Below, piece by piece: positions 1 to 46,020 of a stretch of DNA of 46,020 bases. How positions within the stretch are numbered: the stretch's first letter is position 1; every line of letters starts with the position of its first letter. The notes beneath the pieces are model-generated. The model was not told the origin of the DNA, ran no database searches, and was given only the letters and a program-made list of their open reading frames with translations. Both the position numbers and the translations under genes were made by a program. Source of the DNA: Nocardia araoensis NBRC 100135 (GTDB lineage: Bacteria > Actinomycetota > Actinomycetes > Mycobacteriales > Mycobacteriaceae). Location of the stretch: NCBI RefSeq assembly GCF_000308435.1, contig NZ_BAFR01000014.1, forward strand, positions 1-46,020, read 5' to 3'.

Positions 1-5
1 CCTCT

Positions 6-770
6 CTACTGCCCGCTCTTGCGCGCCGCGAGATCGTCGTCGAACCGGGCGCGGATCTCGTCGGCGACTCCGGCGAGGTTGAGTTCGAAGGTGAATCCCT
101 GCTCGTACCGGTAGCTGCGGTGCACGTCCTGCACGTCGATGCCGTTCAGCGCACGTTTGGCCGCCCGGATCACCCGGCCGTCCTTGGCCGCAATGTTCTT
201 GGCCAGCTCCAAGGCGGCGGCGTCGAGTTCGGCGCGCGGCACCACCTGGTACACCGAGCCGTAGTGGTGCAGCTGCTGGGCGGTGATGGTGCTCGCGGTG
301 TAGAACAGCGCGCGCATCAGGTGCTGGGGCACCAGCCGGGCGAGGTGGGTGGCCGCGCCGAGCGCGCCGCGATCGACCTCGGGCAGCCCGAAGGTGGCGT
401 CGTCGGAGGCGATCACGACATCCGCGTTGCCCACCAGGCCGATGCCGCCGCCCAGGCAGAAGCCCTGCACCACCGCGATCACCGGCACCTGGCACTCGTA
501 CACCGCCGCGAACGCCTCGAAGCAGCCGTGATTGGCGTCGATCAGCGCCTGATGGCCCGGCTTGCTCTGGATCTCCTTGATATCCACGCCCGCGTTGAAG
601 CCGCGGTTCTCCGCCCGCAGCACCACCACCTTGGTGTCCGGGTCGCGGCCCGCGGCGCGCACTTCGTCGGCGATGGCGAACCAACCGTCGGTAGGGATGG
701 CGTTGACCGGCGGATAGTCGACCGTGACCACGCTGATGCCGGTCGATTCGGAGTGGCGGTTGATCCCCAT
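6..770 (-). CDS. echA20: EchA20-type crotonase, steroid C/D-ring CoA hydrolase
   Basis: A 254-residue crotonase-fold protein that closely resembles M. tuberculosis EchA20 (Rv3550). EchA20 hydrolytically opens the last steroid ring of the HIP-derived CoA intermediate. Visible marks are VDYPPVNAIP near the N-terminus, the oxyanion-hole stretch RGFNAGVDIKE, GFCLGGGIGLVGNADVV and FGLPEVDRGALGAATH in the middle, and a C-terminal EQGFTFELNLAGVADE. I take the ATG at 770 because family proteins begin shortly before this N-terminal strand; an in-frame ATG at 782 is possible, and a longer open frame reaches 908. The gene diverges from the SDR pair, as Rv3550 does from Rv3549c. Identity is firm from family knowledge; the activity is inferred. 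Confidence 0.93.
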   Translation of the reverse strand: MGINRHSESTGISVVTVDYPPVNAIPTDGWFAIADEVRAAGRDPDTKVVVLRAENRGFNAGVDIKEIQSKPGHQALIDANHGCFEAFAAVYECQVPVIAVVQGFCLGGGIGLVGNADVVIASDDATFGLPEVDRGALGAATHLARLVPQHLMRALFYTASTITAQQLHHYGSVYQVVPRAELDAAALELAKNIAAKDGRVIRAAKRALNGIDVQDVHRSYRYEQGFTFELNLAGVADEIRARFDDDLAARKSGQ

Positions 771-799
771 GGCAAGTCCCATCGTGTGCGCATTGGCAA

Positions 800-817
800 A
801 GCAAGCAGTTGCTTGGT
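800..817. promoter_or_regulatory. Candidate KstR2-type operator
   Basis: An AGCAAGCA-GT-TGCTTGGT sequence lies between echA20 and the SDR gene at 829. The arms CAAGCA (802-807) and TGCTTG (810-815) are exact inverted repeats. The outer halves AnCAAG and CTTGnT match the published KstR2 half-sites, but they are 6 bp apart here and not 2. A TAGGTT hexamer (817-822) overlaps the right edge and could be the -10 box of the SDR gene. KstR2 binding is an inference. Confidence 0.5.
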
Positions 818-828
818 AGGTTAGCACG

Positions 829-1611
829 GTGCCACTCGAAATCGATCTGTCCGGCCGCGTCGTTCTGGTGACGGGCGGTGTTCGCGGTGTCGGCGCGGGC
901 GTGAGCAAGGCGTTCCTGGCCGCGGGTGCGACCGTGGTGGCATGCGCGCGGCGACCGGCCGACGCGCCCGTCGAAGTCGACGGCCGCGCGATCGACTACG
1001 TGCCGTGCGATGTGCGGGACGAGGACGCGGTGCACGCGCTGGTCGACACGATCACCGAGCGCCACGGCCGCCTCGACCATCTGGTCAACAACGCGGGCGG
1101 CGCTCCGTTCGCACTCGCCGCCGACGCGAGCAAGAACTTCCACACCAAGATCGTCGAGCTGAACCTGCTCGCTCCGCTGCTGCTGGCGCAGGTCGCCAAC
1201 GCGGTGATGCAGCGGCAGGACGAGGGCGGCTCGATCGTGAACATCTCCAGCGTCAGCGGGCATCGTCCGTCGCCGGGTACCGCCGCCTACGGCGCGGCGA
1301 AAGCGGGCATGGACAGTCTCACCGGCTCGCTCGCCGTCGAGTGGGCGCCCAAGGTACGGGTGAACTCGCTGGTGGTGGGACCGGTCGACACCGAGCTGAG
1401 CCGACTGCACTACGGCGATCAGGACGGCGTCGACGCGGTGGGCCGGACCATTCCGCTCGGTCGCATGGCCCGTCCCGAGGACGTCGGCCGCTGCGCCGTC
1501 TTCCTGGCCTCGCCGCTGGCCGCCTACGTCAGCGGCGCGACCCTGCTGGTGCACGGCGGCGGCGAACGGCCCGCCTTCCTCGCCGCCTCCAACGCCGACC
1601 AGCAGTCCTGA
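829..1611 (+). CDS. SDR family oxidoreductase, Rv3549c-like (steroid ring degradation)
   Basis: A classical short-chain dehydrogenase of 260 residues. The NAD(P)-binding loop VTGGVRGVGAG lies at about 14-24, NNAG at about 87-90, and the catalytic set is Ser140-142, Tyr154 and Lys158 (YGAAK). It sits back to back with echA20, which matches the Rv3549c position of the KstR2 regulon. The GTG at 829 has no Shine-Dalgarno sequence. A TAGGTT hexamer ends 6 nt before it, so the transcript may be leaderless. The likely substrate is a hydroxyacyl-CoA intermediate of C/D-ring breakdown, from context only. The next SDR gene starts 28 nt after the stop, so the two are probably one operon. Confidence 0.88.
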   Translation: MPLEIDLSGRVVLVTGGVRGVGAGVSKAFLAAGATVVACARRPADAPVEVDGRAIDYVPCDVRDEDAVHALVDTITERHGRLDHLVNNAGGAPFALAADASKNFHTKIVELNLLAPLLLAQVANAVMQRQDEGGSIVNISSVSGHRPSPGTAAYGAAKAGMDSLTGSLAVEWAPKVRVNSLVVGPVDTELSRLHYGDQDGVDAVGRTIPLGRMARPEDVGRCAVFLASPLAAYVSGATLLVHGGGERPAFLAASNADQQS

Positions 1612-1639
1612 ACAAGACCGGACACGAAGAAGGACACAT

Positions 1640-2551
1640 ATGGACACCGAGCAGATCTGCGCCGGGCGCGTCGTCATCGTCACCGGCGCGGGCCGGGGCA
1701 TCGGCCGCGCGCACGCCCTCGCCTTCGCCGCGGCGGGCGCGAGCGTTGTGGTCAACGACATCGGTTCGACGCTCGACGGCGCGGCCACCGCGGAAACGCC
1801 CGCCGCGCAGGTGGTTGCCGAGATCGAGGCGTCGGGCGGCCGAGCGGTGGCCAACGGCGACGACGTCGCCGACTGGGAAGGCGCCCGCAGGCTCGTCCAC
1901 CAGGCCGTCGACACCTTCGGCAAGCTGGACGTACTGGTCAACAACGCCGGTTTCGTGCGTGACCGGATGCTGGTCAACCTCAGCGAGGACGAGTGGGACG
2001 CGGTGGTCCGCGTGCACCTGAAGGGCCACTTCGCCACCATGCGGCACGCGATCGAATACTGGCGTGCGGAGACCAAGGCGGGCCGTCCGGTCGACGGACG
2101 GATCATCAACACCAGTTCCGGCGCCGGTCTGCAGGGCAGCGTCGGCCAGAGCAATTACGGCGCGGCCAAGGCGGGCATCGCGGGCCTGACGCTGACCGCC
2201 GCCGCCGAATTCGCCCGCTACGGCGTGACGGTGAACGCGATCGCCCCGTCCGCGCGGACCAGGATGACCGAGACGGTGTTCGCCGACATGATGGCCGCGC
2301 CGGAGAGCGGCTTCGACGCGATGGCGCCGGAGAACGTGTCACCGCTGGTCGTGTGGCTGGGCAGCGCGCAGTCGGCGGCGGTGACCGGGCGGGTGTTCGA
2401 GGTGGAGGGCGGCAAGGTGGCGCTGGCCGACGGATGGCGGCACGGTGTGCCCGTCGACCGCGGCGCCCGCTGGGATCCGGCCGAGCTCGGACCCGTCGTG
2501 GCCGATCTGATCGCCAAAGCGACTCCGCCGGAGCCGGTGTACGGGGCCTGA
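1640..2551 (+). CDS. SDR family oxidoreductase, Rv3548c-like
   Basis: A second short-chain dehydrogenase, 303 residues, with VTGAGRGIGRAH at about 14-25, NNAG near 101-104, INTSSGAG near 156-163 and the YGAAK catalytic pair (Tyr173, Lys177). A C-terminal extension of about 60 residues after the Rossmann core makes it longer than its neighbour. It resembles Rv3548c and also the Hsd4A-type hydroxyacyl-CoA dehydrogenases. AGAAGGA precedes the ATG at a good distance. It follows the Rv3549c-like gene in the same direction and is probably co-transcribed. The exact substrate cannot be read from the sequence. Confidence 0.87.
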   Translation: MDTEQICAGRVVIVTGAGRGIGRAHALAFAAAGASVVVNDIGSTLDGAATAETPAAQVVAEIEASGGRAVANGDDVADWEGARRLVHQAVDTFGKLDVLVNNAGFVRDRMLVNLSEDEWDAVVRVHLKGHFATMRHAIEYWRAETKAGRPVDGRIINTSSGAGLQGSVGQSNYGAAKAGIAGLTLTAAAEFARYGVTVNAIAPSARTRMTETVFADMMAAPESGFDAMAPENVSPLVVWLGSAQSAAVTGRVFEVEGGKVALADGWRHGVPVDRGARWDPAELGPVVADLIAKATPPEPVYGA

Positions 2552-2686
2552 TCGGCCCCGACCCCTTCGGGGGGCGTGTACGCGGACGGGGGTTTAGTAT
2601 GGGCACCCATCCGTTGGGAAGTCCCGTGTGAGAGTGGCGACCGGGCACTGAACTGCGCTTCGACTGACGAGGGGAAGGCTCGGCGC

Positions 2687-3628
2687 ATGGGAGTAGGTCG
2701 CGCGTTCGGTGTGCTGTCCGCACCCGGCGGTTCCGCGCTGCTCGGCGGCCCCGCTTGCGCCGACGCGCCATCGTTTTGCCCAACGTGTGTGGCAACTCCC
2801 GCTCCGCACTATGACACCGGCGATTCCTGGCTTCCACTGACCGTGCTGGGACAGCCCTCGGAGGTCGGTGCGGTGCAGGCCCGGCCGACCGCCGGGACGG
2901 CATCGGCCGCAGCGGATTCCGCGGCCGCCGGTTCGCGCTCACCGGAATGGGCACGGCGGCGTCGGGGTCCTTGCTGTGGTCGGCGGGTGCTGCGGGTGAC
3001 GGGTACGAAACTGCCCCCGAACCAGGCGCGTCCGGACCGGCCGTTGTCGGCGGGCCCGCCCCGGCGACCCGACGCCGCGAGTACCGGCTCTACTGTCCTC
3101 AGTTCGAATTCGGGTTCGGTCGGGCTGGCGATGGAGCCCACCGAGTTGGGTACTGGCTCCGTCGTCTTGGGCGGCGGCACCGCTTCCGCGGGGGTCGGCC
3201 CGACAGGCAACGGGCCGGTGGCGCTCGGGTCGGTCGCAACGGGTTCCGCCGCAGCGGGTTCGGCTGCGGCGGGTTCGGCTGCGGCGGGTTCGGTCGCGGC
3301 GGGTTCGGCTGCGGCGGGTTCGGTCGCGGCGGGTTCGGCTGCGGCGGGTTCGGCTGCCGTGGATTCGGCTGCCGTGGATTCGGCCACAGGAGCTCGGCTG
3401 CGGTGGGTTCCGCAGCTTCGAGTTCGGCGGCCGTCAGGTCCGGGAATCCACTGCCTGCTCGAGGGGGCGCGAACCTGCTCATCGCGCTCGGCGCGGTACG
3501 GATCGTGGTGGATCTGGGGGCGCGCGGGTGCTGCTACCGCGCCGGATCCGCTCGTTGCATCGGATCATGGTCGGTCGTTCACCCGAGATGGTCGCGCACG
3601 CAGAGAGCCGGTTCTCCACGAAGTATGA
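2687..3628 (+). CDS. Doubtful low-complexity ORF with GSAAA pentapeptide repeats
   Basis: An open frame of 313 codons beginning at an ATG preceded by GAGGGGAAGG (2669-2678), with a TTTAGTAT -10-like element near 2593. It encodes an Ala/Gly/Ser-rich product with about eight GSAAA/GSVAA pentapeptides at 3240-3360. No domain, signal peptide or family is recognisable. The opposite strand is open over 2809-3387 with AAEPA repeats and shares the same wobble positions, so composition does not settle which strand, if either, is coding. After about 3390 the protein looks out of frame. A more natural-looking stretch (MVGRSPEMVAHAESRF...) appears in another plus frame at 3528-3797. It may be a decayed gene or non-coding. 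Confidence 0.22.
   Translation: MGVGRAFGVLSAPGGSALLGGPACADAPSFCPTCVATPAPHYDTGDSWLPLTVLGQPSEVGAVQARPTAGTASAAADSAAAGSRSPEWARRRRGPCCGRRVLRVTGTKLPPNQARPDRPLSAGPPRRPDAASTGSTVLSSNSGSVGLAMEPTELGTGSVVLGGGTASAGVGPTGNGPVALGSVATGSAAAGSAAAGSAAAGSVAAGSAAAGSVAAGSAAAGSAAVDSAAVDSATGARLRWVPQLRVRRPSGPGIHCLLEGARTCSSRSARYGSWWIWGRAGAATAPDPLVASDHGRSFTRDGRARREPVLHEV
3240..3390. repeat. 15-bp tandem repeat array (GCGGCGGGTTCGGCT type)
   Basis: About nine consecutive imperfect copies of a 15-bp unit. Copies alternate between a GGCTGC and a GGTCGC variant, and the last two are changed to GCCGTGGATTCGGCT. The period is a multiple of three, so all frames stay open and give pentapeptide repeats (GSAAA or GFGCG on plus, AAEPA on minus). 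It looks like slippage-generated low-complexity DNA. Confidence 0.8.
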
Positions 3629-4096
3629 GACTTTCGAGCAGATGGCGCAGATCATCGACGCGCTGAATCCGCAGTCCGGCGGCGGCCTCGTGCCGACGGA
3701 ACTCGCGCCGCCTGTCTCGGTGGCCGGCTGGTGGCCCGGTGGGTGCGCGGACCGGGTTGGGGCGGTCGCGGTGGATTGCTTCGCCCGCAGGCAATAGTGC
3801 GTGTGGCCGGGTGCAGGCGGTCGGACGCGTCTATCGGACCACCGCGCCCGGGTCCGCTCGAAATTGATCGACTTCGCGCGAATGCGATCAATCGGGCGCA
3901 ATAGCCGATCGATCGGACTATTCGGACAGACCGGTTGGACCGGGAATCCTCTTCGGCGGGAACGACCATCGGCGAACCACGCCGAAAGTGCATATGTAAG
4001 CACACTATCGGGCGCACAGCACTAACCGGCCTGCGGCCGCGCCCCATTTTCTCGGGGCACGACCCCACGCCGGTTGTGTACTTCGCCCTTATAACA
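3629..4096. other. Stretch without a confident gene
   Basis: Only one short plus-strand frame (3528-3797, 89 codons) has protein-like composition. It has no recognisable family and no clear ribosome binding site. Around 3860-3930 there are several GATCGA/CGATCGATCGG clusters. I see no RNA gene, insertion sequence or operator here that I can support. Confidence 0.4.
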
Positions 4097-4131
4097 CAGC
4101 ACAGTGCGACCCGGTGGGCCGCACTGTGCTG
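4097..4131. terminator. Inverted repeat downstream of the EspR-like gene
   Basis: CAGCACAGTGCG (4097-4108) and CGCACTGTGCTG (4120-4131) form a perfect 12-bp stem with an 11-nt loop. It lies 14 nt beyond the stop of the leftward regulator gene. There is no U-tract, so factor-independent termination is only probable. Confidence 0.55.
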
Positions 4132-4145
4132 CCGTGCAGGAGAAC

Positions 4146-4562
4146 CTATTCGGTTCCATCCGGAGGAATTTCGGGCAAGCCCTCGCTCGCCCGCAACTTC
4201 TCCGCCATGGAGGTGAGCAGGTTCTGTGATTCTTCGGACAAGTCGAACGCTCTACTCGACAGCCGTCGCAGCCCATAGCCCTGCAGCTGGGACAGCAGCT
4301 CCAGATCGTGATCGATCTTGGCGGCATAGATGTCGTTGAAGAAGTAGTCCGGCTTGACTTTGAAGAACTTCGCCAGGGCGGCCACCGTCTCATCCGACGG
4401 GTTCGTCCGTTGTCCCGACCGCAACTGCGACAGGTACGGTTTCGAGATCGGATGTCCGGAGGCCGTCAGCGCCGCCGCAACCTCCGCGTTGGTGTGCGGC
4501 TTACGCCCCGGGGGATGCACGGTTTCGAACAGCTTGTTCAGCCGCGCCGCGAAATCAGCCAT
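4146..4562 (-). CDS. EspR-like XRE-family DNA-binding regulator
   Basis: A 138-residue protein very like mycobacterial EspR (Rv3849) in length and layout. It starts FAARLNKLFETVHPPG, followed by the helix-turn-helix HTNAEVAAALT...SKPYLSQLRSGQRTNPS (about 22-56), ALAKFFKVKPDYFFND, and a C-terminal helical part (about 80-130) corresponding to the EspR dimerisation domain. EspR is a nucleoid-associated regulator of ESX-1 and cell-wall genes in M. tuberculosis; the target here is unknown. It is transcribed alone, leftward, between the sterol genes and the repeat region. Overlapping palindromes upstream could be its operator. Whether it is the EspR orthologue or a paralogue cannot be told from this window. 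Confidence 0.85.
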   Translation of the reverse strand: MADFAARLNKLFETVHPPGRKPHTNAEVAAALTASGHPISKPYLSQLRSGQRTNPSDETVAALAKFFKVKPDYFFNDIYAAKIDHDLELLSQLQGYGLRRLSSRAFDLSEESQNLLTSMAEKLRASEGLPEIPPDGTE

Positions 4563-4608
4563 TGTGAGCCGCCCAATTCCCTTCGCTGTACTAACAGTCG
4601 TTATCTCG

Positions 4609-4625
4609 GATACGTATCATTGATA
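4609..4625. promoter_or_regulatory. Overlapping palindromes upstream of the EspR-like gene
   Basis: GATACGTATC (4609-4618) is a perfect palindrome. It overlaps TATCATTGATA (4615-4625), a second palindrome with a single central base. The pair sits about 50 bp upstream of the ATG of the leftward regulator in locally AT-rich DNA, as expected for an operator or promoter. The binding protein is unknown; autoregulation is a guess. Confidence 0.4.
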
Positions 4626-4921
4626 TTAGCGGCTCAGTAACTGAAAACCTACGCCTGATTCCGGATTTCCTTGAAGCTTCTAGGTCGGATGGCGGCGAAG
4701 GGGCTGGGACGGTCGCGTTTGCGGGTCACCCCAAGGCCTCTCGAGAAGCCCCGGTACGAACCGGTTCTGGCCCGTCCCTGGGGTCTCGGCGCAAGGGGTC
4801 TTGATAGCCGCAAGATAGCTGACATCTCATGGACTCGGCGGTACATGGGTTTGTGTGGCGTACGACACGTTTGCGGCCGTGGGGGATGAACGTTCAACAA
4901 ACGCACGCGAAATGGTTGAAG
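4626..4921. other. Gene-free spacer between the espR-like gene and fadA5
   Basis: About 300 bp lies upstream of the EspR-like gene and downstream of fadA5. Short open frames on both strands lack protein-like composition and ribosome binding sites. No tRNA, terminator or mobile element was recognised. Confidence 0.4.
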
Positions 4922-6128
<1,207 letters not shown>

Positions 6129-6194
6129 AGCACTTGCCAGGGGCGGATCTGTCCGGTTTCTTTCCTCGTTCTCCCGCCTGTGCTTCAATGATTA

Positions 6195-6208
6195 TAGAAC
6201 GTGTTTCA
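6195..6208. promoter_or_regulatory. KstR-type operator, cyp125 side
   Basis: TAGAACGTGTTTCA matches TnnAACnnGTTnnA exactly. It sits 21 bp before the cyp125 GTG and just upstream of its AAGGAGA ribosome binding site, where a repressor would block the promoter. Confidence 0.85.
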
Positions 6209-6229
6209 GTTTGTCGAAGGAGACATCTG

Positions 6230-7489
6230 GTGGTAGACACTCGGAATGCCCGGCCGAATCTTCCGGACGGGTTCGACGTCACGGACCCGGACATCTACGC
6301 CGAGCGTGTTCCGGTCGAAGAGTTCGCCGAACTGCGCCGGACGGCGCCGATCTGGTGGAACCCGCAGTCGCCGGACGTCAGCGGCTTCCACGACGACGGC
6401 TTCTGGGTGGTGAGCAAGCACGCCGACGTCAAAGAGGTCTCGCGGCGCAGCGATGTGTTCTCCAGTTACGAGAACACCGCCATCCCGCGGTTCAACGACG
6501 ACATCGCCCGGGAGCAGATCGAGCTGCAGCGGATCGTCCTGCTGAACATGGACGCGCCCGAGCACACCAAGCTGCGCAAGATCATCGCGCGCGGCTTCAC
6601 CCCGCGCGCCATCAACGGCCTGCGCGCGGAGCTGTCGGCCCGCGCGGAGTCCATCGTGAAGGCGGCGGCCGAGTCGGGTTCCGGCGACTTCGTCACCCAG
6701 GTCGCGTGCGAACTGCCGCTGCAGGCCATCGCCGAGCTGATCGGCGTCCCGCAGGAGGACCGGATGAAGGTCTTCTCCTGGTCCAACGACATGACCGGCT
6801 ACGACGACCCGGAGAGCACCGCGGATCCGGTCGCGGCTTCGGCCGAGATCCTGGGCTACGCCTACCAGATGGCGGCCTCCCGCAAGCAGTGCCCGGCCGA
6901 CGACATCGTCACCACGCTGATCGAGGCCGATGTCGACGGTGACAAGCTCACCGAGGAGGAGTTCGGCTTCTTCGTGATCATGCTCGCCGTCGCGGGCAAC
7001 GAGACCACGCGCAACGCCATCTCGCACGGCATGATCGCGTTCCTGGAGAACCCGGACCAGTGGGAGCTGTTCAAGAAGGAACGCCCCGCCACGGCCGCCG
7101 ACGAGATCATCCGGTGGGCGACTCCGGTCACCTCGTTCCAGCGCACCGCGCTGGAGGACACCGAACTGGGCGGCGTGCAGATCAAGAAGGGCCAGCGGGT
7201 GGTCATGCTGTACCGCTCGGCCAACTTCGACGAGGACGTCTTCGATCAGCCGGAGAAGTTCGACATCATGCGCAAGGACAACCCGCACCTGGCGTTCGGC
7301 GGCACCGGTGCGCACTTCTGCATCGGGGCGAACCTGGCCCGGCTGGAGATCGACCTGATCTTCAACGCCATCGCCGACCACCTGCCCGACATCACCAAGG
7401 TCGCCGACCCCAAGCGGCTGCGTTCGGGCTGGCTCAACGGCATCAAAGAGTTCCCGGTCGCCTACAAGACCTGCCCGGTCGCGCACTGA
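6230..7489 (+). CDS. cyp125: CYP125 cholesterol C26/C27-hydroxylase (cytochrome P450)
   Basis: A 419-residue P450 matching M. tuberculosis CYP125A1 (Rv3545c). That enzyme oxidises the terminal methyl of the cholesterol side chain to the acid that FadD19 activates. The I-helix oxygen-binding motif AGNETT is at 255-260, the K-helix EIIR at 292-295, and the heme-binding FGGTGAHFCIG with Cys364. I chose the GTG at 6230 since AAGGAGA lies 6 nt upstream; the frame stays open further upstream without a better start. The mycobacterial downstream partners (fadE28, fadE29, chsH1/H2, ltp2) do not follow. A strong terminator comes 7 nt after the stop. Electrons probably come from a ferredoxin such as the FdxD encoded later in the window (inference). 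Confidence 0.95.
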   Translation: MVDTRNARPNLPDGFDVTDPDIYAERVPVEEFAELRRTAPIWWNPQSPDVSGFHDDGFWVVSKHADVKEVSRRSDVFSSYENTAIPRFNDDIAREQIELQRIVLLNMDAPEHTKLRKIIARGFTPRAINGLRAELSARAESIVKAAAESGSGDFVTQVACELPLQAIAELIGVPQEDRMKVFSWSNDMTGYDDPESTADPVAASAEILGYAYQMAASRKQCPADDIVTTLIEADVDGDKLTEEEFGFFVIMLAVAGNETTRNAISHGMIAFLENPDQWELFKKERPATAADEIIRWATPVTSFQRTALEDTELGGVQIKKGQRVVMLYRSANFDEDVFDQPEKFDIMRKDNPHLAFGGTGAHFCIGANLARLEIDLIFNAIADHLPDITKVADPKRLRSGWLNGIKEFPVAYKTCPVAH

Positions 7490-7496
7490 GACGTAG

Positions 7497-7530
7497 AAAG
7501 GCCCTCGCACTTCGGTGCGAGGGCCTTTTC
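7497..7530. terminator. Rho-independent terminator after cyp125
   Basis: AAAGGCCCTCGCAC (from 7497) pairs with GTGCGAGGGCCTTT around a TTCG loop at 7511-7514, followed by a short T-tract. It serves cyp125. Its symmetry also lets it end the leftward SnoaL-like gene. Confidence 0.9.
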
Positions 7531-7544
7531 GTCCCGATACCGAG

Positions 7545-7961
7545 TCAGTCGACCGGACGCGCGGTCTTCATGGCGCGATCGACCTCCCAGAACGCGCGGA
7601 GGGCGGCGATCTTGCCGTCCTCGTCCACCCGGTAGGTGAACACGCCGTCGGCGTCGATCCGGTGCCCGCCGATGGTGCTGCGGATCGTGCCGGTGAAGGC
7701 CACCTCGTTGCCGCAGGCGAACGAGTCGCCGAACAGGAACTCGATCAGATCGGTCTTGGCGATCGCCTTGTCCCAGAACGCGGCGATGGCCTCGGCGCCG
7801 CGGTGGCCCTTGCCCTCCGGGTCGAAGCCCGACGGGCCGATGGGGTCCTCCACGATGCCGTCCTCGGCGAACAGCGCGACCCAGGCCTGCTTGTCCCGCG
7901 CCCGCACGGCGGCCTGCGAGGCCAGGCCCGCGGCCCTGGCCGGATGCTCGGTGGTGGTCAT
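7545..7961 (-). CDS. SnoaL-like/NTF2-fold protein, possible steroid isomerase
   Basis: A 138-residue protein with the NTF2/SnoaL pattern: an N-terminal helix with VRARDKQAWVALFAEDGIVEDPIG, then RGAEAIAAFWDKAI and alternating beta strands. Relatives are often annotated as ketosteroid delta-isomerases. Asp and Tyr residues typical of that fold are present, but I cannot assign catalytic roles. GGGAGGC precedes the chosen ATG at 7961. It is the last gene of the leftward DUF35-ltp4-ltp3-LLM operon, 28 nt after the LLM stop, so a steroid or steroid-CoA substrate is likely. It may instead be a non-enzymatic binding protein. Confidence 0.8.
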   Translation of the reverse strand: MTTTEHPARAAGLASQAAVRARDKQAWVALFAEDGIVEDPIGPSGFDPEGKGHRGAEAIAAFWDKAIAKTDLIEFLFGDSFACGNEVAFTGTIRSTIGGHRIDADGVFTYRVDEDGKIAALRAFWEVDRAMKTARPVD

Positions 7962-7989
7962 ACGGCCTCCCTCGACCGGTTGACGTGCC

Positions 7990-8883
7990 TCATCGCGCGG
8001 CGAGCACGGGTTCGGCGATGTACTGCTGCGCGAACTTGCGCAGCGAATCCTGCTTGGCGGCCAGTTCACCGTCGAATCCGATGCCGTCGGCCAGCCAGGG
8101 CACCACGATCGCGTCGGTGACGCCCGCGTCCGCGAGGTCCTGATAGCCGGACCGGCCGAAGCGGTCGACGCACACCGCCTGGATCTCGAATGGATCGTCG
8201 GCGCGGCCGTACTCGGCGCGCAGCGCGTCGAGCTCGGCGATGGTGCTCCGCAGTTCGTCGTAGGTCATCATGGCCGAGGTCCAGCCGTCGCCGACGCGCG
8301 CGGCGCGGCGCAGTGCCGCGTCGGTGTGCCCGCCGATGTAGAACGGCACCGGCTCGCTCGGAGCCGGGCTGATCTGCAGTGGATCGAAATCGAAGAACTC
8401 GCCGTGGTACTCGACCATGCCGCCGGCGAGCACCAGTTTGATCACCTCGATCATCTCGTCCACCCGCGCGCCGCGGCGCGCGAACGGCACGCCGCACCAC
8501 TCGAACTCCTCCGGCGCCCAGCCGATTCCGACGCCGAAACCGAAGCGGTTACCCGACAGGTTGGCCACCGAGCCGACCTGCCGCGCCAGCAGCAGTGGAT
8601 TGCGCGAACCCAGCTTCAGCACGTTCGTGTAGAAGCGGATGCGGCTGGTGACGGCCGCCATGGCGGTCGCGCCGATGAGCGGGTCGACCCACGGGGTCTC
8701 CGGCCCCCAGAACCGGCTGCCGTCGGCGGTGTAGGGGTACTTCGCCGACGCCGACTTCATGTAGAACAGCGAGTCCGGCAGCGCGATGGACGAGAAACCG
8801 CACTCTTCGGCGGTTTTCGCGAGTGCAGGCAGCTGGTCCAGCGGACTCAGCGCGATGCCGACGGTGAACTTCAGCGCAGTCAC
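7990..8883 (-). CDS. LLM-class (luciferase-like) flavin/F420-dependent oxidoreductase
   Basis: A 297-residue single-domain bacterial luciferase-like protein with ALAKTAEECGFSSIALPDSLF, NRFGFGVGIGWAPEEF and FYIGGHTDAALRRAARVGDGW, typical of F420- or FMN-dependent TIM-barrel enzymes. The GTG at 8883 overlaps the ltp3 stop by four bases (GTGA), implying translational coupling. It differs from the Rv3520c-like enzyme at 12174, so this locus carries two LLM enzymes. The cofactor and substrate are not readable from the sequence. Operon position suggests a steroid acyl-CoA intermediate. Confidence 0.87.
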   Translation of the reverse strand: MTALKFTVGIALSPLDQLPALAKTAEECGFSSIALPDSLFYMKSASAKYPYTADGSRFWGPETPWVDPLIGATAMAAVTSRIRFYTNVLKLGSRNPLLLARQVGSVANLSGNRFGFGVGIGWAPEEFEWCGVPFARRGARVDEMIEVIKLVLAGGMVEYHGEFFDFDPLQISPAPSEPVPFYIGGHTDAALRRAARVGDGWTSAMMTYDELRSTIAELDALRAEYGRADDPFEIQAVCVDRFGRSGYQDLADAGVTDAIVVPWLADGIGFDGELAAKQDSLRKFAQQYIAEPVLAAR

Positions 8884-10046
8884 CGCCGCTCCGATCCGAC
8901 CACCCACATCGAGAAGTACTGGGAACCGCCGCCGTACGCGTGGCCCAGCGCCTTGCGCGCGCCCTCGACCTGATAGTCCCCGGCCCGCTGCATGACCTGC
9001 TTGGCGGCTTCGGCGAACCGGATGAGCCCGGAGGCGCCGATCGGGTTGGACGACAGCACGCCGCCGGACGGATTTACCGGAAGGGTGCCGCCGATCTCGG
9101 TCTCGCCCTTGTCGGTGAGCTTCCACCCGTCGCCTTGGGGCACGAAGCCGAGGTTCTCCAGCCACATCGGTTCGAACCAGGAGAACGGGACGTAGATCTC
9201 GGCCACGTCGATCTCCTCGAGCGGGTTGGTGATGCCCGCGGCCTGCCACAGCGCCGCGGCGGCGTCCCGGCCCGCCTGCGGGTTGACCTGGTCGCGCCCG
9301 GCGAAGGTGGTCGGCTCGGTGCGCATCGCGGTGCCGTGCACCCAGGCGACCTTCCGGCCGGTGGCCTCGACCGCCTCGGCGGCCTCGGCATCGCCGAGCA
9401 CGATGGCGCACGCGCCGTCGGAGGAGGGGCAGGTCTCATCGAAACGGATCGGGTCCCAGAGCATCTGCGAGGCGAGCACCGATTCCAGCGTGATGTCGGG
9501 CTGCTTCAGGTGCGCCAGCGGGTTCTTGGCGCCGTTGCGGCGATCCTTCACCGCCACCATGGCGCCGATGTGACCCGGGGCGTTGGAGCGCCGGATGTAG
9601 GAGCGCACATGCGGCGCGAAGTATCCGCCCGCGCCCGCGCCGACCGGCATGGTGAACGGCACCGGAATCGACAGCGCCCACATGGCGTTCGACTCCGACT
9701 GCTTCTCCCAGGCCACCGCGAGCACGCGCTTGTGCACGCCCGCCTGCACCAGGTTGGTCGCGACGATGCCGGTGGAGCCGCCGACCGAACCGGCGGTGTG
9801 CACCCTCAGCAATGGCTTGCCGGTAGCTCCGAGCGCGTCCGCCATGAACAGCTCGGGCATCATGACGCCCTCGAATCCGTCGGGCGCCTTGCCGACCACG
9901 ACCGCATCGATGTCGGCGATGGTGAGACCGGCGTCGGCGAGGGCGCGATCGATGGCCTCGCGACACATCCCCGGCATGGAGACGTCGGTCCGTTTCGTCA
10001 CGTGATGGGTTTGTCCGGTGCCGAGCACCGCAGCTGGCAAGCTCAT
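8880..10046 (-). CDS. ltp3: Ltp3-like thiolase-fold protein (SCP-x/aldolase type)
   Basis: A 388-residue thiolase-superfamily protein corresponding to M. tuberculosis Ltp3 (Rv3523). The normal N-terminal thiolase cysteine is absent: the nucleophile loop reads HTAGSVGGS. NPSGGVLSSNPIGASG and HAYGGGSQYFSMW are conserved. Tyrosines in this C-terminal region act as catalytic residues in the Ltp2 retro-aldolase, so an aldolase-like or other non-thiolytic role is likely. The ATG at 10046 overlaps the ltp4 stop (ATGA), and the stop overlaps the next LLM gene. It probably works with Ltp4 and the tandem DUF35 protein encoded just upstream (inference from the Ltp2-ChsH2 model). Confidence 0.9.
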   Translation of the reverse strand: MSLPAAVLGTGQTHHVTKRTDVSMPGMCREAIDRALADAGLTIADIDAVVVGKAPDGFEGVMMPELFMADALGATGKPLLRVHTAGSVGGSTGIVATNLVQAGVHKRVLAVAWEKQSESNAMWALSIPVPFTMPVGAGAGGYFAPHVRSYIRRSNAPGHIGAMVAVKDRRNGAKNPLAHLKQPDITLESVLASQMLWDPIRFDETCPSSDGACAIVLGDAEAAEAVEATGRKVAWVHGTAMRTEPTTFAGRDQVNPQAGRDAAAALWQAAGITNPLEEIDVAEIYVPFSWFEPMWLENLGFVPQGDGWKLTDKGETEIGGTLPVNPSGGVLSSNPIGASGLIRFAEAAKQVMQRAGDYQVEGARKALGHAYGGGSQYFSMWVVGSERR

Positions 10047-11077
10047 CGGTTCTCCGATTCCAAGACGGTCACAAGGTTCTGCTGGAGCGCGGGGCCGCTG
10101 GTGGCGTGGGCCAGCGCCCGATTCGCCGAGCCGCCCATGATCGCCTCGGCCGCGAAGCCGATGCGTTCCAGGCCCGCGGCGAACATCGGATGAGCCGCGA
10201 GCGCGCCGCCGGACGGATTCACCTTCGTGCCGTTCTTCAGCCCGATCGCCTCGGCGAGGATCAGCTGCTGATGGCTGAACGGCGCGTGCAGTTCGGCGAT
10301 GTCGAAATCGCTCACGTCGCCGCCGGTGACCGCCTTGGCGGCGGCGGCCGTCGAGGGCGAGACGGTGAGGTCGCGTGCACCGAGTACGGGAGTGTCGATC
10401 CGATGCGCCATGCCGGTGATCCAGGCGGGACGTTCGCACAGCTCACGCGCGCGGTCGCCTACGGCGAGCACGATCGCGGCCGCGCCGTCGGTGATCGGCG
10501 CGATGTCGTGCGCGCGCAGCGGATCGGCGACGTAGGGCTGGTCGAGCAGGCTGTCGACGTCACCGTCGCCGGCCGCGACGGCCGCCATGTCGCGCTCGGT
10601 CCAGCGGCCCGCGTCCAGACCGGCGCGCGCCTGCAGGCCCGCGATGGACCAGGCGTCCGGCCACAGCGGCGCGACCAGGTAGGGATCCAGCTGCATGGTG
10701 AGCACCTGGCGCAGCGTGCCCGCGGAGGACTTGCCGAAGCCGTACACCAGGGCCGTCGTCGCCTGCCCGGAGCGCAGTTTCACCCACGCCTCGTACAGCG
10801 CCCACGCGGCGTCCATCTCCACGTGCGATTCGTTGATCGGCGGTACCGCGCCGATGGCGTCGATCGCGGAGATGAACGAGAAAGCGCGTCCGGCAAGGTA
10901 ATCGGACGAGCCGGAGCACCAGAAGTCGATGTCGGACTTGGTGATGCCGAGTCGGTCGTAGAGCTGCTGGAAGCAGGGCACCAGCATCTCGACACCGTTG
11001 GTGGTGCCGAAGGTCTCCGGCACGTGCGGTGCGTGGGCGAAGCCCACGACCGCGATGTCGGTGGCGTTGTCAGTCAA
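10043..11077 (-). CDS. ltp4: Ltp4-like thiolase-fold protein
   Basis: A 344-residue thiolase-like protein corresponding to Ltp4 (Rv3522). It has PHVPETFGTTNG near the N-terminus, ITDGAAAIVLAVGD, FDIAELHAPFSHQQ and NPSGGALAAHPMFAAG. The usual active-site cysteine is replaced (loop ESHVEMDAAWALYEAW), so it is unlikely to be a true thiolase. It follows the DUF35 gene by 12 nt and overlaps ltp3 by four bases, so all three should be made together, perhaps as one heteromeric complex. The reaction is not established; side-chain or ring-intermediate C-C cleavage is the reasonable guess. Confidence 0.9.
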   Translation of the reverse strand: MTDNATDIAVVGFAHAPHVPETFGTTNGVEMLVPCFQQLYDRLGITKSDIDFWCSGSSDYLAGRAFSFISAIDAIGAVPPINESHVEMDAAWALYEAWVKLRSGQATTALVYGFGKSSAGTLRQVLTMQLDPYLVAPLWPDAWSIAGLQARAGLDAGRWTERDMAAVAAGDGDVDSLLDQPYVADPLRAHDIAPITDGAAAIVLAVGDRARELCERPAWITGMAHRIDTPVLGARDLTVSPSTAAAAKAVTGGDVSDFDIAELHAPFSHQQLILAEAIGLKNGTKVNPSGGALAAHPMFAAGLERIGFAAEAIMGGSANRALAHATSGPALQQNLVTVLESENR

Positions 11078-11089
11078 CGTGCGCCTCTC

Positions 11090-12112
11090 TCAGAGGTGGT
11101 GCTTATAGGTCTCGTAGTCGGCGTCCGGCTCGCCGGAGGGGCGGAAGTGGTCCACGTTCTCCAAGCCGTAGCCCCACTCCTCGCGCGGCTTCCACACCGC
11201 CTGCACCCGCATGCCCATGCGCACCTCACTCGCGTCGCAGCCGAGCACCAGGTGCAGCACCGGGATGTCCGCGCCGTCCAGCAGCACGTAGGCCGCGACG
11301 TAGGGCGGCTTGATCCGCTGGCCCATGAACGGCACGTTGACGATGCAGAAGGTGGTCACGGTGCCGTGATCGGACAGTTCGATGAACTCGTCGGTCGGCC
11401 TGCCGTCGGTCGGATTCGCGCCGCGCGGCGGGAAGTACACCTTGCCCGCGGCGTCGGTGCGCGCGCCGATCAGCTTGCCTTCGGCGAGCCCGCGCAGGTA
11501 GACGGTCTCCTGCGGCGAGGCGGTGTGCTTGTAGGACAGGTCTACCGGCGTGGTGATCATGGTGACCGGGTCGGCCGAAGCGGCGGACTCCACAGGTGCG
11601 GACGACTTCTCGCCGGGCTCGAAGCAGAGGATGTCGCGAATGCTGCCCTCGGTCTGCTCGGCCCAGCGGGCGGTCACCCGCAAGCCCTTGCGGATGTCCT
11701 CGGGCGCGGCGACGTCGACGGCGTGCAGCAGCGTCGTGTCCGCGCCGTCCAGCCGGATCAGCGCCCAGGCGAACGGGCGGTCGAACGGCTGGCCGGGCAG
11801 CGGTTCGCGCACCCAGGTCCACGATTCGACGGTGCCGGTGTCGGCGACGTCGACGAACTCGGTGAGCGGTTCGGCGGTGATCGGATCGTATTCCGGCGGC
11901 GGCACGATCACGCGGCCGTCCGAGCCCCGCGCGCCCACGATCTTGTGGTCGCGTAACCGGGTCAGAAAGGCGCCGATGGTGGAGCCGACGGAGCGGGTGT
12001 AATCGAAACGCACCCGCAGGGGCGCGCTGAGTACCTCGGGCACGGCGTCCGTGTTCAATGCCGTGCCGCTACCACCAGCGATTGCCGTGGATGCAGTATT
12101 CCCCTGAGTCAC
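11090..12112 (-). CDS. Tandem DUF35 (OB-fold) protein, Rv3521-like partner of Ltp proteins
   Basis: About 340 residues with two DUF35/OB-fold repeats. The first is around VGARGSDGRVIVPP and EFVDVADTGTVESWTWV, the second around IGARTDAAGKVYFPP and EFIELSDHGTVTTFCIV. DUF35 proteins normally carry a four-cysteine zinc ribbon before the OB fold, and neither repeat keeps the cysteines. Known DUF35 partners (ChsH2 with Ltp2) bring acyl-CoA to a thiolase-fold aldolase. Position upstream of ltp4-ltp3 matches Rv3521. The GTG at 12112 lies 9 nt from a KstR palindrome and has no ribosome binding site. A GTG further in is possible, so the start is uncertain. Confidence 0.85.
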   Translation of the reverse strand: MTQGNTASTAIAGGSGTALNTDAVPEVLSAPLRVRFDYTRSVGSTIGAFLTRLRDHKIVGARGSDGRVIVPPPEYDPITAEPLTEFVDVADTGTVESWTWVREPLPGQPFDRPFAWALIRLDGADTTLLHAVDVAAPEDIRKGLRVTARWAEQTEGSIRDILCFEPGEKSSAPVESAASADPVTMITTPVDLSYKHTASPQETVYLRGLAEGKLIGARTDAAGKVYFPPRGANPTDGRPTDEFIELSDHGTVTTFCIVNVPFMGQRIKPPYVAAYVLLDGADIPVLHLVLGCDASEVRMGMRVQAVWKPREEWGYGLENVDHFRPSGEPDADYETYKHHL

Positions 12113-12121
12113 GATATCGAG

Positions 12122-12135
12122 TAGAACAGGTTCTA
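12122..12135. promoter_or_regulatory. KstR-type operator between DUF35 operon and LLM gene
   Basis: TAGAACAGGTTCTA matches TnnAACnnGTTnnA exactly. It is the only such site in the 61-bp gap between the divergent starts at 12112 and 12174, so one repressor dimer pair could close both promoters. Confidence 0.87.
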
Positions 12136-12173
12136 ACTCTGGTGGCAAGCAGTTGATCGGAAAGGGGTCCGGC

Positions 12174-13211
12174 GTGAAGTTCGGATTGCAACTCGGGTAC
12201 TGGATGGCCCAGCCGCCCGCGAACGCGGGGGAGCTGGTGGTGGCGGCCGAGGAAGCCGGGTTCGACGCCGTGTTCGCCGCCGAGTCGTGGGGGTCGGACG
12301 CCTTCGGCCCGCTCACCTGGTGGGGCTCGGCCACGCGGCGGGTGCGCCTGGGCACGTCGGTGGTGCAGATGTCGGCGCGCACGCCCGCGGCGACCGCCAT
12401 GCACGCGCTCACCCTCGACCACCTCAGCGGTGGCCGCGCCATTCTCGGCCTTGGCGTCTCCGGTCCGCAGGTGGTGGAGGGGTGGTACGGCCAGCCGTTC
12501 GCCAAGCCGTTGCAGCGCACCCGCGAGTACGTCGGGATCGTGCGCCAGGTGCTGGCGAGGCAGGCTCCGGTCACCAGCGCGGGGCCGCACTACCCGCTGC
12601 CCTACACCGGGCCGGGCTCGATCGGGCTCGGCAAGCCGCTGAAGCCGATCGTGCATCCGCTACGTGCGGATTTGCCGATCTGGCTGGGCGCGGAAGGGCC
12701 GAAGAACGTGGCGCTCACCGCCGAGATCGCCGACGGCTGGCTGGCCATCTACTACGCGCCCCGGCTGGCCGGGATGTACGACGAGTGGCTGGACGAGGGC
12801 TTCGCGCGGGCCGGTGCGCGGCGCAGCAGGGCGGATTTCGAGATCGCCGCGAGTTGCCAGGTGGTGATCACCGACGACCCGGCGAGCGAGCTGGAGCGGA
12901 TGCGCTGGATCATGGCGCTCTACATCGGCGGCATGGGCGCGCCGGAGCTGAACTTCCACGCCCAGGTGTACCGGCGGATGGGCTACGACCGCGAGGTCGA
13001 CGAGATCGGCAAGTTGTTCCAGTCGGGCAAGAAGGCCGAGGCCGCCGCGGCGGTGCCGGACGAGCTGATTCTGGACACCGCGATCATCGGAGACGAGGAG
13101 CATGTGCGCAAACAGCTGCGGGTCTGGGAGGCCGCCGGCGTCACCATGATGCTGGTGTCGGTTCCCGATGTCGCGCAACTGCGTCGGCTGGCACCCCTTG
13201 TCGAACAGTAG
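12174..13211 (+). CDS. LLM-class oxidoreductase, Rv3520c-like (probable F420-dependent)
   Basis: A 345-residue luciferase-like TIM-barrel protein beginning KFGLQLGYWMAQPP, with HLSGGRAILGLGVSGPQVVEGWYGQPF, LPIWLGAEGPKNVALTAEIADGW and DTAIIGDEEHVRKQL. Length and neighbourhood fit Rv3520c (347 residues), annotated as a possible F420-dependent oxidoreductase of the KstR regulon. I chose the GTG at 12174 because GGAAAGGGG precedes it. An upstream in-frame ATG at 12153 would sit too close to the operator. The stop codon lies inside the KstR palindrome of the next gene, so the following synthetase has its own promoter. The substrate is unknown. Confidence 0.9.
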   Translation: MKFGLQLGYWMAQPPANAGELVVAAEEAGFDAVFAAESWGSDAFGPLTWWGSATRRVRLGTSVVQMSARTPAATAMHALTLDHLSGGRAILGLGVSGPQVVEGWYGQPFAKPLQRTREYVGIVRQVLARQAPVTSAGPHYPLPYTGPGSIGLGKPLKPIVHPLRADLPIWLGAEGPKNVALTAEIADGWLAIYYAPRLAGMYDEWLDEGFARAGARRSRADFEIAASCQVVITDDPASELERMRWIMALYIGGMGAPELNFHAQVYRRMGYDREVDEIGKLFQSGKKAEAAAAVPDELILDTAIIGDEEHVRKQLRVWEAAGVTMMLVSVPDVAQLRRLAPLVEQ

Positions 13212-13222
13212 AACACGTTCTA
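13209..13222 (+). promoter_or_regulatory. KstR-type operator overlapping the -10 box of the synthetase gene
   Basis: TAGAACACGTTCTA matches TnnAACnnGTTnnA exactly. Its first three bases are the stop codon of the preceding LLM gene. Its final TA begins a TAAATT hexamer (13221-13226) exactly 7 nt before the GTG at 13234. Confidence 0.87.
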
Positions 13223-13233
13223 AATTCAATGGC

Positions 13234-14820
13234 GTGACTGCCTCACCCGCCCCGTCGGCTCCGCCTCCTGCGCAGGAGTCAGAAAAAGTTCTCGGTCTGT
13301 GGAACATCGCCGAAGCCGAATCCGATCGGATCGCGATGGTCGATCCTTCGGGGCGGGAGGTGACGTATCGCGAATTGGCCACCCTCGCCAATCGTTACGC
13401 CACCGGCCTGCGCGGGCTCGGCCTGAAAACCGGTGACGTGCTGGTGAGCATGGTGCACAACTGCGTGGAGGCGATCGCGGCGTATTTCGCGGCCTACCAA
13501 TCGGGGTTGTACATCGTCGCGGTGAACTGGCATCTCACCGGTCCGGAAGTCGCCTACATCCTGGCCGACAGCGAGGCGAAGGCGTTCATCGCCAGCGATC
13601 GTTTCGCCGCCGCCGCGAAGGCCGCCGCCGACGAGGCGGGCCTGCCCGCGACGGCGCGCTTCGCGGTGGGCGAGATCGAGGGCTTCAAGTCGGTGGCCTG
13701 GCTCGGCGCCGCCGACACCGGCCGTCCGTCCGACCGCAGCACCGGCGCGCCGATGCTCTACACGTCGGGAACCACCGGGCGGCCCAAGGGCGTTCGGCGG
13801 CCGCTCACCGGCGCCGACCCGGATGTCGTCCCGCCGCACACCACCGCGTTCTTCGGCCTGTTCGAACTCGCGCCGTACGACGACCACGTGCACATCTGCG
13901 GCTCGCCGCTGTACCACACGGCGGTGCTGAACTTCGCGACCATCTCGATCAATCTGGGTCACAAGCTGGTTCTGATGGATCGCTGGGACGCCGAGGAGAT
14001 GCTGCGGCTGATCGACAAGCACCGGGTGACGCACAGCCACATGGTGCCGACCCAGTTCCACCGGCTGCTCGCGCTGCCGGAGGAGGTGCGCGCCAAGTAC
14101 GACGTGTCCTCGCTGCGCAGCATGGTGCACGGCGCGGCGCCCTGCCCGCAGGAGACCAAGCGGAAGATGCTCGAGTGGTGGGGCCCGACGGTCACCGAGT
14201 ACTACGCGGCCACCGAGGGCGGCGGCACGGTGATCAACGGCACCGACTGGCTGCGCAAACCGGGCTCGGTCGGCAAGGCGTGGCCGTGGTCGGTGATCAA
14301 GGTGCTCAGCGAGGAGGACGGCTCCGAGGTGCCCGCAGGCGAGACCGGCCTGGTCTACATGCGCATGGGCGCTTCGAGTTTCGAGTACCACCACGACAAG
14401 GCCAAGACCGAGGACTCGCGCGTCGGCGACCTGTTCACCGTCGGCGACATCGGCCACCTCGACGAGGACGGTTACCTCTACCTGCACGACCGGCGCTCGG
14501 ATCTGATCCTGTCCGGCGGGGTGAACATCTACCCGGCGGAGGTCGAGAACGTCCTGATCACCCACCCGAAGGTCGCCGACGTCGCGGTGTTCGGCATCCC
14601 GCACCCGGATTGGGGCCAGGAAGTGAAGGCGGTCGTACAGCCCGCCGACGGAACCGAGGGCGACGACGCGCTCACCGAGGAGCTGCTCGCTTTCGCCGCC
14701 ACCCAATTGGCGAAGTACAAGATGCCCAAGTCGATCGACTATCTGCCCGAACTGCCGCGCGATCCGAACGGCAAGCTATACAAGCGCAAGCTGCGGGAGC
14801 GGTACATCCCCGCGTCCTGA
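13234..14820 (+). CDS. AMP-forming acyl-CoA synthetase (FadD family)
   Basis: A 528-residue ANL-superfamily ligase. The P-loop YTSGTTGRPKGVRR is near 170-185, the A5 motif is YYAATEGGG, and the hinge motif is DRRSDLILSGGVNIYPAEVE. The C-terminal catalytic lysine is in PRDPNGKLYKRKL. It activates a carboxylate to its CoA thioester. The KstR palindrome at the promoter implies a sterol-derived acid. It is not FadD19 (encoded at 22269) and does not look like FadD17 or FadD3; FadD4/FadD12-type synthetases are nearer by feel, so I leave the symbol open. The GTG at 13234 has no ribosome binding site but lies 7 nt after a -10 box, consistent with a leaderless message. Confidence 0.88.
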   Translation: MTASPAPSAPPPAQESEKVLGLWNIAEAESDRIAMVDPSGREVTYRELATLANRYATGLRGLGLKTGDVLVSMVHNCVEAIAAYFAAYQSGLYIVAVNWHLTGPEVAYILADSEAKAFIASDRFAAAAKAAADEAGLPATARFAVGEIEGFKSVAWLGAADTGRPSDRSTGAPMLYTSGTTGRPKGVRRPLTGADPDVVPPHTTAFFGLFELAPYDDHVHICGSPLYHTAVLNFATISINLGHKLVLMDRWDAEEMLRLIDKHRVTHSHMVPTQFHRLLALPEEVRAKYDVSSLRSMVHGAAPCPQETKRKMLEWWGPTVTEYYAATEGGGTVINGTDWLRKPGSVGKAWPWSVIKVLSEEDGSEVPAGETGLVYMRMGASSFEYHHDKAKTEDSRVGDLFTVGDIGHLDEDGYLYLHDRRSDLILSGGVNIYPAEVENVLITHPKVADVAVFGIPHPDWGQEVKAVVQPADGTEGDDALTEELLAFAATQLAKYKMPKSIDYLPELPRDPNGKLYKRKLRERYIPAS

Positions 14821-14936
14821 GATCCGCCGCCCGACGGACGGACGGCGCGACGCCCGCCCCAGGTCCGGCGGAGGCGAGGCTCGCCGTATAGCCGGGCCGC
14901 TGGGGCTGTGACCCGGCCACGCGACGACGCCGAAAA

Positions 14937-14977
14937 GCGAATGCGCCCTTCACGATTACCGTGAAGGGCGCATTCGC
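14937..14977. terminator. Long hairpin between converging genes
   Basis: GCGAATGCGCCCTTCAC (14937-14953) and GTGAAGGGCGCATTCGC (14961-14977) form a perfect 17-bp stem with loop GATTACC. It lies between the rightward synthetase and a leftward small gene. There is no T-tract, but the position suits bidirectional termination. The rest of the 14821-15057 gap holds nothing I recognise. Confidence 0.75.
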
Positions 14978-15057
14978 GTCCCCGCGAAAGGGGTCTGGGA
15001 GTGTTACCGGTGCCCCAGATCGGACACTGGGAGCAGCGTCCTCGATTCCGCTCCGGC

Positions 15058-15264
15058 TCACTCGTCCGGCGTGTACTCGGCGTACTGCCCCGACTTGGGC
15101 CAGGTGGCTAGGGCCAACTCCCGTGCAGCTTGGGTCAGTGCGGCTATGGCCCGGTGCTCCGGACCGAGGTACCGGCCCGCTTCCTCTGTGATCTGTTGGA
15201 GCTGGTCACGTAGCCGCACCGAGGTTTCCTTGTCGAGTGCGCCGGGGGGTTCCGTGGTAGACAT
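15058..15264 (-). CDS. Small conserved-looking hypothetical protein (68 aa)
   Basis: A 68-residue, mostly helical, acidic soluble protein (QLQQITEEAGRYLGPEHRAI...AARELALATWPK). AGAGGAG lies 5 nt before the ATG, supporting real translation. It belongs to no family I can name. It diverges from the DUF6879 gene and resembles the small genes that often accompany actinobacterial XRE/DUF6879 cassettes (inference). Confidence 0.7.
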   Translation of the reverse strand: MSTTEPPGALDKETSVRLRDQLQQITEEAGRYLGPEHRAIAALTQAARELALATWPKSGQYAEYTPDE

Positions 15265-15298
15265 ACCGCTCCTCTGGTCAGAACCGGTTAGGGCACTT

Positions 15299-15314
15299 GG
15301 AGGTCGGGACCTCC
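15299..15314. promoter_or_regulatory. Short palindrome in the divergent gap
   Basis: GGAGGTC-GG-GACCTCC is a perfect 7-bp inverted repeat with a 2-bp centre, between the divergent starts at 15264 and 15403. It could be an operator for an XRE-type regulator, but nothing else supports this. Confidence 0.35.
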
Positions 15315-15402
15315 ACCGCGCCGGATGTGTTGGGCATGTTGACCTTGGCAGAGGACGAAACCGCTATCGAGGTCCCGAAGCTAGGAAGGACGTTCTACTG
15401 CA

Positions 15403-15921
15403 ATGCTGCTGCGGCCCAACGATGAACCGGACCTGTGGCCGAATCTGTTCCGTGAGCTGAGACGGGATGCGTTCCATCTCGAAGTGCGGGACGAATATCA
15501 CGTAGCCGACGAGGACACCCGGATACGTGCCTTCCTCGCTGGCGAACCAGCCCCGTACACCCGGACGCCGTGGCAAGACCTCATGCTGGAAACCACTAGC
15601 CGGGGCGTATCGGTGACCCGTGTTCGGGTGGTCACAGAACCACTGTCGGACTATCAGCGATGGTTGTTGTCGGTCACCGGGTACAACGTGGAAGCTGGGG
15701 ACGACATCCGTTATGTGCCGAGAAATATCGCGGGAACGGTGCCACCAGACGACTGGTGGTTGATGGATGGCGAGAGGGTTGTTTACAACCTCACCGATCC
15801 GGCCGGGGCGCCGGCCGGTCTGGCAGTGACCACAGACCCCGGAATCGTGGCGTACTGCCAAGAGATACGGGGGCGGCTCTGGAAGCTGGCTATCCCTTAT
15901 GCGGAGTATGTTCAGCGGTGA
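15403..15921 (+). CDS. DUF6879 family protein
   Basis: A 172-residue protein with the DUF6879 pattern: LFRELRRDAFHLEVRDEYHV, then RIRAFLAGEP, TEPLSDYQRWLLSVTGYNVEAGDDIRYVPR and DDWWLMDGERV. Members are widespread in actinobacteria, usually just upstream of an XRE-family regulator, and their biochemical function is unknown. That arrangement is seen here: the stop overlaps the GTG of an XRE gene by four bases. The partner regulator is frameshifted, so this copy may have lost its usual partner. Confidence 0.82.
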   Translation: MLLRPNDEPDLWPNLFRELRRDAFHLEVRDEYHVADEDTRIRAFLAGEPAPYTRTPWQDLMLETTSRGVSVTRVRVVTEPLSDYQRWLLSVTGYNVEAGDDIRYVPRNIAGTVPPDDWWLMDGERVVYNLTDPAGAPAGLAVTTDPGIVAYCQEIRGRLWKLAIPYAEYVQR

Positions 15922-16084
15922 CCAACTCCGTTCATAAAGCGCGACAAGCCCTTGGGGCAACTCTCCGGGGGCTTCGTCGTGATGCCGGGCTGTCCGGCCG
16001 TCAGCTTTCCTCTCTCGCGGTTGGCATGAGTCGGTGGTGTCGAAGATCGAAACCGGGGACCGTAGCCCACGGATGCGCGGCTAA
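15918..16084 (+). pseudogene. XRE-family regulator remnant, frameshifted and truncated
   Basis: The GTG at 15918 overlaps the DUF6879 stop and opens an XRE helix-turn-helix: RQALGATLRGLRRDAGLSGR then QLSSLA. At about 16018-16021 the frame breaks. In frame the sequence becomes nonsense, but in the +1 frame it resumes as WHESVVSKIETGDRSP, the normal recognition-helix continuation, and stops at TAA 16082-16084. Restoring one G (GCGGTTGG to GCGGGTTGG) would rejoin the domain. The C-terminal DUF5753-like part usual for these regulators is also missing. So it is a decayed gene with a 1-bp deletion plus 3' loss. Confidence 0.75.
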
Positions 16085-16380
16085 CGAGGTTGCCTCAAAT
16101 GACGCTCCACCGATTCGACTTTCGATGTGATCGCGTTTGTTGATCCAGGTCGGACATCGCCCTTGAGAACGATGCTGCATCGTGGCGCGACTTCCATTAC
16201 GGCATCTACCGCTTGCTTGATCACCGCCATTACCTCATCCCATTCACCTTCGATGGTTGTGAACAGGGCGTTCGTCTCATTCGGCAATCCGCTGGCGCGT
16301 ATAATACGCACCGCTTCGGCCACTGCGGCACCGACGCTTTCGCCTACTCCAACCGGTGTTACCGAGAAGGCGATGATCAC
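16081..16380 (-). CDS. MTH1187/YkoF-type thiamine-binding protein (UPF0045)
   Basis: A 99-residue protein of the MTH1187 (DUF77, UPF0045) family. It begins [26 protein letters not shown], then [24 protein letters not shown] and [12 protein letters not shown]. The family forms ferredoxin-like tetramers that bind thiamine or related small molecules. The GTG at 16380 shares one base with the TAG of the regulator gene upstream, and AAGGAG inside that gene's end is the ribosome binding site, so the two are translationally linked. Its 3' end touches the XRE remnant. Confidence 0.85.
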
Positions 16381-17759
16381 TATGACTCCTTTGTTAGAAT
16401 ATCTAAAATGCCCCGCCGTAATTCGGGCACGCCTGATGCATTCCTGATGCGGTCTTCGCCCGTCACCTGATAGATCTTTGCCAGCTCGTTCAGCACTCGC
16501 GCCGACGTTGTGCCCAAAGCGCCTTGGACGGCTGTGGTTCCCAGGGCGACCCCCTCGTCCAAGTCTCCGTGTCGGAGCTGCAGCGCAGCAAGGCGCGCGG
16601 TGTTCAATTGCCGCGAGCGAGCGTGGTCGTCCGACAGCTTCAACGCGGCGTGGAGACGTTCAACCGTGTTGGCTATCCGGATGTTTCGCTGATATGCGAG
16701 CTCGAATAATCCATGTGTGGCGTCACTATTCATCAGTTGCTCGTTGTAATAGCCTTTGAAGCCTTCGTACTCCGTATCGGGGTGTTCTTGCCCGGCGGCC
16801 TCCGCAAAGAGCTGCTCGGCTTGGCGTACAGCTCGAATGCATTCGATATCGTTGCCTAGCTTGCCGAAGGCGCGGGCCTGCACTGCGGCAATATCTGCGC
16901 GGCGCAGCAGCGAAATACGATCGGACCGCACCGAGGCAAGGCCGAGCATGGTGAGTGCATCGTCGGCATTGCCGAGGAATACTGCCTGACGCGCCATGCA
17001 GGTCAGGATTGCGGCGCGTAGCCACCATTCACCAGCCTGTTCCGCGCATTGCCAACCCATATGAAAGTGAGCTCTGGCCGGATCGTGCTGCCCGCGATCG
17101 AAATAGGCCCATCCGACGACCCTGAAGAACGTTCCGACCGCCGATTGCATCGCGGTGCGAACGTGTGATGGCATGTCGGCGCGGAGGAATAAGACTGCTG
17201 TCCGTAGTTGGGTGGTCATGGCGTCACCCACCCGCAGTCCCGCATCGTCCGCTGCACGGAACAGTCCCGCCCACGCCCGAACCTGGTCGACGTGATCCAT
17301 CCCCACCTTGGCCGGGGCGGATGGCTCCATAGGAGCGCTGGCCACCGTAATGAGATCGTTCGCAAGGGTAGCGGCGGGGAGAGCCAACAATCCGCGTAGG
17401 AATTCATTGCGGTTCACGTCGTCCTCAGCTTCCGCGTCAGGTATGCGAAGATCGCTACTGCCTTCGGCCGCGATGATAGGACGATCTTCCGGACCTTCGC
17501 TGGGTGCAATCGGCCGCACCGAAACAGCCAGTTCGGCCTGGAACCGTGCCGACTGGTCATCGTCCAGTCGCTTCAGCATGATGTCCATGGCAGCGGCGAA
17601 GTCACCAGACAGAGTGATCGTCTCGCCACGTCTTTCCCACTTGCTTACAACCGCTTCGGAGAAACCAGTCATCTCGGCGAACCGAGACTGACTGACTCGC
17701 AGAGCTACCCGGCGCAACGCTCGGACTTCCAAGCCGGTCCAACGGGTCACCACGAACAT
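16380..17759 (-). CDS. XRE-family transcriptional regulator with TPR-like C-terminal domain
   Basis: A 459-residue protein. The N-terminal helix-turn-helix (about 8-45: [36 protein letters not shown]) is followed by a linker and a long helical region with tetratricopeptide-like repeats (for example [36 protein letters not shown]). This architecture is common in actinobacterial signal-sensing regulators. AGGGGC precedes the ATG at 17759; a GTG at 17819 gives a longer form without a good site. It overlaps the thiamine-binding protein gene by one base, suggesting that this small ligand-binding protein is its target or its co-sensor (inference). Confidence 0.83.
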
Positions 17760-17948
17760 CGCGTACGCCCCTCCGTGTCTGTTGTTCGCGTATAGGAAGC
17801 GTAAGCGCTCCGTATGCACCGTGTGACTGCAACAACGTCAAGGGTGACGCCACGCTGATGACCAGCCCCGCCGCCGGGTTGATGCGGTGCCTACATCGAC
17901 TCCCCGGCGTCGGGTGCTCACCAGCAAAAGCCGACAGACAGGGGTGAA

Positions 17949-18296
17949 GTGGTGGGGTTCAACTGGTGGAGGGAAGCCGAACCGGACGAGACATCGCCGC
18001 AGGCGATCATCGATCGCGTACAGGCCGAGTGGCGAGCCGAACGGCGACATGACCGTATCCGCGCCGCCCAGGCCGCCGAATCCGCCGACATGGGCCTATG
18101 GCCGACAGGCTGGCCGCATGAGGCACCAGAGCACCCGCTGAGCGTGCCCGAAGCGCACGCAACGATGCAGCGCCATCGCGGATGCCGCGCCGATGGCTGC
18201 CCCCGGAAGGCAGCCGCACGGCAAACCTTGATCGACGCCGGACGGATGGTGCCGGATACCGCGCGTCTGTATCCGGACTCGCCACGCATGCACTGA
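17949..18296 (+). CDS. Hypothetical protein (115 aa)
   Basis: A soluble, charged protein of 115 residues starting VGFNWWREAEPDETSPQAIIDRVQAEWRAERRHDR and ending in a segment with paired cysteines (HRGCRADGCPRKAAARQTLIDAG), which could bind a metal but is too short to claim a zinc finger. The GTG start follows ACAGGGG. No family recognised. It stands alone, diverging from the XRE/TPR regulator. Confidence 0.55.
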   Translation: MVGFNWWREAEPDETSPQAIIDRVQAEWRAERRHDRIRAAQAAESADMGLWPTGWPHEAPEHPLSVPEAHATMQRHRGCRADGCPRKAAARQTLIDAGRMVPDTARLYPDSPRMH

Positions 18297-18567
18297 GCAG
18301 CGCTTTGAGCATCTCGCACGCAGTTCGCGTCCTCCGACGCTCACCGGTCGGCGTGCGGGAGGGGCCACCGCCCCCCACAGCGTCAACTTCGGTCGGGGCG
18401 CAGAGATGCACCTCGACGTGGATCACACCGGCGATCACAGCGCACGGCACCGGGACCGTTGGAGTAGCCGCAGTTCAGGCTCCCCCACGCAAGCAGGGTT
18501 ATCGGGTCTGCAACGACGAAACCCCCGGACCTTCTCGGTCCGGGGGTTTCGTGGTTCGCGAGTCGGG
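18297..18567. other. Gap between converging genes, with one terminator hairpin
   Basis: Apart from the hairpin at 18517-18551, this spacer shows no gene, RNA or repeat that I can support. Confidence 0.4.
18517..18551. terminator. Terminator-type hairpin
   Basis: CGAAACCCCCGGACC pairs with GGTCCGGGGGTTTCG around a short loop at about 18532-18536. It lies 17 nt before the stop of the leftward 18568-19029 gene and can serve converging transcripts. Confidence 0.8.
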
Positions 18568-19029
18568 TTAGCGGGCCGACAGCGCGTTATGTTCCTGCCG
18601 CATGTCGCCACTGGCGACGGCGACGAGACGCTCCTGGTCATCGAGCGGCATCGCGAAAAATCGCATTCCGTAGTGTGGTTCGCCGAGCTCAGCGGCATCG
18701 ATTTCGATGGACCGCCGCGTCGTCTCGACCACGATGCCCGGCCGATCCTGCGCCACCCGGACGGCAACGATTTCAGGGAAACCGTCACGACCGCCGATGC
18801 AGTACCGCAGTTGCTCGCCGGGCTCGCGAACACCACCGATGCCGCCGGAATCCAGGCGGCCCTCGCCGTTCGCGACTTCCACGAAGGTCGCCAGGAAATC
18901 TGCATCCTCCGGCCAGCCCATGAGATCGGCTTCCGGTGGCCGTCGTGCGTCGCACCAGACGCGCCATGTGAATTCACCGCGGGAACCAACCGGCGTGACC
19001 GGCTCCCAACCTTGATCGCGGAGGGTCAT
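18568..19029 (-). CDS. Hypothetical protein (153 aa)
   Basis: A 153-residue soluble protein (TWRVWCDARRPPEADLMGWPEDADF..., RQEHNALSAR at the end) with mixed alpha/beta composition and no family I recognise. Its ATG overlaps the stop of the secreted-protein gene upstream (ATGA), so they form a two-gene operon. The codon pattern is typical coding for this genome. Confidence 0.65.
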   Translation of the reverse strand: MTLRDQGWEPVTPVGSRGEFTWRVWCDARRPPEADLMGWPEDADFLATFVEVANGEGRLDSGGIGGVREPGEQLRYCIGGRDGFPEIVAVRVAQDRPGIVVETTRRSIEIDAAELGEPHYGMRFFAMPLDDQERLVAVASGDMRQEHNALSAR

Positions 19030-19418
19030 TTATGGATTGTCACACACGGGTAGCCGGAGATCGAGACCCGTCCGGTGGGGTCCCACCAGCCAGCACAGAT
19101 TCGCGTGCCATCGAGGAATCCTCCGGTCGGGCCGTAGCTGTCACGGTAGACACCGGAGCCTTTCGCCCCCGGCTGGGTTACTTCGGAGTTGATTCTTTTG
19201 GCTTTACCGTCCGGGCTCACCACGATGTAGTACGCCTGCACTTGGCCTTCACCTCCGGGGCTGGCGTAGGTGGTGACGGTCTTGCCGACAACCAGACCCT
19301 CGCCGATCACTGTGAGGCTGACCGGGCCGTCTTGTTTCTCCGCGCTGGCGTGGGCCGGGGCGGCGCCGACAGCGAGTGCGGCAAACGCGGCGGCGACAGC
19401 GAGGGTTGTAGTGTGCAC
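19026..19418 (-). CDS. Small secreted protein with signal peptide
   Basis: A 130-residue protein. An N-terminal Sec signal is visible (TTTLAVAAAFAALAVGAAPAHA, cleavage probably after AHA at about residue 24). The mature part is a beta-rich domain with GEGQVQAYYIVVSPDG and two cysteines (ICAGWW...YPCVTIH) able to form a disulfide outside the cell. I chose the GTG at 19418 because AGGGGGA precedes it and the signal peptide starts there; the frame is open to 19460. Function unknown. Confidence 0.7.
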   Translation of the reverse strand: MHTTTLAVAAAFAALAVGAAPAHASAEKQDGPVSLTVIGEGLVVGKTVTTYASPGGEGQVQAYYIVVSPDGKAKRINSEVTQPGAKGSGVYRDSYGPTGGFLDGTRICAGWWDPTGRVSISGYPCVTIHK

Positions 19419-19769
19419 GATTCCCCCTGTGCGGTAATAGGTTTGGTCTTGCATCCCCATGGCAATGGTCCCTGATCGGATGCGTCAGCGCGAGTGGTTA
19501 TGTCCATGTGGCGGTGAGCTGGTTGTATGGGGCCGCTGCCGGGCGCGAGCGCTCCCGTGCCCTTGGCGGCGAGGTAGACCAGATGTTCCCGCGCGACGAC
19601 GCCAGGCATGATCAGCCGCAGCGCGTGCACGGCATTGTGCGTTACAGCCTCACTGTGTCGTTCGCTGGCCGCTTGTTTGCGGCGGGCGCTGGCTTGTCAC
19701 CGGGGGAATGGCAAGTGTTGGGGGGACCGAAGCTTCCTATGCCACGGAGGGCGCATTCGCGCGTTCGGG
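19419..19769. other. Gene-poor spacer between secreted protein and sigma factor genes
   Basis: About 350 bp. Short open frames on both strands have no convincing start or composition. It must hold the promoter of the secreted-protein operon and the 3' end signals of the sigma factor gene, but I see no clear hairpin or box. Confidence 0.4.
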
Positions 19770-20768
19770 TCAGACGCTTTCGCGCAGTTCAGGCGCGAGG
19801 CCGAACAGCGGGAACAACTTCTCGGTGTCGAGGAAGAAGTTCAGTCCGGCGATGGTGTCGCCGTCGAGTTCCAGCACCGTGATCGACCACGGGACCCACA
19901 CGCCCGGCTCGCCGCTCGGCTTGTAGTGGCCGAAGGCGGGCAGGCCGTTCGCGCCTTCCAGCCGGACCAGTCGCGAATCGCGGCAGGCGCTTCCGTGGCC
20001 GAGCATGAACGCGGCCACGTTCTCCGGACCGGAGATCCACAGCTCGATCGGCGGCATGGACAGGGCCACATCCGCTTTCAGCAGAGTGGTGAGCGTGTCC
20101 ATGTCGTAGGCCTCGAACGCCTTGACGAAATTGTCCACGAGTACGCGCTGGTCCTCGTCGGTCTCGTCGTAGGTGTCGGTGGCCGCGGGCTGGACCTTGG
20201 ACATGGTGGCGCGCGCTCGTTGCAGTGCGCTGTTGACCGACGCGGGCGACATGGTGAGCGCCTCGGCGGTCTCGTTGGCGGAGAAACGCAGCACCTCGCG
20301 CATGATCAGGATCGCGCGCTGGGTGGCGGGCAAGTGCTGGCAGGCGGCGACGAAGGCCAGGCGCAGCGTGTCCTTGGCGCTGGCGTGGTCGGCCGGATCG
20401 GCGCCGAAGGCGAGCGCGTTCGGGATCGGCTCGATCCAGACGTAATCCGGCTGCGGCGCGGGCAACGGCGAATCCGGCCGCGACGGGCCGGACAGGTCCA
20501 TCGGCCGGGCGCGGCGCTGCGGACCGTCGAGCATGTCCAGGCAGACATTGGTGGTGATCTTGTACAGCCAGGAGCGGAGACTGGCGCGACCCTCGAAGGA
20601 GTCGTAGGACTTCCACGCCCGGGTCAGGGTCTCCTGTACCGCGTCCTCCGCTTCGAAGGACGAGCCGAGCATGCGGTAGGCGTACGCGCACAGCTCCCTG
20701 CGATGGGTCTCGAACGCGGCGAGCAGTTCGGGAGCGAGGCCGGCGGGGGCGCCTGGCGAGTCGTTCAT
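19770..20768 (-). CDS. sigG: ECF sigma factor with SnoaL-like C-terminus, SigG-like
   Basis: A 332-residue extracytoplasmic-function sigma factor. Region 2 spans about 15-85 (RRELCAYAYRMLGSSFEAEDAVQETLTRAWKS, RSWLYKITTNVCLDML). Region 4 spans about 130-185 (LPATQRAILIMREVLRFSANETAEALTMSPASVNSALQRAR). A C-terminal SnoaL/NTF2-like domain spans about 205-320. In this subclass the extra domain replaces a separate anti-sigma factor. Size and layout fit SigG (Rv0182c) better than SigJ. The ATG at 20768 is preferred over an upstream one at 20798. It diverges from a VOC-family gene, a plausible target. There is no KstR-type site nearby. Confidence 0.82.
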   Translation of the reverse strand: MNDSPGAPAGLAPELLAAFETHRRELCAYAYRMLGSSFEAEDAVQETLTRAWKSYDSFEGRASLRSWLYKITTNVCLDMLDGPQRRARPMDLSGPSRPDSPLPAPQPDYVWIEPIPNALAFGADPADHASAKDTLRLAFVAACQHLPATQRAILIMREVLRFSANETAEALTMSPASVNSALQRARATMSKVQPAATDTYDETDEDQRVLVDNFVKAFEAYDMDTLTTLLKADVALSMPPIELWISGPENVAAFMLGHGSACRDSRLVRLEGANGLPAFGHYKPSGEPGVWVPWSITVLELDGDTIAGLNFFLDTEKLFPLFGLAPELRESV

Positions 20769-20951
20769 GGGTGTCACCCTGCCACAGGCCACCGACACGA
20801 AACAGGCCCGCGAACTCGAGAGCGGCGCCGATCAAGATCATTAAACCTGTATGGGCTGTGGAACCTGTCACGGTCGCCGCGGCGATGAGTTCATCATTCG
20901 CGGCCCGTCCTAACCAGTGACACGAACGGACATGCTCGAGAGGAAGAGGCC

Positions 20952-21371
20952 ATGAGCAGCAAGATGATCTTCGTCAATCTCCCGGTCGCGGATCTGCACC
21001 GGTCGATGGCGTTCTACGAGGCGCTGGGCTGGAAGGTCAACCAGGAGTTCACCGACGACAACGCCGCCTGCATCGTGGTGGACGACAACATCTGCCTGAT
21101 GCTGCTCACCAGGGATTTCTTCACCACGTTCAGCAAGCGCCCGGTGGCGGACACGAAGGCGGCGATCAACGCCGCGTACGCGCTCGCGCTGGGCAGCGCC
21201 GAGGAGGTCGACAGCCTGACCGAGGCCGCGCTGGCCGCGGGCGCGACCGAAGAGGTGAACGAGGACAAGCGGGCGCAGGAGGCGCAGGTGGGCATGCACG
21301 GCCGCACCTTCATCGACCCGGATGGTCACCAGTGGGAGCCGTTCTGGATGGATTACCCGGGCGCGAACTGA
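20952..21371 (+). CDS. VOC (glyoxalase/bleomycin-resistance) family protein
   Basis: A 139-residue vicinal-oxygen-chelate protein with two beta-alpha-beta-beta-beta units: MIFVNLPVADLHRSMAFYEALGWKVN, CIVVDDNICLMLLTRDFF and HGRTFIDPDGHQWEPFWMD. Some VOC metal-ligand positions are recognisable (His and Glu in HQWEPF), but this lineage is often non-catalytic, so activity is open. AGAGGAAGAGG precedes the ATG. It diverges from the SigG-like gene, and the 180-bp gap probably contains the promoter that sigma factor recognises (inference). Confidence 0.87.
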   Translation: MSSKMIFVNLPVADLHRSMAFYEALGWKVNQEFTDDNAACIVVDDNICLMLLTRDFFTTFSKRPVADTKAAINAAYALALGSAEEVDSLTEAALAAGATEEVNEDKRAQEAQVGMHGRTFIDPDGHQWEPFWMDYPGAN

Positions 21372-21385
21372 GCTCGGCGAGGGGT

Positions 21386-21413
21386 CGCCCCCGATGCCTG
21401 CGCATCGGGGGCG
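21386..21413. terminator. Terminator between VOC gene and echA19
   Basis: CGCCCCCGATGC (21386-21397) and GCATCGGGGGCG (21402-21413) form a perfect 12-bp stem with a CTGC loop. It lies between two converging genes. Confidence 0.85.
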
Positions 21414-21431
21414 TTGGGCTCGGGTGGAAAC

Positions 21432-22214
21432 TCAGTTTCCAGTGAAAGAGGGCTTGCGCTTCTCCGCGAACGCGCGCGGCCCTTCCTTGGCATCGGCCGA
21501 GCGGAATACCGACATGCCGAGCTTGGCGTCGATCTGGAAGGCGTCCTCTTCCGGCATGGCCTCCGTCTCGCGGATGGTGCGCAGGATCGCCTGCACCGCG
21601 AGCGGGCCGTTGGCGGCGATCTGCGCTGCGATCTCCAGCGCTTTGTCCAGCGCCGTTCCGTCCGGCACCACGTGCCCGATCAGGCCGATCTCCTTGGCCT
21701 CGGCGGCGGTGAGGTGCCGTCCGGTGAGCAGGATTTCGGCGGCGACGGTGTAGGGGATCTGGCGGACCAGCCGCACCGCCGAGCCGCCCAGCGGGAACAG
21801 GCCCCAGCGCGCTTCGGAGACGCCGAATTTCGCGCTCTCCCCGGCCACGCGGATGTCGGTGCCCTGGAGGATCTCGGTGCCGCCCGCGATGGCGGGGCCC
21901 TCGACCGCCGCGATCAGCGGCTTGGTCAGCCTGCGGCCTTTGAGTAGCGCCTCCAGCTTGGCCGGATTCCAGCCGCCGCCGTCGATGGTGTCGCCGGGGT
22001 GCTCGGAGGTCATGCCCTTGAGATCGGCGCCCGCGCAGAACGCGCCGCCCGCGCCGGTCAGGATCGCGACCCGGATGTCCGGATCGTCGTCCACCTGGTT
22101 CCAGGCGTCTTTCATGATCGCCATCATTTCGCCCGACAGCGCATTGCGCGCCTCGGGCCGGTTCATGGTGACGATGAGGACGTGGTCGCGCTTCTCGACG
22201 AGGCAGTGCGGCAT
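21432..22214 (-). CDS. echA19: EchA19, steroid enoyl-CoA hydratase
   Basis: A 260-residue crotonase matching EchA19 (Rv3516), which hydrates cholesterol side-chain enoyl-CoAs. Visible marks are [14 protein letters not shown], the oxyanion-hole [14 protein letters not shown], the second loop [19 protein letters not shown], and [20 protein letters not shown] containing the catalytic glutamate region. The C-terminus, [15 protein letters not shown], is typical of the family. The ATG at 22214 is followed by the expected N-terminal strand. It diverges from fadD19 across a 54-bp gap with a KstR-type site, so the two genes are co-repressed. Confidence 0.94.
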
Positions 22215-22249
22215 CGCTGATTCTCCTGACTTCGAGCCTTGTCAGAAAC

Positions 22250-22263
22250 AGTAACACGTTCTA
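22250..22263. promoter_or_regulatory. KstR-type operator between echA19 and fadD19 (one mismatch)
   Basis: AGTAACACGTTCTA fits TnnAACnnGTTnnA except for the first base. Its final TA starts a TATTTT hexamer (22262-22267), which lies 7 nt before a GTG at 22275. Confidence 0.75.
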
Positions 22264-22268
22264 TTTTT

Positions 22269-23924
22269 ATGGTTGTGAGCTACAACATAGCGGACCTTGT
22301 CGAACATGCCATCGACCTGATGCCCGACCGCGTCGCGCTGGCCGACGACGGCCGCGAGGTCACCTACGCCCAGTTGGAGGAGCGGGCCAACAAACTCGCT
22401 CACTACCTGCAAGAACAGGGAGTCCAGCCGGGCGACAAGGTGGGGATCTACTCACGCAACACGATCGAGGCCGTCGAGGCCATGGTCGCGATCTTCAAGG
22501 CGCGGGCCGTGATGATCAACGTGAACTTCCGTTATGTCGAGAACGAGTTGCAGTACATCTTCGACAACTCGGACATGGTCGCGCTGATCCACGAGCGGCG
22601 CTACAGCGACCGGGTCGCCGCCGTTCGTCCGAAAACCCCGCAGCTGCGCACCGTCATCGTCGTGGACGACGATACGACCGGCACGATCGCCACCGCAGCG
22701 GATTCGGTGGAATACGAGGCGGTGATCGCGCAGTCCTCGGGCGAACGCGACTTCGGCGAACGCTCCCCGGACGACCTGTACATGGTCTACACCGGCGGCA
22801 CCACCGGCATGCCCAAGGGCGTGATGTGGCGCCAGGAGGACGTGTGGCGCGTGCTCGGCGCAGGCATCAACTTCATCACCGGCGAATATGTCCAGGACGA
22901 GTGGGAACTGGCCAAGGTGGGCGCGGGCAGCCCGCCGATGGTGCGGTTCCCGATCCCGCCGATGATCCACGGCGGGGCGCAGTGGGCCACGTTCCACAGC
23001 CTGTTCGGCGGCGGCAAAGCGGTGATGCTTCCCGAGTTCTCCGGGCACGGCGTGTGGCAGGCCATCGACAAGCACAAGATCAACCTGATCTTCATCACCG
23101 GTGACGCGATGGCGCGCCCGATGCTCGACGCGCTGATCGAGGGCAACCCGGAAACCGGACAGCCCTACGATCTTTCGAGTCTGTACGTGATGGCCAGCAG
23201 CGCGGCGCTGTTCTCGCCCGCACTCAAGGACCAGTTCCTGGAACTGCTGCCCAACCGGATGATCTCCGACTCGATCGGCTCCTCGGAGACCGGTTTCGGC
23301 GGCATCGCCATCGTCGCCAAGGGCGCGACGCACACCGGAGGGCCGCGCGTGAAGATCGACGCCTCCACCGATGTGCTCGACGAAGAAGGCAATCCGGTGC
23401 AGCCCGGCTCCGGCGTGGTCGGCATCCTGGCCAGGCGCGGGCACATCCCGCTCGGCTACTACAAGGACGAGGCGAAGACCGCGGCGACTTTCAAGGAGTT
23501 CAACGGCATTCGCTACGCCATCCCCGGCGACTTCGCTCGCGTCGAGGAGGACGGCACGGTCACCATGCTCGGCCGCGGCTCGGTCAGCATCAACAGCGGT
23601 GGCGAGAAGATCTACCCCGAGGAGGTCGAGGGCGCGCTCAAGACGCACCCGGAGATCTTCGACGCGCTCGTGGTCGGCATCGACGACGAGCGCTGGGGTC
23701 AGCGGGTGGTCGCGGTGGTGCAATGCCGCGGCGAGTCCCGCCCCACCCTCGAGGAGCTGCGCCCCATGCTCACCCAGGAGATCGCGCCGTACAAACTGCC
23801 CCGCAGCTTGTGGTTCGTCGACGAGATCAAGCGCTCCCCGGCGGGCAAACCCGACTACCGCTGGGCCAAGGAACAGACCCGGTCCCGTCCCGCCGACGAC
23901 AACGCGGTGGCGAGCGCGAAGTAG
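22269..23924 (+). CDS. fadD19: FadD19, steroid-CoA ligase
   Basis: A 551-residue AMP-forming ligase matching FadD19 (Rv3515c), which converts the C26/C27 steroid acid made by Cyp125 to its CoA thioester. Motifs are YTGGTTGMPKGVMW (P-loop), DSIGSSETGFGG (A5), LGRGSVSINSGGEKIYPEEVE (hinge) and SPAGKPDYRWAKEQT with the catalytic lysine. From the ATG at 22269 the N-terminus (VVSYNIADLVEHAID) lines up in length with the mycobacterial protein. A GTG two codons later, at 22275, lies exactly 7 nt after a -10-like TATTTT and would be the start of a leaderless transcript. The frame is also open from 22239. Expression is under the KstR-type site just upstream. Confidence 0.95.
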   Translation: MVVSYNIADLVEHAIDLMPDRVALADDGREVTYAQLEERANKLAHYLQEQGVQPGDKVGIYSRNTIEAVEAMVAIFKARAVMINVNFRYVENELQYIFDNSDMVALIHERRYSDRVAAVRPKTPQLRTVIVVDDDTTGTIATAADSVEYEAVIAQSSGERDFGERSPDDLYMVYTGGTTGMPKGVMWRQEDVWRVLGAGINFITGEYVQDEWELAKVGAGSPPMVRFPIPPMIHGGAQWATFHSLFGGGKAVMLPEFSGHGVWQAIDKHKINLIFITGDAMARPMLDALIEGNPETGQPYDLSSLYVMASSAALFSPALKDQFLELLPNRMISDSIGSSETGFGGIAIVAKGATHTGGPRVKIDASTDVLDEEGNPVQPGSGVVGILARRGHIPLGYYKDEAKTAATFKEFNGIRYAIPGDFARVEEDGTVTMLGRGSVSINSGGEKIYPEEVEGALKTHPEIFDALVVGIDDERWGQRVVAVVQCRGESRPTLEELRPMLTQEIAPYKLPRSLWFVDEIKRSPAGKPDYRWAKEQTRSRPADDNAVASAK

Positions 23925-23928
23925 CGGT

Positions 23929-23979
23929 GCACAACGTGGTCGGCCACCGTCCTCTCGACGGTGGCCGACCACGTTGTGC
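23929..23979. terminator. Very long terminator hairpin between fadD19 and the monooxygenase
   Basis: A perfect stem of about 23 bp (arms 23929-23951 and 23957-23979, core GGCCACCGTC/GACGGTGGCC) with a five-base loop, between the ends of two converging genes. Confidence 0.88.
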
Positions 23980-23990
23980 TCTTTGCCGAG

Positions 23991-25178
23991 TCAGCGATTG
24001 GCCAGTTCGGCCAGTTGGTAGGCGAGGCGGTGGCGGAAGGCGGGGATGCGGGCCAGGGTGGTGAGGGTCAGGTTGCGCAGGGTGCGGGCGGGGCGTGCGC
24101 GCAGGGTCGCCATCTTGGTCATGCGGTCGGTGAACGAGACGACGCCGAGGGCGACGGGGCGGCGGGTGGTTTCGTAGTCGTTCAGGAGAGTGTCCGGCTC
24201 GCCCGCGAGCACGCGGGCCAGGAGCGGGCCGAGGGTGGCTGCGTCCTGGATGCCGGTGTTCATGCCCTGGCCTCCCGCCGGGCTGTGCACGTGGGCGGCG
24301 TCGCCCGCGAGCAGGATGCGGCCGCTGCGGTAGTGGTCGGCGACGCGGTGGTGCACGCGGAAGCGCGAGCTCCACAGCACTTCGTGCACGCGCACCGTGC
24401 CGCCGGGGCCGCGGGCGTCCAGAAGCTTCTGGATGTCCTCCGCGGTCGAGTGCTCGGGCGCCGTTTCCAGGGTGGCGACCACGCGGAAGCGATTCGGTTC
24501 CTTCTCATCGGGCAGCGGCGCGACCACCATGACGCCTTCCGGTGAAAGGTGCAGGGCCACTTCGTCGCGCGCGATCGGCCAGTCCATCCGCACGTCGGCG
24601 AGGACGAAGGATTCCGGGTAGGTGGCGCCGGTGAATCCGATGCCGGCCTGCTCGCGGACGATGCTGTGCATGCCGTCGGTTCCGATGACGTAGTCCGCGC
24701 GAATGCTGCCCGGCGCGCCCGCCTCGTCGGTGTATTCGACCGTGACGCCGTCGTTCTCCTCGGCCACCCGGGTGACCTGGTACGGGCGCTGCACCTCCCC
24801 GCCCGCTTGCCGCAGTCGCTTCAGCAGTACCGCCTCGGTGGTGTCCTGCGGAGTCATCAAGGTGTAGGGGTAGCGGGTCGGCAGCCCGTCGAACCCGATG
24901 GTCGCCAGCGTGCGCCCGCCGTCGTGGACGGTGAAGCGCGCGACGATGTCGCCGGTCGCGACCAGTTCGTCCGCGATGCCGAGCTGCTCGAGCACTTCCA
25001 GCGTCCTGGCGTGCACGACCGCGGCGCGCGAGGTGTTCGCGCCTTCGCTCAGCCGGTCCAGCAGGAGGAAATCCACCCCCGCGTCGGCCAGGGTGATGGC
25101 GGCGGTGAGTCCGGCGGGACCCGCGCCGACGATCACGACGGAGGTGGTGGCGGGCAGTGGGTTCGGGGTGGCGTTCAT
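23991..25178 (-). CDS. FAD-dependent aromatic/phenolic-type monooxygenase
   Basis: A 395-residue class A flavoprotein monooxygenase of the PheA/TfdB/RdmE group. The Rossmann loop is VVIVGAGPAGLTAA (about 14-27). The second FAD motif is ILLAGDAAHVHSPAGGQGMNTGIQDA (about 287-312). The middle holds IGTDGMHSIVREQAGIGF, with the NADPH/FAD-contacting GTDG. TGAGGAG precedes the ATG. It diverges from a TetR gene over a 101-bp gap with two operator-like arms, so its inducer is probably its aromatic or polyketide-like substrate. It has no KstR-type site and is not part of the mycobacterial sterol locus, which suggests a later insertion. Confidence 0.88.
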   Translation of the reverse strand: MNATPNPLPATTSVVIVGAGPAGLTAAITLADAGVDFLLLDRLSEGANTSRAAVVHARTLEVLEQLGIADELVATGDIVARFTVHDGGRTLATIGFDGLPTRYPYTLMTPQDTTEAVLLKRLRQAGGEVQRPYQVTRVAEENDGVTVEYTDEAGAPGSIRADYVIGTDGMHSIVREQAGIGFTGATYPESFVLADVRMDWPIARDEVALHLSPEGVMVVAPLPDEKEPNRFRVVATLETAPEHSTAEDIQKLLDARGPGGTVRVHEVLWSSRFRVHHRVADHYRSGRILLAGDAAHVHSPAGGQGMNTGIQDAATLGPLLARVLAGEPDTLLNDYETTRRPVALGVVSFTDRMTKMATLRARPARTLRNLTLTTLARIPAFRHRLAYQLAELANR

Positions 25179-25196
25179 CGGAACTCCTCAGGTCAA

Positions 25197-25274
25197 CGTT
25201 TGTAGGCCAACGTTTGTTGACATAACCGTAGCGCGGCCCGCACTAGGAAGTCAACAGTTGTTGGCCTACACTTG
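25197..25274. promoter_or_regulatory. Paired TetR-type operator arms in the divergent promoter
   Basis: The 25-bp segments 25197-25221 and 25250-25274 are inverted copies of each other (19 of 25 positions match), sharing TGTAGGCCAAC and TGTTGAC. Each arm itself contains two short palindromes of the form CAACNNNTGTWG; the best is CAACAGTTGTTG (25252-25263). The layout predicts TetR binding on both flanks of the back-to-back promoters. Confidence 0.75.
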
Positions 25275-25279
25275 TTGGC

Positions 25280-25867
25280 ATGATCGTAGAACCTGATCAA
25301 GCCCCCGCTCGACGTTCGGACGCGACGCGTGCGGCGATTCTGGAAGCGGCCCGTGCCCGATTCGCCGCCGAAGGTTTCCGCAAGGCGACCATCCGCGCCA
25401 TCGCCGCGGACGCGGACATCGACCCGTCCATGGTCATGCGGTACTTCGGCAGCAAAGACGGCCTCTTCGCGGCGGCGGTCGACGTCCGTCTCGATCTGCC
25501 CGACCTCGGCTCCGCGGACCCGGACACCCTGGGCGAGCAGTTGGTGCGCCGCTTCTTCGAAATCTGGGAAGAGCAGCCGAACAGGGAGGTGCTGCTGACG
25601 CTGCTGCGCTCGTCGATCACCGACGAGGCCGTGGCCGAACGCGTCCGCGCCGTCTTCACCCAGCAGATACTGCCCGCCGTCCTGCGTTTCGGCGATCCCG
25701 CCGACGCTCCACGCAGGGGAGGTCTGATCGTCACGCAGATGCTCGGCCTCGCCCTGTGCCGCTATGTCCTGTGCCTGCCCCCGGTCGTAGCCCTGACCCG
25801 CGACCAGATCATCGCGGAGGTGGCACCCACCCTCCAGCGCTACCTGACGTCCGTCCCGACTGAGTGA
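25280..25867 (+). CDS. TetR-family transcriptional repressor
   Basis: A 195-residue TetR regulator. The N-terminal helix-turn-helix (about 15-60) reads AAILEAARARFAAEGFRKATIRAIAADADIDPSMVMRYFGSKDGLFAAA. The C-terminal ligand domain is the TetR_C-like type with EQLVRRFFEIWEEQP and MLGLALCRYVLCLPPV. It starts at 25280, five bases beyond an operator arm, so autoregulation is likely. It should also repress the divergent FAD monooxygenase. The ligand is not predictable. Confidence 0.9.
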   Translation: MIVEPDQAPARRSDATRAAILEAARARFAAEGFRKATIRAIAADADIDPSMVMRYFGSKDGLFAAAVDVRLDLPDLGSADPDTLGEQLVRRFFEIWEEQPNREVLLTLLRSSITDEAVAERVRAVFTQQILPAVLRFGDPADAPRRGGLIVTQMLGLALCRYVLCLPPVVALTRDQIIAEVAPTLQRYLTSVPTE

Positions 25868-25936
25868 AATCAGCTGGTACGGGGCTGTACGGTCGAATGA
25901 TGGCCGACGATCCCTGCTGCTCCGCGACATAACGAA

Positions 25937-25971
25937 ATCGGCCCGCACGACGTGCTGTCGTGCGGGCCGAT
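25937..25971. terminator. Terminator hairpin between tetR and fadE27
   Basis: ATCGGCCCGCACGAC (25937-25951) pairs perfectly with GTCGTGCGGGCCGAT (25957-25971) around GTGCT. It lies between converging transcripts. Confidence 0.85.
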
Positions 25972-25989
25972 CGGTCTGCCGTGCCGTTC

Positions 25990-27084
25990 TCAGCCGGCCA
26001 GCAGCGCGCCGAGGGCGCGGAGGTGGTCGGTGCTCGCGCCGAGGGCGAACTCGTTGTGTTTGGCGGCGGTGAAGTAGTTGTGCACGATGTGGTCGCGGTC
26101 GATGCCGACGCCGCCGTGCACGTGGACGACGGTGTGCGCGACGCGGTGGCCCGCGTCGGCGGCCCAGAACTTGGCGGTGTGCACCGCTTCGGCGGCGGGC
26201 AGGTCCTCCGACAGCAGCCAGGCCGCCTGGGTCACCGCCAGGCGCAGGCCCTGCACGTCGATGTAGGCGTCGGCGAGCCGCTGGGCCACGGCCTGGAAGC
26301 TGCCGACCGCCTTGCCGAACTGCTCGCGCTCCCTGGCGTATTCGGCGACCAGCTCGAGCGCCCGTTCCAGGGTGCCGAGCTGCGTGGCGCTCAGGCCGAG
26401 CCAGGCGCGGGTGAGAATCCAGTCCAGGATCTCCGCGCCGCCGGCCACCGTGCCGACGAGTTCGGCAGGGGTATCGGTGAGTTCGACCGCGAACTCCGGG
26501 CTGCGGTCGACCACCTGCTGCGCGGTCACGGTCGCCGCCGCGGGATCGACCAGGAACACCGCGGTGGTTCCGGACGCCGTGGCGGGCACCAGAATCCGCT
26601 CGGCTCGATTCGCGAAGGGCACGGTGGTCTTGGCCCCGGTCAGCCGCCAGCCGTCGGCGGTCTCGACGGCGGTCGTGGTCGGCGCGGCGGGTTCCCAGTT
26701 GCGCTCCTCGGCCAGCGCCACCGTCAGGATGACGCTGCCCGCGGCCGCCCGTGTGGCCAGCTCCTGTTGCGCCGCGGAACCGAATCGCGCCAGCGCGGCC
26801 GCGCCGAGCGCGATCGACCACAGGTACGGCACGGCCGCGAGGTGCTTGCCCAGTTCCCGCAGGATCGTGGTCTGCTCGAGCGCGCCGAGGTCGCTGCCGC
26901 CGGCCGACTCGGGCAGCGCGGCCGCGAGCACGCCGGTCTCGGCCAGCGAGCTCCACAGCTGCTGATCGAACCGCTCATCGGCCCTGTCGAGTTCACGCAG
27001 CCGGTCGGCGGTGACCAGCTTGCCGCACACCTCGCCGGTCAGCCGGCCGAGATCCAGTTGGGCTTCGGTGGGGGTGAAATCCAT
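25990..27084 (-). CDS. fadE27: FadE27 (ChsE5), steroid acyl-CoA dehydrogenase subunit
   Basis: A 364-residue acyl-CoA dehydrogenase-fold protein matching FadE27 (Rv3505). It shows MDFTPTEAQLDLGRL, LAAALPESAGGSDLG, KTTVPFANRAERILVP and HTVVHVHGGVGIDRDHIVHNYF. FadE26 and FadE27 (ChsE4-ChsE5) form a heterotetramer that dehydrogenates the first C26 side-chain CoA. In this subunit the position of the catalytic base is not an obvious glutamate, fitting the accessory role. It lies 21 nt after fadE26 in the same operon. The usual next gene, fadD17, is absent; a terminator and tetR follow. Confidence 0.93.
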   Translation of the reverse strand: MDFTPTEAQLDLGRLTGEVCGKLVTADRLRELDRADERFDQQLWSSLAETGVLAAALPESAGGSDLGALEQTTILRELGKHLAAVPYLWSIALGAAALARFGSAAQQELATRAAAGSVILTVALAEERNWEPAAPTTTAVETADGWRLTGAKTTVPFANRAERILVPATASGTTAVFLVDPAAATVTAQQVVDRSPEFAVELTDTPAELVGTVAGGAEILDWILTRAWLGLSATQLGTLERALELVAEYAREREQFGKAVGSFQAVAQRLADAYIDVQGLRLAVTQAAWLLSEDLPAAEAVHTAKFWAADAGHRVAHTVVHVHGGVGIDRDHIVHNYFTAAKHNEFALGASTDHLRALGALLAG

Positions 27085-27105
27085 GGAAGTTCTCCCTGCT
27101 TTCGA

Positions 27106-28299
<1,194 letters not shown>

Positions 28300-28354
28300 G
28301 GCGATACCTCATGCCTTCGTTCGGATCGGGTTCCCCCGATCATTGCATATGGAC

Positions 28355-28368
28355 TGAAACATGTTCCA
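28355..28368. promoter_or_regulatory. KstR-type operator between fadE26 and fdxD
   Basis: TGAAACATGTTCCA matches TnnAACnnGTTnnA exactly. It lies 55 bp upstream of fadE26 and 87 bp upstream of fdxD, in position to control both divergent transcripts. Confidence 0.87.
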
Positions 28369-28455
28369 GTATTGATACTGAATCCCCCCGATGACGCCCC
28401 GGTGGAGCGGATCGGCTTGTTAGGCTTCGGCCAGAGTGGTGGTAAAGGAGTTGCC

Positions 28456-28644
28456 ATGAAGATCAGTGTCGATCCAGACCAGTGCGAAGCTAATGGAATA
28501 TGCGTCGGAATCGCCCCCGACGTGTTCGAACTCGATGACGAGGACGTGCTGCACATCCAGGACGCCGACGTGCCCTCCGATCGGCTCGCCGATGTCCAGG
28601 ATGCTGTCGCGCAGTGCCCCAAGGCGGCGCTGCGGTTGCAGTGA
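28456..28644 (+). CDS. fdxD: FdxD, small [3Fe-4S]-type ferredoxin
   Basis: A 62-residue ferredoxin matching FdxD (Rv3503c). Three cysteines, Cys10, Cys16 (CEANGIC) and Cys54 (QCPKAALRL), fit a three-iron cluster. The position of the missing fourth ligand is Asn13. AAAGGAG precedes the ATG. It probably passes electrons to a sterol-pathway oxidase such as Cyp125 (inference). It is followed by hsd4A, which has its own operator. Confidence 0.92.
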   Translation: MKISVDPDQCEANGICVGIAPDVFELDDEDVLHIQDADVPSDRLADVQDAVAQCPKAALRLQ

Positions 28645-28662
28645 AGCACCCTTGCCGTAAGT

Positions 28663-28676
28663 TGGAACACGTTCTA
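28663..28676 (+). promoter_or_regulatory. KstR-type operator overlapping the hsd4A -10 box
   Basis: TGGAACACGTTCTA matches TnnAACnnGTTnnA exactly. Its terminal TA begins a TAGAGT hexamer (28675-28680) exactly 7 nt before the hsd4A GTG. Confidence 0.87.
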
Positions 28677-28687
28677 GAGTCGGCCGC

Positions 28688-29590
28688 GTGAGCAATGATC
28701 TGAGCCTGGCGGGCCGAGTAGCGATCGTGACCGGCGGCGGCGCCGGACTTGGGCGGGCAGAGGCGCTCGCGCTGGCCGGGGCGGGCGCGTCCGTGGTGGT
28801 CAACGATCTCGCCGAGTCCGACGTGGTCGCCGAGACGCTCGGCGCGATCCGGGCGCTCGGCGCCAAGGCGGAGTTCGTCGCGGGCAGCATCGCCGAGCGC
28901 GCCACCGCCGACGCGCTGATCCGCACCGCCGAGGAGTCCTTCGGTTCGGTCGACATCGTGGTCAACAACGCGGGCATCACCCGCGACCGGATGCTGTTCA
29001 ACATGTCCGACGAGGACTTCGACGCGGTGCTCGCGGTGCACCTGCGCGGTCATTTCCTGCTGTCGCGCAACGCCGCCGCCTACTGGCGCGGCAAGTCGAA
29101 GCAGGCGGGCGCGCCGGTGTACGGCAGGCTGATCAACACCTCGTCGGAGGCCGGGTTGCTCGGCCCGGAGGGGCAGGCCAACTACGGCGCCGCGAAGGCG
29201 GGCATCACCGCGCTGACCTTGTCGGCCGCGCGGGCGCTGTCGCGCTACGGCGTGCGAGCGAACGCCATCGCGCCGCGCGCGCGGACGGCGATGACCGAGG
29301 CGGTGTTCAGCCCCGCCCCGGAGGGGGAGCCCGATCCGCTGTCGCCCGATTACGTGGCCCGGCTCGTGGCCTATCTGGCTTCGCCCGCGGCCGACGCGGT
29401 CAACGGGCAACTGTTCGTCGTCTATGGGGGGATGGTCGCGCTGATGGCGGCGCCCGTCGTCGAGCGCCGGTTCGACGCGGCCGCGGGGGAGTGGTCGCCG
29501 CAAGATCTGGCCGACACGCTGGGCGGCTACTTCGCCGATCGCCCCGATGGGCGGACCTTCTCGGCGTCTTCGCTGACCGAGCTGGGGTGA
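28688..29590 (+). CDS. hsd4A: Hsd4A, steroid (hydroxyacyl-CoA/17beta-hydroxysteroid) dehydrogenase
   Basis: A 300-residue SDR matching Hsd4A (Rv3502c). Rossmann motif VTGGGAGLGRAEA is at about 14-26, NNAG near 96-99, INTSSEAGLLG follows, and the catalytic NYGAAKAG comes after it. The C-terminal extension is similar to that of the multifunctional MFE-2 dehydrogenases. It oxidises the 3-hydroxyacyl-CoA of the sterol side chain after EchA19. The GTG at 28688 has no Shine-Dalgarno sequence but lies 7 nt after a -10 box, so the message is probably leaderless. It sits between fdxD and yrbE4A as in mycobacteria. Confidence 0.93.
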   Translation: MSNDLSLAGRVAIVTGGGAGLGRAEALALAGAGASVVVNDLAESDVVAETLGAIRALGAKAEFVAGSIAERATADALIRTAEESFGSVDIVVNNAGITRDRMLFNMSDEDFDAVLAVHLRGHFLLSRNAAAYWRGKSKQAGAPVYGRLINTSSEAGLLGPEGQANYGAAKAGITALTLSAARALSRYGVRANAIAPRARTAMTEAVFSPAPEGEPDPLSPDYVARLVAYLASPAADAVNGQLFVVYGGMVALMAAPVVERRFDAAAGEWSPQDLADTLGGYFADRPDGRTFSASSLTELG

Positions 29591-29619
29591 GCGGCGGCGG
29601 CACGCCGCGGGTGCGCTAC

Positions 29620-29644
29620 TGATCAGCTGTCCAACTGTTGATCA
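29620..29644. promoter_or_regulatory. Pair of TGATCA palindromes upstream of the mce4 operon
   Basis: Two perfect TGATCA hexamers (29620-29625 and 29639-29644), 19 bp apart start to start, frame an imperfect inverted repeat (GCTGTCC/AACTGTTG). This looks like an operator for an unidentified dimeric regulator or an hsd4A 3' element. No evidence ties it to a named protein. Confidence 0.4.
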
Positions 29645-29740
29645 TGTGATCGGTGCTTGGTAGACATAGGGACGGGTTATGTCCTACCTCACAAAGGTGG
29701 GATCATCACTCGCTGACACCGGTTACAAATTTATATGCCG

Positions 29741-29779
29741 ATTTTTCGAAAAATTGCACTTCAAATGTGGGAAAAGTGC
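29741..29779. promoter_or_regulatory. AT-rich palindrome and hairpin upstream of yrbE4A
   Basis: ATTTTTCGAAAAAT (29741-29754) is a perfect 14-bp palindrome in a markedly AT-rich patch (about 29720-29780) of an otherwise GC-rich region. It is followed directly by the inverted repeat GCACTT (29756-29761)/AAGTGC (29774-29779). Such patches attract nucleoid regulators or upstream activators. The binding factor is unknown. Confidence 0.5.
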
Positions 29780-29792
29780 TACCGGCAACACG

Positions 29793-29806
29793 GTGAACAT
29801 GTTCTA
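29793..29806 (+). promoter_or_regulatory. KstR-type operator of the mce4 operon (one mismatch)
   Basis: GTGAACATGTTCTA fits TnnAACnnGTTnnA except for the first base. It lies 74 bp upstream of the yrbE4A ATG, followed by a TAATCG hexamer. mce4 is a known KstR target in mycobacteria. Confidence 0.75.
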
Positions 29807-29880
29807 ATCGTTCCGGCGGTGCGGCCACGGTGACATTCGCGCCGTGTGCTGTGTACGCCGGTGAGCAAGGAGGATCGCGG

Positions 29881-30645
29881 ATGAACGAGGTCCTTGCCGT
29901 GCCGTTGCGGGCTGTCGGCGGATTCTTCGAACTCACCGCCGATGTCGCACGCGCCAGCGTGCGCAGACCCTTTCAATGGCGAGAGTTCATCGATCAGTCG
30001 TGGTTCATCGCGCGGGTATCGATCGTGCCGACATTGCTGGTGGCCATTCCGTTCACCGTTCTGGTGAGCTTCACGCTGAACATTCTGCTGCGGGAGATCG
30101 GCGCGGCCGACCTCAGCGGAGCGGGTGCGGCGTTCGGCGCGGTCACCCAGGTGGGGCCGATCGTCACCGTGCTCATCGTCGCCGGGGCCGGCGCGACCGC
30201 GATCTGCGCCGACCTGGGCGCACGCACCATCCGCGAGGAAATCGACGCGATGCGGGTGCTGGGCATCAATCCGGTGCACCGCTTGGTGGTGCCACGGGTG
30301 CTCGCCTCGATGTTCGTCGCGCTGTTGCTCAACAGCCTGGTGTGCACCATCGGCATCGTCGGCGGATTCCTGTTCTCGGTGTATCTGCAGGACGTGAACC
30401 CCGGCGCGTTCGTCAATGGCATCACGCTGCTCACCCATCTGCCCGAGTTGATCATTTCGGAGGTGAAAGCCGGATTGTTCGGGCTGATCGCCGGACTGGT
30501 CGCCTGCTATCTGGGCCTGAATGTCAAAGGTGGACCCAAGAGTGTCGGTGATGCGGTGAATCAGACCGTAGTCTTCGCTTTTATGGCCCTGTTCGTCGTG
30601 AACGTGGTGGTCACCGCCGTCGGCATCAAGTTCACGGCGCGGTGA
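29881..30645 (+). CDS. yrbE4A: YrbE4A, permease subunit of the Mce4 sterol importer
   Basis: A 254-residue MlaE-family integral membrane protein with five to six hydrophobic segments. An early amphipathic stretch precedes the first membrane segment, VSIVPTLLVAIPFTVLVSF. The conserved loop ICADLGARTIREEIDAMRVLGINP is characteristic. With YrbE4B it forms the inner-membrane permease driven by the MceG ATPase, which is encoded elsewhere. AAGGAGG lies 7 nt before the ATG at 29881. It is the first gene of the rightward mce4 operon, and yrbE4B follows after 4 nt. Confidence 0.95.
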   Translation: MNEVLAVPLRAVGGFFELTADVARASVRRPFQWREFIDQSWFIARVSIVPTLLVAIPFTVLVSFTLNILLREIGAADLSGAGAAFGAVTQVGPIVTVLIVAGAGATAICADLGARTIREEIDAMRVLGINPVHRLVVPRVLASMFVALLLNSLVCTIGIVGGFLFSVYLQDVNPGAFVNGITLLTHLPELIISEVKAGLFGLIAGLVACYLGLNVKGGPKSVGDAVNQTVVFAFMALFVVNVVVTAVGIKFTAR

Positions 30646-30649
30646 TCCG

Positions 30650-31501
30650 ATGGCCTTCGTAATCGAATCCCGCTTTCCCCGTACCGTTCGACGGGTGCGC
30701 CGGATGTCGGATTCGCTCGATTCGGTGGGCAAGCATGCCGTGTTCTATGCCCAGGCGCTCGGTTCCGTTCCGCGGGCTCTGCTGCACTACCGCACCGAGA
30801 CCATCCGGTTGATCGCCGAGATCAGCATGGGTTCCGGCGCGCTGGCGGTGATCGGCGGCACGGTGGTGATCGTCGGGTTCCTGACGCTGTTCGCGGGCGG
30901 CACCATCGCCGTGCAGGGCTACAGCTCGCTGGGCAATATCGGCGTCGAGGCGCTGACCGGCTTCTTCGCGGCGTTCATCAATGTCAGGATCGCGGCGCCG
31001 GTGATCTCCGGCATCGGCCTGGCGGCCACCATCGGGGCCGGTTCGACCGCGCAACTGGGCGCGATGCGGGTCGCCGAGGAGATCGACGCGCTGGAGTCGA
31101 TGGCGATCCGTCCGGTGCCCTACCTGGTCGGCACCCGCGTGCTGGCCGGGATGATCGCGATCGTCCCGCTCTACGCGCTCGCGGTGATCGCCTCGTTCCT
31201 GGCCAGCCGGTTCGCCACCGTGGTGATCTACGGCCAGTCGGCGGGCGTCTACGACCACTACTTCTCCACGTTCCTCATCCCGAGCGACATCCTCTGGTCC
31301 TTCGCCCAGGCGATCTTCATGGCCTTGGCGGTCATGTTGATCCACACCTACTACGGCTACAACGCCGCGGGCGGGCCGGTCGGGGTCGGCGTCGCGGTGG
31401 GCAACGCGGTGCGCGCCTCGCTGGTCGCGGTGGTCACGGTCACCCTGCTGATCTCGCTGGCCATCTACGGCACCTCCGGCAACTTCCATCTCTCCGGATA
31501 A
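30650..31501 (+). CDS. yrbE4B: YrbE4B, second permease subunit of the Mce4 importer
   Basis: A 283-residue MlaE-family permease with SMGSGALAVIGGTVVIVGFLTLF, the conserved ATIGAGSTAQLGAMRVAEEIDALESMAIRP loop and several further membrane helices. It pairs with YrbE4A in the cytoplasmic membrane. It begins 4 nt after yrbE4A and ends 5 nt before mce4A, so all are one transcript. The order yrbE4A-yrbE4B-mce4A to F is the standard mce arrangement. Confidence 0.95.
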   Translation: MAFVIESRFPRTVRRVRRMSDSLDSVGKHAVFYAQALGSVPRALLHYRTETIRLIAEISMGSGALAVIGGTVVIVGFLTLFAGGTIAVQGYSSLGNIGVEALTGFFAAFINVRIAAPVISGIGLAATIGAGSTAQLGAMRVAEEIDALESMAIRPVPYLVGTRVLAGMIAIVPLYALAVIASFLASRFATVVIYGQSAGVYDHYFSTFLIPSDILWSFAQAIFMALAVMLIHTYYGYNAAGGPVGVGVAVGNAVRASLVAVVTVTLLISLAIYGTSGNFHLSG

Positions 31502-31506
31502 GCGAC

Positions 31507-32721
31507 ATGGCGGAATCGAAGCAAACGGAAAGCCGCCTGGTGCGGGCGCTGCGCGGCGGGCTCGGCCTGAAACTGGCCGGGGCGGCGATGGTGCTGGCGC
31601 TGGTCGCGATCGTGACGGTCGCGCTGATCATGTTCGTCGGCGGGTTCACGCCGACGGCCACCGTGACGGTGGACGCGCCGCGCAGCGGCTTGGTGCTGGA
31701 CCCGGACGCCAAGGTGAAGGTCCGCGGGGTGGAGATCGGTCGGGTGGCCTCGGTCGACCACACCGACGAGGGAGCCAGGCTGAAGCTGGCCGTCGATCCG
31801 GAACTGCTGAAGCTGGTGCCGTCCAACGCCGACGTCGACATCAGGTCCACCACGGTGTTCGGCGCGAAATACGTCAACTTCACCGTCCCGCAGCAACCCG
31901 CGCACACTTCGTTGCAACCGGGCGCGGTCGTCACCGCGCAGCGGGTGACCGTCGAGTTCAACACGCTGTTCCAGCACCTGTCCGACGTGCTGGCCAAGAT
32001 CGAGCCGGAGAAGCTGAACGCGACGCTGTCGGCGCTGGGCACCGCGCTGCAAGGCCGCGGGGAGAAGCTGGGCGCACTGCTCGAGCAGAGCGACGCCTAC
32101 CTGCGCGACATCAACCCGTATCTGCCCACGCTGCAACAGGATCTGGCCAAGACCGGCGAGGTCACCGACCTCTACGCGGACACGGTGAACGACCTGCTGC
32201 GCACCGTGGACAACTTCACGGTCACCAGCAAGACCCTCGCCCAGGAGCAGGACAGCCTGGACAACCTGCTGGTGAACGTCACCGGCTTGGCCGACACGAC
32301 CGGATCGGTCCTGCGCGACAACGAGAACCAGCTCGGCACGGCGCTCGATCTGCTGCGCCCGACCACCGGTTTGCTCGACGAGTACGCGCCCGCGCTGTAC
32401 TGCCTGATCGGCGGCCTGGGCAAGGCGCTGCCGCTGGGTGAGGCGGTCTTCGGCGGCCTGCAGGAAGGTGTCGCGCTGAACACCGGCTTCATGTACGGCG
32501 CGAAGCCGTACACCTACCCGGAGGATCTGCCCAAGGTCAACGCGACCGGCGGCCCGCAGTGCGGGGGCATCCTGGATCGGGTGCCGGGGAGCCACTCGAA
32601 CTATGTCGTCACCGACACCTCGGAGGGGCATGTGTACACACCGTCGACGATGCTGACGGTCAACCCGCCGAAGGTCTTCCAGCTTCTGTTCGCCGGACTA
32701 CCGGGGGTGCCGCGCCCGTGA
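31507..32721 (+). CDS. mce4A: Mce4A, substrate-binding Mce protein
   Basis: A 404-residue Mce protein. An N-terminal membrane anchor is at about 18-46, and an MlaD/MCE beta domain at about 50-130 (SGLVLDPDAKVKVRGVEIGRVASVD, STTVFGAKYVNFTVPQQP). A long helical region (about 140-300) and a Cys-containing C-terminal part (LYCLIGGLGKALPLGEAVFGG) follow. Six Mce proteins assemble a tube across the periplasm that passes sterol to the YrbE permease. The stop overlaps the mce4B GTG by four bases. Confidence 0.94.
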   Translation: MAESKQTESRLVRALRGGLGLKLAGAAMVLALVAIVTVALIMFVGGFTPTATVTVDAPRSGLVLDPDAKVKVRGVEIGRVASVDHTDEGARLKLAVDPELLKLVPSNADVDIRSTTVFGAKYVNFTVPQQPAHTSLQPGAVVTAQRVTVEFNTLFQHLSDVLAKIEPEKLNATLSALGTALQGRGEKLGALLEQSDAYLRDINPYLPTLQQDLAKTGEVTDLYADTVNDLLRTVDNFTVTSKTLAQEQDSLDNLLVNVTGLADTTGSVLRDNENQLGTALDLLRPTTGLLDEYAPALYCLIGGLGKALPLGEAVFGGLQEGVALNTGFMYGAKPYTYPEDLPKVNATGGPQCGGILDRVPGSHSNYVVTDTSEGHVYTPSTMLTVNPPKVFQLLFAGLPGVPRP

Positions 32722-33746
32722 AGAACACCGCGACCACCGTCAAACTGGCCATCTTCACCCTGGTGATGACGCTGATCTTCGCCGGCCTGGCGGTCGTGTT
32801 CAGTCAGATGCGCTTCGCGCGGGAGAACGGTTACCACGCCGTGTTCACCAGTTCGTCCGGCATGCTGCCGGGTGCGAAGGTGCGCATCGCGGGCGTGCCG
32901 GTCGGCTCGGTCACGTCGGTGAAAGTCGGCAAGGACTATCTCGCGCACGTCGAGTTCGACGTCGATCGCAAATACCGGCTGCTCACCAGCACCCGTGCGG
33001 CGATCAAATACGAGAACCTGGTCGGTGACCGTTATCTCGAGCTGTCGGAGGGACCTGGCTCCAACCGCGTCTTGCAGCCCGGCGGCACCATCGTCAAGGA
33101 ACAGACCGCACCCGCCCTCGATCTGGACATGCTGCTCGGCGGTTTCCGGCCGCTGCTGCGCGGCCTCGACCCGGGCCAGGTCAACGACCTCACCAACGCG
33201 CTGCTGCAGATCTTCCAGGGCCAGGGCGGCACGCTGGTGTCCCTGCTCAACAGCGGCGGCTCGTTCGCCAAGACCCTAGCCGACCGGGACGCGCTGATCG
33301 GCAGCGTGATCGACAATCTCAACACGGTACTGCGGACCGTCGATGAGCGCGGCGACCAGTTCGCCACCACGATCGCCGAATTGCAGCGCCTGATCAGCGG
33401 ATTGGCCGCCGACAGGGACCAGATCGGCGACGCGATCCCGCGCATCGCCGGCGCCACCGGCGATCTGACCGATCTGCTCTCCCAGGCCCGCCCCGATCTG
33501 CACGGCACGATCGAGCAGACCGGACGCCTGGCCACGAACCTCGACGCCGGGTCGGACACGGTGCAGTGGGTGCTGGACCGGCTGCCGGAGACCTATCGCC
33601 AGCTGATCCGCATCGGCTCCTACGGCTCCTTCCTCCAGCTCTACGTCTGCTCGACGAACTTCCTGGTGGACGGCCCGAACGGCCAGACGATGAAGGTCAA
33701 CATGCCCGGGGCGCAGACGACCGGAAGGTGTGCGGACAACCGATGA
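32718..33746 (+). CDS. mce4B: Mce4B
   Basis: A 342-residue Mce protein. An N-terminal anchor lies at about 7-28, an MCE domain at about 38-115 (SSGMLPGAKVRIAGVPVGSVTSVK, YENLVGDRYLELSEG), then a helical needle region and a short C-terminal segment with LYVCSTNF. The GTG at 32718 overlaps the mce4A stop (GTGA). The open frame extends further upstream, but only this start gives the normal membrane anchor. Coupled to mce4C by ATGA. Confidence 0.93.
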   Translation: MKNTATTVKLAIFTLVMTLIFAGLAVVFSQMRFARENGYHAVFTSSSGMLPGAKVRIAGVPVGSVTSVKVGKDYLAHVEFDVDRKYRLLTSTRAAIKYENLVGDRYLELSEGPGSNRVLQPGGTIVKEQTAPALDLDMLLGGFRPLLRGLDPGQVNDLTNALLQIFQGQGGTLVSLLNSGGSFAKTLADRDALIGSVIDNLNTVLRTVDERGDQFATTIAELQRLISGLAADRDQIGDAIPRIAGATGDLTDLLSQARPDLHGTIEQTGRLATNLDAGSDTVQWVLDRLPETYRQLIRIGSYGSFLQLYVCSTNFLVDGPNGQTMKVNMPGAQTTGRCADNR

Positions 33747-34804
33747 AAGAGCAGCGATCACCCGCCATCACCATCGGCATCGTCGGCCTCGTGCTCGCGG
33801 TGGCGGTGGCGCTGTCGGCCTTGCAGTTCGACCGGCTGCCGTTCATCCGCTCCGGCGCGACGTTCACCGCCTACTTCGCCGACGCGGGCGGCCTGCTGCC
33901 CGGCGACCAGGTGCAGGTGGCGGGCGTTCGATCCGGTCGGGTGGAAGACGTCAGCCTGGACGGCGCGAAAGTGCTCGTCCGGTTCACCCTCGCCGAGTCG
34001 ATCGTGCTCGGCGAGAAGACGTCGGCGGCGATCAAGACGAACACGGTGCTCGGGCGCAAGTCACTGGAGATCACGCCCTCGGGCAGCGGCGCGCTGCGCG
34101 CCGACGACACCATTCCGCTCGAGCGCACCACCTCGCCGTATTCGCTCAACGAGGCGCTGAGCGATCTGGCCGGCACGGTGCACGACCTCGATCTGGACCG
34201 CGTCGACCAGACCCTCGACGCGCTCTCGGCGACCTTCGCCGACACGCCAGCGCCGCTGCGTTCGGCGCTGGACGGCGTCACCGCGCTCTCCCGCAGCATC
34301 AACGCGCGCGACCAGGCGCTGACGGATCTGCTGAAGCGGGCGCAGAACGTGACGAAGATCCTCGCCGACCGCGGCAATCAGATCAATGCACTGCTGCTGG
34401 ACGGCAACGAGTTGCTCGGCGAGCTGGACCGGCGGCGCACCGCGCTCGGGCAACTGATCGTGTACGTCAACGGACTCGCCCAGCAGCTGTCCGGCCTGGT
34501 CGCCGACAACGAGGCACAGCTCAAACCGGCGCTCGACAAATTGAATTCCGTGCTGGCGCTGTTGCAGCGCAACAAGCAGAACCTCGCCGACGCGCTGGAC
34601 GGGCTCGGACCGTTCGCCGCGGCCCTGGGTGAGCAGGTCGGCAGCGGCCCCTACTTCCAGGCGTACGTGATCAACGCCGCGAGCAAGACGTTGCAACCGC
34701 TGGTGGACGCGCTGGTGTGGCCGCAGCACCTGCCGAACGACTTGCAGAGCTATCTCACGCCAGCCCCGTCGATCGTTCCCGCGACACAGGAGCCGCCGCG
34801 ATGA
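33743..34804 (+). CDS. mce4C: Mce4C
   Basis: A 353-residue Mce protein: membrane anchor at about 9-29, MCE domain (DAGGLLPGDQVQVAGVRSGRVEDVS, NTVLGRKSLEITPSGSG), helical repeats to about 300 and a proline-containing tail. The ATG overlaps the mce4B stop. Its own stop overlaps the ATG of a 22-codon mini-ORF and not that of mce4D, which is unusual for this operon. Confidence 0.93.
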   Translation: MKEQRSPAITIGIVGLVLAVAVALSALQFDRLPFIRSGATFTAYFADAGGLLPGDQVQVAGVRSGRVEDVSLDGAKVLVRFTLAESIVLGEKTSAAIKTNTVLGRKSLEITPSGSGALRADDTIPLERTTSPYSLNEALSDLAGTVHDLDLDRVDQTLDALSATFADTPAPLRSALDGVTALSRSINARDQALTDLLKRAQNVTKILADRGNQINALLLDGNELLGELDRRRTALGQLIVYVNGLAQQLSGLVADNEAQLKPALDKLNSVLALLQRNKQNLADALDGLGPFAAALGEQVGSGPYFQAYVINAASKTLQPLVDALVWPQHLPNDLQSYLTPAPSIVPATQEPPR

Positions 34805-34869
34805 GTGAGCGCAACACGGCCGCCTGCGCGGTCTTGCCGGAGCCGACCCTCAGCGAGGTGGACGGATGA
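34801..34869 (+). CDS. 22-codon mini-ORF bridging mce4C and mce4D
   Basis: An open frame of 22 codons (product begins MSERNTAACAVLPEPTLSE) whose ATG overlaps the mce4C stop and whose TGA overlaps the mce4D ATG, each by four bases. It therefore keeps unbroken ATGA coupling across a gap where neighbouring mce4 genes abut directly. It may be a translated coupling peptide or an insertion tolerated because it kept phase. No family recognised; whether it is translated is an inference. Confidence 0.5.
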   Translation: MSERNTAACAVLPEPTLSEVDG

Positions 34870-36146
34870 GCGCGCTGAACGCCGTACGAAGACTGCCCCG
34901 CTGGGCGCTGGTGCTGGCCGGAGTGGTCGTCGCGGCGCTCGTGGTCGCGGTCGCGTGGAACGGCATAACCCGGATCGGGACCACCAGGGTCACCGCCTAT
35001 TTCCCCTCCACGTCCGGCCTGTACGCGGGCGACGACGTGCGGGTGCTCGGCGTCAAGGTCGGCCGCATCGACGCGATCGAGCCCGGCGCGGACCGGGTCA
35101 AGGTGACCATGACCCTGGATCGCGGGGTCGATGTCCCCGCCGACCCGAAGGCGGTGATCATCTCGCCTTCGCTTGTCTCGGCGCGCTTCATCCAGATCGC
35201 CCCCGCCTACACCGGCGGCCCGAAGCTGAAGGACAACGGCGTGATCCCGATCGAGCACACCGCGGTGCCGGTCGAGTGGGACGACATCAAGGCCGAACTG
35301 TCCAAGCTGGCCACCGCGCTCGGCCCGGTCGGTGACGACAAACAGGGGTCGTTCGGCCGCTTCGTCGACACCGCCGCGAACAACCTCGACGGCAACGGGC
35401 AGCGGTTCCGCGACACCCTGCGTGAGCTGTCGGCCACCTTGAGCACGCTGTCGGACGGACGCACCGACCTGTTCGGCACCGTGCGCAACTTGCAGAAGTT
35501 CGTCGAGGTGCTGTCGGCGAGCAACGACCAGATCGTGCAGTTCGAGGGCAGACTCGCGTCGGTGTCCTCGGTGCTGGCCGGGGTCTCCTCGGATCTCGGC
35601 GCCGGACTGGACAACCTGGACGCGGCGATCGTCGATGTGCGCCGGTTCATCGACGGCAGCGGCGCCGAACTCACCGAGGGCGTGCAGCGGCTGGCCGACG
35701 CCACCCAGGTACTGGTCGACAAGCGGCCGGAACTGGAACGCGTACTGCACTCCGGCCCGACCGCGCTGGTGAACTTCTACCAGATCTACAAACCGGCCCA
35801 AGGCACCCTGACCGGCGCGATCGCGCTGAACAACCCGGCAGACCCGCTCGGCTTCCTGTGCGGCTCGGTGCGCGCGCTGGAGACCAACGACTCCGATCGC
35901 AGCGCCGACCTGTGCGCGCAGTACCTGGCGCCCGTGATCAACAGCCTGAGCATGAACTATGTGCCGATCATGGCGAACCCGGCCAGCGGCGTGACCGCGT
36001 TCCCAGACCAGCTCGTGTACTCCGATCCCAGTCTGGCCGGGCGGGTGGCGAGCCAGAATTCGGCGCAGCCGCAGCCCGCTCCGGTGAGCATCCCGGACGG
36101 TCTCGCCGGACTGGCCATTCCCGGCCTGACAGGAGGAGGGCGATGA
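34866..36146 (+). CDS. mce4D: Mce4D
   Basis: A 426-residue Mce protein. Anchor at about 13-32, MCE domain at about 40-125 (STSGLYAGDDVRVLGVKVGRIDAIE, SPSLVSARFIQIAPAYTGG), long helical region, a C-terminal domain with LCGSVRALETNDSDRSADLCAQYL and a Pro-rich end. ATG at 34866 is coupled to the mini-ORF upstream. An AGGAGGAGG near its 3' end serves mce4E. Confidence 0.93.
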   Translation: MSALNAVRRLPRWALVLAGVVVAALVVAVAWNGITRIGTTRVTAYFPSTSGLYAGDDVRVLGVKVGRIDAIEPGADRVKVTMTLDRGVDVPADPKAVIISPSLVSARFIQIAPAYTGGPKLKDNGVIPIEHTAVPVEWDDIKAELSKLATALGPVGDDKQGSFGRFVDTAANNLDGNGQRFRDTLRELSATLSTLSDGRTDLFGTVRNLQKFVEVLSASNDQIVQFEGRLASVSSVLAGVSSDLGAGLDNLDAAIVDVRRFIDGSGAELTEGVQRLADATQVLVDKRPELERVLHSGPTALVNFYQIYKPAQGTLTGAIALNNPADPLGFLCGSVRALETNDSDRSADLCAQYLAPVINSLSMNYVPIMANPASGVTAFPDQLVYSDPSLAGRVASQNSAQPQPAPVSIPDGLAGLAIPGLTGGGR

Positions 36147-37396
36147 TGCCGACGCGGCGGATGCGCCGCACCGCCGTCGTCGCGGCGGGGCTGGCGGTGG
36201 CGCTCGGCGTCACCGGCTGTCAGTGGGACGGATTGAATTCGCTGCCGATGCCAGGCACCGAGGGCACCGGGCCCGGCTCCTACGAGGTGCGTATCCAGAT
36301 GCCCAACGTCACCACGCTGACCCGGAATTCACCGGTGCGGGTGCACGACGTGGCGGTCGGCACCGTCTCGAAGATCGAGGTGGAGGACTGGCACGCACTG
36401 GTCACCGTCACGTTGAACCCGGACGTGCACCTGCCCGCGAACGCCGTCGCCAAGATCGGGCAGACCAGTTTGCTCGGCTCCAACCATCTCGAGCTCGCCG
36501 AGCCGACGGATCAGCCTCCCGAAGGCCAGCTGAAGGCGGGTGACGTCATCCCGCTGGCGCGTGCGGGAACGTATCCGACCACCGAGCAGGTGCTGTCCTC
36601 GCTGTCGGTGGTGCTCAACGGCGGTGGCGTCGCGCAGTTGGAAACCATCACCCACGAGCTCAACGCCGCGCTCACCGGGCGGGAGGAAGCCATCAGGGAC
36701 CTGCTGCCGCAGCTGAACGAGTTGACCACGAACCTGGACCGCCAGACCGGCGACATCATCGCCGCGATGAGCGGGCTGGACCGCCTCGGCGGTCAGCTCG
36801 CCGAGCAGCGCGACGTGGTAGCGACCGCCATCGAGCAGATCCATCCGGCGTTGACCGTGCTTGCCGATCGCCGCGCGAACATCACCAGGGCGATCACCGC
36901 GCTGGGCGAGCTGAGCGACGTCGTGCGGCGCATCGTCGCGGCCAGCGGCGAGGACCTGAAGGCCAACCTGCGCAGCCTCGTGCCGGTGCTGAAGTCGCTG
37001 TCGGACACCGGGAGCGACCTGACCGAAGCGCTGAAGATCCTGGCCACCTTCCCGTTCCCGATGAAGAACCTGGACCACGCGATCAAGGGTGACTACCTCA
37101 ATCTGTTCATGACCGTGGACATCACCGGCAAGCGGCTGGATTCGAACTTCCTCACCGGAACCCCGCTGGGCGGGCGGTTCGGCGGCGTGGAAGGCGCGCT
37201 GGGTAGCTTCGCGCCGGGCACGGCCGCACAGAACGGCGACCCGGCCACGGGTCCGTTGCAGGCGCCGCCGCCCGCGGCGAGCCAGCCCGCCCCGACCATC
37301 CCGGGACTCCCGCCGATCCCGGGCATTCCCGCCATTCCCGGGTTGACCGTGCCCATGCCGGGCAACACCGCGCCGCAAGGGGGTCCGGGACAGTGA
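36143..37396 (+). CDS. mce4E: Mce4E lipoprotein (LprN)
   Basis: A 417-residue Mce lipoprotein. A signal peptide ends in the lipobox LGVTGC with Cys26, as in all MceE (Lpr) proteins, so this subunit is lipid-anchored. MCE domain at about 40-125 (VTTLTRNSPVRVHDVAVGTVSK, TSLLGSNHLELAEPT), helical needle region, then a Pro/Ala/Gly-rich tail with repeated PGLPPIPGIPAIPGL. The ATG at 36143 overlaps the mce4D stop behind AGGAGGAGG; a second ATG follows at 36146. Confidence 0.94.
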   Translation: MMPTRRMRRTAVVAAGLAVALGVTGCQWDGLNSLPMPGTEGTGPGSYEVRIQMPNVTTLTRNSPVRVHDVAVGTVSKIEVEDWHALVTVTLNPDVHLPANAVAKIGQTSLLGSNHLELAEPTDQPPEGQLKAGDVIPLARAGTYPTTEQVLSSLSVVLNGGGVAQLETITHELNAALTGREEAIRDLLPQLNELTTNLDRQTGDIIAAMSGLDRLGGQLAEQRDVVATAIEQIHPALTVLADRRANITRAITALGELSDVVRRIVAASGEDLKANLRSLVPVLKSLSDTGSDLTEALKILATFPFPMKNLDHAIKGDYLNLFMTVDITGKRLDSNFLTGTPLGGRFGGVEGALGSFAPGTAAQNGDPATGPLQAPPPAASQPAPTIPGLPPIPGIPAIPGLTVPMPGNTAPQGGPGQ

Positions 37397-38817
37397 AGCT
37401 CACCCGGTTCGTCCGTACCCAGCTGATCATCTTCTCCGTGCTGACGGTGATCGGCCTGGTCGTCATGGGCGGCACCTACGTCAAACTGCCCGCGATGTTC
37501 GGCATCGGGCGCTACGAGGTCACCGTGAAGCTGGCCGCGACCGGTGGCCTCTACCCGACGGCCAACGTCGCCTATCGCGGCACGAACGTCGGTGTGGTGA
37601 AGGAAGTCCGGTTGACGCCGGTCGGCGTGGACGCGAAGCTCTCGATCGCCAGCGACTACAAGATCCCCTCCGACGTCGACGCGTGGGTGCGCAGCGTCTC
37701 CGCGGTCGGCGAGCAATACGTGGACCTGGTGCCCGCGCAGAACCGCACGGGCGGAAACCTGCGCGACGGCAGCGTCATCCCGGTGGAGCGCACCAAGCTG
37801 CCGCAAGACGTCGGCGCGCTGCTCGACCAGGCCGACCGGCTGCTGTCGAGTGTCGCGGACACCCGGCTGAAACAGGTCATCGACGAGGCGTTCCTCGCGT
37901 TCAACGGCGCGGGACCGGACCTGCAACGGTTCATCGACTCCGCATCGCTGCTGGTGCAGGAAGCGCAGGCCAACGCGGAACCGACGAAACAACTGCTCGA
38001 CAAGATCGGGCCGCTGCTGGACACCCAGACCGACTCCGACGCCGCGATCCGTTCCTGGACGGCCGATCTCGCCGCGGTCACCGACCAACTGCGCGGGCAC
38101 GACCCCGCGCTGCGCGGCATCCTGCGCGACGGCCCGTCCTCGATGCAGCGGGTGACCAACCTGTTCGAGGACCTGCGCCCGACGCTGCCGCTGCTGCTGT
38201 CGAATCTGGTCAGTGTCGGTCAGGTCGCCGTCACGTATCACGCGGGGCTGGAGCAGATCCTGGTGGTCTATCCGCCGCTGGTCGCCGCGCTGCTGACCGC
38301 CGTCCGCGGTCCACTCGAATACGGCGCGCTGGTCGACTTCATGGCGCTGGTCAACGACCCGCCCGCGTGCACAACCGGCTTCCTGCCGCCCGACCAGCGG
38401 CGCTCGCCCAGCGAACTCGACACCCCCGACACGCCGCCGGGCCTGTACTGCAAGGTGCCGCAAGACGCCCCGGAGGCGGTGCGCGGCATCCGCAACACGC
38501 CGTGCGCCGAGGTGCCCGGTGTGCGCGCCCCGACGCCGGAACTGTGCCGCACGGGGTACGTTCCGATCGGCGACAATCCGCCGTTCGGGCCGCCGCATCC
38601 GGTGGCGCCCGCCGCGGCGCCCGCGGGTGAACCTCCGGTCGTCGCACCGGCGAGTTACGGCGGCGGCACACCAGCCGCGGCGCGGTCGTACGACCCGGCG
38701 ACGGGCGTCTACATCGGCCCCGACGGGCGTACCTACCGACAGGGCGATATCGGACCGAGCGGTTCGGGCACGGTACCGTCGAGCTGGCAGGCGATGCTCG
38801 AGGAGCAGCAACAATGA
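37393..38817 (+). CDS. mce4F: Mce4F
   Basis: A 474-residue Mce protein: anchor at about 10-30, MCE domain (ATGGLYPTANVAYRGTNVGVVKE, VSAVGEQYVDLVPAQN), helical region and a long C-terminal extension. The extension carries paired cysteines (YCKVPQ, NTPCAEV, ELCRTGY) and a YDPATGVYIGPDGRTY motif typical of MceF proteins. The GTG at 37393 overlaps the mce4E stop, and the stop overlaps mas4A by four bases. Confidence 0.94.
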   Translation: MKLTRFVRTQLIIFSVLTVIGLVVMGGTYVKLPAMFGIGRYEVTVKLAATGGLYPTANVAYRGTNVGVVKEVRLTPVGVDAKLSIASDYKIPSDVDAWVRSVSAVGEQYVDLVPAQNRTGGNLRDGSVIPVERTKLPQDVGALLDQADRLLSSVADTRLKQVIDEAFLAFNGAGPDLQRFIDSASLLVQEAQANAEPTKQLLDKIGPLLDTQTDSDAAIRSWTADLAAVTDQLRGHDPALRGILRDGPSSMQRVTNLFEDLRPTLPLLLSNLVSVGQVAVTYHAGLEQILVVYPPLVAALLTAVRGPLEYGALVDFMALVNDPPACTTGFLPPDQRRSPSELDTPDTPPGLYCKVPQDAPEAVRGIRNTPCAEVPGVRAPTPELCRTGYVPIGDNPPFGPPHPVAPAAAPAGEPPVVAPASYGGGTPAAARSYDPATGVYIGPDGRTYRQGDIGPSGSGTVPSSWQAMLEEQQQ

Positions 38818-39611
38818 GTGAGAGCAACGGAGAAGGTCACCGCACCCGACGGCGTGCGGTGCGCTCGGCCGGGCCGCCGGTCGAGGAGAACGCGACCGGT
38901 GGCGGCGTGCAGAGCGTGGTTGCGAACGCTTCCGCCCCCGCGCCCGAAGTCGGCGTCGGCGAGCCGAGTTCGGTCGCGGCCGAACCGAAGGCCTCGTCCG
39001 CCTCGACCGACCAGCAACCGGCCACGGACGAGCCGAACGCCGACGCGCCGAAAGTCTCCGTCCCGAAAGCCGACGCCGAGAAGTCCTCCGAGGCGACACC
39101 GGCCGAGCCCGCCGAGAGCGAGCGGCGCGGGGTCCCGCGCATTCTCGCCGCGGCCGCCGCGGCCCTGCTGGTCGTCGCTCTCGTGGCCGGTGCGGTCGTG
39201 TCGGTGTTCGCGATGCACGCGGCGCACGAACGCGACGAGCGCCGTGCCGAATACGTGGACACCGCCAAGCAGGCGATCGTCAATCTGACCACCATCCGCG
39301 CCGACACGGCCAAGCAGGACATCGACCGGATCCTCGCGCTGGCCTCGGGCGAATTCAAGACCGAGTTCGACGGCCGGGTCGACCCCTTCACCAGCATCGT
39401 GCAGCAGGCCAAAGTGGTTTCCAGCGGCGAGATCGTCGAGGCCGCGCTGGAAAGCGACGACGATCGCTCCGGACGCGTACTTGTCGCCGCCAAGCAGACG
39501 CTGACCAACGCGGGTCAGGCCGAGCCGCAGACCAGGTACTACCGGTTCCGGGTCACCGTGTCGCGCGGGGATTCGGGGCTGACCGTCTCCAACGTGGAGT
39601 TCGTGGCATGA
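38814..39611 (+). CDS. mas4A: Mas4A, Mce-associated membrane protein (Rv3493c-like)
   Basis: A 265-residue Mce-associated protein. A long disordered Ala/Pro/Glu-rich N-terminus (1-105) is followed by one membrane helix at about 108-134. A periplasmic alpha+beta domain comes next (TAKQAIVNLTTIRADTAKQDIDRIL through RYYRFRVTVSRGDSG), with the NTF2-like look of Mas/VirB8-type proteins. Such proteins stabilise Mce complexes. The ATG overlaps the mce4F stop. The stop overlaps the mini-ORF at 39608. Confidence 0.88.
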   Translation: MSESNGEGHRTRRRAVRSAGPPVEENATGGGVQSVVANASAPAPEVGVGEPSSVAAEPKASSASTDQQPATDEPNADAPKVSVPKADAEKSSEATPAEPAESERRGVPRILAAAAAALLVVALVAGAVVSVFAMHAAHERDERRAEYVDTAKQAIVNLTTIRADTAKQDIDRILALASGEFKTEFDGRVDPFTSIVQQAKVVSSGEIVEAALESDDDRSGRVLVAAKQTLTNAGQAEPQTRYYRFRVTVSRGDSGLTVSNVEFVA

Positions 39612-39742
39612 ACGGTCAGGCCCGGAGGCGGCAGCGCAGCGTGACCACGGAGGGCCCCGTTCATGCCGGAGTCGGATACGGCATGAACGGTCAGGCCCGG
39701 AGGCGGCAGCGCAGCGTGACCACGGAGGGCCCCGTTCATGCC
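39605..39742. repeat. Two tandem 75-bp palindromic units between mas4A and mas4B
   Basis: Two copies with a period of 75 bp. Each carries inverted ends GGCATGAACGG and CCGTTCATGCC (39605-39667; 39680-39742) and an inner GGCCC/GGGCC pair, giving a long imperfect stem. The copies are identical over about 60 bp. The spacer after each differs (GTCGGATAC against GAGGACACA). Each end carries an ATG, so both strands read MNG... from it. Confidence 0.92.
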
Positions 39743-39760
39743 GGAGAGGACACAGCATGA
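39608..39760 (+). CDS. 50-codon mini-ORF made of two repeated units, bridging mas4A and mas4B
   Basis: The palindromic repeat is open in the frame set by the ATG at 39608, which overlaps the mas4A stop. It ends in a TGA (39758-39760) overlapping the mas4B ATG. The predicted product is two near-identical 25-residue units, each starting MNGQARRRQRSVTTEG, very basic in the first half. The exact multiple of three and ATGA at both ends preserve ribosome hand-over from mas4A to mas4B. Whether the peptide is made is unknown. It resembles nothing I know in other mce operons. Confidence 0.45.
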   Translation: MNGQARRRQRSVTTEGPVHAGVGYGMNGQARRRQRSVTTEGPVHAGEDTA

Positions 39761-40245
39761 ACGGAATTCGAGCCAAGATCCTGCTCGCGCTGCTCGGTGT
39801 CGTGGTCGCGGCGGCCGCGGTCGTCGGCGGCGTGAACGGCTACCGCTACTGGGACGACCGCCAGGCCGAGCAGTCGCGCAAGGACGCGGTCGCGACGGCG
39901 GGGCGCACCGTCGAGGCCATGTTCACCTACAACCCGCAGACCGTGGACACCGAACTGCGCAAGTCCGCCGACAACCTCAGCGGCGACTTCCGTACCGACT
40001 ACCTGACGCTGATCGACAAGCAGATCGCGCCCGGCGCCAAGGAGAAGCAGCTCACCGTCAGCGCTACCACGCAGGCCGCAGGCGTCATCTCCGCCGACCG
40101 CTCGCACGCACAAGTCCTGCTTTTCCTCAATCAGGTGATGACGAGCAAGGACACCCCGCAGGGCACCACGACCGGCAGCCGGGTCCGCGTCTCCCTGACG
40201 AAATCCGATTCGCGCTGGCTGGTGTCGGCGGTAACCCCGGTCTGA
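39757..40245 (+). CDS. mas4B: Mas4B, Mce-associated membrane protein (Rv3492c-like)
   Basis: A 162-residue protein with one N-terminal membrane helix (about 6-26: AKILLALLGVVVAAAAVVGGV) and a periplasmic NTF2-like domain (YWDDRQAEQSRKDAVATAGRTVEAMFTYNP, LFLNQVMTSKDTPQGTT). It matches Rv3492c, the last gene of the mycobacterial mce4 operon. Its ATG overlaps the repeat mini-ORF stop. It ends 15 bp from the converging kinase gene with no hairpin between. Confidence 0.88.
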   Translation: MNGIRAKILLALLGVVVAAAAVVGGVNGYRYWDDRQAEQSRKDAVATAGRTVEAMFTYNPQTVDTELRKSADNLSGDFRTDYLTLIDKQIAPGAKEKQLTVSATTQAAGVISADRSHAQVLLFLNQVMTSKDTPQGTTTGSRVRVSLTKSDSRWLVSAVTPV

Positions 40246-40260
40246 CGCCGGTCCGATGCG

Positions 40261-41721
40261 CTAGGACGACTGCGATGGCGGTGTGCGCGGCAGCCGCACC
40301 GTGAACGTCGTCCCGGCCTCCGGTGAACTCCGCACGCCGACCTCGCCGCCGTGCGCCGTCACCAGCGCCTGCACGATGGACAAGCCGAGCCCGCTGCCGC
40401 CGCTGCTGCGGGCGCGGGAGCTGTCGGTGCGGTAGAAGCGCTCGAAGACGCGTTCGGCGTCCTCCGCTGCCAGGCCGGGACCGGTGTCGATGACCTCGAG
40501 CAGCACGTCGTCGGGGCCGGGAGTCAGCAGCACCGTCACCTTCGCGTCGGGTGCGGTGTGCGTGAGGGCGTTGTTCAGCAGGTTGCCCAGGACCTGACGC
40601 AGTCTCGCCTCGTCGCCGATCACTTCGAGCGTTCCCGCGCCGGGCTCGATCTTCAGCTCGATGGTGCGGACGGGCCCGTCGGAGTGCCCGGCGGTGACCA
40701 CGGCGCGCGCGTTGTGCACGCCGTCGCTGGCGACGGCGAGGAGGTCGACGGGGCCGAGTTCCAGCGGGCGCTGGGCGTCCAGCCGCGCGAGCATCAGCAG
40801 GTCCTCCACGAGCACGCCCATCCGCTGGGATTCGCGCTCGATGCGATCCATGAACGCGGCGGGGTCGTTGGTGGCGCCCTGCCGATACAGTTCGGCGAAG
40901 CCGCGGATGGTGGTCAACGGGGTGCGCAGCTCGTGACTGGCGTCGGCGATGAAGCGGCGCATGCGCTCCTCCGACCGGCGCGCCGCCTCCTCGGACGCGG
41001 CGGTCGCGGTGAACGCGCGCTGAATCTGCGCCAGCATCCCGTTCAGCGATCTGGACAGCCGGTCGACCTCGGTGTTGGTGTTGCGCACCGGCACCCGACG
41101 GTGCAGGTCGCCCTGCGCGATGGCCGCGGCGGTGCTCTCCACCCGGCGCAGCGGCCGCAGACTGCCCCGCACCACGAAGTACGCGAGGACCGCCAGCACG
41201 GCCAGGACCACCGCCCCGACGATCAGCTCGAGCATGACGAGCCGATGCACCGTGTCGGTGTTCTGCGTGAGCGGCAGCGCCACCGTCGTCGTGCCGTCCG
41301 GTGTGCGCAGCGTCAGCACGCGCCACTGGATCGGTCCTCCGTTCACGGAGCCGACGGTGTACGGGCCCGATGGCGGCGTCGCGGGTAGCGCGGGCTCGGA
41401 GTCGACAGCGAACGCGGGGACGAGGAACACGCGCCCGTCGGTGCGCATCGACCGCACGTAGAACTGGCTCGGGGTGTGGCGCGGTTCGGGCGGCGGCACC
41501 GGTGGCGGCGGTCCGCGCCGGGACCATTCCATCGCGCCCCCGCGCAATTGCTGGTCGGTGCGGTCGGTCAGCTGTTGTTCCAGGGCCGAGGTGACCACCA
41601 TGCCGGAGACGAGCAAGCCCAGCCCCGCCGTGAGCACCAGCAGGAACATCAGCGTCACGCGCAGCGGAACGGCGGACAGCCAGCCGGAGACCTTCGCGCG
41701 CGCACCGCCGATCCGGCTCAT
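40261..41721 (-). CDS. phoR: PhoR-like sensor histidine kinase
   Basis: A 486-residue two-component sensor. Membrane segment 1 is at about 22-45, a Pro-rich extracellular sensor at about 46-160, membrane segment 2 at about 163-185, HAMP at about 186-240. The H-box FIADASHELRTPLTTIRGF has the phosphorylated His263; the N-box is LRQVLGNLLNNALTHT, with G boxes DTGPGL and GGSGLGLSIV. The length equals M. tuberculosis PhoR (485). The ATG overlaps the regulator stop (ATGA). The symbol rests mainly on the strongly PhoP-like partner; a paralogous system is possible. Confidence 0.8.
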   Translation of the reverse strand: MSRIGGARAKVSGWLSAVPLRVTLMFLLVLTAGLGLLVSGMVVTSALEQQLTDRTDQQLRGGAMEWSRRGPPPPVPPPEPRHTPSQFYVRSMRTDGRVFLVPAFAVDSEPALPATPPSGPYTVGSVNGGPIQWRVLTLRTPDGTTTVALPLTQNTDTVHRLVMLELIVGAVVLAVLAVLAYFVVRGSLRPLRRVESTAAAIAQGDLHRRVPVRNTNTEVDRLSRSLNGMLAQIQRAFTATAASEEAARRSEERMRRFIADASHELRTPLTTIRGFAELYRQGATNDPAAFMDRIERESQRMGVLVEDLLMLARLDAQRPLELGPVDLLAVASDGVHNARAVVTAGHSDGPVRTIELKIEPGAGTLEVIGDEARLRQVLGNLLNNALTHTAPDAKVTVLLTPGPDDVLLEVIDTGPGLAAEDAERVFERFYRTDSSRARSSGGSGLGLSIVQALVTAHGGEVGVRSSPEAGTTFTVRLPRTPPSQSS

Positions 41722-42449
41722 GAACCGCTCTTGCGATGGGGGGCGCGCATCACGTAGCCGACGCCGCGCAGCGTGTGGATCAGGCGCGTATCGCCGGTGT
41801 CGACCTTCTTGCGCAGGTAGGAGACGTAGGTTTCGACGACGCCGACCTCGCCGCCGAAGTCGTAGCGCCAGACGTGGTCGAGGATGCGCGGTTTGCTCAG
41901 CACGGTGCCCGCGTTGACCATGAAATAGCGCAGCAGCGTGAACTCGGTGGGTGAGAGCGCGACCGGCTCGCCCGCCTTCCACACCTCATGGGTGTCGTCG
42001 TCGAGTTCGATGTCCTCGAAGCGCAGGCGCGAACTCTCCCGCTGGGGAGCGGCGTGCCCCGCGCGGCGCAGGATGACCCGCAGCCGGGCCACCACTTCCT
42101 CCAGGCTGAACGGCTTGGTGACGTAGTCGTCGGCGCCGAGGGTGAGGCCGGTGATCTTGTCCTGCACGTCGTCGCGCGCGGTCAGGAACAGCACGGGCGC
42201 GTCGATCCCGTCGGCACGCAACCTGCGCAGCAGGCCGAAGCCGTCCATGCCGGGCATCATCACGTCCACGATGAGCGCCTGCGGACGGAAGCCGCGCGCC
42301 TTGTCCAGCGCCTGCGCGCCGTCGGCCGCGGTGTCCACTTCGAAGCCCTGATAGCGCAGACTCACCGCGAGCAGTTCGACGATCATCGGCTCGTCGTCGA
42401 CCACCAGAACCCTGGCCTCGGGTGTCTGCTGCACAGGGGCGCCACTCAT
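41718..42449 (-). CDS. phoP: PhoP-like response regulator
   Basis: A 243-residue OmpR/PhoB-family regulator. The receiver domain (12-125) has acidic Asp18-Asp19, phospho-acceptor Asp62 in VDVMMPGMDG and Lys112. The winged-helix domain (about 145-235) contains HEVWKAGEPVALSPTEFTLL and DHVWRYDFGGEVGVVETYVS. From memory it is very close to M. tuberculosis PhoP, including TPEARVLVVDDE near the start and LTLGADDYVTKPFSLEEVV. PhoP controls lipid, phosphate/acid and, in mycobacteria, espR/ESX-1 expression. It is encoded with its kinase between mce4 and otsA, which is not its mycobacterial location. Confidence 0.82.
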   Translation of the reverse strand: MSGAPVQQTPEARVLVVDDEPMIVELLAVSLRYQGFEVDTAADGAQALDKARGFRPQALIVDVMMPGMDGFGLLRRLRADGIDAPVLFLTARDDVQDKITGLTLGADDYVTKPFSLEEVVARLRVILRRAGHAAPQRESSRLRFEDIELDDDTHEVWKAGEPVALSPTEFTLLRYFMVNAGTVLSKPRILDHVWRYDFGGEVGVVETYVSYLRKKVDTGDTRLIHTLRGVGYVMRAPHRKSGS

Positions 42450-42513
42450 GGCTTCATCGTCCGGTGGTCGGCTGCGATGTCGCTGGGCCGAAGCTGGGAG
42501 CTTCCTGTGAACG

Positions 42514-44067
<1,554 letters not shown>

Positions 44068-44142
44068 TCACGCATCCTTTGCGCGTTGCTGTATCCCGCT
44101 GGAGTTGTGTAGTCGACGTCGCCGTTGGCGTCGAGAACGAGG

Positions 44143-44313
44143 TTATTCGCCTCGAGCGTTCGGTCCAATACCCAACATGGACAACAACATCCGGCATTCG
44201 TCCGCATCCTCGGCGTAGGCAGCGACCACCCGCTGCGCCTGACGCGCCGTTTCGTCGGCGAGTGGTTCCAGATCGTCGTCCGCAATGTCGCTGGCGCTGC
44301 CCTTCGCGGCCAT
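44143..44313 (-). CDS. Small conserved protein upstream of otsA (Rv3489-like)
   Basis: A 56-residue acidic, helical protein beginning MAAKGSASDIADDDLEPLAD and ending in CRMLLSMLGIGPNARGE. GGGAGGA precedes the ATG at 44313 at a good distance. Size and position match the small Rv3489 gene next to otsA in M. tuberculosis, so conserved linkage supports it being real. Function unknown. It is 75 nt upstream of otsA and could share its transcript. Confidence 0.7.
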   Translation of the reverse strand: MAAKGSASDIADDDLEPLADETARQAQRVVAAYAEDADECRMLLSMLGIGPNARGE

Positions 44314-44502
44314 CGTCAAGTCCTCCCGGCTCAGTGCGCTCTTACCCTGCGAAAAGTCAATGGTATGCGACGCTGGGAAGCGCGCCCGCCGGGGCGGCTG
44401 CGCAACGGCCGTCGGCGCCGCCGGGACACCCCGCTCGATGCGTCTTCCTCGCTGGTCCCTATACCGTGGGGAGCGCAGCACCAACTCCACGAAAGGGTCG
44501 AC

Positions 44503-45321
44503 ATGCCGCTGGCCACGGTGAACGGGATTTCCCTCAACTATCAGGTGAAGGGTGACCGCGCCAAGGGCTCGGCGCCGCTGGTGGTCATGATCATGGGCAC
44601 CGGCAGTCCCGGCCGGGTGTGGGAGCTGCACCAGGTTCCGGCCCTGGTCGCGGCCGGTTACCGGGTGTGCACGTTCGACAATCGGGGGATCGCGCCGTCC
44701 TTCGAGGCCGCCTCCGGCATGACCATCGACGAGCTGGTCGCCGACACCGCCGCCCTGATCGAGTTCCTCGACGAGGGCCCGGCGCTGGTGGTGGGCACCT
44801 CGATGGGGGCGCGCGTGGCGCAGGAACTGGCGCTGGCCCGCCCCGACCTGGTCCGCAAGGCCGTGTTCATGGCCGGGCACGGGCGGCTGGACCAGTTCCA
44901 GAAGACGCTCTCGCTCGGCGAACACGAGCTCGACGCGAGCGGGGTGACACTGCCGCCGAAATACGAGGCGGCGATCACCGCGGTCATGAATCTCTCGCCT
45001 GCGACCATGGCCGAGCCGAACGCAGCGCGCGACTGGCTCGACCTGTTCGAGTTCACCGGCGGGCCGGTCTCGCCCGGCATTCGCGCCCAGCGCAGGATGG
45101 ATCACGATTTCGACCGGGTGCAGGCCTACCGGGCGATCCGGGTGCCGTGTCTTTCGGTCGGATTCGCCGACGACCGGATGATTCCGCCGTATCTGTCCAG
45201 GGAGATCGCCGAGGTCATTCCTGGTGCGCGGTACCAGGAGGTACCGGACGCCGGGCATTTCGGATATTTGGAGCGGCCGGAGGCGGTGAACAAGATTCTC
45301 CTGGACTTCTTTGCGGCCTGA
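44503..45321 (+). CDS. Alpha/beta-fold hydrolase
   Basis: A 272-residue alpha/beta hydrolase. The nucleophile elbow is VVGTSMGARVAQELAL with Ser near residue 100. The oxyanion region is MIMGTGSPGRVW, and the catalytic His lies in VPDAGHFGYLERPEAV. An acid residue is likely in SVGFADDRMIPP. GAAAGG precedes the ATG. The substrate is not predictable. It lies just before the MbtH-like gene with a 160-bp gap, so co-regulation is possible but not shown. Confidence 0.88.
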   Translation: MPLATVNGISLNYQVKGDRAKGSAPLVVMIMGTGSPGRVWELHQVPALVAAGYRVCTFDNRGIAPSFEAASGMTIDELVADTAALIEFLDEGPALVVGTSMGARVAQELALARPDLVRKAVFMAGHGRLDQFQKTLSLGEHELDASGVTLPPKYEAAITAVMNLSPATMAEPNAARDWLDLFEFTGGPVSPGIRAQRRMDHDFDRVQAYRAIRVPCLSVGFADDRMIPPYLSREIAEVIPGARYQEVPDAGHFGYLERPEAVNKILLDFFAA

Positions 45322-45490
45322 TAGCGAGTCGGCCGAGGTGCGGGCATAGGTAACCGCCCAGGCGTAACGTCTTGCTTGCTAGTGTCGAAACAACGCTCGG
45401 GGTCTCTCGGCGCCTGGGGTTGCAAGCAACCCGGCACCGTGCGAACCAGGAGCGATCCCGTACATAGCGCCAGTATCCAGTGAGGTGAAA

Positions 45491-45730
45491 TTGAGCACCA
45501 ACCCCTTCGATGATGAAGACGGCCGCTTCTTCGTCCTGGTCAACGACGAGGAACAGCATTCCCTGTGGCCGGCCTTCGCAGAGGTTCCAGCCGGATGGCG
45601 AGTCGTGTTCGGCGAGGACAGCCGTGCCGCCTGTGTCGAGTACGTGGAGAAGAACTGGACCGACATGCGTCCGAAGAGCTTGCGCGACGCCATGGCCGCG
45701 GACGACGCGGCGCGTCAGGGCTCTGCCTGA
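45491..45730 (+). CDS. MbtH-like NRPS accessory protein
   Basis: A 79-residue MbtH-family protein with the whole signature: [23 protein letters not shown] and [11 protein letters not shown]. MbtH proteins bind and activate adenylation domains of non-ribosomal peptide synthetases. I chose the TTG at 45491 because family members start MSTNPF and GAGGTG is just upstream; a GTG at 45485 would add two residues. No peptide synthetase gene is in the window, so it is an orphan here or lies at the edge of a cluster beyond it. Confidence 0.93.
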
Positions 45731-45799
45731 TCCGCGGCGTCTGATCTGCCGCGCCTTCGGCGCGGCGTTGTTCGCGGCCTACTGATGGCTCGCGTCCGA

Positions 45800-45840
45800 G
45801 TGGCCGCCGCCCGCGACTTCGTCGCGGACGCGGCGGTCAC
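45800..45840. terminator. Large imperfect hairpin after the MbtH-like gene
   Basis: GTGGCCGCCGCCCGCGAC and GTCGCGGACGCGGCGGTCAC pair around a TT-centred loop with one mismatch and a small bulge. A shorter GCCGCGCC-TTCG-GCGCGGC hairpin lies at about 45750-45768. One or both probably end the MbtH transcript ahead of the tRNA promoter. Confidence 0.55.
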
Positions 45841-45943
45841 TCGGTCACGAGCCGGGCCGCGAACGGCGCATGCTCGATCTCGCTTCGCTCGAAAGCGGTT
45901 GTCGGGCCGGTATGACCGCGTTCGGTGCCGAACGCGGATTCCG

Positions 45944-45974
45944 TTGTGATACGGACGGCGTGCCGGGCTATGAT
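45944..45974 (+). promoter_or_regulatory. Promoter of the tRNA gene
   Basis: TTGTGA (45944-45949) and TATGAT (45969-45974) are spaced 19 bp apart, and the -10 box ends 15 nt before the tRNA 5' end. This is a good housekeeping-type promoter. Confidence 0.65.
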
Positions 45975-45989
45975 GACAACCGCTTTCCC

Positions 45990-46020
45990 GCCTCCTTAGC
46001 TCAGTGGTAGAGCACTCGCC
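45990..46020 (+). tRNA. tRNA 5' portion, probably tRNA-Thr, cut by the window end
   Basis: GCCTCCT acceptor strand, TA, a D-arm GCTC-AGTGGTA-GAGC and the start of the anticodon stem (CTCGC) are present. The anticodon itself lies beyond the window. The acceptor and stem sequence recall actinobacterial tRNA-Thr(TGT), but the identity is inferred. Confidence 0.75.

Follow-up and report, generated by a model that had tools for sequence, protein, structure and literature searches.

A MIRU-like dispersed repeat that probably bridges a four-base stop/start overlap between two operon genes in Nocardia araoensis

A repeat at an operon junction

In Nocardia araoensis NBRC 100135, the junction between two small genes, labeled mas4A and mas4B, is filled by two tandem units of a repeat that is dispersed over the genus, at a place where relatives have a bare stop/start overlap of four bases. 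The explanation that we favor with reasonable confidence, judging from sequence and comparison, is that the repeat is MIRU-like and that the mini-ORF running through both units hands ribosomes from mas4A on to mas4B with little harm. MIRU stands for mycobacterial interspersed repetitive units, reportedly described by Supply et al. in 1997. The window, i.e., the whole stretch of DNA that was analyzed, comprises 46,020 nucleotides.

The proposed working mechanism has three steps. A ribosome finishing mas4A would restart at once on the overlapping ATG, would unwind the hairpin while translating the unit or units, and would then restart on mas4B at the last ATGA, where the purine-rich tail of the repeat may help. 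Selection would keep those copies that have an open frame and an in-phase length, leading either to an ATGA hand-off or to an in-frame fusion, whatever the peptide. Both the translational coupling at the junction and the mobility of the family are what we infer from the arrangement and distribution of the copies.

The junction locus

All features of the locus are on the forward strand. In the list of open reading frames, mas4A spans positions 38814-39611 (265 codons, with the stop codon TGA at 39609-39611) and mas4B spans 39757-40245 (162 codons). These names and the mce4 operon had been proposed in an earlier, sequence-only reading of this DNA. The MCE family membership of the genes upstream is supported by Pfam and NCBIfam profile searches, but mce4 and mas4A/mas4B are names given by position only, because neither small protein scores above the Pfam or NCBIfam cut-off. 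The upstream MCE genes are also joined by 4-nt overlaps, at 37393-37396 and 38814-38817 of the same list.

Unit 1 of the repeat runs from 39608 to 39682 (75 nt, ATG to ATG) and unit 2 from 39683 to 39756, where it ends with GGAGAGGACACAGC ahead of the ATG of mas4B. Of the two 75-bp copies described earlier, the first has exactly that length, while the second measures 74 nt from ATG to ATG. Over 67 nt the units are identical (39605-39671 versus 39680-39746, with 75 nt from start to start). The insert was also thought to be an exact multiple of a codon. With 149 nt (75 + 74) it is not; the mini-ORF including its stop codon (39608-39760, 153 nt) is. This mini-ORF is open for 50 codons across both units and ends with TGA, and it has, as had been noticed, an ATGA overlap at each end: at 39608-39611 the mas4A stop overlaps its start, and at 39757-39760 its own stop overlaps the start of mas4B. 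Both units share one frame, from which mas4B is displaced by the usual 4-nt overlap. The purine-rich sequence GGAGAGGA (39743-39750), which resembles a Shine–Dalgarno sequence, lies 6 nt 5′ of the mas4B ATG.

A covarying hairpin with a near-invariant core

Each unit contains a hairpin, hairpin 1 at 39605-39667 (supported by fold and covariation) and hairpin 2, with the same sequence, at 39680-39742 (supported by fold and covariance model). The tandem arrangement with inverted ends and an inner stem is thus as first read. The ends, GGCATGAACGG/CCGTTCATGCC, pair perfectly and form the outer stem; the inner stem is GGCCC/GGGCC, and a conserved core makes up the loop. One unit folds at −37 kcal/mol with an 11-bp outer and a 5-bp inner stem, and a fold as good was obtained in 0 of 200 shuffles. 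In this fold the start ATG of the unit sits within the stem, which agrees with the earlier description. Hairpin 1 matches the covariance model R1 of the family with 83.7 bits. In the family, the hairpin takes up approximately 61-65 nt of a unit of 74 or 75 nt that includes the purine-rich tail. When the whole junction of 226 nt is folded, the identical units compete with each other, and the minimum energy structure has the unit's own hairpin in unit 2 only and not in unit 1.

The structure is conserved by compensation rather than by sequence in its arms. In an alignment that was fitted to the model structure, and therefore leans toward it, compensated changes were present in all 15 stem pairs (10 outer, 5 inner) among 134 distinct copies, which represent the best 150 of 167 matches of a model search that took 100 loci. 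Over the whole structure, the same 134 copies gave 219 compensated cells versus 51.8 in shuffles, and 89.5% of the cells were paired versus at most 47.9% with slid partners. RNAalifold, applied to the family alignment, predicted 16 pairs, 13 of which had changed on both sides. The covarying outer arms measure 10-11 nt, and the core between the arms is close to invariant in sequence. Two small hairpins can be drawn within the core, but they gain no support from covariation, which was found in one of the four pairs of the first (74.6% of cells paired) and in none of the three pairs of the second.

A riboswitch or other known RNA was rejected, as Rfam matched none of 17 loci at E ≤ 1. At E ≤ 5, the region around the junction gave a single chance-level match (E 3), located downstream of the insert, and none within it.

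A dispersed family in the genus Nocardia

The sequence-only reading had supposed that a palindrome had spread by copying while staying in phase at ATGA junctions, an idea that would have failed if the core occurred nowhere else. The comparison supports it: further contigs of its own genome carry the unit (best BLAST E value 6e-24), and the model R1, built from 16 copies of this genome, detects 20 full copies in it (E ≤ 3.4e-7). R1 matches all 24 genomes of the same genus (own genome included) versus none of 16 genomes from other families. In a draw of 201 genomes from the family, 2 of the 31 genera were matched, the genus of the window and one other; this draw used stricter filters, does not list every negative and says nothing on whether all members of the genus are positive. 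The near-complete genome of a relative, G023, carries 65 copies at 40 sites, 24 of them single and 16 tandem. Tandem spacings are 75 or 74 nt in 80 of 100 cases.

Further counts were made on a set of 148 arrays with 248 copies, each with at least 320 nt of flanking sequence, arrays with shorter flanks being dropped. It draws on the own genome, the 40 sites of G023 and the named mas4 loci, together with the top-scoring loci of G004, G019 and G021 (no more than 30 from each search) and the top hits in other members of the genus. A junction shared by several species stands in it as separate rows, and the frame scans omitted ten overlapping loci.

Two settings recur among the copies, and the genes in them are labeled from their translations. 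The first consists of stop/start overlaps within operons, e.g., between the genes of a ClpP-type protease pair or between an acyl-CoA dehydrogenase gene and a neighbor of the enoyl-CoA hydratase type. The second consists of leaders ahead of groEL-, typA- and rpoZ-like genes. The groEL-like leader has one copy in the own genome (L022:3038-3098) and three in tandem in G023 (L121:2009-2223), without an ATGA mini-ORF. With respect to the downstream gene, 107 of the 148 arrays are co-oriented, 25 are opposed and 16 could not be called. Coupling is therefore not the sole setting of the family, since many arrays are in leaders without a mini-ORF and 25 of 148 are opposed to the downstream gene.

Empty, filled and decayed junctions in relatives

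Aligning the mas4A-mas4B junction across species, a comparison that the sequence-only reading had proposed, shows that the overlap at the end of mas4A, GAGTTCGT..ATGA, is kept in all 54 named loci (50 Nocardia, 4 Rhodococcus). Neither a copy nor a scar is present in 44 of them, and the mas4B frame starts from that ATG. The plainest empty case is Nocardia xishanensis, where 24 bases across the join are identical to the joined flanks of the window. One unit is found in N. abscessus NBRC 100374, two units in N. abscessus BJ06-0146 and N. sp. CY41, three in N. asiatica, and diverged copies in N. veterana and N. harenae. Decayed states occur as well. N. exalbida, N. arthritidis and N. gamkensis retain a scar of 18 nt, fused in frame to mas4B, and N. 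niwae has a remnant with a 21-codon frame that still ends in the mas4B ATGA.

In a tree of 14 rows (13 of the 54 named loci plus the window), array, remnant and empty states are interleaved, and N. beijingensis, the sister of the window, has no unit. After ATGAACGG, the N. beijingensis locus (L066:2491-2521) carries 6 additional bases, which could be the footprint of an excision. The number of tandem copies probably changes through ordinary slippage or recombination.

A second junction, in a clpP-like gene pair (labeled by reading), was compared as well. By eye, 7 of 16 loci of the genus have a bare ATGA/GTGA overlap, while the own genome has one copy, G004 three and G007 a partial one. The remaining six of the 16 loci are spaced otherwise. 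Four copies are present at this junction in G023.

Phase and reading frame

Of the 148 arrays, 93 start with ATGA or GTGA, and 50 of these are located at the stop codon of an upstream coding frame, for which the criteria were 80 or more open codons and a G+C signal at third codon positions. A coding start follows at 39 of the 50, referred to as two-sided sites. By script, the mini-ORF ends exactly in the next ATGA/GTGA at 24 of the 39, fuses in frame with the next gene at 8 and stops early at 7. Three of these seven still hand off, two (L063 and L069) at the ATGA of the next unit and one (L141) at an ATGA with a 643-codon frame; by reading, four of the 39 sites are out of phase (L057, L095, L116 and L178). 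A motif resembling the Shine–Dalgarno sequence (AGGA, GGAG or GAGG) lies 5′ of the downstream start at 23 of the 39 sites, a count given without a background rate.

The count was also made over individual copies. Of the 176 copies starting with ATGA/GTGA, 120 have their first in-frame stop codon in an ATGA/GTGA overlap, versus 34 of the 82 others, and a stop inside the element occurs in 13 of 176 versus 15 of 82. The core itself is read in frame class 0, 1 or 2 at 20, 26 and 4 of the 50 upstream-coupled sites, respectively. A stop codon within the first 18 codons is present in the used frame at 2 of the 50 sites versus 53 of 100 off-frame readings (Fisher p 3e-10), where it should be considered that such site and copy counts are not independent tests, because copies share descent and several sites are one junction in several genomes. 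The stops of L095 and L116 fall after codon 18 and thus beyond this count.

One loop base may illustrate the constraint on the frame. When this base is T it creates TAG, which is the case in 2 of 60 copies starting with ATGA/GTGA where this triplet is in frame versus 36 of 113 where it is not (8 of the 258 copies were not counted as they lack the loop motif). In the other classes this base is freely variable, while the in-frame class has 58 C, 2 T and no A or G. Since A and G would make no stop either, part of this contrast is explained by descent of subfamilies. Of the spacings within arrays, 45 of 52 in coupled arrays are a multiple of three versus 30 of 48 in other arrays (p 0.01), which is no more than suggestive of selection on spacing.

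Altogether, it looks as if phase rather than peptide is under constraint: three frames are used for the core, and still no stop interrupts the first 18 codons of the coupling frame at 48 of 50 sites. These patterns in the sequence point to selection on the passage of ribosomes and not on the product.

Mobility and alternative readings

Several observations bear on how the repeat may move. The arm bases after ATGA match the start of the downstream gene in 114 of 234 letters versus a mean of 97.4 in shuffled pairings; a match as high was obtained in 4 of 5000 shuffles, and in 20 of 5000 when the mas4 sites were omitted. The right-hand ATGA is mostly preceded by AGC and the left-hand one by GGC, with exceptions. 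Despite the ATGA at both ends, no target duplication of fixed length was found. A search for the Y1 (REP/RAYT) transposase, PF01797, matched none of five genomes of the genus and 5 of 14 control genomes. Separately, an 81-nt stray piece on contig C203 of the own genome (L023:2957-3037) is 93% identical to window positions 39545-39625. It comprises the last 67 nt of mas4A, continues into the first part of the unit and includes the first 21 nt of the hairpin, as if the left end had been copied together with its upstream flank.

A broader version of the favored explanation can be formulated, which we regard as tentative and rather doubtful. The family would be a mobile repeat whose selected product is the passage of ribosomes, with a structure-constrained core that can be read in any frame. 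Its arms would adopt the start-codon sequence of the target and rebuild the complement, making a phase-matched bridge, and in operons throughout Nocardia the tandem copy number (0-6) would work like a rheostat on the downstream gene.

Alternatively, the unit could be a non-autonomous transposon (MITE) or a REP-type palindrome that is moved by a transposase, with ATGA as a mere target and no role for translation. Terminal inverted repeats, dozens of dispersed copies, the match between arm bases and downstream gene start and the stray fragment joining the mas4A end to a unit start all suit this alternative. It is nevertheless unlikely: the Y1 family is unmatched in the five genomes, a fixed target duplication is not seen, and phase is kept at most two-sided sites.

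Another possibility is that the hairpin is the functional part, as a structured RNA or a protein-binding element (a leader regulator, or a hairpin in mRNA processing or stability), and that the open mini-ORF is a by-product of high G+C content. The near-invariant core within covarying arms would be expected from such an element, as would the many copies in 5′ leaders that are co-oriented with the next gene and lack a mini-ORF. However, neither the 17 loci nor the insert matched an Rfam family, and at 48 of 50 upstream-coupled sites no stop falls within the first 18 codons of the coupling frame while the other frames often have stops. The loop base avoids an in-frame stop, which an RNA-only element would not need, and tandem copies with patchy presence at one junction suit a repeat better. 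An RNA function of this kind is distinctly unlikely as the explanation.

The mini-ORF could also encode a functional small basic peptide, as had been suggested at first. Its translation includes MNGQARRRQRSVTTEGPVHAG and the open 50-codon frame does contain basic residues, but a peptide function is very improbable and was rejected because sites differ in the frame used for the core, with all three frames represented and the resulting peptides unrelated; in addition, the peptide has no match in Pfam, and no copy is present at the junction in 44 of 54 named loci. An assembly artefact or simple local duplication, which the draft state of the assembly (351 contigs) and the identity of the two units over 67 nt might suggest, is hardly credible, as named strains that were sequenced separately have 2- and 3-unit arrays at this junction and many arrays are located on a 7.36 Mb contig of G023.

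Comparison with known repeats

MIRUs generally have the same orientation as the adjacent genes. A recent review describes them as repeats of many mycobacteria that seem to be mobile and insert at start codons, with an internal ORF coupled at a spacing of −4, and insertion likely has minimal impact on the gene (PMC12548453). A MIRU measures 40-100 bp, and 41 loci are present in H37Rv; species without the repeats have short junctions of a few bp (PMC2734929). MIRUs of 77 bp between senX3 and regX3 are stated to exist only in Mycobacterium leprae and the tuberculosis complex (PMC4213456).

The Nocardia family resembles MIRUs in several respects. The unit is short (a 61-nt core in a unit of 74 or 75 nt) and present at tens of loci, as in G023 and in the own genome. 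It is found in tandem with polymorphic copy number, the mas4 junctions of related species and strains having 0, 1, 2 or 3 units. In operons it is placed where a gene starts, and a 4-nt overlap joins its internal ORF to the gene, exactly so at 24 of the 39 two-sided sites and as a fusion at 8, although this does not apply to the leader-type copies. Lastly, empty junctions in relatives lacking the repeat measure a few bp. In contrast to MIRUs, the Nocardia family has a documented covarying hairpin with a fixed core, three reading frames and many leader copies without an ORF. Because it shares these working features, we call the family MIRU-like, a likeness that refers to these features. The junction element that the sequence-only reading had pointed out is therefore real, but "a distinct kind" was too strong a term, as start-codon insertion and −4 coupling have been described for MIRUs (PMC12548453). 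Among the matches listed in a literature search, which covers titles and abstract openings with subscription papers mostly outside, no description of a Nocardia repeat like this unit was found.

REP and BIME elements are dispersed palindromes that are mostly present between genes and often clustered. The Nocardia copies are likewise dispersed and often clustered palindromes. A REP is a palindrome of 20-40 bp (PMC3733652). The earlier label of a REP-like palindrome does not fit, given the longer hairpin and unit of the Nocardia repeat and the absence of a Y1/RAYT transposase match in the five genomes; the Nocardia unit moreover occupies stop/start overlaps and has an open frame. With MITEs it shares inverted ends, many copies and the lack of coding capacity for its own mobility. 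It differs from them in that the arms vary by site yet stay complementary; no fixed target duplication was identified. Rickettsia palindromic elements are palindromic repeats that are tolerated in frame within coding sequences. The 8 of 39 two-sided sites with in-frame fusion to the next gene are similar, whereas the usual coupled place in Nocardia is between genes and not inside one.

Significance and a further repeat in the window

MIRUs underlie the typing of tuberculosis strains. Their exact function was still called not well understood in a 2009 paper (PMC2734929). A second family with the insertion logic of MIRUs, for which empty, single, multiple and decayed junction states are available in close species, makes the coupling hypothesis directly testable in laboratory hosts. 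The repeat would additionally offer genus-wide polymorphic loci for the typing of Nocardia. It also serves as a warning that annotated start sites and short ORFs at operon junctions of Nocardia can stem from a repeat. Elsewhere in the window, positions 3226-3428 hold an unrelated tandem array with approximately 12.7 copies of the 15-nt unit CGGGTTCGGCCGCGG.
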